The notes under the pieces are model-generated. The model did no database searches and had not been told where the DNA came from. It worked only from the letters and a program-made list of their open reading frames with translations. 64,000 nt of DNA from Chryseolinea serpens. Lineage in GTDB: Bacteria > Bacteroidota > Bacteroidia > Cytophagales > Cyclobacteriaceae. Shown in pieces: positions 1 to 64,000 of the stretch (position 1 is the first letter of the stretch; every line of letters begins with the position of its first letter). The translations under genes and the position numbers were made by a program. The stretch lies in assembly GCF_900129725.1 (NCBI RefSeq), contig NZ_FQWQ01000003.1, positions 186,001 to 250,000 on the forward strand. The letters run 5' to 3'.

Positions 1-1730
1 TGTCATTCTTTAACCAGGATACGGCTTTCATTTCGGGGTACATCTCAGTGGTGCATGGAGATTTGGTCAAGAACGGTATTTACGTAACATCGAATGGAGG
101 ACGCGACTGGAGGGTTGTTGACTTTGGTGGCAACGACTGGATTTATGATGCTTTTGTAGACCGGTCGGGCCGCGCCTGGATGGGCGGTTCTTCCGGGGAT
201 ATTTACTTTTCTGGGAATTTTGGTGATGCCTGGACCAAACTCAATTCTCCGTTTAACTCCTCCACCCGAATGCACAAGATATTCATGGCGAACAGCAACG
301 ACGGCGTGGCCGGGGCATTGCACAACCAGATTTACATCACCCACGACAATTGGCAAACGTCTCAACAGATCGTAACGCCGGAGGATCAACGCAAAATTGA
401 TGTTGATGATTTAACCGGTGAAAGGATTGAGTCCGTAGCACTATGGAATAGTAGGGTAATTGTTAGCCAGGGCGGGCGAGTTTTCAATTCAGGGCTTGAC
501 AACATTATGTGGGAGCCATTTCCCTTTTCCGTTTCCGATTTCCATGTCGATGCGGAGAGCCGGATGCTCTATTGCGTATTGACAAACAAACACGTCATAC
601 AGGTCGACAGCAATATGCGGCCAACGTACCTGACCAAAGATCCGCTGCCGGCCATGCCGTGGTCGATCCAAGTCGTAAAGGATGAGGTATTTCTGCTAGA
701 CGAAGCCTTTGCTATTATCAAACTAAAAAAGGATGGGTTCACCCGGGCGGCCTTTTATACCACCGACCGGAAAATTGCCGAGCCGGCGTTGATCGGGAAC
801 GGTCCTTTGCTCACATGGGGATTGAACGGCAATCAGTTGTATATGTCCCGGAACCACGGAGTGGACTGGTTTAGATTGGAAGAATTTGGCCGTCGTTTTC
901 ACGACCTGTTGGTATTGACCGATAGCCTGGTGGTACTTTGGGATGGCAACGACAACTACACCTACTCGCTCCATGATCCTTTGCTGCGCCCCTATGTCCA
1001 TACAAATCCGCTGTCGGATTTCTTGAAAGGGAAACTGGTTTCCGTCCAGATAGATGCCGGAAGTCGCGGATGTTTCCACAATGAAGGCAACATCATTTCT
1101 TATCGCGTGAAAAATGACACCACGCTTTCATCCATGGAAGCAGTCAGCAGCTCCTACGACGACCGCCATCAATCTTTGTTCCGAAATGAAGTCAGTCTGG
1201 TTAGTCTTGAAAAAATCCTACGGACGGTAGATTTGTATGCCGGCCAAGGGCCCACCATCGACAAATTTAACATTACCGATTCCGACAAAAATCAGTACCT
1301 CAAATTGGTGCGTAAGCGCGCTCAGCATCGTGGCTATGATGGATATGCGGCATTCAAAAAAAATGAAACAATCTACAAGAGCATGCCGTCATTGCTGGAC
1401 ACGCTCAGCGCAACATCGATAAAGAAGGCTCTGGATCGCGGAGAGAGATTTTGGAGTACGACAAGTTATTGGTTTAATGTGGATTTTGTCAATGCAGAGG
1501 GAGATACCCTGAGCGCGACGAGGTACTATTTTGAATCAAACAAACCTTGGAATTTGCCCTGGCGGTTTCTCTACAAAGGACGGCATTTCAATAGCTATGA
1601 GGTCGCATTGTCAAGATTTATCGACACCTGCGTACCCAAGGACTTTATCGGCAAGCAGATTTTTAGCAACAGCAATTTTCTTATGGAGCTGGCGGATTAC
1701 CTGGTCGAAGAGAGACGTACTCGTTATTAA
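1..1730 (+). CDS. Secreted BNR/beta-propeller-like protein, 5' end outside window
   Basis: The reading frame is open from the first bases, so the true start lies upstream of the window; a GTG at 48 is only an internal codon. About 575 residues are visible. The N-terminal half holds repeated short beta motifs of the photosystem-stability/BNR type (G-I-Y-V-T-S-N-G-G-x-x-W near the start, then I-Y-F-S-G-N-F-G-D-A-W), which usually build extracellular beta-propellers. The C-terminal 200 residues are charged and match no domain I recognise. It is followed 29 bp later by another unknown protein on the same strand, so the two may be co-transcribed. Function is unknown. Confidence 0.75.
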   Translation, partial: SFFNQDTAFISGYISVVHGDLVKNGIYVTSNGGRDWRVVDFGGNDWIYDAFVDRSGRAWMGGSSGDIYFSGNFGDAWTKLNSPFNSSTRMHKIFMANSNDGVAGALHNQIYITHDNWQTSQQIVTPEDQRKIDVDDLTGERIESVALWNSRVIVSQGGRVFNSGLDNIMWEPFPFSVSDFHVDAESRMLYCVLTNKHVIQVDSNMRPTYLTKDPLPAMPWSIQVVKDEVFLLDEAFAIIKLKKDGFTRAAFYTTDRKIAEPALIGNGPLLTWGLNGNQLYMSRNHGVDWFRLEEFGRRFHDLLVLTDSLVVLWDGNDNYTYSLHDPLLRPYVHTNPLSDFLKGKLVSVQIDAGSRGCFHNEGNIISYRVKNDTTLSSMEAVSSSYDDRHQSLFRNEVSLVSLEKILRTVDLYAGQGPTIDKFNITDSDKNQYLKLVRKRAQHRGYDGYAAFKKNETIYKSMPSLLDTLSATSIKKALDRGERFWSTTSYWFNVDFVNAEGDTLSATRYYFESNKPWNLPWRFLYKGRHFNSYEVALSRFIDTCVPKDFIGKQIFSNSNFLMELADYLVEERRTRY

Positions 1731-1759
1731 GCTATTCCCAGTAAAAAACTGTATTTGCT

Positions 1760-2920
1760 ATGAAATTCCTTTTATCCATATCGATGTCTTTCCTTTGGGT
1801 TGCGGCGGTGATAGCGCAAAACCCTGTTGAGCCCCATAGCGTCTCCTTTGATAAGATACTTCAACAATTCAAACAGTCATTCCGCAGTGATCCGCTTTCT
1901 GGTGAAAAGAACGACTCCGTAACCGCTTCCTGTCTTTTCCGCACGGATCAGTATGGTGTCTCCATAAGCAAGAATCCCATCCCTTTTGACACGGCCCACA
2001 TCATACTAAAGAATCCTTACTACACCGACGATTTTGAGGATTACGATGATAATTACAAAAACTACCCGGCGTCGTACTCGGTGATTTACGACAACAAGCT
2101 TGTTTCATTATTTGGTAACGGCAAGTTTGTTTGCCACACCTTGCAGGGCTTTACAAGAGATGCCGGCTTTGAAAAAAAACTGAACACCAAACGATTCAAG
2201 TATCATTGGATAATCAGTAACCACCTGGCCGCGCTTTCCGGAAATACGATCTATGTCTGGAACAACGGGTGGACTAAATTGAAGACCCCCTTTCCATTGC
2301 GAAAGCAGCCGAAGCTTTTTGAAGATAGTCGATTCATTGTCTTTAATGATTGTCATGGAGAATTTGGAGGAACAGTTTATTTCTTTGAAAAAGCATCCGG
2401 GAAAATTTTCTTCACAGAATCGACGTGTGCGAACTCGGTATATAAGGAAGGTGACTTCTATTTTGTACTGGCACAGTTGGGGCATATGCTTGGCACCTCA
2501 GAGATTAAGTCAATTGAGGATCCGCGCAAACTTGCCATGGCCGGGAAAAAGGAAATAAGCAAAATGAAGGATGGTCAGACGTTGGGATACGCAGACAAAT
2601 CCGCGGCATTTAAGAAGCTGCTTGATTTTTTTGAGATTCAATTATTTTCAAGCTTCCGTGCAGGACAAAGACAAATCAACATCGCCCACCTGAATGGACT
2701 AACATTTTTGGCGGAAATCAATGGAACCGACATACAGATCGTAAATCCCTTGTTTAATAATGAAATCTACACGCATAATCCACTCACCACTCGCTATGAC
2801 GACTATGTTTTGGTGAACTTGGACTTTTATGGTACCGCGTTGGACAAAGAAGTGTCGGTAATCATTGTGGACGATAAAAGAGTGACGAAGGTTGATTGGA
2901 ATGAAAATCAAAGTCACTAA
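1760..2920 (+). CDS. Secreted protein of unknown function (386 aa)
   Basis: Starts with a clear signal peptide (M-K-F-L-L-S-I-S-M-S-F-L-W-V-A-A-V-I-A-Q), so it is probably periplasmic or exported. The body is rich in aromatic and beta-forming residues with short repeated strands (for example I-Y-V-W-N-N-G-W), reminiscent of a propeller, but I recognise no family. It lies 29 bp after the preceding propeller-like gene and ends 66 bp before a CBM9-like gene, and both neighbours are also secreted. Assignment as a real gene rests on length, signal peptide and context. Confidence 0.75.
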   Translation: MKFLLSISMSFLWVAAVIAQNPVEPHSVSFDKILQQFKQSFRSDPLSGEKNDSVTASCLFRTDQYGVSISKNPIPFDTAHIILKNPYYTDDFEDYDDNYKNYPASYSVIYDNKLVSLFGNGKFVCHTLQGFTRDAGFEKKLNTKRFKYHWIISNHLAALSGNTIYVWNNGWTKLKTPFPLRKQPKLFEDSRFIVFNDCHGEFGGTVYFFEKASGKIFFTESTCANSVYKEGDFYFVLAQLGHMLGTSEIKSIEDPRKLAMAGKKEISKMKDGQTLGYADKSAAFKKLLDFFEIQLFSSFRAGQRQINIAHLNGLTFLAEINGTDIQIVNPLFNNEIYTHNPLTTRYDDYVLVNLDFYGTALDKEVSVIIVDDKRVTKVDWNENQSH

Positions 2921-2986
2921 TACGACTGAATTTAGCAGGCCTGTTATGAGGAAAAACGTTATTTTTACCAACTACACCCTGGCTAT

Positions 2987-3697
2987 ATGAAATTCTCTTG
3001 CCCAACAGCGCTGATGTTTCTTTTGCTGGTTTCCCGGTCGCTGGCTCAAGTAGCCCCCGATGCACACGAAACCTTTCACATCAAGCCCACCAAAGATTTT
3101 GAAATCACCGGAGCCGGCAATTCCGCGGCGTGGAAGGATGCGGATTGGCTCACCCTAACCCAACGCCAGGGAAACAAATCCTATGCAACAAAAGCCAAAT
3201 TGCTTTACAGCGAACAAGGGATCTACGTACTTTTCCATTGCGACGATGAAAAGATAACGGCAACCAACACGCAAGATTTTGCCGACCTATGGAAGGAAGA
3301 TGTAATGGAAGTTTTTTTCTGGACCGATGAATCCTCGCCGCTCTATTTTGAATATGAGATCTCACCCCTCAATTACGAACTCGCGCTGCTGATTCCCAAC
3401 TATGACGGGCAGTTCCTGGGATGGCGGCCCTGGCATTACGAGGGCGACCGGAAAATAAAACACCTCGTCACCACCGCCAAGGATGCAGCCGGAAAGATCG
3501 CTTCCTGGACCGCGGAGATCTTCGTTCCCTACAAATTGCTACAACCCCTCCAGCACGTACCGCCTCAAAAGGGAACCCGCTGGCGCATGAACATGTACCG
3601 GGTCGATTTCGATGATGGGAGAAGCGCGTGGTCGTGGAACAAAGTGAAAACCAATTTTCACGACTACAAGAATTTTGGCATTATGCTGTTTGAATAA
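2987..3697 (+). CDS. Carbohydrate-binding family 9-like secreted protein
   Basis: 236 residues with a signal peptide ending near S-L-A-Q. The rest resembles the CBM9-like domain: an early A-W-K-D-A-D-W, the pattern Y-V-L-F-H-C-D-D in the first sheet, a W-K-E-D-V-M-E-V-F-F strand, and a terminal segment where W-S-W-N leads to F-G-I-M-L-F-E. In Bacteroidota such stand-alone domains occur in periplasmic or outer-membrane sugar-handling proteins and are often annotated only as carbohydrate-binding family 9-like. Ligand is unknown. No enzyme domain is attached. Confidence 0.8.
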   Translation: MKFSCPTALMFLLLVSRSLAQVAPDAHETFHIKPTKDFEITGAGNSAAWKDADWLTLTQRQGNKSYATKAKLLYSEQGIYVLFHCDDEKITATNTQDFADLWKEDVMEVFFWTDESSPLYFEYEISPLNYELALLIPNYDGQFLGWRPWHYEGDRKIKHLVTTAKDAAGKIASWTAEIFVPYKLLQPLQHVPPQKGTRWRMNMYRVDFDDGRSAWSWNKVKTNFHDYKNFGIMLFE

Positions 3698-3758
3698 CAG
3701 TTGTAGCCTTCCCTGTTTAAAAGATTTTCCATAAAAATATCTTTCGTACCTTCGCCCC

Positions 3759-4313
3759 ATGAATCGAATCATGTGTGTAGCCTTGTGTGCGTTCTTTCTT
3801 GGGTTTAGCCTTTCCTACGCCCAAAGCGTTGAAACGCACACACAAAAAGGTGTGGACCTCACCGAATACAAGACCTTCACCGTCACCAAAGGGGAGTTCA
3901 TGACCCCCGCCGACGAAAAGAATACCTCCGAAGACGCCCTGTTCGCGACCATAAAAAAATCGATCATTAAAGAACTGGAAATGCGCGGCTATACCTACGT
4001 GGACGACTCTGCCCAAATGGTGGTGAGCTACGTCGCCGGTGGCTATAACTTTACTGACGGCGGCTCCAACGGTCCCCTTGGCCAACGCCCCGCCGACAAC
4101 CCGGTGGACATGGACCAGTCGCGCACCTGGTCGCGCGAAACCCGCGAAGGTATGATGATGATCGAGATCGACGATGCGCGCTCCAAAAAAGAACTCTGGA
4201 AAGCCAACGCCACCCTGGTGCTCAACGGCGCCGACCTGCACCGTGCGTTGGATGCTTCCGTGTATAAAGCCTTCAAGAAATTTCCCAAACGGAATAAAAA
4301 GAAAAAGTCGTAA
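3759..4313 (+). CDS. DUF4136 domain-containing exported protein
   Basis: 184 residues with a signal peptide ending at Y-A-Q. The body follows DUF4136: an opening Y-K-T-F-T-V segment, then [14 protein letters not shown], a V-V-S-Y-V-A strand, a central Gly/Asn/Pro-rich loop and a closing block that begins L-W-K-A-N-A-T. The C-terminus is very basic. DUF4136 proteins are exported, often lipoproteins, with no established biochemical role. A -7-like box (TACCTTCG, 3747-3754) lies 4 bp before the ATG. The pyrD gene begins 8 bp after its stop, so the two are likely one transcript. Confidence 0.85.
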
Positions 4314-4321
4314 CGCCCTGC

Positions 4322-5356
4322 ATGTACTCCCTGATCCGTCCCCTGCTGTTTGCTGTCGATCCTGAAAAAATCCACCACATTGTTTTTGGCTTTCTCCGTT
4401 TCGTCGGCCGTGTCCCCGGTGGCAAGACGTTGCTGCGGTGGGCCTATCACTATGAGCACCCCAGCCTGGAGCGCGAGCTGTTTGGCATCCGCTTCAAAAA
4501 CCCCATTGGCCTTGCTGCCGGGTTAGACAAAGATGCGCGGCTCATCGACGAGCTGGCCTGCCTGGGTTTTGGTAGCATCGAGATCGGCACGCTCACGCCG
4601 CTGCCGCAACCCGGCAACGACAAGCCCCGTCTTTTTCGGTTGCCACAGGATCAGGCGCTCATCAACCGCATGGGCTTTAACAACGAAGGGGTGGAGGCTG
4701 CGGTGCAGCGGCTGAGAAAAAGAACGTCGCGGGTCATCGTCGGCGGCAACATCGGCAAGAACAAAGTCACGCCCAACGAAAACGCGATGGATGACTATGT
4801 GCGCGCCTTTGACGCCTTGTTTGATCACGTAGATTATTTTGTCATCAACGTCAGCTCGCCCAACACCCCGGGCTTGCGCGCATTGCAGGAGAAGGAACCC
4901 CTCGGAAAATTGTTGCAGTCCATCAAGCAACGCAGCCTGGCCAAGCCTCATCCCAAACCCGTACTCCTGAAGATCGCCCCTGACCTCACGCCCGAACAAC
5001 TCAACGACATCGTCGACATCCTGCGCGAAACGGGAACCGACGGCGTCATCGCCACCAACACCACCATTTCCCGCGATGGCCTGCGCGCCAGCAAAGAGGA
5101 ACTCGATCGTATCGGCAACGGGGGGCTTAGTGGCCGACCGTTGACGGCGCGGTCCACCGAAGTGATCCGCTACTTACGCACCTCCCTGGGTCCAAAGTTT
5201 CCCATCATTGCCGTCGGTGGCATCTTTTCGCCGGCAGACGCGATCGAAAAAATAAACGCAGGCGCCGACCTGTTGCAGCTTTATACCGGGTTTATCTATG
5301 AAGGTCCCGCCCTGGCCAAAAGGATCAACAAGCGCCTTGTGAAGCAGAAAATTTGA
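4322..5356 (+). CDS. pyrD: Dihydroorotate dehydrogenase (quinone), class 2
   Basis: Oxidises dihydroorotate to orotate in de novo pyrimidine synthesis and passes electrons to membrane quinone. The 344-residue length and the N-terminal amphipathic extension (residues 1-45) that docks to the membrane are typical of class 2. Visible landmarks are N-R-M-G-F-N-N-E-G, the S-S-P-N-T-P-G-L loop at about residues 178-185 that carries the class-2 catalytic serine (S179), and the FMN-phosphate segment I-A-V-G-G-I-F near residue 297. It sits 8 bp behind the DUF4136 gene and is convergent with a lipocalin-like gene 24 bp further on. pyrF of the same pathway lies 10 kb away. Confidence 0.97.
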
Positions 5357-5379
5357 GTGCCGGTGCCCCCGGCCTCTGC

Positions 5380-5835
5380 TCATGATTTCTTATCGAAATT
5401 CAAAGTTGCCTTCACCGTACCTTGCACTTCGACTTTCGTGTCGGGATCGGTATAGCTGCCGTCCTTTTCAATGTACAGTGTGAGTTTCTTGTCGGTGATT
5501 TCCTGGATGGTGTATGTGCCCGACAAGTCGATAAATTCAGTGCCGAAGGTGACCGATAGCGTGAGTTTATCATTGTTCTGTGACCACGTGCCCGTGGAGG
5601 TCTGATTGTCGTCCGTCAATATCGCCGTGCCGTCGGACTTGAATTCCACCACGGCATCAAAGGTGTCGTCGGTTTGTTTGTTGGGGAGGGTAACGCCATA
5701 GACCGTGATCTCGGCCGTGAGCAAGGTGCCCTGCCATTTTCCGGTGACGGAAGGATAGGACTTGTCGTCGTCCTTGCACGACACCAGGAGGATGAAACTC
5801 AAACCTAGGAAGAATGTGATAATGCGGGGGGTCAT
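5380..5835 (-). CDS. Lipocalin-like lipoprotein with surface-export-type N-terminus
   Basis: 151 residues. The signal ends in L-L-V-S-C, a lipobox, so the mature protein would begin with a lipidated cysteine. The next residues are K-D-D-D, which fits the K-(D/E)2 lipoprotein export signal described in Bacteroidota, so surface exposure is plausible. The body has the lipocalin-like pattern of G-K-W-Q-G-T, alternating beta strands and S-T-G-T-W-S. A related-looking but diverged gene lies at 8571-9002. Ligand unknown. Confidence 0.8.
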   Translation of the reverse strand: MTPRIITFFLGLSFILLVSCKDDDKSYPSVTGKWQGTLLTAEITVYGVTLPNKQTDDTFDAVVEFKSDGTAILTDDNQTSTGTWSQNNDKLTLSVTFGTEFIDLSGTYTIQEITDKKLTLYIEKDGSYTDPDTKVEVQGTVKATLNFDKKS

Positions 5836-5951
5836 GATGCTTTAATTTATAAGTTCGACAAAAGATCTATTGTTGTAACGCCATTTTTGGTCGTTCTGTT
5901 CGAACCCTTAAATAACGAAAGATAAAGTGTAACCCTGTTGCGCAGAATGCG

Positions 5952-5982
5952 TTGCTCTTTGCGCATTTGTTCATTATCTTTA
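5952..5982 (+). promoter_or_regulatory. Bacteroidota-type promoter of the TPR gene
   Basis: TTG at 5952-5954, a 20-bp spacer and TATCTTTA at 5975-5982 (consensus TAnnTTTG with one mismatch). The ATG of the downstream gene is at 6017, giving a leader of about 30 nt. Confidence 0.45.
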
Positions 5983-6016
5983 GTATACTCACAACCTCAT
6001 TCCGATCGACCCTCTC

Positions 6017-7738
6017 ATGAAAACAAGAACCCTGCTTCCTGCTTGTCTCTTTCTGCTTTGTAGTGTGCTCTTCATCTCCTGGAAAACCTGGGAACGCCCC
6101 AAGGCGAAGGGATATGGAAAATTACCCAACACACCCGTTGCCTTATGTGGCGCCATCTCGTGGGACATGGCCGACACCTTGCTCGCCCAACCGCGGTTGC
6201 TCAATGGTCTCGGCGATCTGCACTACCCCGTCACCACCACTTCGCTGGAAGCACAAAAGTTTTTTGAACAGGGCCTGAGACTTGTCTATGCTTTCAATCA
6301 TTGGGAAGCCATCCAATCGTTCCGGGAGGCCACGCGTCTCGATCCCGAGTGTGCCATGGCCTATTGGGGACTGGCCCTTGCCTATGGACCCAATCTCAAC
6401 GACGTAAATCCGAAAGACCGCGAACGCCTCGCACTCGAAGCTATCCAGCAAGCCCAAAAAAGAAAGGCCCGGATCTCGCAGGTAGAAAAAGATATGATCG
6501 ATGCGTTGGCCACCCGTTATAACGGCAAGGCCTACGAGGTGCGCGACTCGCTCAACCAGGTATACGCCGGCGCCATGGGTACCATCGCCCAACGCTACCC
6601 CGAAGATCCCGAAGTGCAAATTCTCTATGCCGACGCGGTGATGAACACCATGCCGTGGGACTACTGGCTACCCGACGGCAAGGCCAAACTTCAAACCCAG
6701 GAAGCGAAACGCGTGCTGGAGTCGACGCTGGCAAAATTTCCCCGGCATCCCGGTGCACACCACCTCTACATACACCTCATCGAAGCCTCGCCCACACCCG
6801 AGTTGGGCTTGAACAGCGCCAAGTTTTTAGAAGCCGCCATGCCGGGCGCGGGACACATCGTGCACATGCCTTCCCACATTTACATCCGCACAGGCGACTA
6901 CACCCGCGCGGTGACCACCAACGTGAAGGCCGCGGAAGTGGACGAAAAATATTTGGCGCGGTCAGAGAACCAGGGCATGTATCGCCTCATGTACTACCCG
7001 CACAACATCGATTTTATTTGCTATAGCTCCTACATGGAAGGCCGGAGCAACCTGGGCATTCAATCGGCGCTGAAGCTGGCGTATAAAGCCAATTTTATTT
7101 TGTCGAGCGCGCCGGGCTTTTCGCAGTACATGCAAGTGGAACCCATGATCGCCTACACACGCTTTGGCAAGTGGAACGACATTCTGGCCTTGCCCGATCC
7201 GGGGAAAGAACCCTATCCACAAGTGATGTGGCGCTTCACCCGCGGCATGGCTCTGCTGCGTACGGGCTTTGCGTTGGAGGCCAAGTACGAACTCTCTAAG
7301 CTCGACTCGCTGGCCAAGCTGGATGCCCTGAAGACGATGTACATCTCCTTCAATCCCGTTTCCATGGCAGCAGGCATTGCCTCCGACCTGTTGCACGGCG
7401 AGATCGCCTTAAAAGAAAAGAAGTTTGACGAGGCCATCACGTTCTTTCAAAAAGCCGTGAAAGCCGAAGACGGCATGCGCTACAACGAGCCCCCCGACTG
7501 GAAATTGCCCACGCGCCATTTCCTCGGAGCCGCCCTGCTGGAAGCCGCCCGATTTGCCGAAGCCGAACAAGTATACAACGAAGATTTAAAACGCAACCGC
7601 GAAAACGGCTGGTCCCTGGCGGGCCTCCACCGCGCCCAACACGAACAAGGAAAAAGAGACGCCGTCCTCAATACCGTCAAACGCTTCTCCGCCTCCTGGA
7701 AAAACGCCGACATCACCACCATCACTTCCCGATTCTAA
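6017..7738 (+). CDS. Exported tetratricopeptide-repeat protein
   Basis: 573 residues with one N-terminal hydrophobic segment (residues 5-22) that is a signal anchor or signal peptide. TPR-like helical pairs are visible: F-E-Q-G-L-R-L-V-Y-A-F-N-H-W-E-A near residue 80 followed by A-M-A-Y-W-G-L-A-L-A-Y, and again near residues 470-550 (A-I-T-F-F-Q-K-A). The central part carries the strongly conserved-looking segments H-I-V-H-M-P-S-H-I-Y and Y-P-H-N-I-D-F, typical of a widespread family of large TPR proteins of unknown function. It is single-cistron, flanked by a divergent lipoprotein and a convergent barrel gene. Confidence 0.85.
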   Translation: MKTRTLLPACLFLLCSVLFISWKTWERPKAKGYGKLPNTPVALCGAISWDMADTLLAQPRLLNGLGDLHYPVTTTSLEAQKFFEQGLRLVYAFNHWEAIQSFREATRLDPECAMAYWGLALAYGPNLNDVNPKDRERLALEAIQQAQKRKARISQVEKDMIDALATRYNGKAYEVRDSLNQVYAGAMGTIAQRYPEDPEVQILYADAVMNTMPWDYWLPDGKAKLQTQEAKRVLESTLAKFPRHPGAHHLYIHLIEASPTPELGLNSAKFLEAAMPGAGHIVHMPSHIYIRTGDYTRAVTTNVKAAEVDEKYLARSENQGMYRLMYYPHNIDFICYSSYMEGRSNLGIQSALKLAYKANFILSSAPGFSQYMQVEPMIAYTRFGKWNDILALPDPGKEPYPQVMWRFTRGMALLRTGFALEAKYELSKLDSLAKLDALKTMYISFNPVSMAAGIASDLLHGEIALKEKKFDEAITFFQKAVKAEDGMRYNEPPDWKLPTRHFLGAALLEAARFAEAEQVYNEDLKRNRENGWSLAGLHRAQHEQGKRDAVLNTVKRFSASWKNADITTITSRF

Positions 7739-7811
7739 CTTTGGAATTCTAATGGCTCCTTTCAGTTCTACAATAAGACCTGAGAGGAGCCTAAGCTTTG
7801 CGCCAACTCTG

Positions 7812-7879
7812 CTCGCTCGCTTGCTTGCTTTGCCCGCCGAAGCTTCAGCGAAGGAGGGCCCGCCGAAGCTTAGCGAAGG
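7812..7879. repeat. Intergenic repeat with two tandem half-units
   Basis: Lies in the 187-bp convergent junction between the TPR gene and the PorT-like gene. A GCTCGCTCGCTTGCTTGC stretch (7812-7829) is followed by two copies of a unit beginning GCCCGCCGAAGCTT (7832-7856 and 7858-7879). The inverted counterpart occurs at 28508-28549, also in a convergent junction. See findings. Confidence 0.7.
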
Positions 7880-7925
7880 TGAGGCTGTAAAATATGAAAT
7901 CGCCAGGACGAGACGACTAAAGAAC

Positions 7926-8561
7926 TCAGTTCCCCAAAGGCTTCATATAACTAATCCCAACAATAAAAGCCCGGTTGGTATTGTTCGTATTATCATGCGC
8001 ATTCGACTGAAGGTCCAAAACCCCCAACTCATACCGCAGGTCCAACGACAAACTTCCATTCTTCAAAAAATACTCCAACCGTCCACCCACGTTCGGCCCA
8101 AAGTCAAAGCGCTTCGTGCCGGTCTGGCTAAAGTCGACGTTATCCGACGCCCCACCCGGATCGTACCCTTTGGTTTTATAAACGCCATTCAGCCAATACG
8201 CCGTGTAAATCCCCACGTTGGCATGGAGTTTAAAATTCTTTAACCCCGGCATAATGAAAGTATAATCAACCATGATCGGTACCTCCAGGTAATGTGCCTC
8301 CAGTTTGTCGGTGATGGTGTTGCACACTTTGTGGTAATAGCCCTTCTGGATGTAGTGAAAATCCAGGGCAAGACCAAAGTGCGGCCCCATTTGCTTGAAC
8401 GACGTGAAGCCAAACGTGTAGCCGACATTCGAGGCTTCCTTCCACGGCGTTTTTGTTTTATAGTTGGAGAAGGTCGGTCCGGCTTTCACACCGATATACC
8501 AGATCTGCGCCGAGGCCAGCGAGGCAGAAAAAAGAAAAAGGATCAGGAATGCTATTCTCAT
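7926..8561 (-). CDS. PorT-family outer-membrane beta-barrel protein
   Basis: 211 residues, signal peptide ending A-S-A-Q. The mature part starts with I-G-V-K-A-G-P-T-F-S-N-Y, the hallmark opening strand of the PorT/OMP beta-barrel family (PF13568-like), continues with alternating aromatic strands every 10-12 residues and ends in a hydrophobic-aromatic strand. It is predicted to be a small barrel of about 8 strands in the outer membrane. It lies 9 bp after the stop-to-start junction with the lipoprotein gene at 8571-9002 (same strand), so the two are probably co-transcribed, together with the T9SS gene further upstream. Confidence 0.85.
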   Translation of the reverse strand: MRIAFLILFLFSASLASAQIWYIGVKAGPTFSNYKTKTPWKEASNVGYTFGFTSFKQMGPHFGLALDFHYIQKGYYHKVCNTITDKLEAHYLEVPIMVDYTFIMPGLKNFKLHANVGIYTAYWLNGVYKTKGYDPGGASDNVDFSQTGTKRFDFGPNVGGRLEYFLKNGSLSLDLRYELGVLDLQSNAHDNTNNTNRAFIVGISYMKPLGN

Positions 8562-8570
8562 GGTCGTGGC

Positions 8571-9002
8571 TTAAAAGGGTTCTAAAACATATTCGAATTC
8601 ATCGGGGCCGGTCTTGTTCACATCGCGCTCGATGACGAGCACGATCTTGCGCGGCGTATAGGACTTGATGATGTAAGGCTCTGAGATGCCTGTCTGCGGG
8701 GTCAACGTCAGCACCGTGTTGTTGTTGCCGATGGTCCACGTACCGGTGTCGGCAACACCCGACAGGTTGACGCGGTTGAAATTGGCCGTGGTAGCTGTGG
8801 TGGGACTGGGCATGATGAGCGTGAGCTTATATTTCTCCAGGTCGATCGATGTATCGAGCACACCGTTGGCGTAGATCTGCGTGAGCCGCCACTCGCCCGA
8901 CAGCACGCACATCTTGCTGGGGCAATCGGGAATGTCTCCCCCGCACGACACTTCGAGGACCAGGAAGACAAGAACAGTTATTTTGGCAAGGATAGATTTC
9001 AT
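8571..9002 (-). CDS. Lipocalin-like lipoprotein (143 aa)
   Basis: N-terminal signal with a probable lipobox (L-E-V-S-C) near residue 20. The body has G-E-W-R-L-T-Q-I-Y-A-N-G and D-T-G-T-W-T, the two conserved tryptophan-containing strands of the lipocalin-like domain common in Bacteroidota. Unlike the gene at 5380-5835, the residues after the cysteine (G-G-D) do not match a surface-export signal, so the periplasmic face is more likely. It is the middle gene of a three-gene minus-strand run. Confidence 0.75.
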   Translation of the reverse strand: MKSILAKITVLVFLVLEVSCGGDIPDCPSKMCVLSGEWRLTQIYANGVLDTSIDLEKYKLTLIMPSPTTATTANFNRVNLSGVADTGTWTIGNNNTVLTLTPQTGISEPYIIKSYTPRKIVLVIERDVNKTGPDEFEYVLEPF

Positions 9003-9034
9003 ATCGTGATAAATTGGCTGAGTGAACTGCTGGA

Positions 9035-11734
9035 TTAGTTGACCTTGATGATTTTGTGCGCCTGCTTTTGTGCGCCGTTGTCGATCATGAGCACATACGG
9101 ACCCGCAGGCAAGTCGCGCAGCGACAACACGTGTTCCTGGCCGCTGCCCTGAACAACTTTCATCGGCCGGCCGGTAATGTCGTTGATGGTGAATGTTACG
9201 GAAGCAGCAGCTTCTTTCAGGTGTATGTTCAATTCATCGCGTACCGGGTTCGGGTACAGTGCTAAAATGTTGCTTGGTTTTTCCGTGCCTGTGATCAGAT
9301 AGGTATAATCGGTGGAACGCCCCACACAGCCAAAGTACGTTACTTCGACAGCGTACGTGGCGTTTTCAAACATGTTGATCGGTAGCGTAGCCGTTGTAGC
9401 ACCGCTGACGGCGACATTGTTTCGATACCACTGTATAGTGCTTCCCGCGAGTGGTGTGGGAGTAGTGAGGGAGGTCCCGTCTGCGGAGGAATTGATCACC
9501 GGTGCGGCGGGGCAGATGCCGTACTCGCCATAATTCTCGCGGTTCTCAATACCAAAATAGTTGATGTATCCGCCGACATAAAGTTTGGTAGGCGAGATGG
9601 AGAGGGCCTCGACTTCATAGCCTCCTTCTCCGCCATCACCATTGTCGGGCAACCAGGGGTTGAGTGCGCCGGTGGCCAAAGAGAAGGAACACAAGCCAGG
9701 CCGAAACGTGAACGACTTTCCAACGTAATCGAAATACCCTGACACGTAGAGATCGGTAGCGCTCAAGGCTATATCACTGACCGACCCACCAAAAAGGGTA
9801 TCCCACGGAAGTGTTTTTCCCGCACTGAGATCCAGGGCGGCAATGCCCGCGGTCCGAACCTGTCCGCCGATACCATTGGCAAAATCGCCTACGACGTAGG
9901 CGGCATTGGGAGCCACTCTGATCTTGCGCACCGGGCCGTTGCTTATCGGTGCCCAGGGCAATACCGCACCACTGGTGGCATCGATGGCTGCGAGGTTGCC
10001 ACGCGCATTGCTGCCCCCTACGAGGCTGAAGGATCCTGAGGCATAGACGGTGTTGCCAACGATGTCGATGGAGAGCACCATTTGATCGATGGTCTTGCCA
10101 TCGCCAACAGAAGGATTCCACGCATTGGCCGCACCCGTGGTCAGTTCGACTGCCGCAAGTCCGAAGCGTATGGTGTTCGCGTTATTGACCGACCTAAACC
10201 GACCTGCTACATACAACAGGTTGTCTTTGATGCGAATGTTGTAGACCTCCGCATTGGGATCGCCCACGCTAAGGCCATCGACCGACGGATCCCACGGCAA
10301 CAATGCGCCGGTGGTGAGGTCAAAGGCCGCAAGGTTGTTGCGTGTATCCCTGCCGATGAGATTGAACCGCCCGCCGATGTACAGCACATTGCCTTTAACA
10401 GCGATCGTGTTGATGTTGCCACCGCCACTCAGGTCGACGGGAAATGGCCATGCCTCGTGTGTGGCCTCGCTCATGAGCACGAAACCGGGACGGTCAAGCC
10501 AGTTGAAGCCATTCATGTAGCCACCTACAAAGACAGTCGATCCTACGGGTGTTACAACGGAGCCGTAGGTTGTGTTGGGTCTCGGCGCCCAGTTTGTGAC
10601 GGTGACGGTATTCAGATCGGAGATGTCGATACTGGCAACGCCATAGCGCTGAATCGCACCCACGTAGTCAAAATACCCTGCCAGATAAAGCATGTTGCCA
10701 AGGGATGAGAGTTTGGACACAGACGAACCGGTCATCGCAGGGTCCCAGGCCAGCAGCGAAGCTTTGCCCCTGTCGAGCGCCACCAGCGTGGTTCTGGGGG
10801 TGCCGTTGACGGCGGTGAAATATCCAGCAACAAAGACCACGTTGGTCGTGACCTCGATGTCGTTTACATAAACCTGGTAGGGCGTAGCCGTCAGCTTGGC
10901 ATCCCAGGCCGTAAGGGCACCCGCGAGGGTAAATTGGGCCAGTGAGCCCCGCGCCACACCACCTACCGTGGTGAAATAGCCCCCGATATAAATATTATTC
11001 GCATCTAATTTGATGACATTCACATAGGGTGTTGATGAGCCCGCGAGCACAGGCGCCCAACTCGTGGGGATCCCGGTCGTTGCGTCGATGGCGGCCACGC
11101 CATACCGGGTGGCGCTGCCGATTTTGCCGAAGTATCCGCCCACGTATACGGTGGTGCCGGCGACGGCGATGGTGTAGATCTCGTTGTCCGGTGCGGGATT
11201 CCACGCGGTAAGCGCGCCCGTGGTAGCGTTGAACGATACAAGATTTTTGCGGCTTTGTCCGGCAATAAGGGTGAAATTTCCACCGGCATATAACGTGCTG
11301 CCATCGAGGGCGAGCACGGTCACGCCGCCATCGGGATTGGGCTTCCATGTCCGGTCTACGGTCTTGTCGCTCTTGATGTGCGCCAGGTTTTGGATGCGCA
11401 CGGTGTCGATGCCTTCAAAATATCCGGCGACATACCATCCGCCGCTTCCATCCGAAATAACCTCTTGCACGGACCCGTGTATTTTCGGCATGGCCGTATC
11501 GACCACGCCCGTCGTCGGATCGGTAGTCACACCACCGCCCTGGTAGGGGCCGGCCTGGGAAAAGTAGCCGGAGAGCATAGTATAACCGTTGGAATGTTCA
11601 ATGCGGTTGACGTCCGAGTCGGTGATCCAGTTTTCCTGGAGGTGTTCACCGGATTGTGCCAACAGGCGAAAGGTGAAAAACAACGCGGCCAAAAAAGTGA
11701 CGAGCCTTCTTGACGTGGGAGTAGCGGCAATCAT
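9035..11734 (-). CDS. Large secreted repeat protein with T9SS type A sorting domain
   Basis: 899 residues. Signal peptide (ending R-L-L-A-Q), then roughly a dozen repeats of about 50 residues with the core Y-x-G-G-x-F and an L-A-A-x-D-x-x-T-G-x-x-x-x-W-x-P segment. This delta-60/PQQ-like pattern should build beta-propellers. An Ig-like segment follows at about residues 735-810, and the last 75 residues are a classical T9SS type A domain (L-Y-P-N-P-V-R-D near the start, G-x-Y-V-L-M near the end). It is therefore predicted to be exported by PorSS/T9SS and released or attached to the surface. Role probably adhesion or recognition; no catalytic motif seen. Confidence 0.92.
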   Translation of the reverse strand: MIAATPTSRRLVTFLAALFFTFRLLAQSGEHLQENWITDSDVNRIEHSNGYTMLSGYFSQAGPYQGGGVTTDPTTGVVDTAMPKIHGSVQEVISDGSGGWYVAGYFEGIDTVRIQNLAHIKSDKTVDRTWKPNPDGGVTVLALDGSTLYAGGNFTLIAGQSRKNLVSFNATTGALTAWNPAPDNEIYTIAVAGTTVYVGGYFGKIGSATRYGVAAIDATTGIPTSWAPVLAGSSTPYVNVIKLDANNIYIGGYFTTVGGVARGSLAQFTLAGALTAWDAKLTATPYQVYVNDIEVTTNVVFVAGYFTAVNGTPRTTLVALDRGKASLLAWDPAMTGSSVSKLSSLGNMLYLAGYFDYVGAIQRYGVASIDISDLNTVTVTNWAPRPNTTYGSVVTPVGSTVFVGGYMNGFNWLDRPGFVLMSEATHEAWPFPVDLSGGGNINTIAVKGNVLYIGGRFNLIGRDTRNNLAAFDLTTGALLPWDPSVDGLSVGDPNAEVYNIRIKDNLLYVAGRFRSVNNANTIRFGLAAVELTTGAANAWNPSVGDGKTIDQMVLSIDIVGNTVYASGSFSLVGGSNARGNLAAIDATSGAVLPWAPISNGPVRKIRVAPNAAYVVGDFANGIGGQVRTAGIAALDLSAGKTLPWDTLFGGSVSDIALSATDLYVSGYFDYVGKSFTFRPGLCSFSLATGALNPWLPDNGDGGEGGYEVEALSISPTKLYVGGYINYFGIENRENYGEYGICPAAPVINSSADGTSLTTPTPLAGSTIQWYRNNVAVSGATTATLPINMFENATYAVEVTYFGCVGRSTDYTYLITGTEKPSNILALYPNPVRDELNIHLKEAAASVTFTINDITGRPMKVVQGSGQEHVLSLRDLPAGPYVLMIDNGAQKQAHKIIKVN

Positions 11735-12060
11735 TCGGAAAGGGTTTAAAACAGTTTGAAAGTTAAAAAAAATTGACGGCGGCGCGAAATAATTTCGACC
11801 AGTGTACGTTTCGTTGCATTTCCTGAAACGGAATTGCTAGAGCACACCGCGTTTTCTCCGGAATACCTGAAACTTTTGAATTGGGATGGACATTGAATCG
11901 GAGGGACGCGCCCGTTCCCGGGAGATCATCCGGCGAAATCCGGCCCCGTCGGTCGGGCCCCGTCGGCCCATTTTTTTATGCGTCGCCCCATGGCAGAATA
12001 GCCCGCGCCCGGGATAGGGATATGGGAGTTTTTTCTTTAGTTTTGCGACACTGATAATAA
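11735..12060. other. Divergent intergenic region between the T9SS gene and ftsK
   Basis: 326 bp without a convincing gene. It holds a -7-like box for the minus-strand T9SS gene (TAACTTTC on the minus strand, 11758-11765), a small inverted repeat CGTTTC/GAAACG around 11808-11831, a GC-rich duplicated GGCCCCGTCGG motif (about 11941-11970), and the ftsK -7 box. Confidence 0.5.
12038..12045 (+). promoter_or_regulatory. -7 box of ftsK
   Basis: TAGTTTTG matches TAnnTTTG exactly and lies 15 bp before the ftsK ATG at 12061, implying a very short leader. No clear -33 TTG is visible. Confidence 0.5.
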
Positions 12061-14532
12061 ATGGCACAAAACACCTATAAGTCAAATACATTTAAAAAGC
12101 CGGAGAAGGAAAAGAAGGGGAAATCGTCCTCGAAAAGTAAAATATCACTCGGATTTCTGAAAGATCCCCGCTTCAAACTGGCGACCGGATTTTTCCTTAT
12201 GATCGCCGGTATCTACCTGTTCCTGGCACTGTTCTCATATCTTTTCACCGGGCAAGCCGACCAAAGTGTTGTGGAGGCGCACGATGCGTCTGTGATCGAG
12301 TCGGGCAAGGAGGCGGCCAACTGGCTGGGCCTGTACGGTGCCATTACCTCGCATTACTTTATCTTCCGGTGGTTCGGCATCTCCGCATTTTTCATTCCGC
12401 CCCTGTTGTTCATCATCGGTTTTAAGATCGTTTTCAATCGCGAACTGTTGCGGATTTTTTCCTTTTCCATTTTATCGATTTTCACGGGCCTCTGGCTGAG
12501 CCTGTTGCTGGGCTACATGACCATGATCAACGACGGCGTGAGCGAATGGAGCTTCCTGGGTGGCGGCATGGGCTATTACCTGGCCGTGTGGAGCGATGGC
12601 ATGTTTGGCTGGGGCACCTTCCTGATCCTGATCCTTAGCCTTTTCATTTTTATCATCTTCTATTTCAACGTCACTGCCATCCCCCTCTTTGTCAAAGATC
12701 CCAAGCCCATGGGCAACGATGCCATCCTGGACGAAGAGAAAGAAGGCGAGGAACCGCTGTTTTCGGCCTATATCGATGATAAAGACAACTGGCCCGACCA
12801 AACTGAGCCCACCAAAGTGGAGCCGGCTCCAAAACCGTTGGTTGCTCCTAAGCCACCCGTAGAAGAGATCCTTGCGGTGAACCAGGTGAAGCTGGACCTC
12901 GATACGCCCACGCCTCCCAAAAAAGAAACCAAAGCCGCTGAACCGGTCTTTACGGTAGAAGAAACCACCGACACCGAAAAGCTCGCCGAACAACTGGTGC
13001 AGGAGCAAGGCCTTTACGACCCGACCCTGGATCTGAGCGGCTTCAAATTCCCGCCCCTCGAATTGCTGAACGAATACGATGCGGGTAAAGCGGGTGTGAC
13101 CCAGGAAGAACTCAATCAAAATAAGGATCGGATCGTCGCCACGCTGGTCAACTTCAAGATCGGCATCCAAAGCATCAAGGCCACCATCGGCCCCACGGTG
13201 ACGCTCTATGAAATTGTGCCCGACGCCGGCATCAAGATCTCGCGCATCAAAAATCTCGAAGACGATATCGCATTGAGCTTGTCGGCCCTCGGCATCCGGA
13301 TCATTGCGCCCATTCCCGGCAAGGGCACCATTGGTATCGAAGTGCCAAACAAGAACCGCGAGATGGTGGGCATCCGCTCGGTGTTCGGCACCCCGGGGTT
13401 TGCCAAAACCGACAAGGAACTGCCCATTGCCTTGGGAAAGACCATCTCCAACGAAGTGCTGGTGATCGACCTGGCCAAAATGCCCCACTTGCTGGTGGCC
13501 GGAGCTACCGGTCAGGGAAAATCGGTGGGATTGAACGTGATCCTGACCTCGCTGATCTACAAACGCCACCCGTCGCAGTTGAAATTTGTGCTGGTGGATC
13601 CGAAGAAGGTGGAAATGTCGGTCTACAGCAAGCTGGAGCGCCATTATCTCGCCAAGTTGCCCAACAGTGAGGAGGCCATCATCACCGATACGCGCAAGGT
13701 GGTCCACACCCTGAATTCGCTCTGTATCGAAATGGAGAACCGCTACGAGATCCTGAAAGATGCCGGGGCCCGGAACTTGAAAGAATACAACGCCAAATTC
13801 GTGTCGCGCAAGCTCAACCCGAAAGAAGGCCACCGCTTCCTGCCCTACATCGTGCTGGTGATCGACGAACTCGCCGATTTGATGATGACGGCCGGCAAGG
13901 AAGTGGAAACACCCATCGCACGCCTCGCCCAGTTGGCCCGCGCCATCGGCATCCACCTGGTGGTGGCCACGCAGCGGCCTTCCGTGAACGTGATCACCGG
14001 CGTGATCAAGGCCAACTTCCCGGCCCGCTTGTCGTTCCGTGTAACGTCTAAAGTTGACTCGCGCACCATCCTCGATGCTGGCGGCGCCGATCAGTTGGTG
14101 GGGCAGGGCGACATGCTGTTGTCGTCGGGTTCGGATGTGATCCGCCTCCAGTGTCCTTTTGTGGATACACCTGAAATTGAGAAAGTAGTGGAATTTATCG
14201 GGTCCCAGCGCGGTTATGACTCGGCCTATATGCTGCCGGAGTACGAAGGCGACGAAGAATCGGGACCTTCCAGCGTAGACCTCTCGGAGCGCGACGCGCT
14301 GTTCGAAGAAGCGGCGAAACTCATCGTGGGCCATCAGCAGGGCAGCACATCCCTCATTCAACGGAAATTAAAGCTTGGCTATAACCGGGCCGGCCGCTTG
14401 ATCGATCAATTGGAAGCCGCAGGGGTGGTGGGGCCCTTCGAAGGCAGCAAAGCCCGCGAAGTTTTGATCAAGGACGAGCTCAGTTTGGAACAATTATTGA
14501 ACACATTGAAAGAAAAACACAGTCAATCTTAA
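12061..14532 (+). CDS. ftsK: DNA translocase FtsK/SpoIIIE
   Basis: 823 residues. Pumps chromosome dimers and terminus DNA through the division septum. Order of parts: basic N-terminal tail (1-38), about four to five transmembrane helices between residues 40 and 210, an acidic/proline-rich linker (215-310), then the alpha/beta motor with Walker A G-A-T-G-Q-G-K-S at 481-488 and Walker B L-V-I-D-E-L near 598, and a C-terminal winged-helix gamma domain (S-T-S-L-I-Q-R-K-L-K-L-G-Y-N-R-A-G-R, about 760-777) that reads KOPS-like DNA. The linker is shorter than in E. coli, as is usual in Bacteroidota. It is followed 30 bp later by the LolA-like gene. Confidence 0.97.
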   Translation: MAQNTYKSNTFKKPEKEKKGKSSSKSKISLGFLKDPRFKLATGFFLMIAGIYLFLALFSYLFTGQADQSVVEAHDASVIESGKEAANWLGLYGAITSHYFIFRWFGISAFFIPPLLFIIGFKIVFNRELLRIFSFSILSIFTGLWLSLLLGYMTMINDGVSEWSFLGGGMGYYLAVWSDGMFGWGTFLILILSLFIFIIFYFNVTAIPLFVKDPKPMGNDAILDEEKEGEEPLFSAYIDDKDNWPDQTEPTKVEPAPKPLVAPKPPVEEILAVNQVKLDLDTPTPPKKETKAAEPVFTVEETTDTEKLAEQLVQEQGLYDPTLDLSGFKFPPLELLNEYDAGKAGVTQEELNQNKDRIVATLVNFKIGIQSIKATIGPTVTLYEIVPDAGIKISRIKNLEDDIALSLSALGIRIIAPIPGKGTIGIEVPNKNREMVGIRSVFGTPGFAKTDKELPIALGKTISNEVLVIDLAKMPHLLVAGATGQGKSVGLNVILTSLIYKRHPSQLKFVLVDPKKVEMSVYSKLERHYLAKLPNSEEAIITDTRKVVHTLNSLCIEMENRYEILKDAGARNLKEYNAKFVSRKLNPKEGHRFLPYIVLVIDELADLMMTAGKEVETPIARLAQLARAIGIHLVVATQRPSVNVITGVIKANFPARLSFRVTSKVDSRTILDAGGADQLVGQGDMLLSSGSDVIRLQCPFVDTPEIEKVVEFIGSQRGYDSAYMLPEYEGDEESGPSSVDLSERDALFEEAAKLIVGHQQGSTSLIQRKLKLGYNRAGRLIDQLEAAGVVGPFEGSKAREVLIKDELSLEQLLNTLKEKHSQS

Positions 14533-14562
14533 CTTTACGCAGTTTTTTAAGTTTTAAAAGAA

Positions 14563-15204
14563 ATGAAAAATTTGATTTTTGCAGGCTTTTGCCTCCTTTT
14601 AACCGTAAATGTCTTCGCCCAGTACGATCCCAAAGCGCTGGAGATCCTGGAGGCAATGAGTAAAAAATACAAGTCCATCCCTGCCTTTGAAGCCAACTTC
14701 TCGTATGTGCTCACCAACGACGTAGAAAAAGTGAACGAAGAATTCAAAGGCAAACTCACCGTGAAAGGCGACAAGTTCCGCATGGTATTGCCCGAACAGG
14801 AAGTGATCAACAACGGCGCCACCATCTGGACCTACCTGCCCGAAGCCAAAGAAGTGAACATCGACAACTACGACAAGAACTCCGACGATGTGAACCCGTC
14901 CAAAATTTACGAGATCTATAAAAAAGGCTTTAAATACCTCTACCTCCAGGATAAAACCGAAGGCGGTGTGCTCTGCGAAGAGATCGACCTGGTGCCCGAG
15001 AAAAAAGATGCGCAATATTTCAAGGTGAAAATGTTCATCAACAAAAAAGACAAGAACATCCAAAGCTGGACCATGTTCGACAAGGGTGGCAACAAATACA
15101 AATACACCATCACCAAATTCGTTCCCAACGCCAAAGTAGAAGACAACCTCTTCACCTTTGACCCCAAAAAATATCCCGGCGTGGAAGTGATCGATCTTCG
15201 ATAG
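14563..15204 (+). CDS. LolA-like outer-membrane lipoprotein carrier
   Basis: 213 residues with signal peptide (ending V-F-A-Q). The body follows the LolA/LolB fold: residues 35-60 with K-K-Y-K-S-I-P-A-F-E-A-N-F-S-Y, then F-K-G-K-L-T-V-K-G-D-K-F-R, a T-I-W-T-Y-L-P strand and the final F-T-F-D-P-K-K-Y-P-G-V. Periplasmic chaperone that would ferry lipoproteins from LolCDE to the outer membrane. A LolA homolog following ftsK is the same order as in many bacteria, including E. coli, which supports the call. A strong terminator follows at 15226-15256. Confidence 0.88.
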   Translation: MKNLIFAGFCLLLTVNVFAQYDPKALEILEAMSKKYKSIPAFEANFSYVLTNDVEKVNEEFKGKLTVKGDKFRMVLPEQEVINNGATIWTYLPEAKEVNIDNYDKNSDDVNPSKIYEIYKKGFKYLYLQDKTEGGVLCEEIDLVPEKKDAQYFKVKMFINKKDKNIQSWTMFDKGGNKYKYTITKFVPNAKVEDNLFTFDPKKYPGVEVIDLR

Positions 15205-15225
15205 TTCCGATATAAGCCGACAAAA

Positions 15226-15256
15226 AAAGAAGCCATCCTGCAACGATGGCTTCTTT
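15226..15256 (+). terminator. Rho-independent terminator after the LolA-like gene
   Basis: Perfect 12-bp stem (AAAGAAGCCATC at 15226-15237 with GATGGCTTCTTT at 15245-15256), 7-nt loop, A-rich before and T-containing after. It closes the ftsK-lolA transcript and separates it from pyrF. Confidence 0.8.
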
Positions 15257-15310
15257 CGTTTAAAACAATCCCCAACTTTCTTAATTTAGCGCCCGTTCAA
15301 CCCTGGTACT

Positions 15311-16129
15311 ATGGATCGCGAAGCCCTTTTCCAACAGATCAAAAAGAAAAACTCCTACCTCTGCATCGGCCTCGACACGGACATGGAAAAGATCCCCGCG
15401 CATTTGCGGTCCACCGCCGACCCCATCTTCGAATTCAACAAACAGATCATAGACGCCACGCACGACTACTGCGTCGCCTACAAACCCAACATCGCATTCT
15501 ACGAAGCGCTGGGCCCCAAGGGGTGGGAGAGTCTTCAAAAAACGATGGACTACATCCCGAAAGGCATCTTCACCATCGCCGACGCCAAACGCGGCGACAT
15601 CGGCAACACTTCGGCACTATACGCGCGGACATTTTTTGAATACTTCCACTTTGACTCCGTGACGGTGGCCCCTTACATGGGCGAAGACTCCGTGAAACCG
15701 TTCCTGTACAAAGACAAATGGGTGATCCTCCTGGCCCACACCTCCAACCCGGGGAGCTCCGATTTTCAACTGCTGGAGTCCGTGGTGACCGGCCGCAAAT
15801 TGTATGAAGAGGTGCTGCAGAAATCGCAGCAATGGGCCACGCCCGACCAGCTCATGTTTGTGGTGGGCGCCACGCAAGCCGAAAAAATGGAAAGCATCCG
15901 CGCCCAGGCACCGGAGCACTTCTTTTTGGTGCCGGGCATCGGTGCGCAAGGCGGCGATCTGAAAATGGTGTCGCAATACGGCATGAATGCCCAATGCGGA
16001 CTGCTGGTGAATTCTGCGCGCGCCATCATCTATGCCTCCAGCGGCCCCGACTTTGCCCAGCGCGCCCGCGAAGAGGCGGTCAACGTGAGAGACGAAATGG
16101 CGCGACATCTGCAGGACTACTACAAATAA
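15311..16129 (+). CDS. pyrF: Orotidine 5'-phosphate decarboxylase, type 2
   Basis: 272 residues, the longer type-2 form of the enzyme that converts OMP to UMP, the last step of de novo pyrimidine synthesis. The type-2 active-site block [10 protein letters not shown] starts at residue 91 (D91 and K93 are the catalytic pair). The N-terminal L-C-I-G-L-D-T-D and the phosphate-binding V-P-G-I-G-A-Q-G-G segment near residue 212 are also present. Preceded by a strong terminator, so it has its own promoter; a weak -7-like TTAATTTAG lies about 25 bp upstream. DUF2851 follows after about 65 bp. Confidence 0.97.
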
Positions 16130-16193
16130 ACAGTGGCCATACCGTTGTTTTTGGAACGAGAAAATGGTATACTCGTTTCTAAATCGTTGTGTC

Positions 16194-17483
16194 GTGACCG
16201 AATCATTTTTACACTACCTCTGGCAGTTCCAGTATTTCAATAAGAACGAACTCCGCACCACGCAAGGCGACGTCTTGCAGATCTTTCACCCCGGCCAAAA
16301 AAATACCCACGCAGGCCCGGACTTCTTCAACGCCCGTTTGAAGATCGGCGCCACCGAATGGGTGGGCAATGTGGAGATCCACATCCAGGCCGGCAGTTGG
16401 ATGGACCATCATCACCACGAGGACGCGGCCTATGAAAATGTGGTGCTGCACGTGGTGTGGAGCAACGACAAGCCCGTGTGTCGCAACGACGGCTCGCCGC
16501 TGCCTGCGCTGGAGCTGAAACATCGCGTGGATCACAAATTGTTGACCGATTTCAGATTGCTGCTCCAAACCCCGGGCGCGATTCCCTGTGCGCCGCAGCT
16601 TGCGGAAGTACCCGACCTGGTGAAGATCTCCATGCTGGACCGTGCGCTCATGCACCGCCTCGAAGCCAAGACCGCCGTGATCAACGACCTGCTGAAACGA
16701 AACCGGAACAATTGGGAAGAGACCTGCTATCAATGGCTCGCGCGCAATTTTGGGTTTAAAGTGAACGTGGATCCCTTTCAGCAACTGGCCAGGGCGTTGC
16801 CCTATCGCCTGCTGCTGAAACACGGCGATCAACTCCTCCAGGTTGAAGCCCTGTTGTTTGGCCAAGCCGGCTTTTTGGAGGCCGACGAAACCGACGACTA
16901 CTTTTCAAAATTGAAACGCGAATACCATTTGCTGTGCCACAAATACCAGTTGTGGGGGAAGCAGATGCAGAAAGCTCAGTGGAAGTTCATGCGCCTGAGG
17001 CCAGCGAATTTCCCGACCTTGCGAATTGCGCAATGTGCCTCGCTCATTCATCAGCGACCCAAACTTTTCTCCAACCTCATGGAAGCAGAGACCGCGAAGG
17101 AATTGGCCGAAATTTTTTCAGTGCCCCAATCTGACTATTGGCAACGCCACTATCAGTTCTTTAAGCCCGCGAGGGATGTCGTGGCCAACATCGGCGAGGC
17201 AAGTGTGGGCAACATTATCATCAACACGGTGGCGCCGCTGCTGGTGGCCTATGGAAAATCAAAAGATGAAAACCTGTATGTTGACCGGGCAGTCGCTATC
17301 TTGCAGCAGGTTCATGCAGAAGCCAACCGGATCATCCAGCAATGGAAGAACGTGGGATTGGCCTGTAAGACAGCATTTGATTCGCAGGCCCTGGTGGAGC
17401 TCTACAACAACTTCTGCCTGAAGCGGCGATGTTTGGAGTGCAGCATCGGGGCGTCGCTGGTGAAGCCGGGGCGGCCGGTGTAA
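16194..17483 (+). CDS. DUF2851 family protein
   Basis: About 429 residues. The N-terminus T-E-S-F-L-H-Y-L-W-Q-F-Q-Y-F and the N-T-H-A-G-P-D-F block followed by W-V-G-N-V-E-I-H are the signature of DUF2851, a cytosolic Bacteroidota family of unknown function whose His/Asp/Glu-rich N-terminal part looks nuclease-like (inference only). I place the start at the GTG 16194 because family members begin right before E-S-F-L-H-Y-L-W. An ATG at 16164 would add 10 unconserved residues. The last residues carry two cysteines (C-L-x-C), possibly metal binding. No operon partner is obvious. Confidence 0.88.
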   Translation: MTESFLHYLWQFQYFNKNELRTTQGDVLQIFHPGQKNTHAGPDFFNARLKIGATEWVGNVEIHIQAGSWMDHHHHEDAAYENVVLHVVWSNDKPVCRNDGSPLPALELKHRVDHKLLTDFRLLLQTPGAIPCAPQLAEVPDLVKISMLDRALMHRLEAKTAVINDLLKRNRNNWEETCYQWLARNFGFKVNVDPFQQLARALPYRLLLKHGDQLLQVEALLFGQAGFLEADETDDYFSKLKREYHLLCHKYQLWGKQMQKAQWKFMRLRPANFPTLRIAQCASLIHQRPKLFSNLMEAETAKELAEIFSVPQSDYWQRHYQFFKPARDVVANIGEASVGNIIINTVAPLLVAYGKSKDENLYVDRAVAILQQVHAEANRIIQQWKNVGLACKTAFDSQALVELYNNFCLKRRCLECSIGASLVKPGRPV

Positions 17484-17549
17484 ACAACCTCCGGGCCGCA
17501 ACGGTCGGGATGGTGCGGCGGGTAGCGCGATTTATTTTTACGAGACGAA

Positions 17550-18836
17550 ATGGACGTTTTCTTTGCCATCATCAATGTAGGATTTCTGCTCTTCGTGGCG
17601 TTCCGCCTGTGGCGAAATGAACCCGCCATTTTGAAGCCCTTCTTCTGGCCGGGGCTCATCGTGAAATGTCTCGCCGGAATGGCGCTGGGCGCGCTCTATA
17701 AATATCATTATGGCCTGGGCGACACGCTGGCCTATTTTGACGACGGCACACACCTCGCGACGTTGGCCCGTACCGATCCGGCCACGTACCTCCAATTTCT
17801 TTGGAGCGGCGACGAATCGTTTCCGGTGTGGAACAACCTGAACCTGCAGGAGCCCCGCGCGTTGTTCATGGCCAAGATCACCAGCATCGCCAACCTTTTC
17901 ACGCACGACAACTACTGGGTAACGTCCTTGTATTTTTCATGTGTGGCATTCTTCTCCTCGTGGCTGCTCGTGAAAGCGGTCGTGCAGATGCAGGCAGCGT
18001 GGCGAAATGCGGCCGTGTTTGCGTTGCTCTTTTTTCCGTCGGCGGTTTTTTGGAGCACGGGGTTGATCAAGGAGGGAATCGCCATGGCTTGCCTGTTTTA
18101 TGTCACCGTCATTTTTTTGAAACTCTGGCAACGGCAGCGTGTAGCCTGGTGGCAAGGCGTGGTCACGGGAATTTGCCTTTGGCTGGGATGGGGATTGAAG
18201 TATTATTACCTGGCCATTTATTTCCCGGTTATCTCCAGCGCGTTGGTGGCCCAATTCCTGTTCAGCCGGCTGCACGTTTCCGTGGCAGTGAAGGGCATGT
18301 TGTGGGTGGTCATCTTCGTGATCCCGCTGTGTGTGGCCACCCTCGTCCATCCGAATTTTTATCCCGAACGATTCCTAGAGGTCATTGCCTCCAACTATGA
18401 AGTCTTCCACACCATTTCACAGCCCGAAGACGTGGTGGAGTACCCCGGCCTGGAGGCCACAGCGTCTTCTATGGTAATGAATGCGCCGCGGGCCTTGGTG
18501 GCAGGGCTGTTCAGACCCTTTCCCTGGGAAGCCAGCAACGGGTTACAGATGGCCCTGGCCTGGGAAAATGTAGGCTTACTGATTTTGGCCGCCGCCGCCT
18601 TGACAAACCTCAGGAAAGGGTTGGCATCGCCGCACCGCATGCTGGTGGTGTCCGTGCTGTTGTACACCGTGTTGCTGTGCGTCTTCCTGGCTTTGTCCAC
18701 GCCTAATTATGGCACCCTCGCGCGATATCGCGTAGGCTTTCTTCCGTTTTTTGTTTTGCTGATATCGATTGAAAATCCCTTGGTGAACCGGGCTACGCGT
18801 TTCATAGAAAGATCATGGGCCCGCCTTGTTCGGTAG
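17550..18836 (+). CDS. Polytopic membrane protein of unknown function (428 aa)
   Basis: About ten hydrophobic helices spread over the whole length, with polar loops carrying Y-F-D-D-G and W-S-T-G-L-I-K-E-G. The loop with acidic residues after the second helix (residues 50-70) and the overall layout resemble membrane glycosyltransferases or O-antigen polymerase-type proteins, but no family motif is certain. It lies 66 bp after DUF2851, and the promoter of the acyltransferase gene starts within its last codons. The neighbouring NeuD-like transferase makes a role in surface glycan synthesis possible. Confidence 0.75.
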   Translation: MDVFFAIINVGFLLFVAFRLWRNEPAILKPFFWPGLIVKCLAGMALGALYKYHYGLGDTLAYFDDGTHLATLARTDPATYLQFLWSGDESFPVWNNLNLQEPRALFMAKITSIANLFTHDNYWVTSLYFSCVAFFSSWLLVKAVVQMQAAWRNAAVFALLFFPSAVFWSTGLIKEGIAMACLFYVTVIFLKLWQRQRVAWWQGVVTGICLWLGWGLKYYYLAIYFPVISSALVAQFLFSRLHVSVAVKGMLWVVIFVIPLCVATLVHPNFYPERFLEVIASNYEVFHTISQPEDVVEYPGLEATASSMVMNAPRALVAGLFRPFPWEASNGLQMALAWENVGLLILAAAALTNLRKGLASPHRMLVVSVLLYTVLLCVFLALSTPNYGTLARYRVGFLPFFVLLISIENPLVNRATRFIERSWARLVR

Positions 18837-18856
18837 GGTGACGGACTCTACCTTTG
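18826..18856 (+). promoter_or_regulatory. Promoter of the NeuD-like gene
   Basis: TTG 18826-18828, 20-bp spacer, TACCTTTG 18849-18856: an exact match to the Bacteroidota consensus. It overlaps the end of the preceding membrane-protein gene and decides the start of the next gene at ATG 18874, since any start before 18856 would precede the transcript. Confidence 0.7.
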
Positions 18857-18873
18857 CTGCTCGCAAAATACGT

Positions 18874-19512
18874 ATGGAAAATCCCGTCATCATCCTTGGT
18901 GCAAACCCCTTAGGTCGCCAAGCGAAAGAGATCCTCGAAAGCAATGGCAATGTGGTTTATGGTTTCCTGGACGACAACAAACAACTGCACAACACCGAGA
19001 TAGACAACATTGTCGTGCTGGGGAGCACCGACGACGACGGTTTCCTGAAACTGATCGGAAAAAAATGTGAAGCCTTCGTGGCTGCAGACGAAAACAAGCT
19101 GCGCAAAAACCTGGTGGCGATGTTGCAGGAAGTGCGCCACGTGCAACCCATCAATGTCGTGCCCAAAGTCGCCGTGTTGCCCCAGTCGTTGGAGATGGGG
19201 CATGGAAATTTTATTGACAACGGTGTGATCTTTGGCGCCGGCGCCGTGATCGGGCATCACAACATCATCAACGCCGGGGCTATTGTGGGCATGGAAGTGA
19301 AGATCGGTAATTTTGTACAGCTTGGTTCAGGTACGGTGATCAATGCTGGGACGGTTGTGGAGGATGAGGCGTTTATCGGCTCGGGCGTGACTATCGTAGG
19401 TGGCATCACAATAGGCAAGGGTGCGCGCGTTGGCGCTGGGTCGGTGGTGGTGGCGCCCGTAAAAGCCGGCGAGACCGTTTTCGGCAACCCGGCTCAAAAA
19501 ATTAAAACCTGA
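18874..19512 (+). CDS. NeuD/PglD-type sugar O-acyltransferase (left-handed beta-helix)
   Basis: 212 residues. N-terminal Rossmann-like segment (I-I-L-G-A-N-P-L-G-R-Q-A, residues 6-17) followed by hexapeptide repeats from about residue 100 (I-x-x-G-A-x-V pattern: I-I-N-A-G-A-I-V-G, V-I-N-A-G-T-V-V, V-G-A-G-S-V-V-V). This is the layout of NeuD/PglD acetyltransferases that acetylate nucleotide sugars or sialic acid. One odd point: PglD enzymes use a catalytic His after the first turns, and H-H-N near residue 129 is the candidate. Start set by the promoter at 18826-18856. A small membrane protein starts 7 bp after the stop. Confidence 0.88.
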   Translation: MENPVIILGANPLGRQAKEILESNGNVVYGFLDDNKQLHNTEIDNIVVLGSTDDDGFLKLIGKKCEAFVAADENKLRKNLVAMLQEVRHVQPINVVPKVAVLPQSLEMGHGNFIDNGVIFGAGAVIGHHNIINAGAIVGMEVKIGNFVQLGSGTVINAGTVVEDEAFIGSGVTIVGGITIGKGARVGAGSVVVAPVKAGETVFGNPAQKIKT

Positions 19513-19519
19513 CCGGCAT

Positions 19520-19729
19520 ATGAAGAGAATTTTCGGGGTGCTGATGCTGGTCGTCGGGAATGTATTTGTTATAGCTGCTGTGTTCGCGATGTTTCCCCTC
19601 GTACCTGAGGGTATAGGCCTGACCAATCAAACATTTTTTTTACTCGGTAAATTAATAGCGCTAGCCCTCATGGCTACGGTTTGCTTCTTTATTATCCGCA
19701 CCGGTCTAAAATGGACGAAAGGATCTTGA
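19520..19729 (+). CDS. Small membrane protein, two predicted helices (69 aa)
   Basis: Two hydrophobic segments (about residues 5-25 and 40-62) with basic residues at both ends (K-R-I at the start, K-W-T-K-G-S at the end). It lies 7 bp after the acyltransferase stop and 1 bp before the next ATG, so it is almost surely a real member of this transcript. No family recognised. Confidence 0.65.
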   Translation: MKRIFGVLMLVVGNVFVIAAVFAMFPLVPEGIGLTNQTFFLLGKLIALALMATVCFFIIRTGLKWTKGS

Positions 19730-19730
19730 T

Positions 19731-20591
19731 ATGCCGATCTCTGAAACCGATCTGATCTTAAACAAGGATGGTAGCGTCTACCACCTCAACCTGCTGCCCA
19801 AACACATCAGCGACACCATCATCACCGTGGGCGATCCCAGCCGCGTGTACCGCGTGAGTCAATATTTCGACGATGTTGAATTTGAGATGAACAAGCGCGA
19901 GTTCATCACGCACGTAGGTAAATACAAAGGCAAGCGCATCACCGTCATCAGCACCGGCATTGGCACCGACAACATCGAGATCTTTTTCAACGAACTGGAT
20001 GCGTTGGTGAACATCGATCTCAAAACGCGCGAACCCAAAGCGCGACGCAAGCGCATGAAGATCATTCGCATCGGCACATCGGGTGCCTTGCAAGACGATA
20101 TTCCCCTCGGTGCGCACCTGGCCACCGAATACGCCGTCGGCTTCGACAACCTCATGAACTTCTACAACCTGGAGAATGACGGGTTCGAAGAAAGCATCGC
20201 CCGCGATATTCAAAAGAAATTGGCCCTTCCTTTTTCGCCCTACGTGGTGAAAGGATCGGCCACACTAAAACAAAACATCGCCGCCGACATGATCACCGGC
20301 AACACGATCACCTCGCCCGGCTTCTATGCGCCCCAGGGTAGATCGCTGCGCATTCCGATCAAGTATCCCAAACTACTGGAAGACCTGACGCGCTATCACA
20401 ACAAAAGCAATGACTTTTGGCTGACGAATTTCGAAATGGAAACAGCAGGTTATTATGCCTTGGCGCGACTGTTGGGACACGATGTTTTGAGCGTGAACGC
20501 CATCATCGCCAACCGGGTGAAAAACAAATTCTCAAAGGATCCGAACAAAGTGATCGACGCGTTGATCAAGAAAGTGCTGGAGAGAATTTAA
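19731..20591 (+). CDS. Nucleoside phosphorylase (uridine phosphorylase-like)
   Basis: 286 residues of the PNP/UDP family. Reversible phosphorolysis of a nucleoside, probably a pyrimidine one. Visible motifs: phosphate-binding V-G-D-P-S-R-V near residue 33, I-S-T-G-I-G-T-D-N near residue 68 (where family members usually have G-x-G-x-P-S), R-I-G-T-S-G-A near residue 107 and the ribose-binding F-E-M-E-T-A-G near residue 236. Last gene of a tight run of three (acyltransferase, small membrane protein, phosphorylase) with 1-7 bp gaps. A hairpin terminator follows. Confidence 0.92.
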   Translation: MPISETDLILNKDGSVYHLNLLPKHISDTIITVGDPSRVYRVSQYFDDVEFEMNKREFITHVGKYKGKRITVISTGIGTDNIEIFFNELDALVNIDLKTREPKARRKRMKIIRIGTSGALQDDIPLGAHLATEYAVGFDNLMNFYNLENDGFEESIARDIQKKLALPFSPYVVKGSATLKQNIAADMITGNTITSPGFYAPQGRSLRIPIKYPKLLEDLTRYHNKSNDFWLTNFEMETAGYYALARLLGHDVLSVNAIIANRVKNKFSKDPNKVIDALIKKVLERI

Positions 20592-20628
20592 GAGAGGGCA
20601 GGACACCGAAACGTGAAGGAATTATTGA

Positions 20629-20661
20629 ACAATGGTCGCTGGTATCGCCGGCGACCATTGT
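20629..20661 (+). terminator. Terminator after the nucleoside phosphorylase
   Basis: 11-bp perfect stem (ACAATGGTCGC 20629-20639 with GCGACCATTGT 20651-20661), 11-nt loop, followed by TGTTATT. It closes the three-gene transcript. Confidence 0.7.
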
Positions 20662-20749
20662 TGTTATTAGGGCTAGAGTTCTTTAAATGACTTGCCTTCG
20701 TGTCGCTCTTCGGTGAAGCGCACGCCCCGGTAAGCGACGCCGGCAAATG

Positions 20750-21001
20750 CTAGATATTCACGGAGCTATCCATCCGCATAATGTGCTTGGCAGCAGCAAA
20801 GGGCTCGTTGTTGTAGAAGCCGGAAAGGATGCGGTGGGCGATTTGCTCGATGATGAGCTCATCGTCCGTCTTGCCTTGCTTGCCTTGCCAAAAAATGCGA
20901 TTGGGATGGCGTTTCATGTCTTCAACGTAGCCTTTTGCGCGGTTGTATTGATCATCCGTGAAGGTGATGGTGAAGCAGGTTCTTACTTTTTGTGTGTCCA
21001 T
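20750..21001 (-). CDS. Small hypothetical protein (83 aa)
   Basis: Encodes a soluble, charged protein with a central F-T-D-D-Q-Y-N-R-A-K-G-Y helix-like segment and D-E-L-I-I-E-Q-I-A-H-R-I-L. It has no signal and no cysteine pair. Normal codon use and an isolated position between a terminator and a long intergenic region favour a true gene. No family recognised. Confidence 0.55.
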   Translation of the reverse strand: MDTQKVRTCFTITFTDDQYNRAKGYVEDMKRHPNRIFWQGKQGKTDDELIIEQIAHRILSGFYNNEPFAAAKHIMRMDSSVNI

Positions 21002-21251
21002 AGCAAGTAGAATTTTACAATAGTTATGCCAGTTGATTTTTGTATTAATAATACAGAAAAACGATGCGTTGGGTCAAGTGTTTGACCGCGAACGGGCATA
21101 AGTGTTCGGCGTTGGGAAGCGGTGTTTTTTGGTGTTGAACGGCCTACCCCGTTCGAGGGTAGGGATGTTTGAGAGGTTCGTTTTTTGGCTTTCGGTATAA
21201 CGTGTGGAACGTCGCCGGGGCAGGTGTTAGGAATGGAACGTTGAAGGATTT

Positions 21252-21276
21252 TTTTGTTGGTGGGACACCAACAAAA
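21252..21276. repeat. Dispersed hairpin, core GTTGGT-N5-ACCAAC, copy 1
   Basis: TTTTGTTGGT (21252-21261), loop GGGAC, ACCAACAAAA (21267-21276): a perfect 10-bp inverted repeat. A second hairpin with the same core occurs at 53602-53626. It lies in an intergenic region and not directly behind a gene. Confidence 0.65.
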
Positions 21277-21451
21277 GGGTGTCGGCCCGGATTATAAACT
21301 GGGCAAGGACTTGACGGGAGCAAAACCAATGTAGCGAACGAGGGTGGGGGACGGTGTGTCGATCCGGCGGTGGGGGGTCAGAATGGTCAAAAAAGCCTTT
21401 TTTTGGGGTCCGGTGGCGGTATTTTGGGGGCGCGAATTCGGCTGAATGGGT

Positions 21452-21459
21452 TACCTTTG
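21452..21459 (+). promoter_or_regulatory. -7 box of the M16 protease gene
   Basis: TACCTTTG, exact consensus. The chosen ATG (21467) begins only 7 bp downstream, where transcription itself should begin, so the mRNA is expected to be leaderless or nearly so. An in-frame ATG at 21446 lies before the box and is rejected. Confidence 0.6.
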
Positions 21460-21466
21460 TGGCCAA

Positions 21467-22705
21467 ATGAGAAACTGTAGCATCTTTACATTGTCCAACG
21501 GCATGCGCGTTGTACATCAATATATTCCGACAACGGCCATTGTGCATTGTGGTATTTTCGTGGGCATTGGCAGCCGCGACGAGCAGATCGCCAACCAGGG
21601 CATCGCTCACTTCTGGGAACACATGGCCTTCAAAGGCACCCGCAAACGCACGTCGCTTGACATCATCAAAAGCCTTGACTCCATCGGCGGTGAGTTGAAT
21701 GCGTTTACCGATAAGGAAAAGATCGTTTTCTATGCCTCTGTACGCAAAGAATATTTTGAACGCGCGCTCGATGTGCTGACGGACATCACCTTTCATTCCA
21801 CCTTTCCCGAAAAAGAACTGGAAAAAGAACGCGGCGTGATCCTCGAAGAGATGGCCATGTATTTCGACAGCCCCGACGATTCACTGCAAGACGAAATGGA
21901 GGCGCTCATCTACAAGGATCATCCCATGGGCATGAACATCCTCGGCAATGAACAGACCGTGCGCAACTTTCGAAAAAAAGACTTCGTGTCGTTCTTTACC
22001 GACCATGCCGACAGCCGCAAGATCGTGTTCAGTTGCATTGGCAACATTACGCTCGAAGAGGTGGAGCAACTGGTAAAAAAATACCTGGACCGCATTCCCC
22101 GGCTCAAGGCCCGTGCCTCGCGTAAGAAATTCACGAAATACAAGAAAGGAGAGAACAGCCTGAAGCGGGGTGTGAAACAAACGCGTTGTGCATTGGGTCG
22201 CACCGCCTATCCCTTGCTGAACGAAAAACGTATACCGCTCTATTTGATGACCAATATTTTGGGAGGTCCGGGGATGAACTCGCGTCTGAACCTTTCGGTG
22301 CGTGAAAAACACGGCCTGGTCTATTCCATCGACGCGCAATACCTGGCCTATGCCGACACGGGTATGTTTGCCATCTATTTTGGTACAGAGCCGAAGCAGG
22401 CAAAAAAATGCCTGGCGCTGGTGCACCGCGAAATGGATAAGCTGTGCGAAAAGAAGCTGAGCGCCCGCGAGCTGGCCTCGGCCAAGGAACAGATCAAGGG
22501 GCAACTGGCCATGTCGGAAGAAAACAACCTCGGGTTGATGATCATGATGGGACGAGCCGTCATAGATCTCGACAGAGTGCCGCCTTTGCAGGAGACGTTC
22601 GACAAGATCGAGGCCGTAGACGCGTTAACCTTGCAGACCGTGGCCCAGGAAACATTTGACCCGCGCCACCTGAGCTACCTGACGATGGAGCCGGATCTGA
22701 AGTAA
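21467..22705 (+). CDS. M16 family zinc metallopeptidase
   Basis: 412 residues, one pitrilysin-type peptidase unit pair (N- and C-terminal halves). The inverted zinc motif H-F-W-E-H is at residues 48-52, and a downstream Glu in E-R-G-V-I-L-E-E-M (about 120-128) completes the site. No signal peptide is visible, so it is cytosolic or associated with another half. Single-unit M16 proteins usually act as dimers or heterodimers. The O-methyltransferase starts 16 bp after the stop, so they are probably co-transcribed. Confidence 0.93.
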   Translation: MRNCSIFTLSNGMRVVHQYIPTTAIVHCGIFVGIGSRDEQIANQGIAHFWEHMAFKGTRKRTSLDIIKSLDSIGGELNAFTDKEKIVFYASVRKEYFERALDVLTDITFHSTFPEKELEKERGVILEEMAMYFDSPDDSLQDEMEALIYKDHPMGMNILGNEQTVRNFRKKDFVSFFTDHADSRKIVFSCIGNITLEEVEQLVKKYLDRIPRLKARASRKKFTKYKKGENSLKRGVKQTRCALGRTAYPLLNEKRIPLYLMTNILGGPGMNSRLNLSVREKHGLVYSIDAQYLAYADTGMFAIYFGTEPKQAKKCLALVHREMDKLCEKKLSARELASAKEQIKGQLAMSEENNLGLMIMMGRAVIDLDRVPPLQETFDKIEAVDALTLQTVAQETFDPRHLSYLTMEPDLK

Positions 22706-22721
22706 TAGAATACCCTCTCTT

Positions 22722-23363
22722 ATGGAATTTATAGACGAGAACATCCAGCGCTACGCCGAGGCACACACCACGCCGGAAAGCGCCCTGCTGAAACGCATCA
22801 ACCGCGAAACACATGCCCAGGTGCTGCGTCCGCGAATGCTGTCGGGCCACATGCAGGGGCGCTTCTTATCCATGGTCAGCCACATGATCCAGCCCAAGCG
22901 CATCCTGGAGATCGGCACCTACACCGGCTACTCCGCCTTGTGCATGGCCGAAGGACTACACGCCGACGGCAAGATCATCACACTGGACATCAACGAAGAG
23001 TTGGAAACCCGCGTGCGGGGCTATTTCAAGGAATCGGGCTTTAACGCCAGGATCGACTATCGCGTAGGCGATGCGCGCACCATCATCCCCACGCTGAACG
23101 AAACGTTCGACCTGGTGTTTATTGATGCCGATAAAGAGAACTATGCCCGCTACTTTGACATGGTCTTTGACAAGGTGAGAGTGGGTGGCTTCCTGTTGGC
23201 CGACAACGTGCTGTGGAGCGGCAAGGTGTTGCAAGGCGACGTGGACAAGGACACAAAGGCGATCATCGACTTCAACACGAAGATCCAGAACGATCCACGC
23301 GTTGAAAACACACTTCTTCCGTTAAGAGATGGGATTTTGACAATAAGAAAAGTATCTTTGTAG
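22722..23363 (+). CDS. SAM-dependent O-methyltransferase (catechol type)
   Basis: 213 residues, close to the family length. SAM-binding motif I is E-I-G-T-Y-T-G-Y-S-A at about residues 66-75, the metal/substrate block is F-I-D-A-D-K-E-N-Y near residue 130, and L-A-D-N-V-L-W-S-G follows. These are the marks of the class I O-methyltransferases related to COMT and caffeoyl-CoA methyltransferase, which use Mg2+. Substrate unknown. It follows the M16 gene by 16 bp. The promoter of the following LysM gene overlaps its last codons. Confidence 0.93.
   Translation: MEFIDENIQRYAEAHTTPESALLKRINRETHAQVLRPRMLSGHMQGRFLSMVSHMIQPKRILEIGTYTGYSALCMAEGLHADGKIITLDINEELETRVRGYFKESGFNARIDYRVGDARTIIPTLNETFDLVFIDADKENYARYFDMVFDKVRVGGFLLADNVLWSGKVLQGDVDKDTKAIIDFNTKIQNDPRVENTLLPLRDGILTIRKVSL
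23353..23360 (+). promoter_or_regulatory. -7 box of the LysM transglycosylase gene
   Basis: TATCTTTG, an exact match, sits inside the last codons of the methyltransferase gene and 15 bp before the ATG at 23376. Confidence 0.5.
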
Positions 23364-23375
23364 AACGGTTTGATC

Positions 23376-25292
23376 ATGAGAATACTATTCGCGCTATTTT
23401 TTGCAACCTGCTTTACGGTTGCTGCGCAAACACCACAAGTTCCTCATAAGATGGAGTTCGCCGGCATGACGCTCACGATCCGTGACGATGCCAGACGCGA
23501 GATCCAGAAGGACGTGGATGCGCTTACCGCCTCACCCCGCCACCACAACATCAAGGTGGAACGGGCCAAGACCTACTTCCCGCTGATCCAAAAAGTGTTC
23601 GAAGAGGAGAACGTGCCCGACGATTTCAAGTATCTCGTGCTGCAGGAAAGCGCACTCATTGCCGATGCCGTGTCGGTGTCCAATGCCGTTGGCTTCTGGC
23701 AGTTCAAAGAATACACCGCCCTGGAAATGGGTTTGCGTGTGGACAAGGAGATCGACGAGCGCCTCAACATTGTTTCCTCCTCGCGCGCTGCGGCGCGCTA
23801 CATCAAGAAGAACAACTTCTTTTTTAACAACTGGGTCTACGCCCTGCAAGCCTACCAGATGGGCGCAGGAGGTGTGATGAAGACCGTGGACAAGGGAGAA
23901 AGCGGTGCCAAGAGCATGGAGATCAACAGCGGCACCTATTGGTATGTAAAGAAATTCCTCGCCCACAAAGTAGCGTTTGAAAATGCGGTGAAAGGCGAAG
24001 GCGAAACGAAGGTGGTGCCCTACGAGAACCGGAGCAAAAAGAGCCTGAGCGACCTGGCCCGCGAAGTTTCTGTGAACGAGACCGAACTGGTGCAGTATAA
24101 TAAGTGGGTGAAGAAAGGCACCATTCCGGAAGACCGCCAATACATCGTGCTCATTCCCATGAAAGGTGACGGCAAGCCCTTCAAGCTTCCGGAGAACGCC
24201 AACACTGTGGCTTCCGCCCAAGCTGGGGCAGCCCCCATCGCGGCCGGAGCAGCGATGGCCAGCAAAGCCGCACGCATCAAGATCAACGGCATCAACGCCG
24301 TGAAGGCCATGGCAGGCGAAAGCGTGGGCCAGTTGGCCTCGCGTGCGGGTGTGACGGCCAGTGAGCTGGCAAAATGGAACGACATCACGACCACCACGGC
24401 CCTGGTGCCGGATAGATATTATTTGTTGGGCAAGAAACGCGCCCGGGCTACGGAGGCCTACCACAAAGTGTTGGCCGGCGAAGACCTCTGGGCCGTGAGC
24501 CAGCAATATGGCGTGCAGATGAAAAAGCTGAGACGCTACAACCGGTTGTCGTCCACAGACGCTCCGTTGACGGCGGGTACCACGCTCTGGCTGGCGTCGG
24601 TGAAGCCAAAAGATGCTGATAAGATGACGGCCCCGTCCGAAGTGGTGCAGGTCGACAATGGCCAGACGTTTTCGTGGGGTGCATCCGGGGAGACTGAACC
24701 AACGGTATCGGTAAAGCCCGCCGCGGCCATCGTGCCCCCGGTGTCGACAGCTGTCGCAGGAACAGCGTCGTCGCCGTCCCCGTCCACAACGCCTGGGGCA
24801 GGTCCTGTCGTCGCCGCGGCGTCAACAACCACGCTTCCGGCGGAGAAAAGCCCGGAACCGAAAGATTCAGTTCAAAACATACAGCCGAGCACCCCCGCTG
24901 TGGTCGCTCCGGACACGGCGACACAACAAACTATCGAGGTTGTCGTTCCCGAAAACAAAGGAGAGCACATCGTGAAGCAGGGCGAAACCCTGTATGCCAT
25001 TGCCAAACAATATAACCTGGCCGTCATGGACCTGGTGAATTGGAATAAGCTGAACCTCCAGGAAGGCATAAAACCGGGCCAGGTGATCAAGTTGGTTGAT
25101 AGTCAGCCGGTTGAGGTCGAGACGCCCGTCGCGCCCCCGGCAAAGGAGATCGAACACGAGGTGAAGTCCACCGATACGCTCTACAGCATCGCCAGAAAAT
25201 ATAACGTAACAATCAAGGAACTGATGGAATGGAACAATAAAAAGGACTTTACCTTGTCCATTGGCGAGCGGCTGAAAATCAAGAGTAGGTAA
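23376..25292 (+). CDS. MltD-like lytic transglycosylase with LysM repeats
   Basis: 638 residues. Signal peptide (ends V-A-A-Q). A lytic transglycosylase (GH23) domain covers about residues 65-215: catalytic Glu91 in Q-E-S-A, then G-F-W-Q-F and A-L-Q-A-Y. It cleaves peptidoglycan glycan strands with anhydro-muramic ends. Two clear LysM domains close the protein (about 530-574 and 592-637, both with the G-E/D-T-L-Y-x-I-A core), and two degenerate LysM-like segments lie near 315-420. A Pro/Ala/Thr-rich linker (430-525) separates them. The domain order is that of MltD, a cell-wall turnover enzyme. Confidence 0.95.
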   Translation: MRILFALFFATCFTVAAQTPQVPHKMEFAGMTLTIRDDARREIQKDVDALTASPRHHNIKVERAKTYFPLIQKVFEEENVPDDFKYLVLQESALIADAVSVSNAVGFWQFKEYTALEMGLRVDKEIDERLNIVSSSRAAARYIKKNNFFFNNWVYALQAYQMGAGGVMKTVDKGESGAKSMEINSGTYWYVKKFLAHKVAFENAVKGEGETKVVPYENRSKKSLSDLAREVSVNETELVQYNKWVKKGTIPEDRQYIVLIPMKGDGKPFKLPENANTVASAQAGAAPIAAGAAMASKAARIKINGINAVKAMAGESVGQLASRAGVTASELAKWNDITTTTALVPDRYYLLGKKRARATEAYHKVLAGEDLWAVSQQYGVQMKKLRRYNRLSSTDAPLTAGTTLWLASVKPKDADKMTAPSEVVQVDNGQTFSWGASGETEPTVSVKPAAAIVPPVSTAVAGTASSPSPSTTPGAGPVVAAASTTTLPAEKSPEPKDSVQNIQPSTPAVVAPDTATQQTIEVVVPENKGEHIVKQGETLYAIAKQYNLAVMDLVNWNKLNLQEGIKPGQVIKLVDSQPVEVETPVAPPAKEIEHEVKSTDTLYSIARKYNVTIKELMEWNNKKDFTLSIGERLKIKSR

Positions 25293-25378
25293 ATTGCGGT
25301 TTTTTGACGTTTTTAGATAATTTATTACCTGACTTCATGAATTTTACGGAACCCATGCCGGATATTCTAACAAAAGGA

Positions 25379-25386
25379 TATTTTTG
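25379..25386 (+). promoter_or_regulatory. -7 box of the response-regulator gene
   Basis: TATTTTTG matches TAnnTTTG; the ATG is 44 bp downstream. A -33 element is not clear. Confidence 0.35.
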
Positions 25387-25429
25387 TGATTCGTGGAATT
25401 GAAAGTGAGGCCTGATTTACTGATTATTG

Positions 25430-25843
25430 ATGCAAACTGATACAAAAGCCATTGACTTAGTAATGCTCGTTGATGATAATGACACTGATAACTTTATCAG
25501 TAAGCGTATCATCGAGATTACCAAGTTTGCCAAGCGCGTGGAAGTAAAAGGTTCCGGCAAAACCGCGTTGGACTACCTGCGCGAGAACCAGACCAATGCT
25601 GAAAATCTGCCCAGCCTGATCTTCCTGGATATCAACATGCCCATCGTGGATGGTTTTGTTTTTCTCTACGAGTTTGAGAAGTTCAACGAAGTGGTGAGAA
25701 ACAAATGCAAGGTCATCATCCTCTCCAGCTCCGACAACAAACGCGACATCGACAAGATCGTGAACAACAATCACGTGATCAAGTTCATCACCAAGCCCCT
25801 CACGGAAGTGGCCCTCGACGAGATCAAGCTAAACAATATCTGA
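25430..25843 (+). CDS. Single-domain response regulator (CheY-like)
   Basis: 137 residues made only of a receiver domain: the acidic pair D-D in M-L-V-D-D-N near residue 16, phospho-acceptor Asp in I-F-L-D-I-N-M-P (about residue 66), a Ser switch residue in L-S-S-S (about 103) and the conserved Lys in I-T-K-P-L (about 122). No output domain, so it should signal by protein contact. Typical of the many stand-alone receivers in Cytophagales. No kinase is adjacent. Confidence 0.93.
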   Translation: MQTDTKAIDLVMLVDDNDTDNFISKRIIEITKFAKRVEVKGSGKTALDYLRENQTNAENLPSLIFLDINMPIVDGFVFLYEFEKFNEVVRNKCKVIILSSSDNKRDIDKIVNNNHVIKFITKPLTEVALDEIKLNNI

Positions 25844-25853
25844 TTTTTCATTG

Positions 25854-25884
25854 TTTGGGTTTTTAACGGTACTTAGTAGTTTTG
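25854..25884 (+). promoter_or_regulatory. Promoter of the DUF3078 gene
   Basis: TTTG 25854-25857, 19-bp spacer, TAGTTTTG 25877-25884, ATG at 25901. A textbook Bacteroidota sigma-ABfr promoter. Confidence 0.7.
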
Positions 25885-25900
25885 TTAAAAACCCACTGTT

Positions 25901-26830
25901 ATGAAAAAGACCCATACCCTCCTCACCGTCCTTGTTGCTTTTTTCTTACTGATCATCGCCCCGGGTTTGCAGGCTCAAGTAGTGAAGCCTGATTCGCTCA
26001 CGCACTGGAAGAGGAAGTTGTTGTTCAACGTCAACGTAAACCAAGCTTCGTTTTCGTCCAACTGGAAGGCTGGGGGTACGAACTCCATCGGCTTGAATGC
26101 CCGCTTCAATTATAAACTCACCTACAAACACGGCCGGAACGGATGGGAGAACGAGATCGATCTGCTCTACGGTTTTGTGAACAACGCAGGTCAAGGCTAT
26201 CGCAAGACCGTGGATCGCATTTTTATCGACACCAAGTATGGTTACGAACTGAGCAAGAACTGGGGATTGTTCTCTTCGCTCAATTTCATTTCGCAGTTTG
26301 CTCCCGGATACAAATATGAGAAGGACGCCAACGGCGTGGAGCAAAGTATTTTGATCTCCGATTTTCTGGCCCCCGCCTACATTACGTCAGCCTGGGGTTT
26401 GGAGTACCATCCCGTGGATTATTTTAAAGTGCGCATGTCACCGTTTGCCCCCAGGGTCACCATCGTGCGCAACTCCGAACGGTTTATTCCTTCCGTAGAT
26501 CCCGTAAAACCGTATGGCGTCACACCCCCTGACGAAACTCGTTTTGAATGGCTGGCCTTCCAACTCATGGCCGAGTTCAATAAGGACATTGCCAAGAACA
26601 TGAACCTGCAATGGCGCTACATCATGTTCGCCAACTACGAGACCCTGGCCTGGAAAACCATCGACCACCGGCTGGAGTTGCTGCTGAATGCAAAAGTGAA
26701 TCGGTTCATCCAGGTTGGTTTAGGAGGGATACTGCTCTACGATTACGACCAGGATTCCGGTGCGCAGATCAGCCAGGCGTTCAACCTGGGCTTTGCCTAT
26801 ACCTTCCAGAACTACGAGGAACCGAAATAA
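25901..26830 (+). CDS. DUF3078 outer-membrane-like protein
   Basis: 309 residues with signal peptide (ends L-Q-A-Q). The mature region opens with W-K-R-K-L-L-F-N-V-N-V-N-Q-A-S-F-S-S-N-W-K-A-G-G, the N-Q-x-x-F-x-x-W-x-x-G-G pattern that marks DUF3078, and proceeds in alternating aromatic strands to a final F-A-Y-T-F, as expected for an outer-membrane barrel. Role unknown in the literature I recall. Own promoter and own terminator, so monocistronic. Confidence 0.9.
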   Translation: MKKTHTLLTVLVAFFLLIIAPGLQAQVVKPDSLTHWKRKLLFNVNVNQASFSSNWKAGGTNSIGLNARFNYKLTYKHGRNGWENEIDLLYGFVNNAGQGYRKTVDRIFIDTKYGYELSKNWGLFSSLNFISQFAPGYKYEKDANGVEQSILISDFLAPAYITSAWGLEYHPVDYFKVRMSPFAPRVTIVRNSERFIPSVDPVKPYGVTPPDETRFEWLAFQLMAEFNKDIAKNMNLQWRYIMFANYETLAWKTIDHRLELLLNAKVNRFIQVGLGGILLYDYDQDSGAQISQAFNLGFAYTFQNYEEPK

Positions 26831-26859
26831 CGGGATCGTGGTCCCAACATCCATATTTG

Positions 26860-26890
26860 AAAGGCCTGAAATTTTCAGGCCTTTTCTTTT
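26860..26890 (+). terminator. Terminator after the DUF3078 gene
   Basis: Perfect stem AAAGGCCTGA (26860-26869) with TCAGGCCTTT (26875-26884), extendable by one pair to 11 bp over a 3-nt loop, followed by a T-rich tract. Confidence 0.85.
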
Positions 26891-26931
26891 GCTATCGCGA
26901 TAATTTTAAATTGCATAAAAAACCATCGCCC

Positions 26932-28482
26932 ATGTCAAAAGAAAGCTTCATCGCCGCCATCAACAAGGCGTACACCACATCGCTTCCCTCCATCTATCTC
27001 GGCGCGGGTGTTCTCAACAACGAGATCATCGCCGAAGCCAAAGTGAATTTACCCCTGCGCATGATGAACCGGCATGGATTGGTGACCGGCGCCACCGGCT
27101 CGGGCAAAACGCGCACCTTGCAATTGATGGCCGAGCAGCTTTCGGCCGCCGGCGTTTGTGTTTTCATGCCCGATATGAAAGGCGACTTGTCGGGCATGGC
27201 CAAGGACGGCGTGGCCAACGATAAGATCACCGAGCGCGCCAATGCACTGGGCATAAAATATACACCCTCCGGATTTCCGGTCGAATTGTATTCCCTGACC
27301 GGAAAACTCGGTGCACAAATGCGCGCCACCGTCACGGAGTTCGGCCCGACCTTGCTCAGCAAAATCCTGGAACTGAACGACACCCAGACCGGCGTGTTGA
27401 ACATTCTTTTCAAGTATGCGGACGATAAGAATTTGCCCGTCGTGGATTTCAACGATCTCAAGAAAGTCTTGAACTACCTCACGGAAGGCCCCGGCGCCGC
27501 GGAGATCAAAAGCGACTACGGAAAAATATCCGGCGCCACCGCCTCGACCATTCTGCGCAAGATCGTGGCCCTGGAGCAACAGGGCGTCGACAGCCTTTTT
27601 GGAGAGACCTCGTTCGACGTGGAAGACCTGTTCGAAAAGATCGACGGCCGCGGTGTCATCAGCCTGCTCAACGTGGCCGACATCCAAAACCAACCCGCCA
27701 TCTTCTCCACGTTCATGTTGTCGCTGCTGGCCGAGCTCTACCAGCGCCTGCCCGAAGCCGGCGACCTGGACAAACCCAAACTCATCTTCTTCCTCGACGA
27801 AGCCCACCTGCTCTTTAACGATGCGCCCAAAGCCTTCCTGGACCAGATCGATCAGATCATTAGATTGATCCGCTCGAAAGGTGTGGGCATATTCTTCTGC
27901 ACACAACTCACGCAAGACGTGCCGCCCTCGGTGCTGGCACAGTTGGGCAACCGGGTGCATCACGTGATCCGTGCCTTCACACCCAACGATGTGAAAGCTT
28001 TAAAAGAAACGGTGAAGACGTTTCCCAAGTCGGAGTACTACGAGATGGAACAACAGTTTACGCAACTGGGCACGGGTCAGGCCTTCATCACGGTGCTCAA
28101 CGAAAAAGGCATTCCCACCGAAACCGTGGTGACGCATCTGGCGCCGCCGGCGTCAGTGATGGGACCGTTGGGTGAGGGTGAGTATAAAGCACAATTGGAA
28201 TCGTCTGACATGTATAAAAAATACAAAGAGACCGTCGATCCCCAAAGCGCGTTTGAGATGTTGGATGGGCGCATGAAGCAGCATGAAGAGGAGCAGGCAG
28301 AGGCGAAGGAGCAGAAGGCCCAGGCGAAGACTTCTTCGCGGCGAGAGAAATCTACTTTCGAGGAAGTGATTGCGTCGCCGGTGGCCAAGCAAGTAGGGCG
28401 GGAGTTGGTAAGAGGAGTGTTTGGAGTCTTGTTCGGGACAAGTACGCGGCGGAGTTCGAAGAGGAGAGGTGGATTATTTTAG
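26932..28482 (+). CDS. HerA-like / DUF853 ATPase
   Basis: 516 residues starting at M-S-K-E-S-F (the frame is open further upstream but runs across the terminator, so the ATG at 26932 is chosen). Walker A G-A-T-G-S-G-K-T at residues 53-60, Walker B L-I-F-F-L-D-E-A-H near 284-292, and a C-terminal Lys/Glu/Arg-rich tail (about 450-500). This is the DUF853/HerA-type P-loop family with FtsK-HerA fold. Helicase or translocase activity is an inference from family. No NurA nuclease gene is adjacent. Confidence 0.92.
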   Translation: MSKESFIAAINKAYTTSLPSIYLGAGVLNNEIIAEAKVNLPLRMMNRHGLVTGATGSGKTRTLQLMAEQLSAAGVCVFMPDMKGDLSGMAKDGVANDKITERANALGIKYTPSGFPVELYSLTGKLGAQMRATVTEFGPTLLSKILELNDTQTGVLNILFKYADDKNLPVVDFNDLKKVLNYLTEGPGAAEIKSDYGKISGATASTILRKIVALEQQGVDSLFGETSFDVEDLFEKIDGRGVISLLNVADIQNQPAIFSTFMLSLLAELYQRLPEAGDLDKPKLIFFLDEAHLLFNDAPKAFLDQIDQIIRLIRSKGVGIFFCTQLTQDVPPSVLAQLGNRVHHVIRAFTPNDVKALKETVKTFPKSEYYEMEQQFTQLGTGQAFITVLNEKGIPTETVVTHLAPPASVMGPLGEGEYKAQLESSDMYKKYKETVDPQSAFEMLDGRMKQHEEEQAEAKEQKAQAKTSSRREKSTFEEVIASPVAKQVGRELVRGVFGVLFGTSTRRSSKRRGGLF

Positions 28483-28507
28483 ACGTCGCCCCCTAAAGTT
28501 TTCAACC

Positions 28508-28549
28508 GCCCTCCTTCGCTAAAGCTTCGGCGGGCAAGCAAGCGAGCAA
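28508..28549. repeat. Intergenic repeat, inverted copy of the one at 7812-7879
   Basis: CCTCCTTCGCTAAAGCTTCG continues into a GGCGGGCAAGCAAGC-type run. The reverse complement of this block matches 7812-7857 with few changes. It lies in the convergent junction of the HerA-like gene and a small secreted protein, followed at 28571-28593 by a degenerate GCAAAG-type element. Confidence 0.65.
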
Positions 28550-28607
28550 GATTAACGAAAAGGAGTTTTGGCTTTGCGCCTTTTGCGTCTCTCGTGAACG
28601 TGAATTT

Positions 28608-29006
28608 CTAGAACTCTACCTGCAACTTATAATACGTCCGTTCCGACCGCTCGCACAAAGGAATAAACTTCGCATAAAACTCCTTCCAATCTTCCTGATG
28701 CGTCAGTCTGCACTGCGACGGCTCGGCTTCCGCAAAGGTCTCATACCCCAGCTCCAACACCAGGCTATACGCAGTCCCCGACACATCGGTCAACAGTCGC
28801 GCGTGGATCTTCTTGTCGCGTTTCTGCACGCGTTCAAGATATTCTTTCCACATCGGCACAGCGTCTTTGCTGGCGCCGAACTTTAGGATGAAGACGTTGC
28901 GTTCCACATACATAACAGCGGGAGTTTGAGGTGAGCCAGGATTTTGCGCCGAAACAAGAAGAGAGGCCAGGGTCATGCCCAGGCACGCCATAAGGATCCG
29001 TTTCAT
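28608..29006 (-). CDS. Small secreted protein, possible dimeric alpha/beta-barrel fold
   Basis: 132 residues from the start at 29006 (M-K-R-I-L-M-A-C), with a signal peptide ending V-S-A-Q. The mature part reads V-F-I-L-K-F-G-A-S-K-D and G-T-A-Y-S-L-V-L-E-L, with alternating strand-helix order like NIPSNAP/ABM-type barrels. That resemblance is weak and is only a suggestion. Located 30 bp downstream of dnaX on the same strand, so possibly read through from it. Confidence 0.65.
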   Translation of the reverse strand: MKRILMACLGMTLASLLVSAQNPGSPQTPAVMYVERNVFILKFGASKDAVPMWKEYLERVQKRDKKIHARLLTDVSGTAYSLVLELGYETFAEAEPSQCRLTHQEDWKEFYAKFIPLCERSERTYYKLQVEF

Positions 29007-29036
29007 AGACAAGCGATTTGGGTACAACCAATTTAC

Positions 29037-30787
29037 CTAGAAATCGGGGTCAAGCCCAAGTCTTTCCTTCAGTTCCTTCAGGTTGGGATTCTTCTCCACG
29101 AGGTAGTCGAACTTGTCGCGGGGGGTGTACATCATTTTCTTTTCCTCCATTTCGCGCATTTCGCCCACCACCAGGATGGAATAGTTTTGCAGCGTGTCGC
29201 GCAGGTGGGTGATGAGTTCGGCTTTGACGTTGTTGAGCATGGTGTCCTGGACGGGACTCAACAAATGGACAATGACCTGGGTGCCCCGGAGTTCGTAGGG
29301 CTGCGAAAGGAGCTGGTATTCGGCCTGGAATTTTTTTCGTTGCTCGGCAAAAGTATTCCAGGCGGCCTGCATTTGTTCGGGTGTGAACGACTGGCTGGCC
29401 CGCGATTGCATCTCGATTTGCTGCTGCTCGGTCTGCTCTTGTTTGGGTTCGACCTTGGTGAGACCGGTAAGTTTTACCGTGGTCTTGGGGGCCGTTTTGA
29501 AACGGGAGCGTTCGGAGAAATCGGGCTTTTGCGAAAGACCGGGGAATGGCGGTGTCTCCGGTGCGGATGGCTCCTTTGGTGTGGAAGGTGGCGGCGTGGG
29601 ACTGCTTGGTGTTGTCGGCGTGGGTGTTTCCGCTACAGGAGTTGGTTCTGCTGCGGTGGTTCCGGTTTCTTCCGACGTTACACTAATTTTTTTTTTAACC
29701 CATCCCCCAGGTGGTTCAACTGTTGCAGTTGGAGCACAGCTCCCACGTTTGCCATTTTCATGAGGGCAAGCTCCACGGACAAGCGCTGGTTCTTGCTGCC
29801 TTTGTAGTTGATGTCGCACTGGTTGGCGATATTCAGCCAGGTGAGTAGGAGCGACGGGGGTGAGGACTGCGCTTGTTGCGCATATTTCTTTTTCACGCTT
29901 TCGGGCACCTCCATCAGGTTGGTGGTGCGTGCGTCTTGAGATACCAGCAGGTTGCGCAGGTGTTCGCTGAGGCCCACGATAAAGTTATGACCGTCAAACC
30001 CCTTGCGCAGGATTTCGTCCAGCAACAGCAGGGGTTGGGTGTGATTCTGGGTCAACAGCGCATCGACTACCTGGAAATAATAGTCATAGTCCAGGATGTG
30101 GAGGTTGCTCAGGGTGGCGTTGAAGGTGACGCCCTTGCCGGAGGAATAGGTCACCATCAGGTCGAAGATGGACAGAGCATCCCGGAGGGCGCCGTCGGCT
30201 TTTTGTGAGATCAGGTGGAGGGCCTCATCCTCGGCGGGGATGCCTTCGTGTTGCGCGATCTTTTTGAGGTGATGCGCGATGTCGCTGATCTGTATGCGGT
30301 TGAAGTCGAAGATCTGGCACCGCGAGAGGATGGTGGGGATCACCTTGTGTTTCTCGGTGGTGGCCAGGATAAAGATGGCATAGGAGGGGGGCTCTTCCAG
30401 CGTCTTCAAAAAAGCATTGAAGGCGGCGTTGGAAAGCATGTGCACCTCGTCGATGATATAGACCTTGAATTTTCCAAACTGGGGAGGGTAGCGCACCTGG
30501 TCGATCAGGTTGCGGATGTCCTCTACCGAGTTGTTGGAGGCGGCATCCAGCTCAAAGATATTCAGGGAGTTGGTTTCGGCCTTTTCTTCAAACCCGTTGA
30601 TGAGGCGGGCAACGATGCGGGCACAGGTGGTCTTCCCCACGCCGCGGGGTCCGCAAAACAACAGGGCTTGCGCCAGTTTGTTGTTGTCGATGGCATTTTT
30701 GAGCGTAGTGGTGATGTGCTCCTGGCCCACTACTTCGTCAAACCCCGTGGGGCGGTATTTCCGTGCCGATACGACAAAATTCTCCAT
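29037..30787 (-). CDS. dnaX: DNA polymerase III subunit gamma/tau, requires -1 shift
   Basis: Clamp-loader ATPase of the replisome. The zero frame from ATG 30787 runs through Walker A G-P-R-G-V-G-K-T-T (residues 46-54), Walker B/SRC region (D-E-V-H-M-L, later L-S-R-C-Q) and clamp-loader domains, then stops at 29678-29680 after about 369 residues (gamma-like). An A10 run on the minus strand (29687-29696) sits two codons before that stop. A -1 shift there continues into a Pro/Thr-rich linker and a tau-type C-terminal domain ending at 29037, in total about 583 residues. This is the same arrangement as E. coli and Thermus dnaX. The usual zinc-binding cysteines between Walker A and B are absent (only C55 occurs in that region). 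A sequencing error in the homopolymer is the main alternative. Confidence 0.9.
29687..29696 (-). promoter_or_regulatory. dnaX: dnaX slippery run (A10 on the minus strand)
   Basis: In zero frame it reads TTA AAA AAA AAA TTA GTG TAA. Slipping back by one base, or adding one A during transcription, joins it to the ATT AGT GTA frame of the tau domain. A GGGGGAT purine stretch lies just upstream (about 10 nt), and a 6-bp hairpin CAACTG/CAGTTG at 29717-29731 lies further upstream. No strong downstream hairpin was seen. Confidence 0.75.
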
Positions 30788-31241
30788 TGGCCGCAAGATA
30801 ACAGGAACATTGTAAACTTGACAAGGGCAAAAAAATTTTATGCGGCAAACCAACCGGGGTCCTCTCCGTTACGTACTGGCAAAGGCAACACCCAGGCCTT
30901 TCATTCGTTACATTCTCGTTGGGTTCGGGTCGAGGTCTTGGTTTTACTGAACAACTGTTCGGGATGCGCGTGGATTGGGAAACAAAAAAATAATATCATA
31001 AGGTGCTTGCATTTTAAGACAGGTTCCGTTGTAGTTTTGGGCTGCGGGAACATAGAGCGGCCGCCCCCCCAACTGCGTTTTTTAATGGTTCTCACGGAAA
31101 GCAGTTTTAACCCTTGTATCGACAGACGTTTTTGAATGAACGATACCGATTTCCTGAATTTAAATTTTCAAAGCATAGCATCTTCTTGTCGTATCTTGGT
31201 GTCTAAGGAAAAAAAGGATCGGAAACATAAACCTGTGTAAA
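30788..31241. other. 454-bp intergenic region between dnaX and the glycan trio
   Basis: Divergent region. No convincing protein gene. It holds a possible dnaX promoter on the minus strand close to the ATG (TATCTTGC) and one good plus-strand promoter at 31007-31039. Its right 200 bp would be the leader of the GT87 transcript. AT-rich pockets (30985-31020 and 31140-31220) are notable against the GC-rich background. Confidence 0.4.
31007..31039 (+). promoter_or_regulatory. Putative promoter with long leader upstream of the GT87 gene
   Basis: TTG 31007-31009, 22-bp spacer, TAGTTTTG 31032-31039. It would give a leader of about 200 nt to the GTG at 31242. A second, weaker -7-like TATCTTGG lies nearer the gene at about 31193. 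Confidence 0.4.
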
Positions 31242-32429
31242 GTGAGCCTCTCTATCCGTGTTGTGCCCCTGATAAAAAAGATTTTCAGAAAGCCCCTATT
31301 CATCCTGATTGTATGGCTGTCGTTGGCCACCGTGGCGGGCCTCCAGCATTATGCGCTGGGTCACTATAATAACTATCGCATTTTTAAAAATGTGTTTTGG
31401 AACAGCGTGGAGGGCAAGAACCTTTACGCGCTGTACCCCGACGAACACAACGACTCCAATCATTACGGGCCTTTCTTCAGCGTGGTGTTTGCACCTTTCG
31501 CCCTGCTGCCGGATGCCCCCGGGCTTTGTTTGTGGATCATGTTCAATGGTGCCGTATTGTTCTATGCCATCCGTCAGCTTCCGCTGAAAGAATCCACCAT
31601 CATCGCTTTGCTGTGGCTCGTCACCAACGAGTTGTATACATCCTATTCCAACCAGCAGATCAATCCGCTGGTGGCGGCGTCGATCATCCTGGCCTATACC
31701 TGGATGCGGCAGGGGAAAGATTTTTGGGCGGCCGCGGTGATCATGGCCGGCACCTTCATAAAATTGTACAGCATCGCCGGCCTGGCATTTTTCTTTTTTT
31801 CGAAAAACAAAACAAACCTGGTAGCATCGTGCGTGTTTTGGGCGATCGTATGTTTCTCCGCGCCGATGGTCATTTCCGGGCCGGCCTTTGTGGTGCAGTC
31901 GTACCGGGATTGGTATGTTTCCATCAAAACCAAAGATGAATTGAATGCGAAGGAGTCGCACCACCAGGACATTTCCCTGTCGGGTGTGGTGCGGCGCGTT
32001 TCGGGCCACCGCGACATACCGATGCTTTACTTTTTGATCCCCGGTCTCGTTCTTTTCCTGTTGCCGTATCTTAAAACGCAATATTATGACGACACCACGT
32101 TCCAGCAGCTCATGTTGTGTTCGGTGTTGCTCTTCATTTGTTTGTTCAGCAGCAGTACGGAGTCGTCTACCTATATTGTTGCTTTTACGGGTGTGTCACT
32201 TTGGTTCCTTCTGCATGAACCACCGCCGGCGAAAATTATTTTAGGCTTGCTGATCTTTGCTTTCGTGTTAACGTCGTTGTCGCCTACTGACCTTGTACCC
32301 CGTCCCGTCAGAGCGTTCATCACGTCGTATTCATTGAAGGCCGTGCCGTGTGTGTTTGTTTGGTTATATTTAATGGCAGAGCTTTTGAAATACAATCCAT
32401 CTTCGAAATGGCAAAAGACAATCGCATGA
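31242..32429 (+). CDS. GT87 (DUF2029) family membrane glycosyltransferase
   Basis: 395 residues, about ten transmembrane helices. The N-terminal loop after helix 1 with N-N-Y-R-I-F-K-N-V-F-W-N-S-V-E-G-K-N-L-Y and the Y-P-D-E-H-N-D-S-N-H-Y-G-P-F-F block match GT87 polyprenyl-phosphate-dependent mannosyltransferases (PimE-like). The second gene overlaps its stop by ATGA, so the two are translationally coupled. GTG start chosen from the strong N-terminal helix; it could begin slightly later. Expected substrate is a polyprenyl-phosphate sugar, which the following GT2 could supply. Confidence 0.85.
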   Translation: MSLSIRVVPLIKKIFRKPLFILIVWLSLATVAGLQHYALGHYNNYRIFKNVFWNSVEGKNLYALYPDEHNDSNHYGPFFSVVFAPFALLPDAPGLCLWIMFNGAVLFYAIRQLPLKESTIIALLWLVTNELYTSYSNQQINPLVAASIILAYTWMRQGKDFWAAAVIMAGTFIKLYSIAGLAFFFFSKNKTNLVASCVFWAIVCFSAPMVISGPAFVVQSYRDWYVSIKTKDELNAKESHHQDISLSGVVRRVSGHRDIPMLYFLIPGLVLFLLPYLKTQYYDDTTFQQLMLCSVLLFICLFSSSTESSTYIVAFTGVSLWFLLHEPPPAKIILGLLIFAFVLTSLSPTDLVPRPVRAFITSYSLKAVPCVFVWLYLMAELLKYNPSSKWQKTIA

Positions 32430-33394
32430 ACATGAACCCAATGAATCGACAGCTCATTTCTGTGGTGGTGCCCGTTTTTAATGAGGCGGGCAACATCCGG
32501 AAGATCTACGCGGAACTCTCGCGCGTGTTCGATACCCTTCCCTACGACTACGAGATCATTTTCGTTGACGATGGAAGCCGCGACAATTCCCTGGAACTCG
32601 TGCAAGAGATCGCCTCGGGTCAATCGAACGTGTTCTTCATCGAACTATCGCGAAACTTCGGACACCAGCATGCACTGAAAGCCGGCCTGGACGTGGCCCG
32701 CGGCCACGGTGTGATCTCGATGGATTGTGATATGCAGCACCCCCCCGAAGTCATCCCGCAGTTGGTGAACCTGTGGGAAAAGGGATACGATGTAGTCTAC
32801 ACCGTGCGGGAAGAAGATCCCGGCCTTTCCTGGTTCAAGCGCAAGAGCTCATCCTATTTCTACAAACTCCTGAATAAATTGTCGGGCATCGAATTGGAAA
32901 AAGGAGCGGCCGACTTCCGCCTCATGGACCGGTCGATGGTGGATGTGTTTATTCGTTTTGGCGAGAGCGACCTTTTCATTCGCGGACTGGTGAAGTGGAT
33001 GGGTTTCAAGCAAACTTCCGTACGCTACTTTCCCAATGGCCGTTATTCCGGAAAAAGCAAATACAGCTTTATGCGCATGGTGGCTCTTGCCTTCAAAGGC
33101 ATCACCTCGTTCAGCACGAAGCCGCTGGTCATCACGGCCTATCTTGGCATCATATTTTTTCTTATTTCGCTGATCTATCTTCCCTACGCCCTCATCAGCT
33201 ATTTTACGGGCCATGCTGTTTCGGGATGGACCTCGATCATCATGACGGTGATCTTCTTTGGCGGCCTCCAACTGCTCATGCTGGGCATTATCGGCCTGTA
33301 TCTCGGCCGCATTGTTATGCAGGGAAAAGGAAGGCCACAATATGTGATCCGGACCACCAACCATCCTGCTGTTGTTAAAACAACCTATGCCTAG
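32426..33394 (+). CDS. GT2 glycosyltransferase, DPM1/GtrB type
   Basis: 322 residues. Cytosolic GT-A domain: V-V-V-P-V-F-N-E near the start, V-D-D-G-S-R-D-N-S, then S-M-D-C-D-M-Q-H-P (DxD metal site), and two C-terminal transmembrane helices (about residues 235-265 and 268-300). That layout belongs to dolichol/undecaprenyl-phosphate sugar synthases such as GtrB, which would make the lipid-linked sugar used by the upstream GT87 enzyme. I chose ATG 32426 because it forms an ATGA overlap with the previous stop. Upstream in-frame ATGs (e.g. 32408) are possible. Confidence 0.92.
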   Translation: MNMNPMNRQLISVVVPVFNEAGNIRKIYAELSRVFDTLPYDYEIIFVDDGSRDNSLELVQEIASGQSNVFFIELSRNFGHQHALKAGLDVARGHGVISMDCDMQHPPEVIPQLVNLWEKGYDVVYTVREEDPGLSWFKRKSSSYFYKLLNKLSGIELEKGAADFRLMDRSMVDVFIRFGESDLFIRGLVKWMGFKQTSVRYFPNGRYSGKSKYSFMRMVALAFKGITSFSTKPLVITAYLGIIFFLISLIYLPYALISYFTGHAVSGWTSIIMTVIFFGGLQLLMLGIIGLYLGRIVMQGKGRPQYVIRTTNHPAVVKTTYA

Positions 33395-34193
33395 ATCGCT
33401 CCTCTACCTTTCTTTCGACATTGAGGAATTCGACATGCCGTTAGAGTATGGGAAATCCATTTCGTTCGAAGAACAGATCTCCATATCCAAAACCGGCTGT
33501 CACCATATCCTCGATCTGCTGAAGAAGCATTCCGCGCGCGCCACTTTTTTTAGTACGGTCGTGTTTGCACAAAATGCCCCCGACGTCATTGCGCGCATCC
33601 TCGGCGAAGGACATGAGTTGGCCTCGCATGGTTTTTATCATTCCGATTTTAGAAACGAGCACTTGTTGCAATCGCGATTGGAGTTGGAGCGCTTGTCGGG
33701 AAGAAGCATCGATGGTTTTCGCATGGCGCGGATGATGCCGGTGGAAACGGAGGAGATCATCCGGGCGGGCTACCGGTATAACTCGTCGTTGAACCCGGTT
33801 TATATCCCCGGTCGCTACAACAACTATTTCAAAAACAGAACGTGGTTTCGCAGCGGGGCATTGTTGGAGATTCCCGCATCGGCGACCCCCTTCGTGCGGT
33901 TCCCGCTTTTTTGGTTGTCGTTTCACAACCTGCCGCAGTGGCTGTATCGCAACTTCTGCGCGATCACGATGCGGAAGGATCACTACCTCAATATCTATTT
34001 TCATCCTTGGGAATTCACGGACCTCACCCTGCCGCGCTTCGGCTTTCCCGGGTTCGTGAAACGCAAAACGGGAACAAAGATGATCGAAGCCTTTGACGGC
34101 TGGCTATCCTGGTGTAAACGCAAGGGCTATGGGTTTCAGACGCTGCAAAAATTTTCACAGCATAATGTTCACGCCGAAAGATTGACGGTGTAG
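33387..34193 (+). CDS. Polysaccharide deacetylase family protein
   Basis: 268 residues. NodB-homology enzyme: catalytic/metal Asp in S-F-D-I-E-E-F-D near residue 11, the metal-binding H-x3-H in A-S-H-G-F-Y-H near residue 77, and a closing H-P-W-E-F segment near 200. It resembles the DUF3473-type deacetylases of exopolysaccharide loci. Overlaps the GT2 gene by 8 bp (ATG inside its last codons), the third member of a coupled trio. It should remove N-acetyl groups from a glycan or glycolipid. Confidence 0.9.
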   Translation: MPRSLLYLSFDIEEFDMPLEYGKSISFEEQISISKTGCHHILDLLKKHSARATFFSTVVFAQNAPDVIARILGEGHELASHGFYHSDFRNEHLLQSRLELERLSGRSIDGFRMARMMPVETEEIIRAGYRYNSSLNPVYIPGRYNNYFKNRTWFRSGALLEIPASATPFVRFPLFWLSFHNLPQWLYRNFCAITMRKDHYLNIYFHPWEFTDLTLPRFGFPGFVKRKTGTKMIEAFDGWLSWCKRKGYGFQTLQKFSQHNVHAERLTV

Positions 34194-34199
34194 ATTCCT

Positions 34200-34892
34200 C
34201 TACCCTTTGATCCAAAGCTCGTCCATCGACACGTTGGGCGGGAAATCAAGAAAAAGGCTTTTGTCGATCTTTACTTTTCCTTTGAAGGCGGAAGTGCGTT
34301 TGAATTTGTAGGTCGATATTCTGTAGTTGACCGGCGTGGAGCCTGCGGTAATTTTCTTGTCCAGGAACTGGCTTTCCGATTTGGATGTGCTGGTCACGAT
34401 GTTGAGGCCGGAGGCTTCCAGTTTGTCGCGATTCAGCTGAGCGAACTTTGCGTCTTCGGTTTCGCTGCGCTGTTCGATGATCAGGTAGCTCTGTCCGTTG
34501 TAGTCGACCTGGCGGATCCACAATCCCTCGCGCGCCGTGTCGGGAAGTTTAGGATATACACGCAACGTAAGGCTGTTGGTTTCATACACGCGGTCGGCGA
34601 TGGAGAAACGAAACGGCCCGATCTTTACTTTGCCTGTATCGGGCAGCACTTGTGATATTTTCAGATTGCCGTAGGCGATCTTGTTCTTGCGCAAGGCCGC
34701 ATAGTCGTCGGTAGATTTTTTCTCCTTGGTTTCGATGGCCTCCAGGCTTTCCTTCTTTACCGTGATGATAATCTCCACTTCCTCGCCGGCGCGGGGAGCG
34801 GGATTCGCGATCTCCAATATCGAGGTTTGAGCCCAGGCTGATGCGCAGCAAAAACACCAGGCATATGTAAGCAGTCGTCTGATCATATTCAT
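34200..34892 (-). CDS. BatD-like exported protein of unknown function
   Basis: About 230 residues starting at M-N-M-I-R-R-L-L (34892), with a signal peptide ending S-A-W-A-Q. The mature region begins with P-A-P-R-A-G-E-E-V-E-I-I-I-T-V, an Ig-like opening strand as in BatD or other oxygen-tolerance proteins, but the protein lacks a C-terminal transmembrane helix and so is not a full BatD. Convergent with the deacetylase (6-bp gap). Function unknown. Confidence 0.65.
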   Translation of the reverse strand: MNMIRRLLTYAWCFCCASAWAQTSILEIANPAPRAGEEVEIIITVKKESLEAIETKEKKSTDDYAALRKNKIAYGNLKISQVLPDTGKVKIGPFRFSIADRVYETNSLTLRVYPKLPDTAREGLWIRQVDYNGQSYLIIEQRSETEDAKFAQLNRDKLEASGLNIVTSTSKSESQFLDKKITAGSTPVNYRISTYKFKRTSAFKGKVKIDKSLFLDFPPNVSMDELWIKG

Positions 34893-35087
34893 ACAAGGGA
34901 TGAATCCCACAGGTGGCATGCCGGAATTCATGACCCGTTTTTTGTGAACGGGAGATAAAAGTAAGAAAACAATAGGCGCCTTACAACGCCCCGGCCGGGT
35001 TCTTGCCGGCCTTGCCTTTTCCGGGAAGGTTGGGGTTAGGATGGAGTCATGATCCCTCCGAAACTGGCGGAATGCCGCAAATCCGGT

Positions 35088-36428
35088 TCAGCCCAGACCA
35101 CAACGTCCCGCAAAGTACTCCACGGCTTCGTCGACGATCATGTCCCGGGCGTTGATCTTCGACTTCAGCGTAATCCCTTCCAGGGTCCTGCACCGACTCA
35201 ACGCCACGTAGAGTTGCCCGTGGGCGAAGGCCCCGCGCCCCATGTCGATCGCGACGTTGTCGAAGGTCAGGCCCTGACTTTTGTGGATCGTCATCGCCCA
35301 AGCCAAACGGATAGGGTATTGCGTGTAGGTGCCCAGCACTTCGAAGGTGATGGTGTTCAGTTGCTTGTCCCACGTATAGGCCTTGCGCTCCCAGGTCACG
35401 GGCTCGATGCGATGGATGGCGCCATCGGCGAACCGCACCATGATCACCCCGGGCGTGAGTTGGTCCACGATGCCAATGGTGCCGTTCACCCATCGCCCTT
35501 GCAGATCGTTCTTCACCATCATCACTTGTGCCCCTTCGCGCAGGCTCAACTGCAGGCTGGCCGGGAAGAGACGTTGATCGAAGGCGCCATCCATTTTACC
35601 GCGGTATACTTCACCATGTGTCTTCAAGGCCATAAGCTTTTGCAGATTCACCTGGTCGGCAATGGCATTGACCGAGGTGAGCGACACGGCAAATTCATGT
35701 TCATCCTCTCCCGGCCGGTAGCGTCTGTTCAAGGCCTCCAGGTCGTGGCCGTCGGCATTGTTCATGCGGATGCGATTGAGAAGATAAATGAAATCATCAT
35801 CCTGCTGCCGGTAGATCTTCTTTAGCTCCGCCACCTTGGGACGGCTGGCACGAAAGGCATCGGCGCTAAAAAAATAAGGACTCTCATAGCTGTCCAGGTC
35901 GGTACTTTGAAAGTCTTGTGAGCTCACCACCGGTGAAAGCTGGAACACATCACCAATAAAAATAAGTTGCTTGCCGCCAAAAGGAAGGTCGTTGTTCATG
36001 TTGAGCCGAAGCGACAGGTCGATGGCATCCAACACGTCGGCCCGTACCATCGACACCTCGTCGATGATCAACGTCTCCATCTTGCGAAGGATGCGCAACC
36101 GGGGATGTCCTTTCCCCCACGGCTGGATCTCCGGATCGTCCTTCACCAACGTCCGCAACGGAAACCCAAAAAAAGAATGGATCGTACCTCCTCCCACGTG
36201 AAGCGCCGCCAACCCGGTAGGAGCCAACACCACATGTTTTTTCGTCGTAGTCTTCCGAAAGTAATTCAACAACGTCGATTTCCCCGTCCCCGCGCGTCCG
36301 GTCAGAAAAAGGGTCTCGTTGGTGAACTCCATCATGTGGTACGCCGCGGCCAGGTCATCTTCCAGCCGGAAGTCGCTGGGGATGATAATGGACTCTTTCC
36401 CGGAAGTATCGCGATCCACCTTATTCAT
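35088..36428 (-). CDS. PIF1/RecD2-like DNA helicase
   Basis: 446 residues from ATG 36428. Superfamily 1B layout: Walker A G-R-A-G-T-G-K-S-T (44-52), motif II with I-I-D-E-V-S-M-V (about 104-111), G-D-V-F-Q-L (motif III), and the C-terminal motif VI region with T-I-H-K-S-Q-G-L-T-F followed by L-Y-V-A-L-S-R-C. The short form without accessory domains is widespread in Bacteroidota. ATP-dependent 5'-3' unwinding is the expected activity. Divergent from dinB across 240 bp with heptamer repeats. Confidence 0.93.
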   Translation of the reverse strand: MNKVDRDTSGKESIIIPSDFRLEDDLAAAYHMMEFTNETLFLTGRAGTGKSTLLNYFRKTTTKKHVVLAPTGLAALHVGGGTIHSFFGFPLRTLVKDDPEIQPWGKGHPRLRILRKMETLIIDEVSMVRADVLDAIDLSLRLNMNNDLPFGGKQLIFIGDVFQLSPVVSSQDFQSTDLDSYESPYFFSADAFRASRPKVAELKKIYRQQDDDFIYLLNRIRMNNADGHDLEALNRRYRPGEDEHEFAVSLTSVNAIADQVNLQKLMALKTHGEVYRGKMDGAFDQRLFPASLQLSLREGAQVMMVKNDLQGRWVNGTIGIVDQLTPGVIMVRFADGAIHRIEPVTWERKAYTWDKQLNTITFEVLGTYTQYPIRLAWAMTIHKSQGLTFDNVAIDMGRGAFAHGQLYVALSRCRTLEGITLKSKINARDMIVDEAVEYFAGRCGLG

Positions 36429-36463
36429 GCGACAACATACTAAAAAAATAGCCGTTGGCAATC

Positions 36464-36493
36464 AGGAGCCAGAATCCAGAATCCAGGAGCCAG
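36464..36493. repeat. GGCTCCT-type heptamer cluster, left arm
   Basis: AGGAGCCAGAATCCAGAATC and neighbours: on the minus strand several copies of CTGGCTCCT/CTGGATT. It forms an inverted pair with 36623-36654. Lies just upstream of the helicase start. Confidence 0.55.
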
Positions 36494-36622
36494 TAGAGGT
36501 GTGGGAGTGGAGGTGTGGAGTGTGAGTGCGGGTTTTGAGTTTGTAAGCGATGCTGCCTTTGAAAAATAACGCCAACCATCAGCACCCCCAAATACTTGCC
36601 TCCCAGCTACTCACACTCTTCC

Positions 36623-36654
36623 GACTCCTGGCTCCTGGCTCCTGGCTCCTGAAT
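36623..36654. repeat. GGCTCCT-type heptamer cluster, right arm
   Basis: Four tandem copies of a 7-bp unit (CTCCTGG) in plus orientation, facing the inverted arm at 36464-36493. They lie in the divergent helicase-dinB intergenic region. Confidence 0.6.
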
Positions 36655-36701
36655 ACCGACTTTCACGAAAGCTACTCGTTTACTAGATTGATCCCCGCGA
36701 T

Positions 36702-37817
36702 ATGACCTCTCCGTCCAAAAATTTCCGCAAGATCATTCACATCGATATGGATGCTTTCTATGCTTCCATCGAGCAGCGTGATCATCCCGAATACCGGGGT
36801 AAGCCCATCGTGGTGGGTGGGTCGCCGGAGGGACGTGGAGGTGTGGTGGCAACGGCCAGCTATGAGGCGCGCAAGTTTGGGATCCGGTCGGCCATGCCGT
36901 CGAAGCGGGCGCGGCAGCTTTGCGAGACGGTTATTTTTGTGCGGCCGCGGTTTGATGTCTACAAAGAGGTGTCGCAAAAGATCCGCGAGATTTTTCATCG
37001 GTTTACCGACATTATCGAACCGCTTTCCCTGGACGAGGCCTATCTCGACGTCACGCACGACAAGCAAGGCATTGGTTCGGCCATCGACATTGCCAAGCTC
37101 ATCCGGCAGGCGATCCGCGACGAGTTGCAGCTGACGGCCTCGGCGGGTGTGTCTATCAATAAATTTGTGGCAAAGATCGCGTCCGACATGAACAAGCCCG
37201 ACGGCCTCACCTTCATAGGGCCTTCGCGCATCGAAAAATTTATGGAGGATTTGCCGGTAGAAAAATTTTTTGGAGTGGGCCGGGTGACGGCGGAGAAGAT
37301 GCGGAACATGGGCCTGCACAAGGGAGCCGACCTAAAGCAACTTTCGGAAGAAGAATTGGTCAAGCGCTTTGGCAAGCCCGGTAAGTTCTTTTACAAGATC
37401 GTGCGCGGCATCGACGACCGCGCCGTGCAGCCCGACCGCGAAACAAAATCGGTAGGAGCCGAAGACACGTTCCCCTACGACCTGGAGGAGGCTGGCGAAA
37501 TGGTGGAGGAGCTCGACAAGATCGCGACGATCCTGGAGGGCCGGCTGAAGCGTCACGGACTGAAGGGCCGCACCATCACCCTGAAAATAAAATACCACGA
37601 CTTCAAGCAAGTCACCCGCAGCCAATCCCTCACGCAAGGGGTCGACGACAAAGCCACCGTGCTGGAGATAGCGCAACAGTTGCTGCTGGCCACCGACCTG
37701 GAAGAGAAAAAGATCCGGTTGTTGGGGATTTCGCTGTCGAATTTCGGCGAGCCTGGAGAGCGGTCGCGCCGGGATGAGGGGAACGATCAATTGCCCTTAT
37801 TTCAAGGCGAGTGGTAA
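36702..37817 (+). CDS. dinB: DNA polymerase IV
   Basis: 371 residues, Y-family translesion polymerase. Catalytic acidic residues in I-H-I-D-M-D-A-F-Y near residue 11 and S-L-D-E-A-Y-L-D near residue 110, the thumb H-h-H region (G-V-G-R-V-T-A) near 190 and the little-finger domain after 240. The C-terminus Q-L-P-L-F-Q-G-E-W includes the Q-L-x-L-F motif that binds the sliding clamp. No LexA box is visible to me. Followed 95 bp later by the TetR gene. Confidence 0.96.
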   Translation: MTSPSKNFRKIIHIDMDAFYASIEQRDHPEYRGKPIVVGGSPEGRGGVVATASYEARKFGIRSAMPSKRARQLCETVIFVRPRFDVYKEVSQKIREIFHRFTDIIEPLSLDEAYLDVTHDKQGIGSAIDIAKLIRQAIRDELQLTASAGVSINKFVAKIASDMNKPDGLTFIGPSRIEKFMEDLPVEKFFGVGRVTAEKMRNMGLHKGADLKQLSEEELVKRFGKPGKFFYKIVRGIDDRAVQPDRETKSVGAEDTFPYDLEEAGEMVEELDKIATILEGRLKRHGLKGRTITLKIKYHDFKQVTRSQSLTQGVDDKATVLEIAQQLLLATDLEEKKIRLLGISLSNFGEPGERSRRDEGNDQLPLFQGEW

Positions 37818-37864
37818 TGCATCCTTTGTTTTTCCGGAACCAAAAAAGCCGTGACGTGTTATAA

Positions 37865-37894
37865 TTGTACCGAACGGTATATTTATTATCTTTC
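37865..37894 (+). promoter_or_regulatory. TetR gene promoter with operator palindrome between -33 and -7
   Basis: TTG 37865-37867, 19-bp spacer, TATCTTTC 37887-37894. Inside the spacer is TACCG-AA-CGGTA (37868-37879), a perfect 5-bp inverted repeat of the type bound by TetR proteins. Binding there would block RNA polymerase, so autorepression is expected. Confidence 0.7.
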
Positions 37895-37912
37895 ACGAAA
37901 GAACCCATCACC

Positions 37913-38500
37913 ATGTCAAAAGCCGAGCGAACCAAGGCCTTCATCATTGAAAAGACCGCCCCGGTGTTCAACACGAAAGGATATGCCGGCACGTCCATGG
38001 CCGACTTGTCGGAAGCGACCGGTCTCACCAAAGGGAGTATCTATGGCAACTTCAGCAACAAAGACGAAGTGGCCCTCGCTGCCTTCGATCACAATTTTCA
38101 AAAAGTGCAAAACATTGTGAAGGCGGAGATGGCCAAACGCACCGGTGTGCTGGACCAGTTGATGGCCTATGTGTCCGTATACGAAGGCTTTGAGAAATAT
38201 CCATTCCCCCTGGGCGGTTGCCCCATCCTGAATACAGCCACCGAATCCGACGACACCCATCCCGAGCTTCGGAAGAAAGTGGCGGGGGCGATCTTGTCGT
38301 GGAAGAACAGCCTGGTGAGTTTATTGGAGAAAGGTATCAAAACAAAAGAGATCCGCGCCACCGTGGACGCCGAGCAAACGGCCATTGCCATCATCGCCCT
38401 GATCGAAGGCGGCATCATGATCGCTAAAGTCACCGGAAAAATAAATTACCGGAAGGCCGTCATGCAGTCGGTGGAGAAAATGATCCGTGGATTAAAATAA
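37913..38500 (+). CDS. TetR/AcrR family transcriptional regulator
   Basis: 195 residues. N-terminal HTH: F-I-I-E-K-T-A-P-V-F-N-T-K-G-Y, then T-S-M-A-D-L-S-E-A-T-G-L-T-K-G-S-I-Y-G-N-F (about residues 24-45). The C-terminal ligand domain has the G-G-C-P-I-L-N segment of the TetR_C group common in AcrR-like regulators. Start at ATG 37913: the promoter and operator lie immediately upstream. Probable autoregulation; other targets unknown. It is convergent with the MacB/FtsX permease gene, 10 bp apart, so that permease is not its obvious target. Confidence 0.93.
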   Translation: MSKAERTKAFIIEKTAPVFNTKGYAGTSMADLSEATGLTKGSIYGNFSNKDEVALAAFDHNFQKVQNIVKAEMAKRTGVLDQLMAYVSVYEGFEKYPFPLGGCPILNTATESDDTHPELRKKVAGAILSWKNSLVSLLEKGIKTKEIRATVDAEQTAIAIIALIEGGIMIAKVTGKINYRKAVMQSVEKMIRGLK

Positions 38501-38510
38501 TTTTTTGTGC

Positions 38511-41021
38511 TCACTCGTTTCGCAAGGCCTTCACGGGGTTAAGCGTGGCTGCTTTGATGGATTGAAAACTCACCGTCACAAGGGCAATGCCCACGGCCAA
38601 TGCACTCACGGAAATAAATAGCCCTATTTTCATCGAGGTGTGGTAAGGGAATTTTGCCAGCCACTGCGTCATGATCCACCAGCCGAGCGGGAGCGCGATG
38701 ACAATGGCCCAAGTGACCAGCGCCAGATATTCGCGCGAAAGTAATCGCACGATGCTTTGCTCGGAGGCGCCCAATACCTTGCGTACGCCGATTTCTTTTG
38801 TCCGCACCTCGGTTGTGTAGGCAGAGAGTCCGAACAATCCCAGGCACGAGATCAACAGCGTGATGCCGGCGAACACACCGACCACGTCGCCCAACTGTTG
38901 ATCTTGCCAATATTGCTTGTTGATGTCTTCGTCGAGGAATGAAAATTCAAATGCCGCATTTCCATTCACATCCCGCCAGCTTTTCTTGATGGCGTCGAGC
39001 GTGCTGGAGAAATTTCCGGGCGCGATCTTTATCAGGGCGTAGGATAGCTCGGCATTTTCATTCGGGTTCAGGAGCGTGAACACCGTGGGACGGATGGGAC
39101 TGTGCAGATCGGCCGTATGAAAATCTTTTACGACGCCCACCACCATGCCTTTGGTTTCGCTGAACAATTCGCCATTTTCTTCCGTGAACAGCCGCAAGGG
39201 CATTCCAATCGCCGCCGCCGGGGTCTTTCCAAAAAAGCGGGCCGCACTTTCGTTGATCACAAAATTTCTTCCCTCGTGGGCGGGGAACTGATTGCGCAGC
39301 AAGCTGCTTTTTCCTTCGTCGCTGAATTCGCGCGAAAAGGTCCGGCCTTCCAGGAGAGAAATGTTCAGGGTGGAGAAGAAATCATAGTCAACGAATTGTT
39401 GAAAGATGAATGGAAATTCCTGGGGATTGTATCCTTCGAACTCTACTTGCGGCCCCCAACCCGGATCGATGCCCGGAAGGTCGCTGACGCCGGTCACGCT
39501 CTCGATGTTTTTATCCTGCAAAAGTTTGTCGCGCAAAACAGCATAGCGGTCTGTCACCGAAGGCCCTGTGCGGACGGCAACCACCCGGTGTTGTTCGAAG
39601 CCGAGGTTGGAGCCTTTTAAAAAATTTACCTGGAACCAGGCCACGGCCGTGCAGAAGAGCAGCGTGACCGAAAGCACAAACTGGAACACCACCAGCCCAC
39701 GACGCAGCCCCGCGCCACCACCTTGCAGCTGAACACCTTTGAGCACCTCGCTCGGTTTCATCGATGAAAGATAGAGCGCCGGGTAGGACCCCGAAAGCAA
39801 CGTCGACACCACCACGATGCCCGCGGCCATGCCCCACCAGAGCAGGCCATCGCCCAACGCAAGCTGCTGATGCAACAACAAATTCACCAGGGGCAGGAGG
39901 ATCTCCGTGAGCACGATGGCAAAGGCAAAGGCCATCACATTGAGCAGGGCCGACTCGTAGAAGAACTGCACAGCAATCTGCTTCCGCTGACCACCGATCG
40001 ATTTCCTGAGACCGATCTCCTTGGCCCGCTTCACGGCCCGCGCCGTGGCCAGATTCATAAAGTTGATACAGGCCAGCACCAAACTGAAAACCGCCACAGT
40101 GGTGAAGATGTAGACATTGGTGATGCTTCCATTGGGGTTGATCTCGTTTTGCAAATCGCTGAACAAATGGATGCTGGTGAGCGGTTGCAGGTGCGGCACA
40201 AAAAGCTTGGCCTCTTCCGCCGACCGGTGTTTACGGATCACCTCCGGAAAAGCGGCGTTGATCTTTTCCGCCGATCCCGGTTCATCCAGCAACACATAGG
40301 TCCACACGACGGGCCACCAATGGCTGGTGAACTCGGCCGTGGTGGGCATTTTTTGCAATGCCTTGAAGGTTGCAAACGAACAGAGGAAGTCGAAACGGAA
40401 ATGTGAATTGTAGGGAACATCCTTCAACACGCCGGTCACGGTCACCGGTAGAAAATTGTCCAGCTTTAATGTTTTTCCAATGGGATCTTCCGATCCAAAA
40501 TAGCGCTTCGCCGTCGACTCCGTGATCAACACCTGCCCGGATTCCTTTAACGCTGTTCCCGGCGAGCCTTTCACAAATGCGAAATCAAAGACATCAAAAA
40601 ATTCCGGATCCGTATAAAAGATCCTGGCCTCCTCAAAGGCAACAGCTTCCTGATTTCCTTTTTCATAACTCACATACGTATAGGATTGCGCGTTGGCACG
40701 CTTTGCATTCCAGCTGGTCGCGCAATGAATCGACACCACTTTTTTCACCTCCTTGAATTCGGATTTCACCAACGAAGGCATCACCCCGCCCGTCCACGCC
40801 CAACCCTGATTGGCCGGAAGCTGCTGCACCACCCGGAAGATCCGGTCCGCCTTCGAATGAAAGCGATCAAAACTCCGCTCGTTGATAACATAGAGCATGA
40901 TGATCATACAACTCGTGAACCCAATGGTGAGTCCCACCACGTTCAACACGGAATATTCTCTCTGGCGCAAAAAGCTTCTCCAAGCCACCAATACATAATT
41001 CTTGATCATAATCATCCGCAT
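38511..41021 (-). CDS. MacB/FtsX-type ABC transporter permease (836 aa)
   Basis: The typical large Cytophagales permease: two MacB periplasmic-core plus FtsX units, with transmembrane helices at about 20-42, 275-300, 330-350, 370-395, 420-440, 670-690, 725-745 and 760-790. The closing segment A-A-T-L-N-P-V-K-A-L-R-N-E is diagnostic. No ATPase gene is adjacent, as usual for these orphans. A GGAAGGAAT purine tract 5 bp before ATG 41021 favours that start over the internal ATGs at 41015 and 41009. A phased direct repeat upstream (41113-41144) may be its operator. Confidence 0.92.
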   Translation of the reverse strand: MRMIMIKNYVLVAWRSFLRQREYSVLNVVGLTIGFTSCMIIMLYVINERSFDRFHSKADRIFRVVQQLPANQGWAWTGGVMPSLVKSEFKEVKKVVSIHCATSWNAKRANAQSYTYVSYEKGNQEAVAFEEARIFYTDPEFFDVFDFAFVKGSPGTALKESGQVLITESTAKRYFGSEDPIGKTLKLDNFLPVTVTGVLKDVPYNSHFRFDFLCSFATFKALQKMPTTAEFTSHWWPVVWTYVLLDEPGSAEKINAAFPEVIRKHRSAEEAKLFVPHLQPLTSIHLFSDLQNEINPNGSITNVYIFTTVAVFSLVLACINFMNLATARAVKRAKEIGLRKSIGGQRKQIAVQFFYESALLNVMAFAFAIVLTEILLPLVNLLLHQQLALGDGLLWWGMAAGIVVVSTLLSGSYPALYLSSMKPSEVLKGVQLQGGGAGLRRGLVVFQFVLSVTLLFCTAVAWFQVNFLKGSNLGFEQHRVVAVRTGPSVTDRYAVLRDKLLQDKNIESVTGVSDLPGIDPGWGPQVEFEGYNPQEFPFIFQQFVDYDFFSTLNISLLEGRTFSREFSDEGKSSLLRNQFPAHEGRNFVINESAARFFGKTPAAAIGMPLRLFTEENGELFSETKGMVVGVVKDFHTADLHSPIRPTVFTLLNPNENAELSYALIKIAPGNFSSTLDAIKKSWRDVNGNAAFEFSFLDEDINKQYWQDQQLGDVVGVFAGITLLISCLGLFGLSAYTTEVRTKEIGVRKVLGASEQSIVRLLSREYLALVTWAIVIALPLGWWIMTQWLAKFPYHTSMKIGLFISVSALAVGIALVTVSFQSIKAATLNPVKALRNE

Positions 41022-41112
41022 TTTATTCCTTCCCCACCCAATCCAACTATCAGACCAATCCATTTATCCCAACAGAACCCATCAAATTCCACCTCCCCAA
41101 ACCAATCCTTGC

Positions 41113-41144
41113 CCGGAAACGAAACCAAATGTCCGCAAACGAAA
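41113..41144. promoter_or_regulatory. Phased direct repeat CCGgAAACGAAA upstream of the permease
   Basis: CCGGAAACGAAA at 41113-41124 and CCGCAAACGAAA at 41133-41144: 12-mers with one mismatch, 20 bp start to start, about two helical turns. They lie about 92-124 bp upstream of the permease start. Candidate regulator site; identity of the regulator unknown. Confidence 0.4.
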
Positions 41145-41164
41145 TCCCCAACAAAAAAATCTCC

Positions 41165-41252
41165 GGCTACTGAATACTGACTACTGGCTACTGGACTACC
41201 GAGAACAAGCTCCTGACTCCTGGCTTCCGGCTCCTGACTTCCGGCTCCTGAA
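41165..41252. repeat. Heptamer-like ACTGGCT/CTCCTGA repeat array
   Basis: A run of ACTGAATACTGACTACTGGC followed by several CTCCTGACT/CTTCCGG units. Related to the heptamer clusters at 36464 and 36623. It lies in the divergent permease-thiolase region. Confidence 0.6.
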
Positions 41253-41294
41253 TTTTCCCCCGCTGACAGGGTCATTTTGCTTGCCCGTAATTCC

Positions 41295-41302
41295 TATCTT
41301 TC
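41295..41302 (+). promoter_or_regulatory. -7 box of the thiolase gene
   Basis: TATCTTTC (one mismatch to TAnnTTTG) 22 bp before the ATG at 41324; a TTTG at 41276-41279 gives a short 15-bp spacer. Confidence 0.4.
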
Positions 41303-41323
41303 AACCACCTTAATTGAAGAACT

Positions 41324-42604
41324 ATGCTCATTCCCAATGAACGAAGAAAAGTGGCCGTGATCGGCTACAACCGGATCCCCTTCGCACGACAAAACACCGC
41401 CTACAGCACCGCCAGCAACCAGGACATGATGGTGGCGACGCTGAATGGATTGATCGACCGCTACAAGCTGCACGGTCAACGCATGGGCGAGGTGGCCGGC
41501 GGTGCGGTGATCAAACACAGCGGCGACTTTAATCTTATGCGCGAAAGCGTGATGAGCACCGCGCTCGATCCGTCGACCCCAGCATGCGACCTGCAGCAGG
41601 CGTGCGACACAGGGATCGAAGCGGCCGTCTACATCGGGAACAAGATCGCCCTGGGTCAGCTTGAGGTGGGCATTGCAGGCGGGGTGGATTCCACCAGCAA
41701 TGTGCCGCTGCTCCTGGGCGAGAACCTGCGGAAAATTTTGTTGGAAGCCCGTCGTGCAAAAACCACAGGCGCCAAGTTGAAAGCGTTTTCCAAAATACGG
41801 TTCAAAGACCTGGCCCCGGTGGCGCCCTTGAATGTGGAGCCGCGCACCGGGCTGTCTATGGGAGGACACACCGAGATCACGGCGAAATATTATGGCATCC
41901 CGCGCGAGGAGCAGGACTTGCTGGCCTTGCAAAGTCATCAGAAAACGGTGAAAGCCTACGACGAAGGATTCTTCAACGACATGCTCACACCCTACATGGG
42001 CCTGGATCGCGACAACAATGTGCGCAAGGATACCAGCCTGGAGAAGCTCGCCAAATTGAAACCCGCGTTCGACAAAGTGAATGGCACCCTGACCGCCGGC
42101 AACTCCACACCCTTGACCGACGGCGCATCGTCCGTACTGCTGGCCAGCGAGGATTGGGCACGCGAGAACGGCTGGCCCGTGCTGGCCTACATCACGTTTG
42201 CCGAACTGGCGGCCATCGAATATGTGCAGCACCAGCACAACCTGCTGCTGTCGCCCATCTATGCATCGACCCGTATGTTAAAGAAGGCCGGATTGCGTCT
42301 GCAGGATTTTGATTTTTACGAGATCCACGAAGCCTTTGCCGCGCAGGTGCTGGCGACGTTGAAAATATGGGAAAGCGCCGAGTTGATGAAAACATTTGGA
42401 TTCGATGCGCCGTTGGGAAGTATAGACCGCACCAAGCTGAACGTAAAGGGAAGCAGCCTCGCCGCCGCCCATCCCTTTGCCGCTACGGGTGGACGGATCA
42501 TCGCCACCATGGCAAAATTGTTGAAGGAGAAGGGAAGCGGACGGGGGTTCATTTCCGTTTGCGCTGCAGGAGGACAGGGGATCACGATGATCATGGAGCG
42601 GTAG
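41324..42604 (+). CDS. Thiolase (acetyl-CoA acyltransferase, FadI-like)
   Basis: 426 residues. Cleaves 3-ketoacyl-CoA with CoA or condenses acetyl-CoA. Active-site Cys94 in Q-Q-A-C-D-T-G, His335 in E-I-H-E-A-F-A, His383 in A-H-P-F-A-A-T-G-G and Cys413 in V-C-A-A-G-G-Q-G are all in place. The H-E-A-F-A form instead of N-E-A-F-A is shared with FadI-type enzymes of anaerobic beta-oxidation. Not in a fatty-acid operon here: a PhyH gene follows 37 bp later and an FtsX permease is divergent. Confidence 0.93.
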   Translation: MLIPNERRKVAVIGYNRIPFARQNTAYSTASNQDMMVATLNGLIDRYKLHGQRMGEVAGGAVIKHSGDFNLMRESVMSTALDPSTPACDLQQACDTGIEAAVYIGNKIALGQLEVGIAGGVDSTSNVPLLLGENLRKILLEARRAKTTGAKLKAFSKIRFKDLAPVAPLNVEPRTGLSMGGHTEITAKYYGIPREEQDLLALQSHQKTVKAYDEGFFNDMLTPYMGLDRDNNVRKDTSLEKLAKLKPAFDKVNGTLTAGNSTPLTDGASSVLLASEDWARENGWPVLAYITFAELAAIEYVQHQHNLLLSPIYASTRMLKKAGLRLQDFDFYEIHEAFAAQVLATLKIWESAELMKTFGFDAPLGSIDRTKLNVKGSSLAAAHPFAATGGRIIATMAKLLKEKGSGRGFISVCAAGGQGITMIMER

Positions 42605-42641
42605 ATCTCTTACGCCGCAAAGAATTATAGAGAATGCAAAG

Positions 42642-43415
42642 ATGGAAGCACTATCGAAAGATCAGGTTCGGCAATTTATTGAGGAAGGATTTGTCAAAGT
42701 GGAAGGTGCTTTTTCAAAAGACGGAGCGGTCCGCGCCCGCGAGATCTTATGGCGCGATACCGGGTGCGATCCGAGGGACAAGTCCACGTGGACAAGGCCT
42801 GTTGTTCGCCTGGGCGATTATGCCCACGCGCCCTTTGCGGAAGCCGCCAACACCCCGCGACTGCATGCCGCCTTTGATCAACTGGTAGGCGAGGGCCGTT
42901 GGGTACCCCGTGGCAGCCTCGGCAGTTTTCCCGTGCGATTTCCCAGCGATGAAGATCCAGGCGATGCCGGCTGGCACGTCGATGCAAGCTTTCCGGGAGC
43001 GGATGAGTCTTTTTTTTCATGGCGCGTCAACCTACACTCGAAAGGCCGCGCACTGCTCATGCTCTTTTTGTTTTCCGATGTCGGCGAACGCGACGCGCCC
43101 ACGCGCATTCGTACAGGCTCACATCACGTCGTCGCGCGAATATTGGAACCGGCTGGAGAGGAGGGAATGTCATTCATGGAACTGGCCGCGCGGCTGAACA
43201 CGACAGAGGACTGCCCACAAGTGCTAGCCACTGGCGAAGCCGGCACCGTATACCTCTGCCACCCTTTCCTCGCGCACGCCGCCCAACCCCACAAAGGCAC
43301 CGAACCCCGCTTCATGGCCCAACCTCCGTTGATGCCCAAGACACCCTTCTCAATACACAATCCCGCGGGGAGGTACTCCCCGGTGGAGGAAGCCATTCGC
43401 CTGGCGCTTCTATAG
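42642..43415 (+). CDS. Phytanoyl-CoA dioxygenase (PhyH) family protein
   Basis: 257 residues. Non-haem Fe(II)/2-oxoglutarate oxygenase fold. Iron ligands H112 and D114 in G-W-H-V-D-A-S, with a distal His at 207 or 212 (C-H-P-F-L-A-H-A-A-Q) and a downstream Arg for 2-oxoglutarate. Members of this family hydroxylate diverse small molecules; substrate cannot be told. Lies 37 bp after the thiolase gene. A joint role in side-chain lipid catabolism is possible but only a guess. Confidence 0.88.
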   Translation: MEALSKDQVRQFIEEGFVKVEGAFSKDGAVRAREILWRDTGCDPRDKSTWTRPVVRLGDYAHAPFAEAANTPRLHAAFDQLVGEGRWVPRGSLGSFPVRFPSDEDPGDAGWHVDASFPGADESFFSWRVNLHSKGRALLMLFLFSDVGERDAPTRIRTGSHHVVARILEPAGEEGMSFMELAARLNTTEDCPQVLATGEAGTVYLCHPFLAHAAQPHKGTEPRFMAQPPLMPKTPFSIHNPAGRYSPVEEAIRLALL

Positions 43416-43432
43416 ATGCTGTAGGCATACCG

Positions 43433-43639
43433 TTAGATAGGCGGCGTATTAACTTTCTTTGGAAAAAGGGGCGAGTTCAAGATGTTAAACTGAATAAGCC
43501 CTACGGGCTTGAGTGCAATTTTTTTTGCCAGTTCATGAATAGGATCAAGCTTCACACTGTTTGACACGAAACGTACGTCCTGGGATAAGAGCTTCGCACC
43601 TCTTGACCGCTCGCTAAAATCGAAGCAAAAATTAAGCAT
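43433..43639 (-). CDS. Possible small coupled ORF (68 aa)
   Basis: An ATG (43639) overlaps the last codons of the upstream membrane-protein gene by 8 bp. The product starts M-L-N-F-C-F-D-F and contains V-K-L-D-P-I-H-E-L-A-K-K-I-A-L-K-P. Composition is protein-like, but no homolog comes to mind and there is no other support. It could be a chance frame in the 216-bp convergent junction or a remnant. Confidence 0.25.
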   Translation of the reverse strand: MLNFCFDFSERSRGAKLLSQDVRFVSNSVKLDPIHELAKKIALKPVGLIQFNILNSPLFPKKVNTPPI

Positions 43640-44810
43640 GCAGGCCTGATTTTCTTTTGCCCCATTTCTTCCAGACAGACGCCATCCCACCACCGGCCAA
43701 CAACACAATCCCGGGTTCCATCGGAACATAAAACCGATTGTCCCAATCCACCGTAGAGATCGCGATGAGTATGCCATTCAACAAGATGACGGCGCTCACA
43801 AAAGACACCACCGGATTGCGCCGCACGATCGACCATCCCACGAAAAAAAAGAAATAGACCGCGGCCATCCACGTCAACAAAAAAGCATTGTGCCATTTTG
43901 TGTAGTATGGTCTCACCGCCGTGATCAAATAAAAAACTTTCAGGAAAGCTGCCTTCGCCGAAAGCCACGGATTGTCGCGAAAGAAGAACAACAGTTTCCC
44001 GACCGTGGAGGGCATGTGTCGGGGAGGAATGATTTCGGTGGTATCCATGCGCAAGCTCGCGTCATAGAGCGGGCCACCTTTTAGCGTGTCCACATAGGTA
44101 ATGATGTTGCCCCGCGCGAGCTGATCGGTGAAATCCCATTGGTCCAGCACCGTGAGTCCGGCCCAAGTTCCCAGGATCGCGATCGACACACCAGCGGCCG
44201 TCATGACCACCGGCGACGTCTTCCACAGCGAGCGATAGTAGAACGCAAAAAAAACGAGCACGCCCGCGAGGGTCAGCAGACCGGTGGGGCGGGTAAAAAG
44301 ACTCAAGGCAACCAGGAGGGCGAGTGTGAAGAACCATTTTGCTTTCCCATCAAAATAGACCAGCACATAGAGCACAAAGCATCCGGTGCTGCAGGCCAGC
44401 GATTCGGTGAGTGTCACCAGGTTCCATTGGAGGTGGTCGATCCACAGGAGAAAAATGACCGCTGTAAAGAAACCAGCCATACGGTCATCGAAAAGCTTTG
44501 ACGAGGCTTTATACAAGGCCGCCGTGGCGAACCCAGAAAGGATGCACTGGAAAACGATCACGGGAAGGGTGGCGGAGTGAAAAAACCTTCCAAAAAGGGC
44601 CAATAGTCCGATGTGAACCACATAAAAAAGGTCGCTGGCTTCCTCCAGGTGGCCCTGGGCAAGAAGAAAATCCGCCTTCAGCGCATAGCGATGGGCATCG
44701 AGGAGGTTGCGGACGCCATAGTGAAGAAAGAGAACGGTGTGTATCCCCAACCAGAGCACGGCCAGGACGATGGGCAAAACGAAATCTCTTCGGGTGGCGA
44801 TGCGCAGCAT
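43632..44810 (-). CDS. Polytopic membrane protein, glycosyltransferase-39-like
   Basis: 392 residues from M-L-R-I-A-T-R-R (44810), about ten helices. The first periplasmic loop carries D-A-H-R-Y near residue 40, and the loop after helix 4 has L-T-E-S-L-A-C-S-T-G, as in ArnT/PMT-like (GT39/GT83-type) lipid-linked sugar transferases. Aspartates in the first loop are expected for this group, but no D-E pair is present, so the call is tentative. Upstream in-frame ATGs lie in an A-rich region and were not used. Confidence 0.75.
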   Translation of the reverse strand: MLRIATRRDFVLPIVLAVLWLGIHTVLFLHYGVRNLLDAHRYALKADFLLAQGHLEEASDLFYVVHIGLLALFGRFFHSATLPVIVFQCILSGFATAALYKASSKLFDDRMAGFFTAVIFLLWIDHLQWNLVTLTESLACSTGCFVLYVLVYFDGKAKWFFTLALLVALSLFTRPTGLLTLAGVLVFFAFYYRSLWKTSPVVMTAAGVSIAILGTWAGLTVLDQWDFTDQLARGNIITYVDTLKGGPLYDASLRMDTTEIIPPRHMPSTVGKLLFFFRDNPWLSAKAAFLKVFYLITAVRPYYTKWHNAFLLTWMAAVYFFFFVGWSIVRRNPVVSFVSAVILLNGILIAISTVDWDNRFYVPMEPGIVLLAGGGMASVWKKWGKRKSGLHA

Positions 44811-45336
44811 CACCAAAAATACATTCAAATTTCCGGAAAGTGAGCGCAGAAAAACGCAGGAAAAAATTACGCCGCGAAGAGAACACAAAAAAACATCACG
44901 GTGACCATACTTGCCAGCGTGTGTCGATGAAGTGCGTGATGACGATGTGAGTTGACCTGGGATGGAGTTTAAATTCCGTGATCTGTCCCAAGCGTTGACG
45001 GATGAAAAATAGTGTCAACATATTCGTTGTCACCGCACACGTTTGCTCTATGAAAAATGAAGAACGCGTCATCGCTGTGTGTGAATGTGCTCACGAAATA
45101 AGTTTTCGTGCTTTGTAATTTCTGTGTAATAAAAAAAGGTGTGTTGCGTTTTGATCATTGTGGCGTATTCCCTTAAAAACTCCTTAAAAAGTGTGGAATT
45201 CATTTTAGTATAGCCATACCGTTGCGATGAAGAAAATTTTTTTTAACTTAAAAAAAACTGAAAATCATGAGCGGTTTGAGCGAAGATTGGAACATCCACG
45301 CCAAAAAAATTTCCTACACCAAAAAATGGTACATGA
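44811..45336. other. 526-bp AT-rich intergenic region
   Basis: Upstream region of the membrane-protein gene and downstream of the small HTH gene. It holds a degenerate GCAAAG-type stretch (about 44869-44885), AT-rich tracts with repeated CTCCTTAAAAA (45170-45190) and a TACCGTTG -7-like box (45217-45224) 3 bp before a plus-strand ATG (45227). No gene assigned; see findings for the overlapping ORF at 45267. Confidence 0.4.
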
Positions 45337-45576
45337 TCAGATTCCGAGGTACTCAAAAAGCATCAGAAGCTCTTCCGGTTTCCACAACGCTTCACCTTCT
45401 TTTTTTCGGTAGAGGCTTTGCCGGGTTATGCAAAGAGCATTCGCTATGTCCTCCAATTTTTCGCCCGAAGCGTCGATTAAGACTTTGGCGTCGTGACGAA
45501 TTTCTATATAATCCTTGACCCGCCGGATGGGTTCCTTCCGGATAATCACCTGTAATTCCTGTAGCGTTTTAGGCAT
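45337..45576 (-). CDS. Small helix-turn-helix DNA-binding protein (79 aa)
   Basis: 79 residues. The second half L-E-D-I-A-N-A-L-C-I-T-R-Q-S-L-Y-R-K-K-E fits a classical HTH (helix at about 43-50, turn, recognition helix 53-61), as in XRE- or Mor-like small regulators, followed by an L-M-L-F-E-Y-L-G-I hydrophobic tail suited to dimerisation. The N-terminal half (E-P-I-R-R-V-K-D-Y-I-E-I-R) is basic. No toxin partner is visible next to it. It overlaps tail-to-tail with a plus-strand ORF of unclear status. Confidence 0.6.
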   Translation of the reverse strand: MPKTLQELQVIIRKEPIRRVKDYIEIRHDAKVLIDASGEKLEDIANALCITRQSLYRKKEGEALWKPEELLMLFEYLGI

Positions 45577-45665
45577 ACTGAGGTAAAGTTTAAAGCCACT
45601 CTAATTTAAACAAAAAACAGATAAAGTTACAAGGGTGACGATTAACTATTACCCAATGTCCGCTT

Positions 45666-45699
45666 TTTGATACACGAGGTACATTCCATTATACATTTG
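45666..45699 (+). promoter_or_regulatory. Promoter of the beta-helix/PKD gene
   Basis: TTTG 45666-45669, 22-bp spacer, TACATTTG 45692-45699 (exact -7), ATG at 45720. Confidence 0.65.
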
Positions 45700-45719
45700 T
45701 ATCCATAAATAAATGTACA

Positions 45720-48700
45720 ATGAGAAGAAGGATTCTAGGTTTGTTGGGGGCAGTACTGCTATTTCCGATGGCAGTTATGGCCCAGAGCGGCTGTACATTC
45801 ACAATTTCTACCTCGGCGACGGAGTGGCAATTTGATGGGGCGGCAAAGGGGGTGAAACCGGGGGACAGGATTTGTTTCAAAGGGGGAACCAGGACGGGTA
45901 TTGCACTTGTAAATATCCACGGTACGGCGGCACAGCCGGTTATTATTTCGAATGAAAGCACCAGTTCGGTCATTATTAGTGCTCCGTCGTCGTACGGAAA
46001 CGCGATCGAGGTCGACAATGTGACTTACGTGAAGTTCACCGGGAGCAACAATCCGTCTGTTAAATACGGTATTGAGATCACCGGCGGGCAGATGGGGATC
46101 AACTTCCAGCAGTTGAGCTCGGATTTCGAAGTCGATCACCTTTATGTTCATAACACGGGTTGTGTGGGTATTGTGGCCAAGACCGACCCCACTTGCGACG
46201 CTTCCACCTGGAAGGGCAATTTCGTTATGAAGAACACATCATTTCACGACAATTTAATCAGCAATACGGGATGCGAAGGATTTTACATAGGTAATTCACA
46301 CTACGACTCGGGCGTAGGCAAGACTTGTAACGGCACCAACCTCACCATCATGGAACACGATGTGGTGAACGTGAAGGTCTATAATAATACATTGCAAAGC
46401 ATCGGTAACGACGGCATCCAGATCGGAGCGGCCGTTTCTGGCTGTGAAGTGCACCACAACACCGTGACCAACTACGGCGCACTCAATAATTATGGACACA
46501 CCAACGGCTTCCAGGCCGGCGGCGGTACCACACAGGCAAAAGTATACGACAACATCATCGATACCGGTAACGGCTATTGCTTCTGGGATTCCGGAGGGGG
46601 TGGTATCTACTACAACAACATCGCCCGCAACGGTTTGCTGGGAGGTTTCTCTTTAATAGACTATGCCGGCAATTATGCTCCGACCGGGTTCATGGTGATG
46701 AACAATACCATCGTGAACTGCCCGCAATTCGATATTATCATGTACAGCGAAGGCCCGCCCACGTCGCGGATTGCCAACAACATCTTTGTGACCAACCAGG
46801 CGAGCGGCTACACCTTTATTAAGTACAACAGCCCTACGGCACAAGCGCGCACGGTGGAAGCCAATAACCTGAAGACGACCGACATCAACAGCGTGAAGTT
46901 TACAAACGCCGCCGCCATGGATTATCACCTGCTCACGGGCTCACCGGCCATCAATGCGGGTACAGACCTGACTTCCTATGGCGTGACCGTCGACATGGAC
47001 GGCAAGGCGCGTGTCGGGGCATATGACCAAGGCGCTTTTGAATTTGGAGGAGCAACAAACCAGGCTCCGCTGGCCAACGCAGGTTCCGATAAGACCGTGA
47101 CCCTGCCCACCGCTTCGGTTGCCATTACCGGCACCGCTTCTGATCCCGACGGCACCATCAGCACCTACACCTGGACACAAGTGTCTGGTACGGCATCTAC
47201 ATTGACCAACGCTGCCACGGCCACCGTGACCGCGAGCGGCCTGGTAGCTGGTACTTATGTGTTCCGTCTGACCGTGAAAGACAACGCCGGCGCCACCGCC
47301 AGCGACGACGTGACGGTGACGGTAAAAGCCAACAGCGTGCCCACGGTAAGCGTAGGCACAACACTGAACATCACTACGGCGACAACGACCATCACGGGCA
47401 CGGCTTCCGATACCGACGGCACCATTGCGACCTATGCCTGGACGCAAGTATCCGGTGGTGCGGCCACGTTGACGAACGCCAACACGGCGACCCTGAGCCT
47501 TAGCGGTCTCGTAACGGGCACCTATGTATTTCGTCTCACCGTAACCGACAACGGCGGTGCCACTGCCTCTGCGGATAAGACCGTAATTGTAGCGATCGCC
47601 GCCAACGTAGCACCGACCGTTAACGCGGGCGGCGCCAAAGACCTGGTGTTGCCCACCAATTCGGTTGCCCTGGTGGGAAGTGCATCTGACCCGGATGGTA
47701 CCATCACATCGTACACCTGGGCCAAAGTTTCCGGAGGTACCTGTACGCTTTCCAACGCAGCGTCGTCCACGGCTTCCGTGAGCGGCATGGGAGAAGGTTC
47801 TTATGTTTTCCGTTTGACAGTGAAAGACAACGCGGGTGCTGCCGCCAGCGCCGATGCTTCGGTAAGTGTTTCGGAAGGCGCCATCACGCGTTTCAACTTC
47901 ACGCCCACAGCGGCCAGCATCAGCGGCTGGATCAGCGTGGCGGGTGCACCTCACGCCAGTGTGATCACAGCAACCGATCCGTCGACCAACGTCACGGTGA
48001 GCAGCGTGGCTACTGGCCAGTGGAACCCGGCTAACTATGGCACAAACACCAGTTCATATGCCGGTGGTGTTGCCAATGGTACGGTTCAACCTGCCGCAGT
48101 AGTACAAACCAACTGGTTCAACTTCAACGCCGCGTATGGCACTACCGTTAATGGTGTGTTGCAAGGCGACAACCTGAAACTGACCCGGCTCAATCCTGCA
48201 CACCAGTACACGATCCAGATGGGTGCTTCACGCGCAACCGGTAACGGTACGTCTGATCAATATGGTACGTTTGAATACCGCGTAGGCGGTGTCGTGAAGA
48301 CCTTGAACGTGACCAACAATGCCACGTTGCAAGTGGAGTATGCATCGCTTACTCCGAACGCCAGTGGCGAGATCGGCATCAGCGCGCGCAAGATGGCCGG
48401 CAGCGCCATGAACTTCGGCTACGTGGGTTGGGTTGTGGTCATTGACCTGACACAAGAACAAGCCCTTACTTCCAAGGGCCTCTCGGTCGCCCGCACGATC
48501 AACGTAGACACGACGCCTGTCGCGCCGGCAACGGACACTGCGGTGGTTGATCCGACGACCACAGAGACAACGCCTTCAGAAGATGACTTTGTGTTTCTGG
48601 ATAACCATTACCCCGGTGGCCACGACTACACCGTCGTGATCTTCAACAGTTCCGGCCGTCGCCTGTACATGGGCAAGTGGAGCCCGGAAATGTACACGCA

Positions 48701-48791
48701 GATCTTTACACCCGGTGAAATGTATATCTACCACGTTCTCCAGGATGGCAATAAGATAGACACGGGCAAAACGGCGGTCGTACAACGATAG
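45720..48791 (+). CDS. Secreted beta-helix protein with three PKD-like repeats
   Basis: 1023 residues. Signal peptide (ends V-M-A-Q). Residues about 30-440 form a right-handed parallel beta-helix (many short V-x-I-x-N/G strands, N-G-x-x-I-G-x-x-x-x-G-C patterns), as in polysaccharide lyases and surface depolymerases. Three near-identical PKD/REJ-type domains follow (about 447-535, 540-626 and 630-717), each with the pattern T-G-T-A-S-D-x-D-G-T-I and Y-V-F-R-L-T-V. A malectin/CBM-like domain (about 720-905) and a short C-terminal beta domain resembling a sorting domain (last 75 residues) close the protein. Catalysis is not shown; substrate probably a polysaccharide. Confidence 0.9.
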   Translation: MRRRILGLLGAVLLFPMAVMAQSGCTFTISTSATEWQFDGAAKGVKPGDRICFKGGTRTGIALVNIHGTAAQPVIISNESTSSVIISAPSSYGNAIEVDNVTYVKFTGSNNPSVKYGIEITGGQMGINFQQLSSDFEVDHLYVHNTGCVGIVAKTDPTCDASTWKGNFVMKNTSFHDNLISNTGCEGFYIGNSHYDSGVGKTCNGTNLTIMEHDVVNVKVYNNTLQSIGNDGIQIGAAVSGCEVHHNTVTNYGALNNYGHTNGFQAGGGTTQAKVYDNIIDTGNGYCFWDSGGGGIYYNNIARNGLLGGFSLIDYAGNYAPTGFMVMNNTIVNCPQFDIIMYSEGPPTSRIANNIFVTNQASGYTFIKYNSPTAQARTVEANNLKTTDINSVKFTNAAAMDYHLLTGSPAINAGTDLTSYGVTVDMDGKARVGAYDQGAFEFGGATNQAPLANAGSDKTVTLPTASVAITGTASDPDGTISTYTWTQVSGTASTLTNAATATVTASGLVAGTYVFRLTVKDNAGATASDDVTVTVKANSVPTVSVGTTLNITTATTTITGTASDTDGTIATYAWTQVSGGAATLTNANTATLSLSGLVTGTYVFRLTVTDNGGATASADKTVIVAIAANVAPTVNAGGAKDLVLPTNSVALVGSASDPDGTITSYTWAKVSGGTCTLSNAASSTASVSGMGEGSYVFRLTVKDNAGAAASADASVSVSEGAITRFNFTPTAASISGWISVAGAPHASVITATDPSTNVTVSSVATGQWNPANYGTNTSSYAGGVANGTVQPAAVVQTNWFNFNAAYGTTVNGVLQGDNLKLTRLNPAHQYTIQMGASRATGNGTSDQYGTFEYRVGGVVKTLNVTNNATLQVEYASLTPNASGEIGISARKMAGSAMNFGYVGWVVVIDLTQEQALTSKGLSVARTINVDTTPVAPATDTAVVDPTTTETTPSEDDFVFLDNHYPGGHDYTVVIFNSSGRRLYMGKWSPEMYTQIFTPGEMYIYHVLQDGNKIDTGKTAVVQR

Positions 48792-48822
48792 CCTACATCC
48801 CGCCTCAGGATTGGGGTGCCCG

Positions 48823-48876
48823 ATAAAAAAAGTTATCGCGAAAGTCGCCAACGGCTTTCGCGATAACTTTTTTTAT
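48823..48876 (+). terminator. Very strong hairpin terminator
   Basis: Perfect 22-bp stem (48823-48844 with 48855-48876), 10-nt loop, seven A on one side and seven T on the other. Works in either direction and isolates the beta-helix gene from the transporter operon. Confidence 0.9.
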
Positions 48877-48921
48877 GGGCAGCGGGGGATGAGTGGCTGC
48901 GTCAATGTGCGCTTACTTCCT

Positions 48922-48929
48922 TACCTTTG
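48922..48929 (+). promoter_or_regulatory. -7 box of the BASS-MFS operon
   Basis: TACCTTTG, exact; 37 bp before the ATG of the transporter at 48967. No clear -33 TTG. Confidence 0.45.
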
Positions 48930-48966
48930 AAGCTCATGTAGCCTCCGGATCCGGCGATTTCTTTTT

Positions 48967-50001
48967 ATGAAGCAAACTTCCTTGTCCCCGAAAACGCTCC
49001 TGAACAAAGTGGGGCTCGACGGTTTTTTATTGGCACTCCTTTCCCTGATCGTGCTGGCCTACCTTTGGCCCGGTCCGGGGTTGATGTCAGGACCGGCATC
49101 GCTGGGTAGCCTGGCCAACTATGGACTGTCGCTCGTGTTTTTCTTTTATGGGTTGCGATTAAGCCCGAAGGAATTGCGCGATGGGCTTTCGAATTGGCGT
49201 CTCCACCTTTTGGTGCAGGCGGCAACGTTTGTTTTATTTCCGCTCCTGTTGTTGGGTGTGAAACCTTTGGTGCCACAGCAAGCTGAGTTGCTTTGGTTGG
49301 GCACGTTCTATTTGGCTGCTTTGCCTTCTACGGTGTCGTCTTCGGTGGTGATGGTGTCGATGGCGCGGGGAAACATACCGGCTGCGATTTTCAACGCGAG
49401 CATCTCCAGCCTGCTGGGTGTGTTTATCACGCCGTTGTGGATGGCGTTATTTTTATCGGCGGATGTTAGTGGGATGGATACGAGCGGGATCATTCTCAAG
49501 CTGGCGGTGCAAGTATTGGCGCCGGTTCTGGTGGGTATTTCGCTGCATTCGTATTTTGGCGGTTGGGCCATGAAATATAAAAAGCAACTACGCTACTTCG
49601 ACCAGGCCGTGATCCTGACGATCGTGTATACTTCGTTTTGTCATTCTTTTGCCGGACACGTATTCGACCAGCTTACCATGCTGCAAATTATTTTCTTGAG
49701 TCAATTGATGACCGCGTTGTTCTTCATAGTATACTTCATCTTGTCGGCGGTGGCGCGCATCGTAGGGTTGCAGCGCGAGGAACGGATAACACTTTTGTTT
49801 TGTGGATCGAAGAAATCAATTGTCCACGGCACGGTGATGTCGAAGGTGTTGTTTCAGCAGTCGGCTGCCGCCGGCATTGTGTTGCTTCCCATCATGATGT
49901 ATCATGCGCTGCAATTGCTTTTTGTCAGCCGCATCGCCCGGCGTATGGCCCTCGAGGTAGAGGCCCCGCCACCGATTCAACGTGTTCCAACCGAATCTTA
50001 A
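48967..50001 (+). CDS. Bile acid:sodium symporter (BASS) family transporter, YfeH-like
   Basis: 344 residues, about ten transmembrane helices. The early Y-G-L-S-L-V-F-F-F-Y-G-L-R-L and the L-P-S-T-V-S-S-S-V-V-M-V-S-M-A-R-G-N-I-P-A-A segment are the sodium- and substrate-site signature of the SBF_like/YfeH group. Transport of an organic anion coupled to Na+ is the family expectation; the true substrate is unknown. The MFS gene follows 12 bp later, so they form an operon. Confidence 0.92.
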   Translation: MKQTSLSPKTLLNKVGLDGFLLALLSLIVLAYLWPGPGLMSGPASLGSLANYGLSLVFFFYGLRLSPKELRDGLSNWRLHLLVQAATFVLFPLLLLGVKPLVPQQAELLWLGTFYLAALPSTVSSSVVMVSMARGNIPAAIFNASISSLLGVFITPLWMALFLSADVSGMDTSGIILKLAVQVLAPVLVGISLHSYFGGWAMKYKKQLRYFDQAVILTIVYTSFCHSFAGHVFDQLTMLQIIFLSQLMTALFFIVYFILSAVARIVGLQREERITLLFCGSKKSIVHGTVMSKVLFQQSAAAGIVLLPIMMYHALQLLFVSRIARRMALEVEAPPPIQRVPTES

Positions 50002-50013
50002 CGCATACTATAC

Positions 50014-51255
50014 ATGAACCCTCCCGTAGAAAATGAAAAGCCGGTCTCAAAACAATCCCTTCCCGGAACGGTAGACTTGCCCGTGATGCCCGCGGCCAAG
50101 ATGCGGATCTGGAACATTCGCCGCGCCATCTCTATCAAGGGATCGATCCGCCTGGGCGTGGGCACCTTTTTCTTTACACAGGGGCTATGCTTTGCCTCGT
50201 GGGCAAGCCGTATTCCCCACATCAAAAATTTGTTGGGTCTAAGTGACGCGGGTTTGGGCAGCGTATTGTTTGCGCTTCCCGCGGGTTCTATCGTGGGCTT
50301 GCCTTTGTCGGGGTGGCTGGTTTCACGTCTGGGGAGCAAGCGCGTGTTGTTGTTCGGTGCCCTACTCTACGTGTTGGTATTGGTGTCGATCGGGTTTGTG
50401 AGCGCGACCTGGCAGTTGGTGGCCGCGTTGTTTTGTTTTGGGTTGACCGGTAACCTGGTGAACATTGCGGTGAACACGCAGGCGATCGGTGTGGAGAATA
50501 TTTATAAGAAATCGATCATGGCATCGTTTCATGGTGCGTGGAGTCTTGCCGGACTTTCCGGTGCGGCGATTGGTACGCTGCTGGTCAGTGTGCCGCCGTT
50601 GTTTCACTTTTCAGGTGTCGCTATATTTTGCTTTCTGGCCATCTTCATCGCCCATCGCTTCACGCTGCGGGGAAACATGAGCAGCGGCAGCCAACCCATC
50701 TTTGCCAAACCCGACAATGCGCTGCTGGCCCTCGGGCTCATCGGTTTCTGTGGCATGGCCTGCGAAGGCGCCATGTTTGACTGGAGCGGCGTATATTTTG
50801 ACAAAGTATTGAATGCACCGAAAGCCCTGACCACGGTGGGCTATGTGGCATTTATGAGCACGATGTCGGGCGGACGCTTTGTCGGCGATTGGTTGGCCAA
50901 CACGATTGGCAAAAGGAAAATGCTACAGATGAGTGGGGTTTTTATTTCCGTGGGATTGATGGTGTCGGTGATCTTTCCTTTCATCATACCGGTAACCATT
51001 GGATTTTTGCTGGTAGGCTTCGGCGTTTCTTCCGTAGTACCGCTAGTGTACAGCGCTGCGGGGAAATCGCCGACGCTGCCGCCGAACATGGCGCTGGCGG
51101 CTGTGTCAACTATCAGCTTTTTGGGATTTCTTATTGGCCCGCCGTTGATCGGTTTCATCGCGGAAGCGGCGAGTTTGCGTTACTCGTTTGCCGTCATCGC
51201 TGCCCTCGGGTTGGGTACAGCCATTCTATCATCGAAAGCCAAACTCATCCAGTAA
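50014..51255 (+). CDS. MFS transporter (YbjJ/FucP-like)
   Basis: 413 residues with twelve predicted helices after a hydrophilic N-terminal tail of about 45 residues. The G-S-I-V-G-L-P-L-S-G-W-L-V-S-R-L-G-S-K-R-V loop is the MFS motif A. The second half carries S-G-V-Y-F-D-K and G-G-R-F-V-G-D. Direction unknown; the YbjJ group is usually treated as an exporter of sugars or metabolites. A start at an internal ATG (residue 30, 50101) would remove most of the tail. Operon with the BASS transporter. Confidence 0.9.
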   Translation: MNPPVENEKPVSKQSLPGTVDLPVMPAAKMRIWNIRRAISIKGSIRLGVGTFFFTQGLCFASWASRIPHIKNLLGLSDAGLGSVLFALPAGSIVGLPLSGWLVSRLGSKRVLLFGALLYVLVLVSIGFVSATWQLVAALFCFGLTGNLVNIAVNTQAIGVENIYKKSIMASFHGAWSLAGLSGAAIGTLLVSVPPLFHFSGVAIFCFLAIFIAHRFTLRGNMSSGSQPIFAKPDNALLALGLIGFCGMACEGAMFDWSGVYFDKVLNAPKALTTVGYVAFMSTMSGGRFVGDWLANTIGKRKMLQMSGVFISVGLMVSVIFPFIIPVTIGFLLVGFGVSSVVPLVYSAAGKSPTLPPNMALAAVSTISFLGFLIGPPLIGFIAEAASLRYSFAVIAALGLGTAILSSKAKLIQ

Positions 51256-51272
51256 AAAGCTCTGCGCTGAGC

Positions 51273-51315
51273 TTTGCGTCTCCGCGGTAGAGATCTTGAA
51301 CCGCGGAGGCGCAAA
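51273..51315. repeat. Hairpin with GCAAAGACGCAAAG-type flank
   Basis: TTTGCGTCTCCGCGGT (51273-51288) and ACCGCGGAGGCGCAAA (51300-51315) form a 16-bp inverted repeat with one mismatch and an 11-nt loop. GCAAAG-rich repeats follow up to 51335. It lies in the convergent junction of the MFS gene and the SRPBCC gene and likely stops transcription from both. Confidence 0.65.
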
Positions 51316-51338
51316 GACGCAAAGAAAGGCGCAAAGAA

Positions 51339-51875
51339 TTAAGAAGCCCTTTCGAGATTTGTTTTCAAATTGAAGAGGCTTTGCTCGAGATCTTTGCCGA
51401 GCATTCCGATTACGAATGGATTCATGGCATTCATAGGGAACGCACTGCTTCCGTTCATTCCCCACTTCACCGTCGTTTGACCGGATTGCGCTGTCGTGGT
51501 GGTAAAAAATGCCTTAGCAACGCCTGCGAAAGGTTTTTCAAAGCGAAGTTCCATGTCCATACTTTCGCCATCGCGCAACTGCTTTATTTCCTGCTCACCT
51601 TTGCCGGCTTTCTTGTTGCCATCCCATGCATACACAAACCCCACGGTGCCATCGGTGCCCTTGAAATTTTTCTTCATGGCGGGATCGACCATGACCCATT
51701 TGTTATAGTGTTCCTGATTTTTCAGGAACCTCACATAATCGAAGACCTCTTGTTTTGTTTTGTTGATCGTGATCTGCCGTTCGATGGAATATTCTTTTTT
51801 TACGAACAGACCGGCGAGCAGGAATAGGGCCACCGGCACGGCGATGATGAGCAGGATAATGATGAGCGCGTTCAT
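51339..51875 (-). CDS. SRPBCC (polyketide cyclase-like) family protein
   Basis: 178 residues. An N-terminal membrane segment (residues 3-22) is followed by the START/Bet v1-like helix-grip fold: Y-S-I-E-R-Q-I-T-I-N-K and V-F-D-Y-V-R-F-L at the start, W-A-W-D-G-N-K-K in the middle and L-E-Q-S-L-F-N-L-K at the end. Function of these membrane-tethered forms is unknown. Downstream of the alpha/beta hydrolase by 8 bp, so the two are co-transcribed. Confidence 0.85.
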   Translation of the reverse strand: MNALIIILLIIAVPVALFLLAGLFVKKEYSIERQITINKTKQEVFDYVRFLKNQEHYNKWVMVDPAMKKNFKGTDGTVGFVYAWDGNKKAGKGEQEIKQLRDGESMDMELRFEKPFAGVAKAFFTTTTAQSGQTTVKWGMNGSSAFPMNAMNPFVIGMLGKDLEQSLFNLKTNLERAS

Positions 51876-51882
51876 GTTTGTA

Positions 51883-52476
51883 TCAGTTAAGTTGGGGGTT
51901 TAAAAATGTGATGTGGGTTTCGGGAATGTGCAACGTCTTGATATCATCTACGAGGTCGACGATGCCACTCGTGAACAGGTGTCCGCCATCCGCCAATTCG
52001 CGTACCGCGGCCGTTGGCAGCTTGTCGGAATAGAGGACCTGGTGGGCGACGGGAACCACTTCGTCGTCGCGACTATGATACAGAAAGATGTGTTCCACTT
52101 GCTGGAGGCGTTGGAAGAGGCAATCCTGCATGATAAAGTCATCCACTTGCCAGGTCGCCGCGCTGAAAAAGGGTGGGGCGATGAGGAAAAGGCCGGCGAT
52201 GTTTTTTTCGGAGATTTCTTCGGAAAGAAATTTCAGGAGCACGGATCCGCCGAGTGAGTGGCCCACAAGAATGATGTTGTCGTCGACATAGTGGAGCGCT
52301 TGCTGGAGGGTGTGCTTCCACAACGCGTACTGAGGATTGTCGGGATCGGGCATCTGCGGGTACAACACGTCATAAGAAACGCCCAATTCGTCTTTCAAGT
52401 AATCCACCAGGTCGCGGCTGCCGCAATTGGGTCCCTGGGTGCCGCCACAGTGGACGAATAGTACTTGCTTTTTCAT
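51883..52476 (-). CDS. Alpha/beta hydrolase (RBBP9/YdeN type)
   Basis: 197 residues from M-K-K-Q-V-L-F-V-H-C-G-G (52476). Nucleophile Ser in G-H-S-L-G-G near residue 71, an acid Asp in Y-H-S-R-D-D-E-V-V near residue 132 and a His in D-G-G-H-L-F near 162 complete a triad. Size and order match the RBBP9/YdeN serine hydrolases. First gene of a two-gene operon with the SRPBCC protein, and divergent from the GlxA regulator, which may control it. Confidence 0.9.
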   Translation of the reverse strand: MKKQVLFVHCGGTQGPNCGSRDLVDYLKDELGVSYDVLYPQMPDPDNPQYALWKHTLQQALHYVDDNIILVGHSLGGSVLLKFLSEEISEKNIAGLFLIAPPFFSAATWQVDDFIMQDCLFQRLQQVEHIFLYHSRDDEVVPVAHQVLYSDKLPTAAVRELADGGHLFTSGIVDLVDDIKTLHIPETHITFLNPQLN

Positions 52477-52570
52477 CGGCTTTATTTTTCTTTTATAGAC
52501 GCGTGTTGATGGGACAAACTTAGTTTCAGGAAGCCGCAATGAGAGGGGGAGATTCCGAAAATTAAAGGGG

Positions 52571-52601
52571 TTGATTACGACAACAGGTTTATTTATCGTT
52601 G
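52571..52601 (+). promoter_or_regulatory. Promoter of the GlxA-type regulator
   Basis: TTG 52571-52573, 20-bp spacer, TATCGTTG 52594-52601 (one mismatch). The ATG is at 52606, so the leader is very short. Confidence 0.45.
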
Positions 52602-52605
52602 CTCT

Positions 52606-53586
52606 ATGAAAAACGTAGCCATTCTAATTCCTTCCGGTGACATCAGCGTCAGCAACGTTGAAGGCACCCATCATATCCTGACCGAAGTGAACAAGGCGCT
52701 GATCCGCGCGGGAAAACTTCGTTTGTTCGACATCCACCTCGTGGGCCCCCGCCGCGATTCGCGCATCAAGAACAATTTCTTCAGCATTCACGCCGATGTG
52801 CTCATCGAAGACGGCGTTCAGTTCGACCTCGTCATCATCCCGGCCATGCACGGCGAAATGCATCATTGTTTGTCGTTGAACCAGGAACTCGTGCCCTGGA
52901 TTGTAAGTCAGCACGAAGGTGGTGCAGAAGTGGCCAGCCTGTGTACCGGCTCTTTTTTACTGGCGTCAACAGGTTTGTTGACGGGTAAAAAATGCGCCAC
53001 CCATTGGGCGCACATCAACGAGTTCCGGAAAATGTTCCCCAACGCCCAGTTGGTGGACGACCGGCTTCTTACGGAACAAGACGGCATCTACACCAGCGGC
53101 TCCGCTTATTCTTATTTGAATCTCATTCTGTACCTCATCGAAAAATACACCGATCGCAGCATGGCCATCATGTCGTCCAAGTTGTTTGCCATCGAGATCG
53201 ACCGCAAAAGCCAGTCACCCTTCATCATGTTCGAAGGCCAACGCGACCACGACGACGAGTCGATCAAAAAAGCGCAGGAATTTATTGAAGCCAATTTCCG
53301 CGAGCGCATCACGGTCGATCAACTGGCGGAAATGCTCGCCGTGGGCCGCCGGAATTTGGAGCGAAGATTTAAAAAGGCCACATCCAACACCATCGTGGAA
53401 TACATCCAACGCGTGAAAGTAGAAGCCGCCAAGATCAGTCTGGAAAAATCACAAGAGAACATCAACGAAGTGATGCTCAACGTCGGCTACACCGACATGA
53501 AAGCTTTCCGCACCACCTTCAAACGCATCGCTGGCCTGTCGCCCATGCAATACAGAAATAAATACAACCGGGTCATGCTGGCCTGA
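52606..53586 (+). CDS. GlxA-family transcriptional regulator (DJ-1/PfpI + AraC)
   Basis: 326 residues. Residues 1-190 form a DJ-1/PfpI-like domain (I-L-I-P-S-G-D at the start, S-L-C-T-G-S-F-L with the elbow Cys near residue 110); residues about 220-320 are an AraC double-HTH (V-D-Q-L-A-E-M-L-A-V-G-R-R-N-L-E-R-R-F-K followed by Y-T-D-M-K-A-F-R-T-T-F-K). In this family the N-terminal domain senses a ligand without known catalysis. Divergent from the hydrolase/SRPBCC operon, which is the natural candidate target. Confidence 0.94.
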   Translation: MKNVAILIPSGDISVSNVEGTHHILTEVNKALIRAGKLRLFDIHLVGPRRDSRIKNNFFSIHADVLIEDGVQFDLVIIPAMHGEMHHCLSLNQELVPWIVSQHEGGAEVASLCTGSFLLASTGLLTGKKCATHWAHINEFRKMFPNAQLVDDRLLTEQDGIYTSGSAYSYLNLILYLIEKYTDRSMAIMSSKLFAIEIDRKSQSPFIMFEGQRDHDDESIKKAQEFIEANFRERITVDQLAEMLAVGRRNLERRFKKATSNTIVEYIQRVKVEAAKISLEKSQENINEVMLNVGYTDMKAFRTTFKRIAGLSPMQYRNKYNRVMLA

Positions 53587-53601
53587 CGTGCCGCTACCGC
53601 C

Positions 53602-53626
53602 CTTGTTGGTGTTCTTCACCAACAAG
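53602..53626. repeat. Dispersed hairpin, core GTTGGT-N5-ACCAAC, copy 2
   Basis: CTTGTTGGTG (53602-53611), loop TTCTT, CACCAACAAG (53617-53626), perfect 10-bp stem. It lies 15 bp after the GlxA-type regulator in a convergent junction, so it may also terminate. Shares its core with 21252-21276. Confidence 0.7.
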
Positions 53627-53669
53627 TTTCCGGCAACTCACATCCATGATACATAACATTTCAAGCGCC

Positions 53670-54137
53670 CTACTTTTTCTTAAACCCATCATCATTAATC
53701 TCAATCCAATGCCCATCCGGATCCTGGAAATAGATCTGCTTCACCCCATCCACGCGTAGCGTAAACGTTTTGGGTTCGCCTTTCCAGTTAGAATAGAACA
53801 CATTGTTTTTCTCGAGCCGTGCGATGAAGTCATCCACCGATGGCACGCTGAAACACAAGTGATCATTTTTGTCGCGGGGAATATCGTTGGGTGCGCCTTC
53901 AATGAGGTGGAGGCGACTGGTGGGGCCGAGGTCGAACCAGGTGTGCTTGCCGTCCTTGAAGGGCTCGTCCGCTTTTTTAAAGCGAAGAATAGTTTCATAG
54001 AATTGCGTGCTCTTCTTCAGGTCGTGCACGTACATGGCCATGTGGTTCAGCATGATGCTGTCTTTCTTTGGCGCCTGGGCTTTCAGGGTGACGCTGAGGA
54101 GACATCCGAAAATAAAAATCAAAAGAGATCGCTTCAT
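53670..54137 (-). CDS. Exported VOC-superfamily (glyoxalase-like) protein
   Basis: 155 residues from M-K-R-S-L-L-I-F (54137), signal peptide ending T-L-K-A-Q. Glyoxalase/VOC fold: metal-site strand N-H-M-A-M-Y-V-H-D near residue 36, then Y-F-Q-D-P-D-G-H-W-I-E-I near 135-146, where the Glu is the usual last metal ligand. A signal peptide is unusual for VOC proteins, but such exported forms occur in Bacteroidota. Substrate unknown. A second, cytosolic VOC gene lies at 56971-57363. Confidence 0.87.
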   Translation of the reverse strand: MKRSLLIFIFGCLLSVTLKAQAPKKDSIMLNHMAMYVHDLKKSTQFYETILRFKKADEPFKDGKHTWFDLGPTSRLHLIEGAPNDIPRDKNDHLCFSVPSVDDFIARLEKNNVFYSNWKGEPKTFTLRVDGVKQIYFQDPDGHWIEINDDGFKKK

Positions 54138-54306
54138 AAAAGTACCGTTTAGGGGAGCGCGGTGTGGAGAGCCGCTCCGGGGTGTAACAATACTATCGCG
54201 TAAAATCTTGGTGAACAAACCTTTTGACAATTTTTTCCATCCCTATCCGGATAAAAGTTTTGAATGGAAAAATTCCGGTAACGGCGGACTCGCCGGGTTT
54301 TCCAGC

Positions 54307-55197
54307 TTACGCGACCGGCATCACTTTTTGACCTTGTTTCAGCAAGGCCAGGATGTCGTCGTAGGTGCCGGAAAAAGGGCCTGACGATTCAATTTTCAGA
54401 CTGGCCATAGCGGCAGCAAACTCGCCGGCTTCCTGGAATCCTGCACCGTGGTGGCGTTGGTAGAGATAGCCGGCCATGTAGGTATCGCCACAACCGGTTG
54501 CATCGGTAACGGCCGCGGGAACGTAGGCGGGGATGTCGTAAAAGATTCCGTTGCTGTAGATGATGGAGCCTTTGCTGCCCAGGGTGATCAGCACTTCCTG
54601 CACGCCCCATTCGTTCAACATGCGTGCGCCGGTTCTGGGGTCGGTCTGTTTGGTCAAGGCTTCCATTTCGTGTTCGTTGGCTTTCAGAATATGAATGTGG
54701 CGGAGCGCGGCGTGCTTGTCGGCCCAGTCGATGGGCAACACTTGTTGGTTCTCGACTTTCCGGAGAAATCCCTGCACGTCGAGGGAGACCTTCGCGCGCG
54801 CAGCCAACGACTGGATAAGTTCCAGAGGCATGTCGTGTGCCAGCAGTGGTCCGAGGTGAAACACCGTTGCTTGCACGTCGGCGAGTTGTTCTACGGTGAA
54901 GGGGTCGGCAATCTGCAATACTCGTTGCGTGCGATGATCGAGATTACCGGAGTAAATGTTTTCGAAGTATACGGTGTGTGCACTGGGGAGCACTTGCACA
55001 TCGATCCCTTTTTCGCGGAGGGCATGTGCGAAGCGTATCTCATCCTGACCCAGCGCTGTGACCAGGCCATAGGAAAGATCCATGTTGCGGATGGCATTGG
55101 AAAAATAGAAGGAGGTGCCTCCCGCCATGTGTACTTCTTTTTTGGTGGTCACCACCTTGTCGTGTGTGAGGTGACCGATGCAGCAGATGTCGAACAT
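54307..55197 (-). CDS. PfkB-family carbohydrate kinase
   Basis: 296 residues. Ribokinase fold: the signature-2 block D-A-T-G-C-G-D-T-Y-M-A-G-Y near residues 230-242 contains the catalytic Asp (D-T-Y) and the anion hole (G-C-G-D). Signature 1 is weak: only the G-G-T-S-F-Y segment near residue 26 is seen. Phosphorylates a sugar or related alcohol with ATP; substrate not deducible. Divergent from the amidase gene across 169 bp. Confidence 0.9.
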   Translation of the reverse strand: MFDICCIGHLTHDKVVTTKKEVHMAGGTSFYFSNAIRNMDLSYGLVTALGQDEIRFAHALREKGIDVQVLPSAHTVYFENIYSGNLDHRTQRVLQIADPFTVEQLADVQATVFHLGPLLAHDMPLELIQSLAARAKVSLDVQGFLRKVENQQVLPIDWADKHAALRHIHILKANEHEMEALTKQTDPRTGARMLNEWGVQEVLITLGSKGSIIYSNGIFYDIPAYVPAAVTDATGCGDTYMAGYLYQRHHGAGFQEAGEFAAAMASLKIESSGPFSGTYDDILALLKQGQKVMPVA

Positions 55198-55366
55198 AGA
55201 ATGACTTTTAGCCGAGCTTCACGGCAAACGCGGCAAAAGTAAGAAAGATTCCCGAAGTGGAGCGTGCCGAGGGGTGATTGTCTCAAATGGCCCTCTTGTT
55301 GTCGCGATCCGCATCGCCTCCGAGCGCTGAAAAATGCAACTTTGAGGCGTTTCAAACCTTTGTGTC

Positions 55367-56602
55367 ATGGAAAAAGAAAAATATGGCTACATGAGCATCA
55401 TGGAAGCCAGCGAAAAAATAAAGCGCGGAATGGTTTCGCCGGTGGCGTTGGTAAACGAATGTGTGACGCGTATTGCGCAGCTGAATCCAACGTTAAATGC
55501 CTTTATCACGGTGCTGTCGGACGAAGCCTTGAAGCAGGCCGCCGTGGCCGAAGCGGAAATCAAAAAGGGACAATGGCGGGGGCCGTTACACGGCATACCC
55601 GTGGCGGTAAAAGACTTTTATGATACGGCCGGCATTCGCACCACAGCCGGGTTTGTTCACTTCAAGGACCGTGTGCCGGCGAAGGACGCGGTGATGGTGG
55701 AAAAATTAAAAGCGGCCGGCGCCATCGTGGTGGGCAAGACCAACATGCATGAGTTGGGAATGGGCACAACGTCGGTGATAAGCTATTTTGGCAGCGTTCA
55801 CAATCCGTGGAATGTGGCTTACGTTGCCGGTGGTTCTTCGGGTGGATCGGCTGCTGCTGTCGCCAGCGGGATGTGTTATGCCACGGTGGATACGGACGCC
55901 GTCGGGTCCTGTCGTTTGCCGGCTTCGTGCTGTGGGGTCACGGGCTTTAAGGCTACCTACGGATTGATGAGTGGCCAAGGGATCCTGGAAGGCGAACGCG
56001 CGGATGAGACCATCCTCAAGCTGGCCCATGTGGGAATAACCACGCGTTGGGTAGCCGACACGGCTATCCTTCTCAATGCGCTGGCCGACAACAGCAAGCG
56101 GCAATACAAAGATGACTATCGCATGGCCTTTGCTTCCGGGAAAAAATACAGGATCGGGGTGGTCCGTAATTTCGAAGCCACCGCCGACGTCCGCGACCTG
56201 TTCTATGCCGTCGTTGAAGGCCTGAAAGAATCGAAACACATCTTCACCGAAACTGATGTGCCGTTTGCCTCGGCTGTTTTTGATGTTCGAACGATCGATG
56301 CCGATCGCGAAAAGATCAACGCAAAACTCTTTAAGGACATCGACCTCTTGCTCTTACCAACGACTACGGATCTGACACCGACCCTTGAGGCTGCGCAGAA
56401 ATCAGGTCCTCAGGCAGTGTCGCCCAACAATACTTTTTTTGCCAACTACTTTGGTTTGCCGGCGATCAGCATCCCGTGTGGTATGGATAAAAACAACATG
56501 CCATCCGGACTTCAGTTGGTGGGCAGGGCAGGAGAAGAAGACACCGTGCTCGATGCCGCAAAAGATTTTCAGGAGAAGCTGCCCGTAGCGTATCCCGCAT
56601 AA
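55367..56602 (+). CDS. Amidase-signature family protein, shortened form
   Basis: 411 residues, versus about 470-490 for GatA-like amidases. The Ser-cisSer-Lys triad is present: K82 in A-V-K-D, S161 at the end of G-G-S-S-G-G-S and S181 in D-A-V-G-S-C-R (usual D-T-G-G-S-I-R, so two changes next to the nucleophile). The shortening falls between about residues 250 and 310, where the substrate pocket lies. It hydrolyses an amide; not the GatCAB subunit because of the deletion and absent gatB/gatC. A -7-like AACCTTTG lies 4 bp before the ATG. Confidence 0.87.
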   Translation: MEKEKYGYMSIMEASEKIKRGMVSPVALVNECVTRIAQLNPTLNAFITVLSDEALKQAAVAEAEIKKGQWRGPLHGIPVAVKDFYDTAGIRTTAGFVHFKDRVPAKDAVMVEKLKAAGAIVVGKTNMHELGMGTTSVISYFGSVHNPWNVAYVAGGSSGGSAAAVASGMCYATVDTDAVGSCRLPASCCGVTGFKATYGLMSGQGILEGERADETILKLAHVGITTRWVADTAILLNALADNSKRQYKDDYRMAFASGKKYRIGVVRNFEATADVRDLFYAVVEGLKESKHIFTETDVPFASAVFDVRTIDADREKINAKLFKDIDLLLLPTTTDLTPTLEAAQKSGPQAVSPNNTFFANYFGLPAISIPCGMDKNNMPSGLQLVGRAGEEDTVLDAAKDFQEKLPVAYPA

Positions 56603-56623
56603 ATATCGGGCTGAAGGAATTTT

Positions 56624-56896
56624 TCATTTGCACTTACCTTCTTTCCATCGGAGCACGCCAGACCGTGTGGCCAGGCACTCGTTGTCATAGGTCACGTTGT
56701 TGCATCCGCACACCGGCGCGTAGATCATGATGCAGGGACCATTCAAATCGATTTTGGTTGAATCGATGCAAGGACTGTTTTGGGTCGTGCCTGATTTTTT
56801 TGTTTGCACGGAAGAAGAGCAAACCGACAAGGCAAACGAGGTGAACAGGAGCAACGTCATCGTGAGGAGGCTGGTCCAGGAAGAGGTGTTTTTCAT
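56624..56896 (-). CDS. Small lipoprotein with Kazal-type inhibitor domain
   Basis: 90 residues from M-K-N-T-S-S (56896). Hydrophobic signal with a possible lipobox (L-S-V-C). The mature part has six cysteines in a Kazal-like order, with the core P-V-C-G-C-N-N-V-T-Y-D-N-E-C. Kazal domains inhibit serine proteases and are uncommon but known in bacteria. The usual P1 region lies just before P-V-C. Convergent with the amidase gene (21-bp gap). Confidence 0.8.
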   Translation of the reverse strand: MKNTSSWTSLLTMTLLLFTSFALSVCSSSVQTKKSGTTQNSPCIDSTKIDLNGPCIMIYAPVCGCNNVTYDNECLATRSGVLRWKEGKCK

Positions 56897-56970
56897 ACGC
56901 CACATTTTATTTAGAGCACATTTAATTTGATCATAACATCAGCACTGCGTGAAGACGATCCATTTTGGAA

Positions 56971-57363
56971 TTACTTCAATGGTTTAAAAATTTCCCAATG
57001 ATGACCAAACGGATCAACAACGCGTCCAAGCCGATAGCCATAACTCTGGTCGGCTACGGGATAGACTTCCCGGGCCCCGGCATGAATGGCTTGCCGTGCA
57101 ACCGCGTCGGGATCTTCAACTTGTAGTCCCATGCGGATGGTGGTGCCTCCTAACGTTTCGGGGCTATAGTTGCCATAGGTCGGGGCTTCGTCGGCCACAA
57201 TAAAATGACAGTCACCGATGGCGATCTCGGCCACGGCCTCGCCATCGGGGCTCACGTTTCGCATAAGTTCTACGCCATTAAAAGCATGCTTGTAAAATTC
57301 AATGGCGCCCAGGCAGTTTCTCACCGAAAGTGTGGGGAGGAAGGAGATGCGGGGAGTGCTCAT
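56971..57363 (-). CDS. VOC family protein, PhnB-like
   Basis: 130 residues, cytosolic. Begins P-R-I-S-F-L-P-T-L-S-V-R-N-C-L-G-A-I-E-F-Y-K-H-A-F, the PhnB/bleomycin-resistance opening, and ends V-D-P-F-G-H-H-W-E-I-F, the conserved last metal-site strand (Glu). Members range from glyoxalase-like enzymes to drug-binding proteins; no specific function is claimed. Followed by a 225-bp gap before the Kelch-SARP gene. Confidence 0.88.
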   Translation of the reverse strand: MSTPRISFLPTLSVRNCLGAIEFYKHAFNGVELMRNVSPDGEAVAEIAIGDCHFIVADEAPTYGNYSPETLGGTTIRMGLQVEDPDAVARQAIHAGAREVYPVADQSYGYRLGRVVDPFGHHWEIFKPLK

Positions 57364-57588
57364 AGGGAGGGAGTTTTTTGTGGAGATGGAAGTTACGGAT
57401 TATTTTTCTGAACGGGTGTGGTTGGTTTAGGGGGATACCATAGCAACGCGCACCAGCGGATTGCCGTCTATGCAAGGGCGCGATTTTTTTAAGAAATTGT
57501 CCTAGGCGTTGCCGTTGTTACATTTCGCCTGCGGTGTGGAATGGTTACAGGAAACTTGCCCTTAAACCTGTATTGGTTTTTCCTGCGC

Positions 57589-60144
57589 TCAGGAGATCAC
57601 ATCGTCGAAAGTCTTGGGATAGTTTTCGGCGTAGAGATTTTTATACTCTTTCACAAAGTGATCGTACCAGGTGCGGGCCAGTGAATATTTTCCTTTTTTG
57701 TTGAGCACCGAACACTTGATCACCAGTGCCTCCTGGTTGATGGTGTCGTAATTGAAAATAGCGTCGGCGATGTCCAGCAGGAGCTTGTCGTCTTTATAGG
57801 TGTCAAGTTTTGCCGAATAGGCCAGCAGGGCGTCGATGACCCTGTTGGAGATGTCGGACTTGAAATTGTCGAGCCACCCGGTTTGCAGGTTGGGGAGCAG
57901 GCTGCCGCGCTTTACATATTTTAAGAGCAACTCTATTTTTTGATTTTCGGGGACCGCGCTGCTGTCGGCATTGAGAATTTTGAAGACCGCCTGGTAGTCG
58001 CAAAACACTTCAGGACCGATGTCGAGGCGGAGGTAGGAATTGTTGTTTTCGATGGTGATGTTACCGATCTCTTCCAGCAACGTGCGCAGCTTCTTGATGT
58101 TCACATTCCGGTTGTTGCGGGCGCTCACTTCGTCTTTGTCGGGCCACAAATATTCCTGTAGCTCGGTGGTGGAGATGCCCTTTTCATTTTTGACAGAATG
58201 CAGGAGGATGAGCGCGAACAGTTCTTTCAAAGTCATGGTGAACTTGCCGGTGATGTCGTGGCCGGTCTTATCGAAAACCTGGAACCCGCCAAAGAGATTG
58301 ACGGTGGCCACGGGTTTTTCTTCGTGCAGGTTTTTCAAAAAGTCGATGTCGTGCGCTGCGTCATGGACGGGGATGTTTGCCTGCACGGCGGGTGCTTTTG
58401 ACTTTTTCCGGAGTAAGATAAAGAGCACAATGGCACCGATGCCAAACGCGAGTACAACATAGTATCCCGCGGCCGACGCCGTTACCGGTTGTTGCTGAAC
58501 ATCCTGGGTGCGAAGCGGCGGATAGTTGATGGTGTAGACGTCTACTTTATACTGGCCTTTTTCTTTATGGGCCGTCACCGCTACGAGCTCGTTGGTGGCC
58601 CGGGAAAGAAAGAGGTCGCAGAAGGAGTGCTCGTCGTGGAAGCGGAAGGGAATGGAGTCGGCCAGCACTTCGGTTTCGGGTGCGCGCAGGGCATAACGGC
58701 GCAGCTTGATGTGGCTTTCGTATTTATTCTTTGGGAAGCTGAGCACATAAAAACAACTGTCAGCTTCGTTGATGACCAGCGAATTGGAGAACACGAGGTC
58801 TTCCGTGCTGTGTCCCTCGGGGAATTCCCACAGCTTTTTCACGCTGTGATCGTTCATGTCGAACGTATAGAGGTCGTAGAAGCTTTGGGGTGACAATTCT
58901 TGCTTACCGCTTTGACTTCCGTAGCCCCCAAAAATCAGCACCTTATCACCCTTTGACGTAACGCCGGACGCACCGAGGTAGCGGGGAGGAATGGTGCCCT
59001 TAGTTTTCAGATTGACCCATTTCGCTGCGACGGTGTCGTATTGCCAGAAGGCATTTTTGTAGGAGAAAAAGCCATAGCCCCCGAACGCATAGAGCATGCC
59101 CGTGGCGGCGTTGTAGAATTTATTGTTATGCCAGTAGTTCGGTTCGTGGTAGGCCGTGTCGTGATTTGTCCAGGTATGGCGCTCGGGGTTGTAATGGGAG
59201 AGGGTGTTGGTGAACACGTCATAGTTGATCAATGCATGGCGCTGTTCGACGTACAGCAACTGGTTGGCGTCGGTGTGCACGGCATTGCCGGCAGTAATTT
59301 TTTCGAATTGAATTTCGCCATGCTGCAGGTTCAGGGTGTAGACGCCGTTCACATCGGAAGCATATAAAATGCCGTCTTTGCCGTTGAAGGCAACGCCGGG
59401 ATATTTGCCGATCACGAAATTTTTCCGGTGCACCCATTTGGTGTGCTGGTCGATGAGCCACGTGGGGTTCTTCACAAAGGCCACGCGCTCTTTTTGGCTG
59501 TCATACACTTCGTTGACGGCGTGGCGTTTCAGTTCCCATTGCGCCGCAACCTTGTCGTTGTCGCGGAGGACCACGTCTTTGATGCTCATGGGGGGCACAT
59601 CGGCCGTGTTGAATCTGCCAAAGTCGTTGGCGCCAAAAAAGAAACGGAAGGTCTTGAGTTGGGATACGGGGAAAGCTTGCGTTTTCTTTACGCCGTTCCA
59701 GGTCACGGTGATCTGGTTGGTTTGGGGTGAGAAGGCAATCCGCACGGGCGTCCACAAGGCGGGCTGCAGTTTCACGTCGAGGAATTCGTACTGGATGTCC
59801 GTTTGTTTGTTGTTCACGATGATGCCCATGTCGTGGAACTCGCTGTGTTCGGGGCTGGACAAGAGGTCGATGTTCACCGAGTCGTTGGCGATGATCCGCA
59901 CGACGTAGCCGTAGGCATTGGTGAGGCGGTGGAACGAAAGATTGAAGGACAGTTCGAAGCCATTGTCAAAACCAAAAGGGGCTTCGGGGGTGAGGTTGAG
60001 AGAAGTGCGCTGATCTTTGATCACTTCGTGCGACGCAAACGACAATCCATAGTCCGGAACGGTCGATACTTTTTGCGCAAAAAGACCAGTAACGAAGAAG
60101 AGGAGGGGGAGTACGCGAAGAAAAGTTCGAGTTAAAGAAAGCAT
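57589..60144 (-). CDS. Membrane-anchored Kelch/winged-helix regulator (SARP-like)
   Basis: 851 residues with an unusual order. Signal peptide (ends L-F-A-Q), a jelly-roll/LamG-like part (about 30-200) and a Kelch-type propeller (about 220-540, with L-Y-A-F-G-G-Y-G and L-I-F-G-G-Y-G) lie outside. One transmembrane helix follows at about 556-579 with R-K-K-S-K after it. Inside the cell come a winged-helix DNA-binding domain (about 610-705, N-L-F-G-G-F-Q-V-F start, L-F-A-L-I-L-L-H) and a BTAD-like helical part (about 720-845). It looks like a one-component transmembrane transcription factor. It is divergent from GH92 by 158 bp and may regulate it. Confidence 0.85.
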   Translation of the reverse strand: MLSLTRTFLRVLPLLFFVTGLFAQKVSTVPDYGLSFASHEVIKDQRTSLNLTPEAPFGFDNGFELSFNLSFHRLTNAYGYVVRIIANDSVNIDLLSSPEHSEFHDMGIIVNNKQTDIQYEFLDVKLQPALWTPVRIAFSPQTNQITVTWNGVKKTQAFPVSQLKTFRFFFGANDFGRFNTADVPPMSIKDVVLRDNDKVAAQWELKRHAVNEVYDSQKERVAFVKNPTWLIDQHTKWVHRKNFVIGKYPGVAFNGKDGILYASDVNGVYTLNLQHGEIQFEKITAGNAVHTDANQLLYVEQRHALINYDVFTNTLSHYNPERHTWTNHDTAYHEPNYWHNNKFYNAATGMLYAFGGYGFFSYKNAFWQYDTVAAKWVNLKTKGTIPPRYLGASGVTSKGDKVLIFGGYGSQSGKQELSPQSFYDLYTFDMNDHSVKKLWEFPEGHSTEDLVFSNSLVINEADSCFYVLSFPKNKYESHIKLRRYALRAPETEVLADSIPFRFHDEHSFCDLFLSRATNELVAVTAHKEKGQYKVDVYTINYPPLRTQDVQQQPVTASAAGYYVVLAFGIGAIVLFILLRKKSKAPAVQANIPVHDAAHDIDFLKNLHEEKPVATVNLFGGFQVFDKTGHDITGKFTMTLKELFALILLHSVKNEKGISTTELQEYLWPDKDEVSARNNRNVNIKKLRTLLEEIGNITIENNNSYLRLDIGPEVFCDYQAVFKILNADSSAVPENQKIELLLKYVKRGSLLPNLQTGWLDNFKSDISNRVIDALLAYSAKLDTYKDDKLLLDIADAIFNYDTINQEALVIKCSVLNKKGKYSLARTWYDHFVKEYKNLYAENYPKTFDDVIS

Positions 60145-60302
60145 CGCAACCTGTATTTCTCCATCACTGTTTTAAAAACGAATTTAGTCAAAAAAATCCT
60201 CATTACGCGATAAAAAAACGTTTGAACGGCTTCTTTAAGTCGTTATTAATTCAATTTTAAGAGGCCACTCCTACTTTCACGGCAATCCAAAATAAAAGAT
60301 GC

Positions 60303-62594
60303 ATGGCCATGAGAGTGTTGTTTTCTTTTTTGATCCTGGTTGCCCTCACGGCCCTGGTGCAACATCCCGCGAAAGCGCAACAAAAAAAGCCGCAAAACAA
60401 AATCGCGCTCGTCAATCCGTTCATCGGCACGGGCGGCCATGGCCACACGTTTCCGGGTGCGGTGGTTCCCTTCGGCATGGTTCAGCTTAGTCCCGACACG
60501 CGTTTGAACGGATGGGATGCGTGTTCCGGCTACCACGCCTCAGACCCGGTCATCCTCGGATTTTCGCATACCCACCTGAGTGGCACCGGCATTGGCGACT
60601 ACGGCGACATTTTGTTTATGCCGGTGACCGGCCAACCCTGGCTAAACCAAGGCACGGCCGACAACCCGGAGAGCGGCTATTGCTCCCGTAAAGTGGAGGG
60701 GTCCGAGTCGGCAACACCGGGCTATTACCGCGTGACCCTCAAAGATGACAACATCCTGGCGGAGCTCACGGCCACTACGCGCGCCGGCATGCACCGGTAC
60801 ACCTACCCCGCAGGGACCATCCCAGGCCTGATCATCGACGTGGGCCATACGCTGCAAAGTCATCAAAATGCGGAGAACTTTATTGAAATTGTGAACGACC
60901 ACGAAATACGGGGTCACAAGTTCACCCGGGGCTGGGCGCGTGAACATCATGTTTACTTCCATGCGGTGTTCTCGCAACCCTTTACCTACCGGCTGGCGAG
61001 CGGTGATGCCTATGCCACCTCATCCCAGTCTAGCCTGAACGCCGTGGGCGCCAAGGCCGTGTTGAAATTTGAAAACCTGAATGACGGTCAACTGCAAGTG
61101 CGCGTCGGCATTTCGGCGGTCGATATGGAAGGGGCCCGCAACAATGTGATGAGCGAAATTCCGGATTGGAATTTTGCAGCGGTAAAAGACGCCGCCGCTG
61201 CCGTCTGGAACGAATGGTTGAACAAGGTCGACCTGCAAGGTGGCACGTCCGATCAGCAAACCATTTTTTACACCGCGTTATATCACTCCGCCATCAGTCC
61301 TAACCTCTATACGGATTGGGATGGACGTTACCGGGGCCTCGATAAGAAAATACACAACGCCGAAAAGGGATCAGAAAGCTATACCGTGTTTTCGCTGTGG
61401 GACACCTTCCGCGCATTTCACCCGCTGATGACCATCATTAATCCCTCGCGCAACGAGGCTTGGGTGAGAACGCTCATCACAAAATATGAACAAGACGGCG
61501 TGTTGCCCATGTGGGAACTGGCCGCCAATGAAACGGGCACCATGATCGGCTACCATTCCGCATCGGTCATCGCCGACGCCTATTTGAAAGGCAATCGCAA
61601 CTTTAATGTACAGAAAGCCTACGAAGGATTGTTGCGTGCACCGCACTTCGACACGGTTTCCGTTCATTTCCCTGATGCTGAAATCAAAAACAACGTGATG
61701 CCCGTGGGCAAGTATTATAACGAGACGTTGGGTTTTATTCCGTGCGACAAAGATAATGAGTCGGTGAGCAAGGCGCTGGAGTATGCTTATGATGATTGGT
61801 GCATTGCTCAAATGGCAAAAGCCCTGGGTAAAACGAAAGACTACGAAACGTTTATGGAGCGATCACGGCGCTATGTAAAATATTTCGACAAACGCGTCGG
61901 CTTCATGCGCGGCGTGAATGCCGACGGCACGTGGAAGACGCCGTTCAACCCGCGCTTCTCCAACCACCGCCGCGACGAATACGTGGAGGGCAACTCCTGG
62001 CAATGGTCGTGGTTTGTGCCCCACGACATCGATGGCCTCATGGCGTTGCACGGCGGCCGGAAACCGTTCATTCAAAAACTCGACAGTTTATTTTCGGTGC
62101 AATCGGATATCGAAGGCAACAATTCTTCGGCCGACATCACGGGTTTAGTTGGACAGTATGCGCATGGCAACGAGCCCAGTCATCACATTGCCTATCTCTA
62201 TAACTATGTAGGCCAACCTTGGAAAACCCAGGAGCTTGCCGACAAGATCCTGAACACACTCTATTTCAACGATGCCAATGGCTTATCCGGCAACGAAGAC
62301 TGTGGACAGATGTCGGCATGGTATATTCTGAGCAGCCTGGGAATTTACCAGGTGAGCCCGGGAGATCCCACCTACACCTTGGGGCGTCCGCTTTTTAGCG
62401 AAGCAAAAGTGCATCTTGAAAATGGGAAAACTTTTGTGGTGAAAGCGCAGAACAACAGCGTGACCAATAAATACGTCACCAAAGTGAGCTTGAACGGCAC
62501 GCCACTCAAAACCCCGTTCATCACGCACGAAGATATTTTAAAAGGAGGCACATTGGAATTTGTGATGTCGGCACATCCGCTCATCACACCTTGA
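60303..62594 (+). CDS. GH92 family alpha-mannosidase
   Basis: 763 residues, full length for GH92. Signal peptide (ends A-K-A-Q). N-terminal beta-sandwich with V-N-P-F-I-G-T-G-G-H-G-H-T-F-P-G (start), then the (alpha/alpha)6 domain with S-L-W-D-T-F-R-A-F-H-P, W-S-W-F-V-P-H-D, G-N-E-P-S-H-H-I and the catalytic acid region N-E-D-C-G-Q-M-S-A-W. Calcium-dependent exo-alpha-mannosidase acting on alpha-1,2/1,3-linked mannose in glycans, periplasmic. An alternative ATG two codons later is equally good. Divergent regulator gene suggests substrate-induced control. Confidence 0.96.
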   Translation: MAMRVLFSFLILVALTALVQHPAKAQQKKPQNKIALVNPFIGTGGHGHTFPGAVVPFGMVQLSPDTRLNGWDACSGYHASDPVILGFSHTHLSGTGIGDYGDILFMPVTGQPWLNQGTADNPESGYCSRKVEGSESATPGYYRVTLKDDNILAELTATTRAGMHRYTYPAGTIPGLIIDVGHTLQSHQNAENFIEIVNDHEIRGHKFTRGWAREHHVYFHAVFSQPFTYRLASGDAYATSSQSSLNAVGAKAVLKFENLNDGQLQVRVGISAVDMEGARNNVMSEIPDWNFAAVKDAAAAVWNEWLNKVDLQGGTSDQQTIFYTALYHSAISPNLYTDWDGRYRGLDKKIHNAEKGSESYTVFSLWDTFRAFHPLMTIINPSRNEAWVRTLITKYEQDGVLPMWELAANETGTMIGYHSASVIADAYLKGNRNFNVQKAYEGLLRAPHFDTVSVHFPDAEIKNNVMPVGKYYNETLGFIPCDKDNESVSKALEYAYDDWCIAQMAKALGKTKDYETFMERSRRYVKYFDKRVGFMRGVNADGTWKTPFNPRFSNHRRDEYVEGNSWQWSWFVPHDIDGLMALHGGRKPFIQKLDSLFSVQSDIEGNNSSADITGLVGQYAHGNEPSHHIAYLYNYVGQPWKTQELADKILNTLYFNDANGLSGNEDCGQMSAWYILSSLGIYQVSPGDPTYTLGRPLFSEAKVHLENGKTFVVKAQNNSVTNKYVTKVSLNGTPLKTPFITHEDILKGGTLEFVMSAHPLITP

Positions 62595-62640
62595 CCTTTT
62601 CAACTTATCCGAAATAAAAAAGAATACATCGAAAAATACT

Positions 62641-62853
62641 ATGCGACGAGAGGAGCTTGCCAAGCTGGAGAAGGAAGACCTGATGATGCTGTTGACCCTT
62701 ACCCACGACAAGATGCAAAAGAAAAACACTCAACTGCGCAAAACCCAAGAGAAGCTAAGCCTGGCAAAAAGCCGGATCCGGAAAATGAAAGACATCATCA
62801 GCTACCAACGGAAGCGGATCTTGGATGGTGTTTCGACGCAGGAGCCGGCATGA
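62641..62853 (+). CDS. Small charged coiled-coil protein (70 aa)
   Basis: A highly charged helical protein (E-E-L-A-K-L-E-K-E-D-L-M-M-L-L-T-L, then heptad-like L/K/E pattern through K-S-R-I-R-K-M-K-D-I-I), predicted to be one long coiled coil. Lies 46 bp after the GH92 stop. No family recognised; the composition and heptads support a real protein. Confidence 0.55.
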   Translation: MRREELAKLEKEDLMMLLTLTHDKMQKKNTQLRKTQEKLSLAKSRIRKMKDIISYQRKRILDGVSTQEPA

Positions 62854-62931
62854 TGGATAGTAATCACCTGGTTTTTGCCGTTGACATAAATTTCATTCGT
62901 TCACTCCGGGCCTTTTGTCCAACTTTATTCC

Positions 62932-64000
62932 ATGATCGCGCGTGTTTGTATTTTAACAACCGGAATTCTGCTGATGCTGCTTTCCGTTTCGTTTGTCGGC
63001 GCCCAGCCCAACCGTAAGATCAGCATCGCTTGCATTGGGGCCAGCATCACCTATGGCGCCGGTCTTGCCGATCGTGAAACGCAATCCTATCCCGCGCAAC
63101 TTCAAAACCTGTTAGGCGACCGTTATTCCGTGACCAACTATGGTGTGAACAGCACCACGCTACTGCGCCAGGGAGATTATCCTTATTGGAGTACAAAAGC
63201 GTATGCGTCGGCGCTGGCCAGCAACCCCGACATCGTCTTCATCGACTTGGGGGGTAACGACAGCAAGCTGGTGAACCGCGTGCATGCCGGTGCGCTGGAA
63301 CAGGATGGTCGTGACCTCGTTCAATCCTTTCGGGCACTTCCCTCGCACCCGCGGGTTGTTTTGCTGCTGCCGATCGTCTCCTTTGTGGCCGATACAACGG
63401 CGATCTGGGACGCGGCGATTGTGAAAACGATTATCCCGCACTTGCGCAACGTTGCGTTCGATGCGGGTTGTGAAGTGTTGGATATGCATCCATTATTATT
63501 GACCCAATCCGCGCACATGCCGGATAAAATACACCCCGACGAAGTTGGCGCCGCCCTGATGGCGAAACGACTTCACGCTTTTCTCACGCAAGACAATGAC
63601 GACCGTTTCGATATTTTTAAAACCCTGAAACCCGAACACCTGCAGTCGTTTTATGGTTACGCGTGTTCCGAATTCGCCATGGAAGGACATCCCTGCAAGA
63701 TCGTCCAGCCTAAACGCGCTGCGAAACATCACCCCTGGATCTGGCGCGCGCGTTTCTGGGGTCACGAACCTCAGACGGACATCGCGTTGCTGGAGCGAGG
63801 ATTTCACGTGGTGTATTGCGATGTGGCCGAACTATTCGGCAACGCCGAGGCCGTGCGACGCTGGAATGTGTTCTATGATAGGCTCACCAAAAACGGACTC
63901 TATCCTAAGGCGGTGCTTGAAGGCATGAGTCGCGGTGCGGTGTATTGTTATAATTGGGCGGCGGCCAATCCGGAGAAAGTAATATTTGTTTATGTGGACA
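62932..64000 (+). CDS. SGNH hydrolase fused to an alpha/beta hydrolase domain, 3' end outside window
   Basis: The frame from ATG 62932 stays open to the window end (356 residues visible). Signal peptide (ends G-A-Q) and then an SGNH/GDSL esterase: I-G-A-S-I-T-Y-G (block I, nucleophile Ser), G-V-N-S-T-T-L (block II), L-G-G-N-D-S (block III) and K-I-H-P-D-E (block V, Asp-x-x-His equivalent). A second region after about residue 240 carries G-M-S-R-G-A, the nucleophile elbow (G-x-S-x-G) of an alpha/beta hydrolase. Two hydrolase units in one secreted polypeptide point to deacylation of a glycan, for example a xylan or mannan acetylester (inference). Confidence 0.85.
   Translation, partial: MIARVCILTTGILLMLLSVSFVGAQPNRKISIACIGASITYGAGLADRETQSYPAQLQNLLGDRYSVTNYGVNSTTLLRQGDYPYWSTKAYASALASNPDIVFIDLGGNDSKLVNRVHAGALEQDGRDLVQSFRALPSHPRVVLLLPIVSFVADTTAIWDAAIVKTIIPHLRNVAFDAGCEVLDMHPLLLTQSAHMPDKIHPDEVGAALMAKRLHAFLTQDNDDRFDIFKTLKPEHLQSFYGYACSEFAMEGHPCKIVQPKRAAKHHPWIWRARFWGHEPQTDIALLERGFHVVYCDVAELFGNAEAVRRWNVFYDRLTKNGLYPKAVLEGMSRGAVYCYNWAAANPEKVIFVYVD

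Follow-up and report, generated by a model that had tools for sequence, protein, structure and literature searches.

The dnaX gene in the stretch of Chryseolinea serpens DNA analysed here (64 000 nucleotides, hereafter the window) probably makes both clamp-loader subunits, gamma and tau, by transcriptional slippage on a run of ten adenines (A10), a reading that we give a probability of about 0.8. The gene lies on the minus strand (29678..30787). Its frame 0 runs from an ATG at 30787 to a TAA at 29680–29678, 6 nt past the run, and encodes a gamma-like DNA polymerase III subunit of 369 amino acids, recognized from the open reading frame and from its TIGR02397, Pfam and NCBIfam matches. The junction reads TTA AAA AAA AAA TTA GTG TAA in frame 0. 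Within it lies the putative slip site, A10 (29687..29696), assigned from its position and its conservation in relatives. The −1 frame meets no stop at the run and continues to a TAG at 29039–29037, which would yield a tau of about 583 residues. The tau-specific tail (29037..29696) comprises 219 amino acids from the first full AAA codon and is identified by a match to NF011531 and by purifying selection. The third (+1) frame is closed by a TAG (29683..29685) 1 nt past the run. The initial annotation had described a gamma-like frame-0 product of about 369 residues ending just past the run and a −1 frame opening there into a tau-type tail of about 200 residues, and both descriptions were borne out.

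Under the proposed mechanism, RNA polymerase would realign on the run and release transcripts with A9, A10, A11 and other lengths. The A10 transcripts would give the 369-residue gamma, and transcripts with A11 or A8 would bring the tail into frame and give tau. Transcripts with A9 or A12 would end at the third-frame TAG, giving another protein of gamma length. That slippage takes place at transcription, and at what rate, is what we infer from the sequences compared below.

The identity of the gene was established by model searches. The frame-0 product scored 375.1 bits against dnaX_nterm (TIGR02397), for which the curated cut-off is 250, and it also matched the Pfam clamp-loader domains and the NCBIfam gamma/tau models. 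All other dnaX_nterm matches in the window genome fell under the cut-off. The −1 tail aligned with positions 404–612 of NF011531, an NCBIfam gamma/tau model of 614 positions (E = 7.8e-25); this score is below the whole-protein cut-off of the model, only the tail having been given as query. A Pfam search with the −1 tail alone matched no family. The window dnaX is thus the DnaX clamp-loader gamma/tau gene. On either side of it, both on the plus strand, are a HerA-like helicase gene (26611–28482; PF05872, 576 bits) and a gene for a glycosyltransferase family 87 protein (31242–32429; PF09594).

The dual reading of this gene, with neither an assembly error nor a pseudogene behind it, was confirmed by comparison with its relatives. 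A check of relatives for A9 or A11 had been proposed in the initial annotation; all five same-genus genomes (G001–G005), one of them a single contig, carry A10 and the identical three-frame pattern. Compared with the nearest relative (L004), the tail read in the −1 frame shows a pN of 0.052 and a pS of 0.431 (dN/dS 0.08), with 19, 6 and 65 substitutions at codon positions 1, 2 and 3 respectively. These values argue that the tail is translated in the −1 frame; most other tail comparisons were saturated at synonymous sites. That the gene is broken, or that A10 is a homopolymer sequencing error hiding a single true frame, is scarcely conceivable. Homopolymers are indeed prone to sequencing error, and a few loci elsewhere fit such an error, namely two with A9 and tau in the +1 frame in single-contig genomes (L199 and L206), where A10 would restore the common pattern. 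Against this stand the agreement between the window genome and the five same-genus genomes, the purifying selection on the tail in the −1 frame and the occurrence of the same −1 arrangement in 122 of 289 loci, as well as the lack of any other dnaX_nterm match above the cut-off in the window genome. It is also very improbable that only gamma matters and that the tail is made separately or never. Although the unslipped frame yields gamma alone, the tail is under selection, and it is recognized as the gamma/tau C-terminal region both in the window and in 318 of 338 loci. The earlier proposal that this single gene deliberately gives rise to two products at A10 is therefore well supported at the level of sequence, by selection on both of its parts, by the conserved run and by the closure of the non-tau frames. 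An annotation calling the window dnaX truncated or frameshifted would be wrong.

Conservation of the run was followed across the Bacteroidota. A protein search together with fetched stretches gave 342 loci, and removal of two paralogues (L002 and L003) and two duplicates left 338, placed by kinship codes and record titles in the Cytophagales, Flavobacteriales, Bacteroidales, Chitinophagales and other groups. An iterated profile recognized the tau tail in 318 of them. A run of A9 or longer lies within 330 nt past the collar in 293 of the 338 loci, and the run is exactly A10 in 228. Among the same-family loci that were read, A10 was found in 75 of 89. A dnaX match was obtained in 142 of the 148 genomes from the family of the window; the open frame reaches at least 566 amino acids in 20 of these and is shorter (284–424 amino acids) in 122, a few of which are cut by contig ends. 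The remaining 45 of the 338 loci have no run of A9 or longer in the 330 nt past the collar. Of these, three carry A10 farther on (L029, L058 and L157), another has A7 only (L023), and 16 fall among the 40 loci from outside the class of the window (L303–L342). In 29 of 116 matched genomes, including those of L332–L336 and L338–L342, the DnaX match begins only at query residue 73 or 74. These are mostly genomes of 2–3 Mb from one family (code f82), and the N-terminal part appears as if interrupted or divergent.

The occurrence of A10 by itself is unremarkable in the window, where one was found and shuffled sequence gave a mean of 1.19. Elsewhere in the gene such runs are very rare. In 215 representative loci, chosen at less than 85% identity (a cut that is the sole correction for kinship), the AAA+/collar part (216 582 nt in total) contains two runs of A9 or longer and the tail (107 500 nt) contains three. 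It is the placement and conservation of the run, not its presence, that exceed chance.

The run is conserved across the phylum, but the reading frame of tau is not. Among 289 classified loci (the 293 with a run, minus two without an assignable tau frame and two with conflicting assignments, L212 and L092), tau lies in frame 0 in 159, in frame −1 in 122 and in frame +1 in eight. Hence the alignment of relatives that had been called for gave a divided answer: the A-run was found conserved (A9 or longer in 293/338) and the frame switch was not (159/122/8). About 39 switches of the tau frame appear on a 259-row FastTree tree, 22–23 of them forced by starred branches; 26 switches occur among rows with A10 only. 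Possible homopolymer under-calls are present in L199 and L206, mentioned above, and in L083, which has A9 and tau in +1 and whose relatives have A10. The flipping between gamma-unslipped and tau-unslipped genes while A10 is kept suggests that slippage is probably frequent, frequent enough for the tau:gamma ratio hardly to depend on which frame is templated. A phylum-wide run with a flipping frame thus predicts very frequent slippage, which RNA sequencing can test directly.

Closure of the frames that do not lead to tau was compared with shuffles of synonymous codons of the tau frame in the representative loci. Both non-tau frames are closed within 20 nt past the run in 103 of 125 loci with tau in frame 0 (32.5 ± 4.1 expected), in 73 of 83 with tau in frame −1 (20.6 ± 3.5 expected) and in all seven with tau in frame +1 (3.2 ± 1.1 expected). 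At control positions 60–360 nt farther on, both frames are closed within 15 nt in 9–11%, and in run-less one-ORF genes, of 756 positions taken 60–140 nt past the collar anchor, 103 have both frames closed within 20 nt. Against the general pattern, 10 of 87 same-family loci are without closure of both frames within 20 nt. In the window the two non-tau stops lie 1 nt and 6 nt past the run, which fits the criterion for slippage of the Thermus type, and A10 falls within the class of A or T runs of at least nine that is used as a criterion for slippage. Closure of the third frame favours slippage, because slippage feeds all three frames and a −1 ribosomal shift feeds only one new frame. The third-frame stops could partly be leftovers of earlier frame states.

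The main alternative is programmed −1 ribosomal frameshifting on the heptamer A_AAA_AAA, which the window run contains; tau would then be made from a uniform mRNA. This is unlikely, although it has several points in its favour: the window needs exactly a −1 shift and has a frame-0 stop close behind, A-rich heptamers are described as shift-prone in the portion of the literature drawn on here (PMC5009743), and in two of the five same-genus genomes (L004 and L008) the downstream fold has a z score below −3. Pure −1 shifting, however, never uses the third frame, and the choice of synonymous codons closes that frame in 75 of 83 loci, where shuffles give 46.7 ± 3.5. The run is also retained whether tau is in frame 0, −1 or +1, and neither enrichment of Shine-Dalgarno (SD)-like motifs nor a clear general downstream hairpin is seen. 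SD-like motifs occur upstream of the run in 80 of the 215 representatives, the synonymous shuffles giving 72.1 ± 5.4, so that no enrichment over shuffles was detected. An SD stimulator had appeared as a candidate from an excess over downstream tail windows (73/215 versus 16%), and was rejected when the excess proved to be explained by amino acids and disappeared against synonymous shuffles. Downstream folding over the 215 loci is near that of controls, slightly stronger with a mean z of −0.55 against −0.28 and −0.19. The window itself has a downstream z of −1.56, in agreement with the earlier statement that no strong hairpin follows the run, and an Rfam search gave no match above the gathering score. 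Two upstream features named in the initial annotation fared less well. The GGGGGAT stretch is present upstream of the window run, but with SD-like motifs at shuffle level it carries no sign of function; nor does the upstream hairpin, the 60 nt before the run folding no better than shuffles (z +0.77). The closed non-tau frames, the lack of SD enrichment and the near-control folding together leave transcriptional slippage the likelier mechanism, as had been proposed at the outset, and ribosomal frameshifting may contribute via A_AAA_AAA.

A few loci outside the window have two-ORF arrangements of other kinds. L401 (G466:C14) has no A-run; GGGGGAG lies upstream, the gamma stop is followed at once by a GC-rich stem-loop of 9 bp, and tau is in −1, so that the locus resembles a classical cassette for ribosomal frameshifting. 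The junction of L070 (3532–3660) has no A-run either, and its tau tail is shifted by +1 from the gamma frame, an arrangement that reflects either recoding or an assembly error.

A distinct arrangement was found in a clade of Bacteroidales. L098 (3599–3630) and L100 lack the A-run, and an in-frame TAG terminates gamma, with tau following in the same frame. The genomes of L098 and L100 bear RUG names, presumably denoting rumen genomes. The genus of L098 gave a dnaX match in 57 of 59 genomes. In 41 non-duplicate loci with an in-frame tail of at least 150 codons past the gamma stop, the stop is TAG in all 41 and is followed in all 41 by ATW GCN AGR; conservation extends to about +28 with little beyond, and the codon preceding TAG is variable. 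Another 20 genomes of the genus, none of which has A9 within 330 nt, added 17 TAG loci and three of another kind. The total is thus 58 (L098, L100 and 56 non-duplicate loci among L355–L430 and L453–L469). In the other three (L450–L452) AGC TAG closes gamma and the tail is placed in +1. Its peptide is similar (AR..) and the rest of the element is recognizable, so that these loci look like a variant with a +1 frameshift.

When the genus was scanned with a covariance model of the element, 53 of the 59 genomes had a single strong match (E of 4.6e-9 or better), placed no more than about 80 nt from the dnaX match. Among the matches listed, the weaker ones at other places (E = 6e-6 and up) look like chance. 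The six genomes without a strong match consist of the three +1 variants (G505, G519 and G530), one with a decayed element at dnaX (G523, L453) and two with no dnaX match (G501 and G521). Among 149 genomes of the order, the seed genome alone had a strong match, and 12 others reached E values of 1e-5 to 1e-4. TAG needs a single change on a FastTree tree that comprised 77 rows of the family, before the final loci were added; the branch has low support (29), and the neighbours of the TAG clade are one-ORF genes without an A-run. The element may also contain a small hairpin. Column-wise covariation was absent in 29 element stretches from the 41 loci; some members of the clade retain a GCC/GGC hairpin displaced by one column, and in L454 a U-A pair replaces C-G at the loop-closing position (judged by eye). 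A structure is suggested by these sequences.

In this clade dnaX most likely uses programmed UAG readthrough. Reassignment of UAG was ruled out, since RF1 is above cut-off in all 10 of the clade genomes given and TAG itself ends the tau tail in 8 of the 41 loci; UAG is thus a real stop there. Separate production of the tail by AUG reinitiation was likewise rejected, the first in-frame ATG lying anywhere from 16 to 209 codons past the TAG with no fixed place. The tail may come from a non-AUG restart. Unlike the slippage genes, these loci often have long open +1 and +2 frames past the TAG. Among the matches listed in a search of titles and abstract openings in the open-licence literature, there was no report of UAG readthrough in dnaX.

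Taken together, it is fairly likely, judging from these comparisons, that dnaX across the phylum forms a natural series in which the gamma and tau output is kept while the device changes: A10 slippage in three polarities, in at least one locus what looks like a −1 cassette (L401), in the Bacteroidales clade programmed UAG readthrough via a new conserved element some 30 nt long (TAG-ATW-GCN-AGR with a small hairpin; strong matches only at dnaX) and, in L450–L452, what looks like a +1 variant. If this is true, the setting of a subunit ratio in the replisome by UAG readthrough would, within the literature searched, be a bacterial use of recoding not described before. Confirmation of the UAG clade would mean that a single gene family arrives at two products by slippage, frameshifting and readthrough. 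The need for gamma is described as debated in the sections of the literature drawn on (PMC5009743), and a confirmed UAG clade would make it testable by comparison. What a specialist would not expect here is the evolutionary pattern and the UAG clade.

Two-product dnaX genes are known from several systems, and the comparisons that follow rest on portions of the papers cited. In E. coli, tau is encoded in frame 0 and gamma arises by −1 ribosomal frameshifting, with an SD sequence and a stem-loop as stimulators (PMC5009743; PMC3711429). The window gene resembles it in having two products with a common N-terminus, the short one ending just past an A-rich site. It differs in having A10 and tau in the −1 frame; the E. 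coli locus has six adenines followed by G, tau in frame 0 and a third frame open for 35 nt (one case, judged by eye). In Thermus thermophilus, dnaX has A9 and uses transcriptional slippage, and stops in both other frames catch the slipped transcripts (PMC5009743; PMC1088944). Its coding A-run before the tau part and its two stopped frames are shared by the window gene, for which two products are proposed here; the unslipped frame of T. thermophilus encodes tau and has A9, whereas that of the window encodes gamma and has A10. The statement in the initial annotation that the arrangement is as in E. coli and Thermus must be corrected on this point, because the polarity is reversed: there tau is unslipped and gamma is recoded (PMC3711429; PMC5009743). 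As the frame closure observed here matches the logic of Thermus, slippage was placed first among the mechanisms.

The closest counterparts were described by Antonov et al. (2013), who reported that 17 dnaX genes from 12 genera depend on recoding to make tau, found 10 adenines in nine of these and proposed slippage (PMC3711429). The window gene belongs to this reversed-polarity type, already described in 2013. As in those two-ORF genes, its unslipped frame gives gamma and its tau depends on recoding into a −1 tail. A poly-A run lies at the frame transition, with A10 in 5/5 same-genus genomes and 75/89 same-family loci. What the present analysis adds is scale. In place of the 17 genes in the part of that study drawn on here, 338 loci from one phylum were compared, in which both polarities share one A-run, three polarities are connected by many switches of frame and both frames that do not lead to tau are closed.
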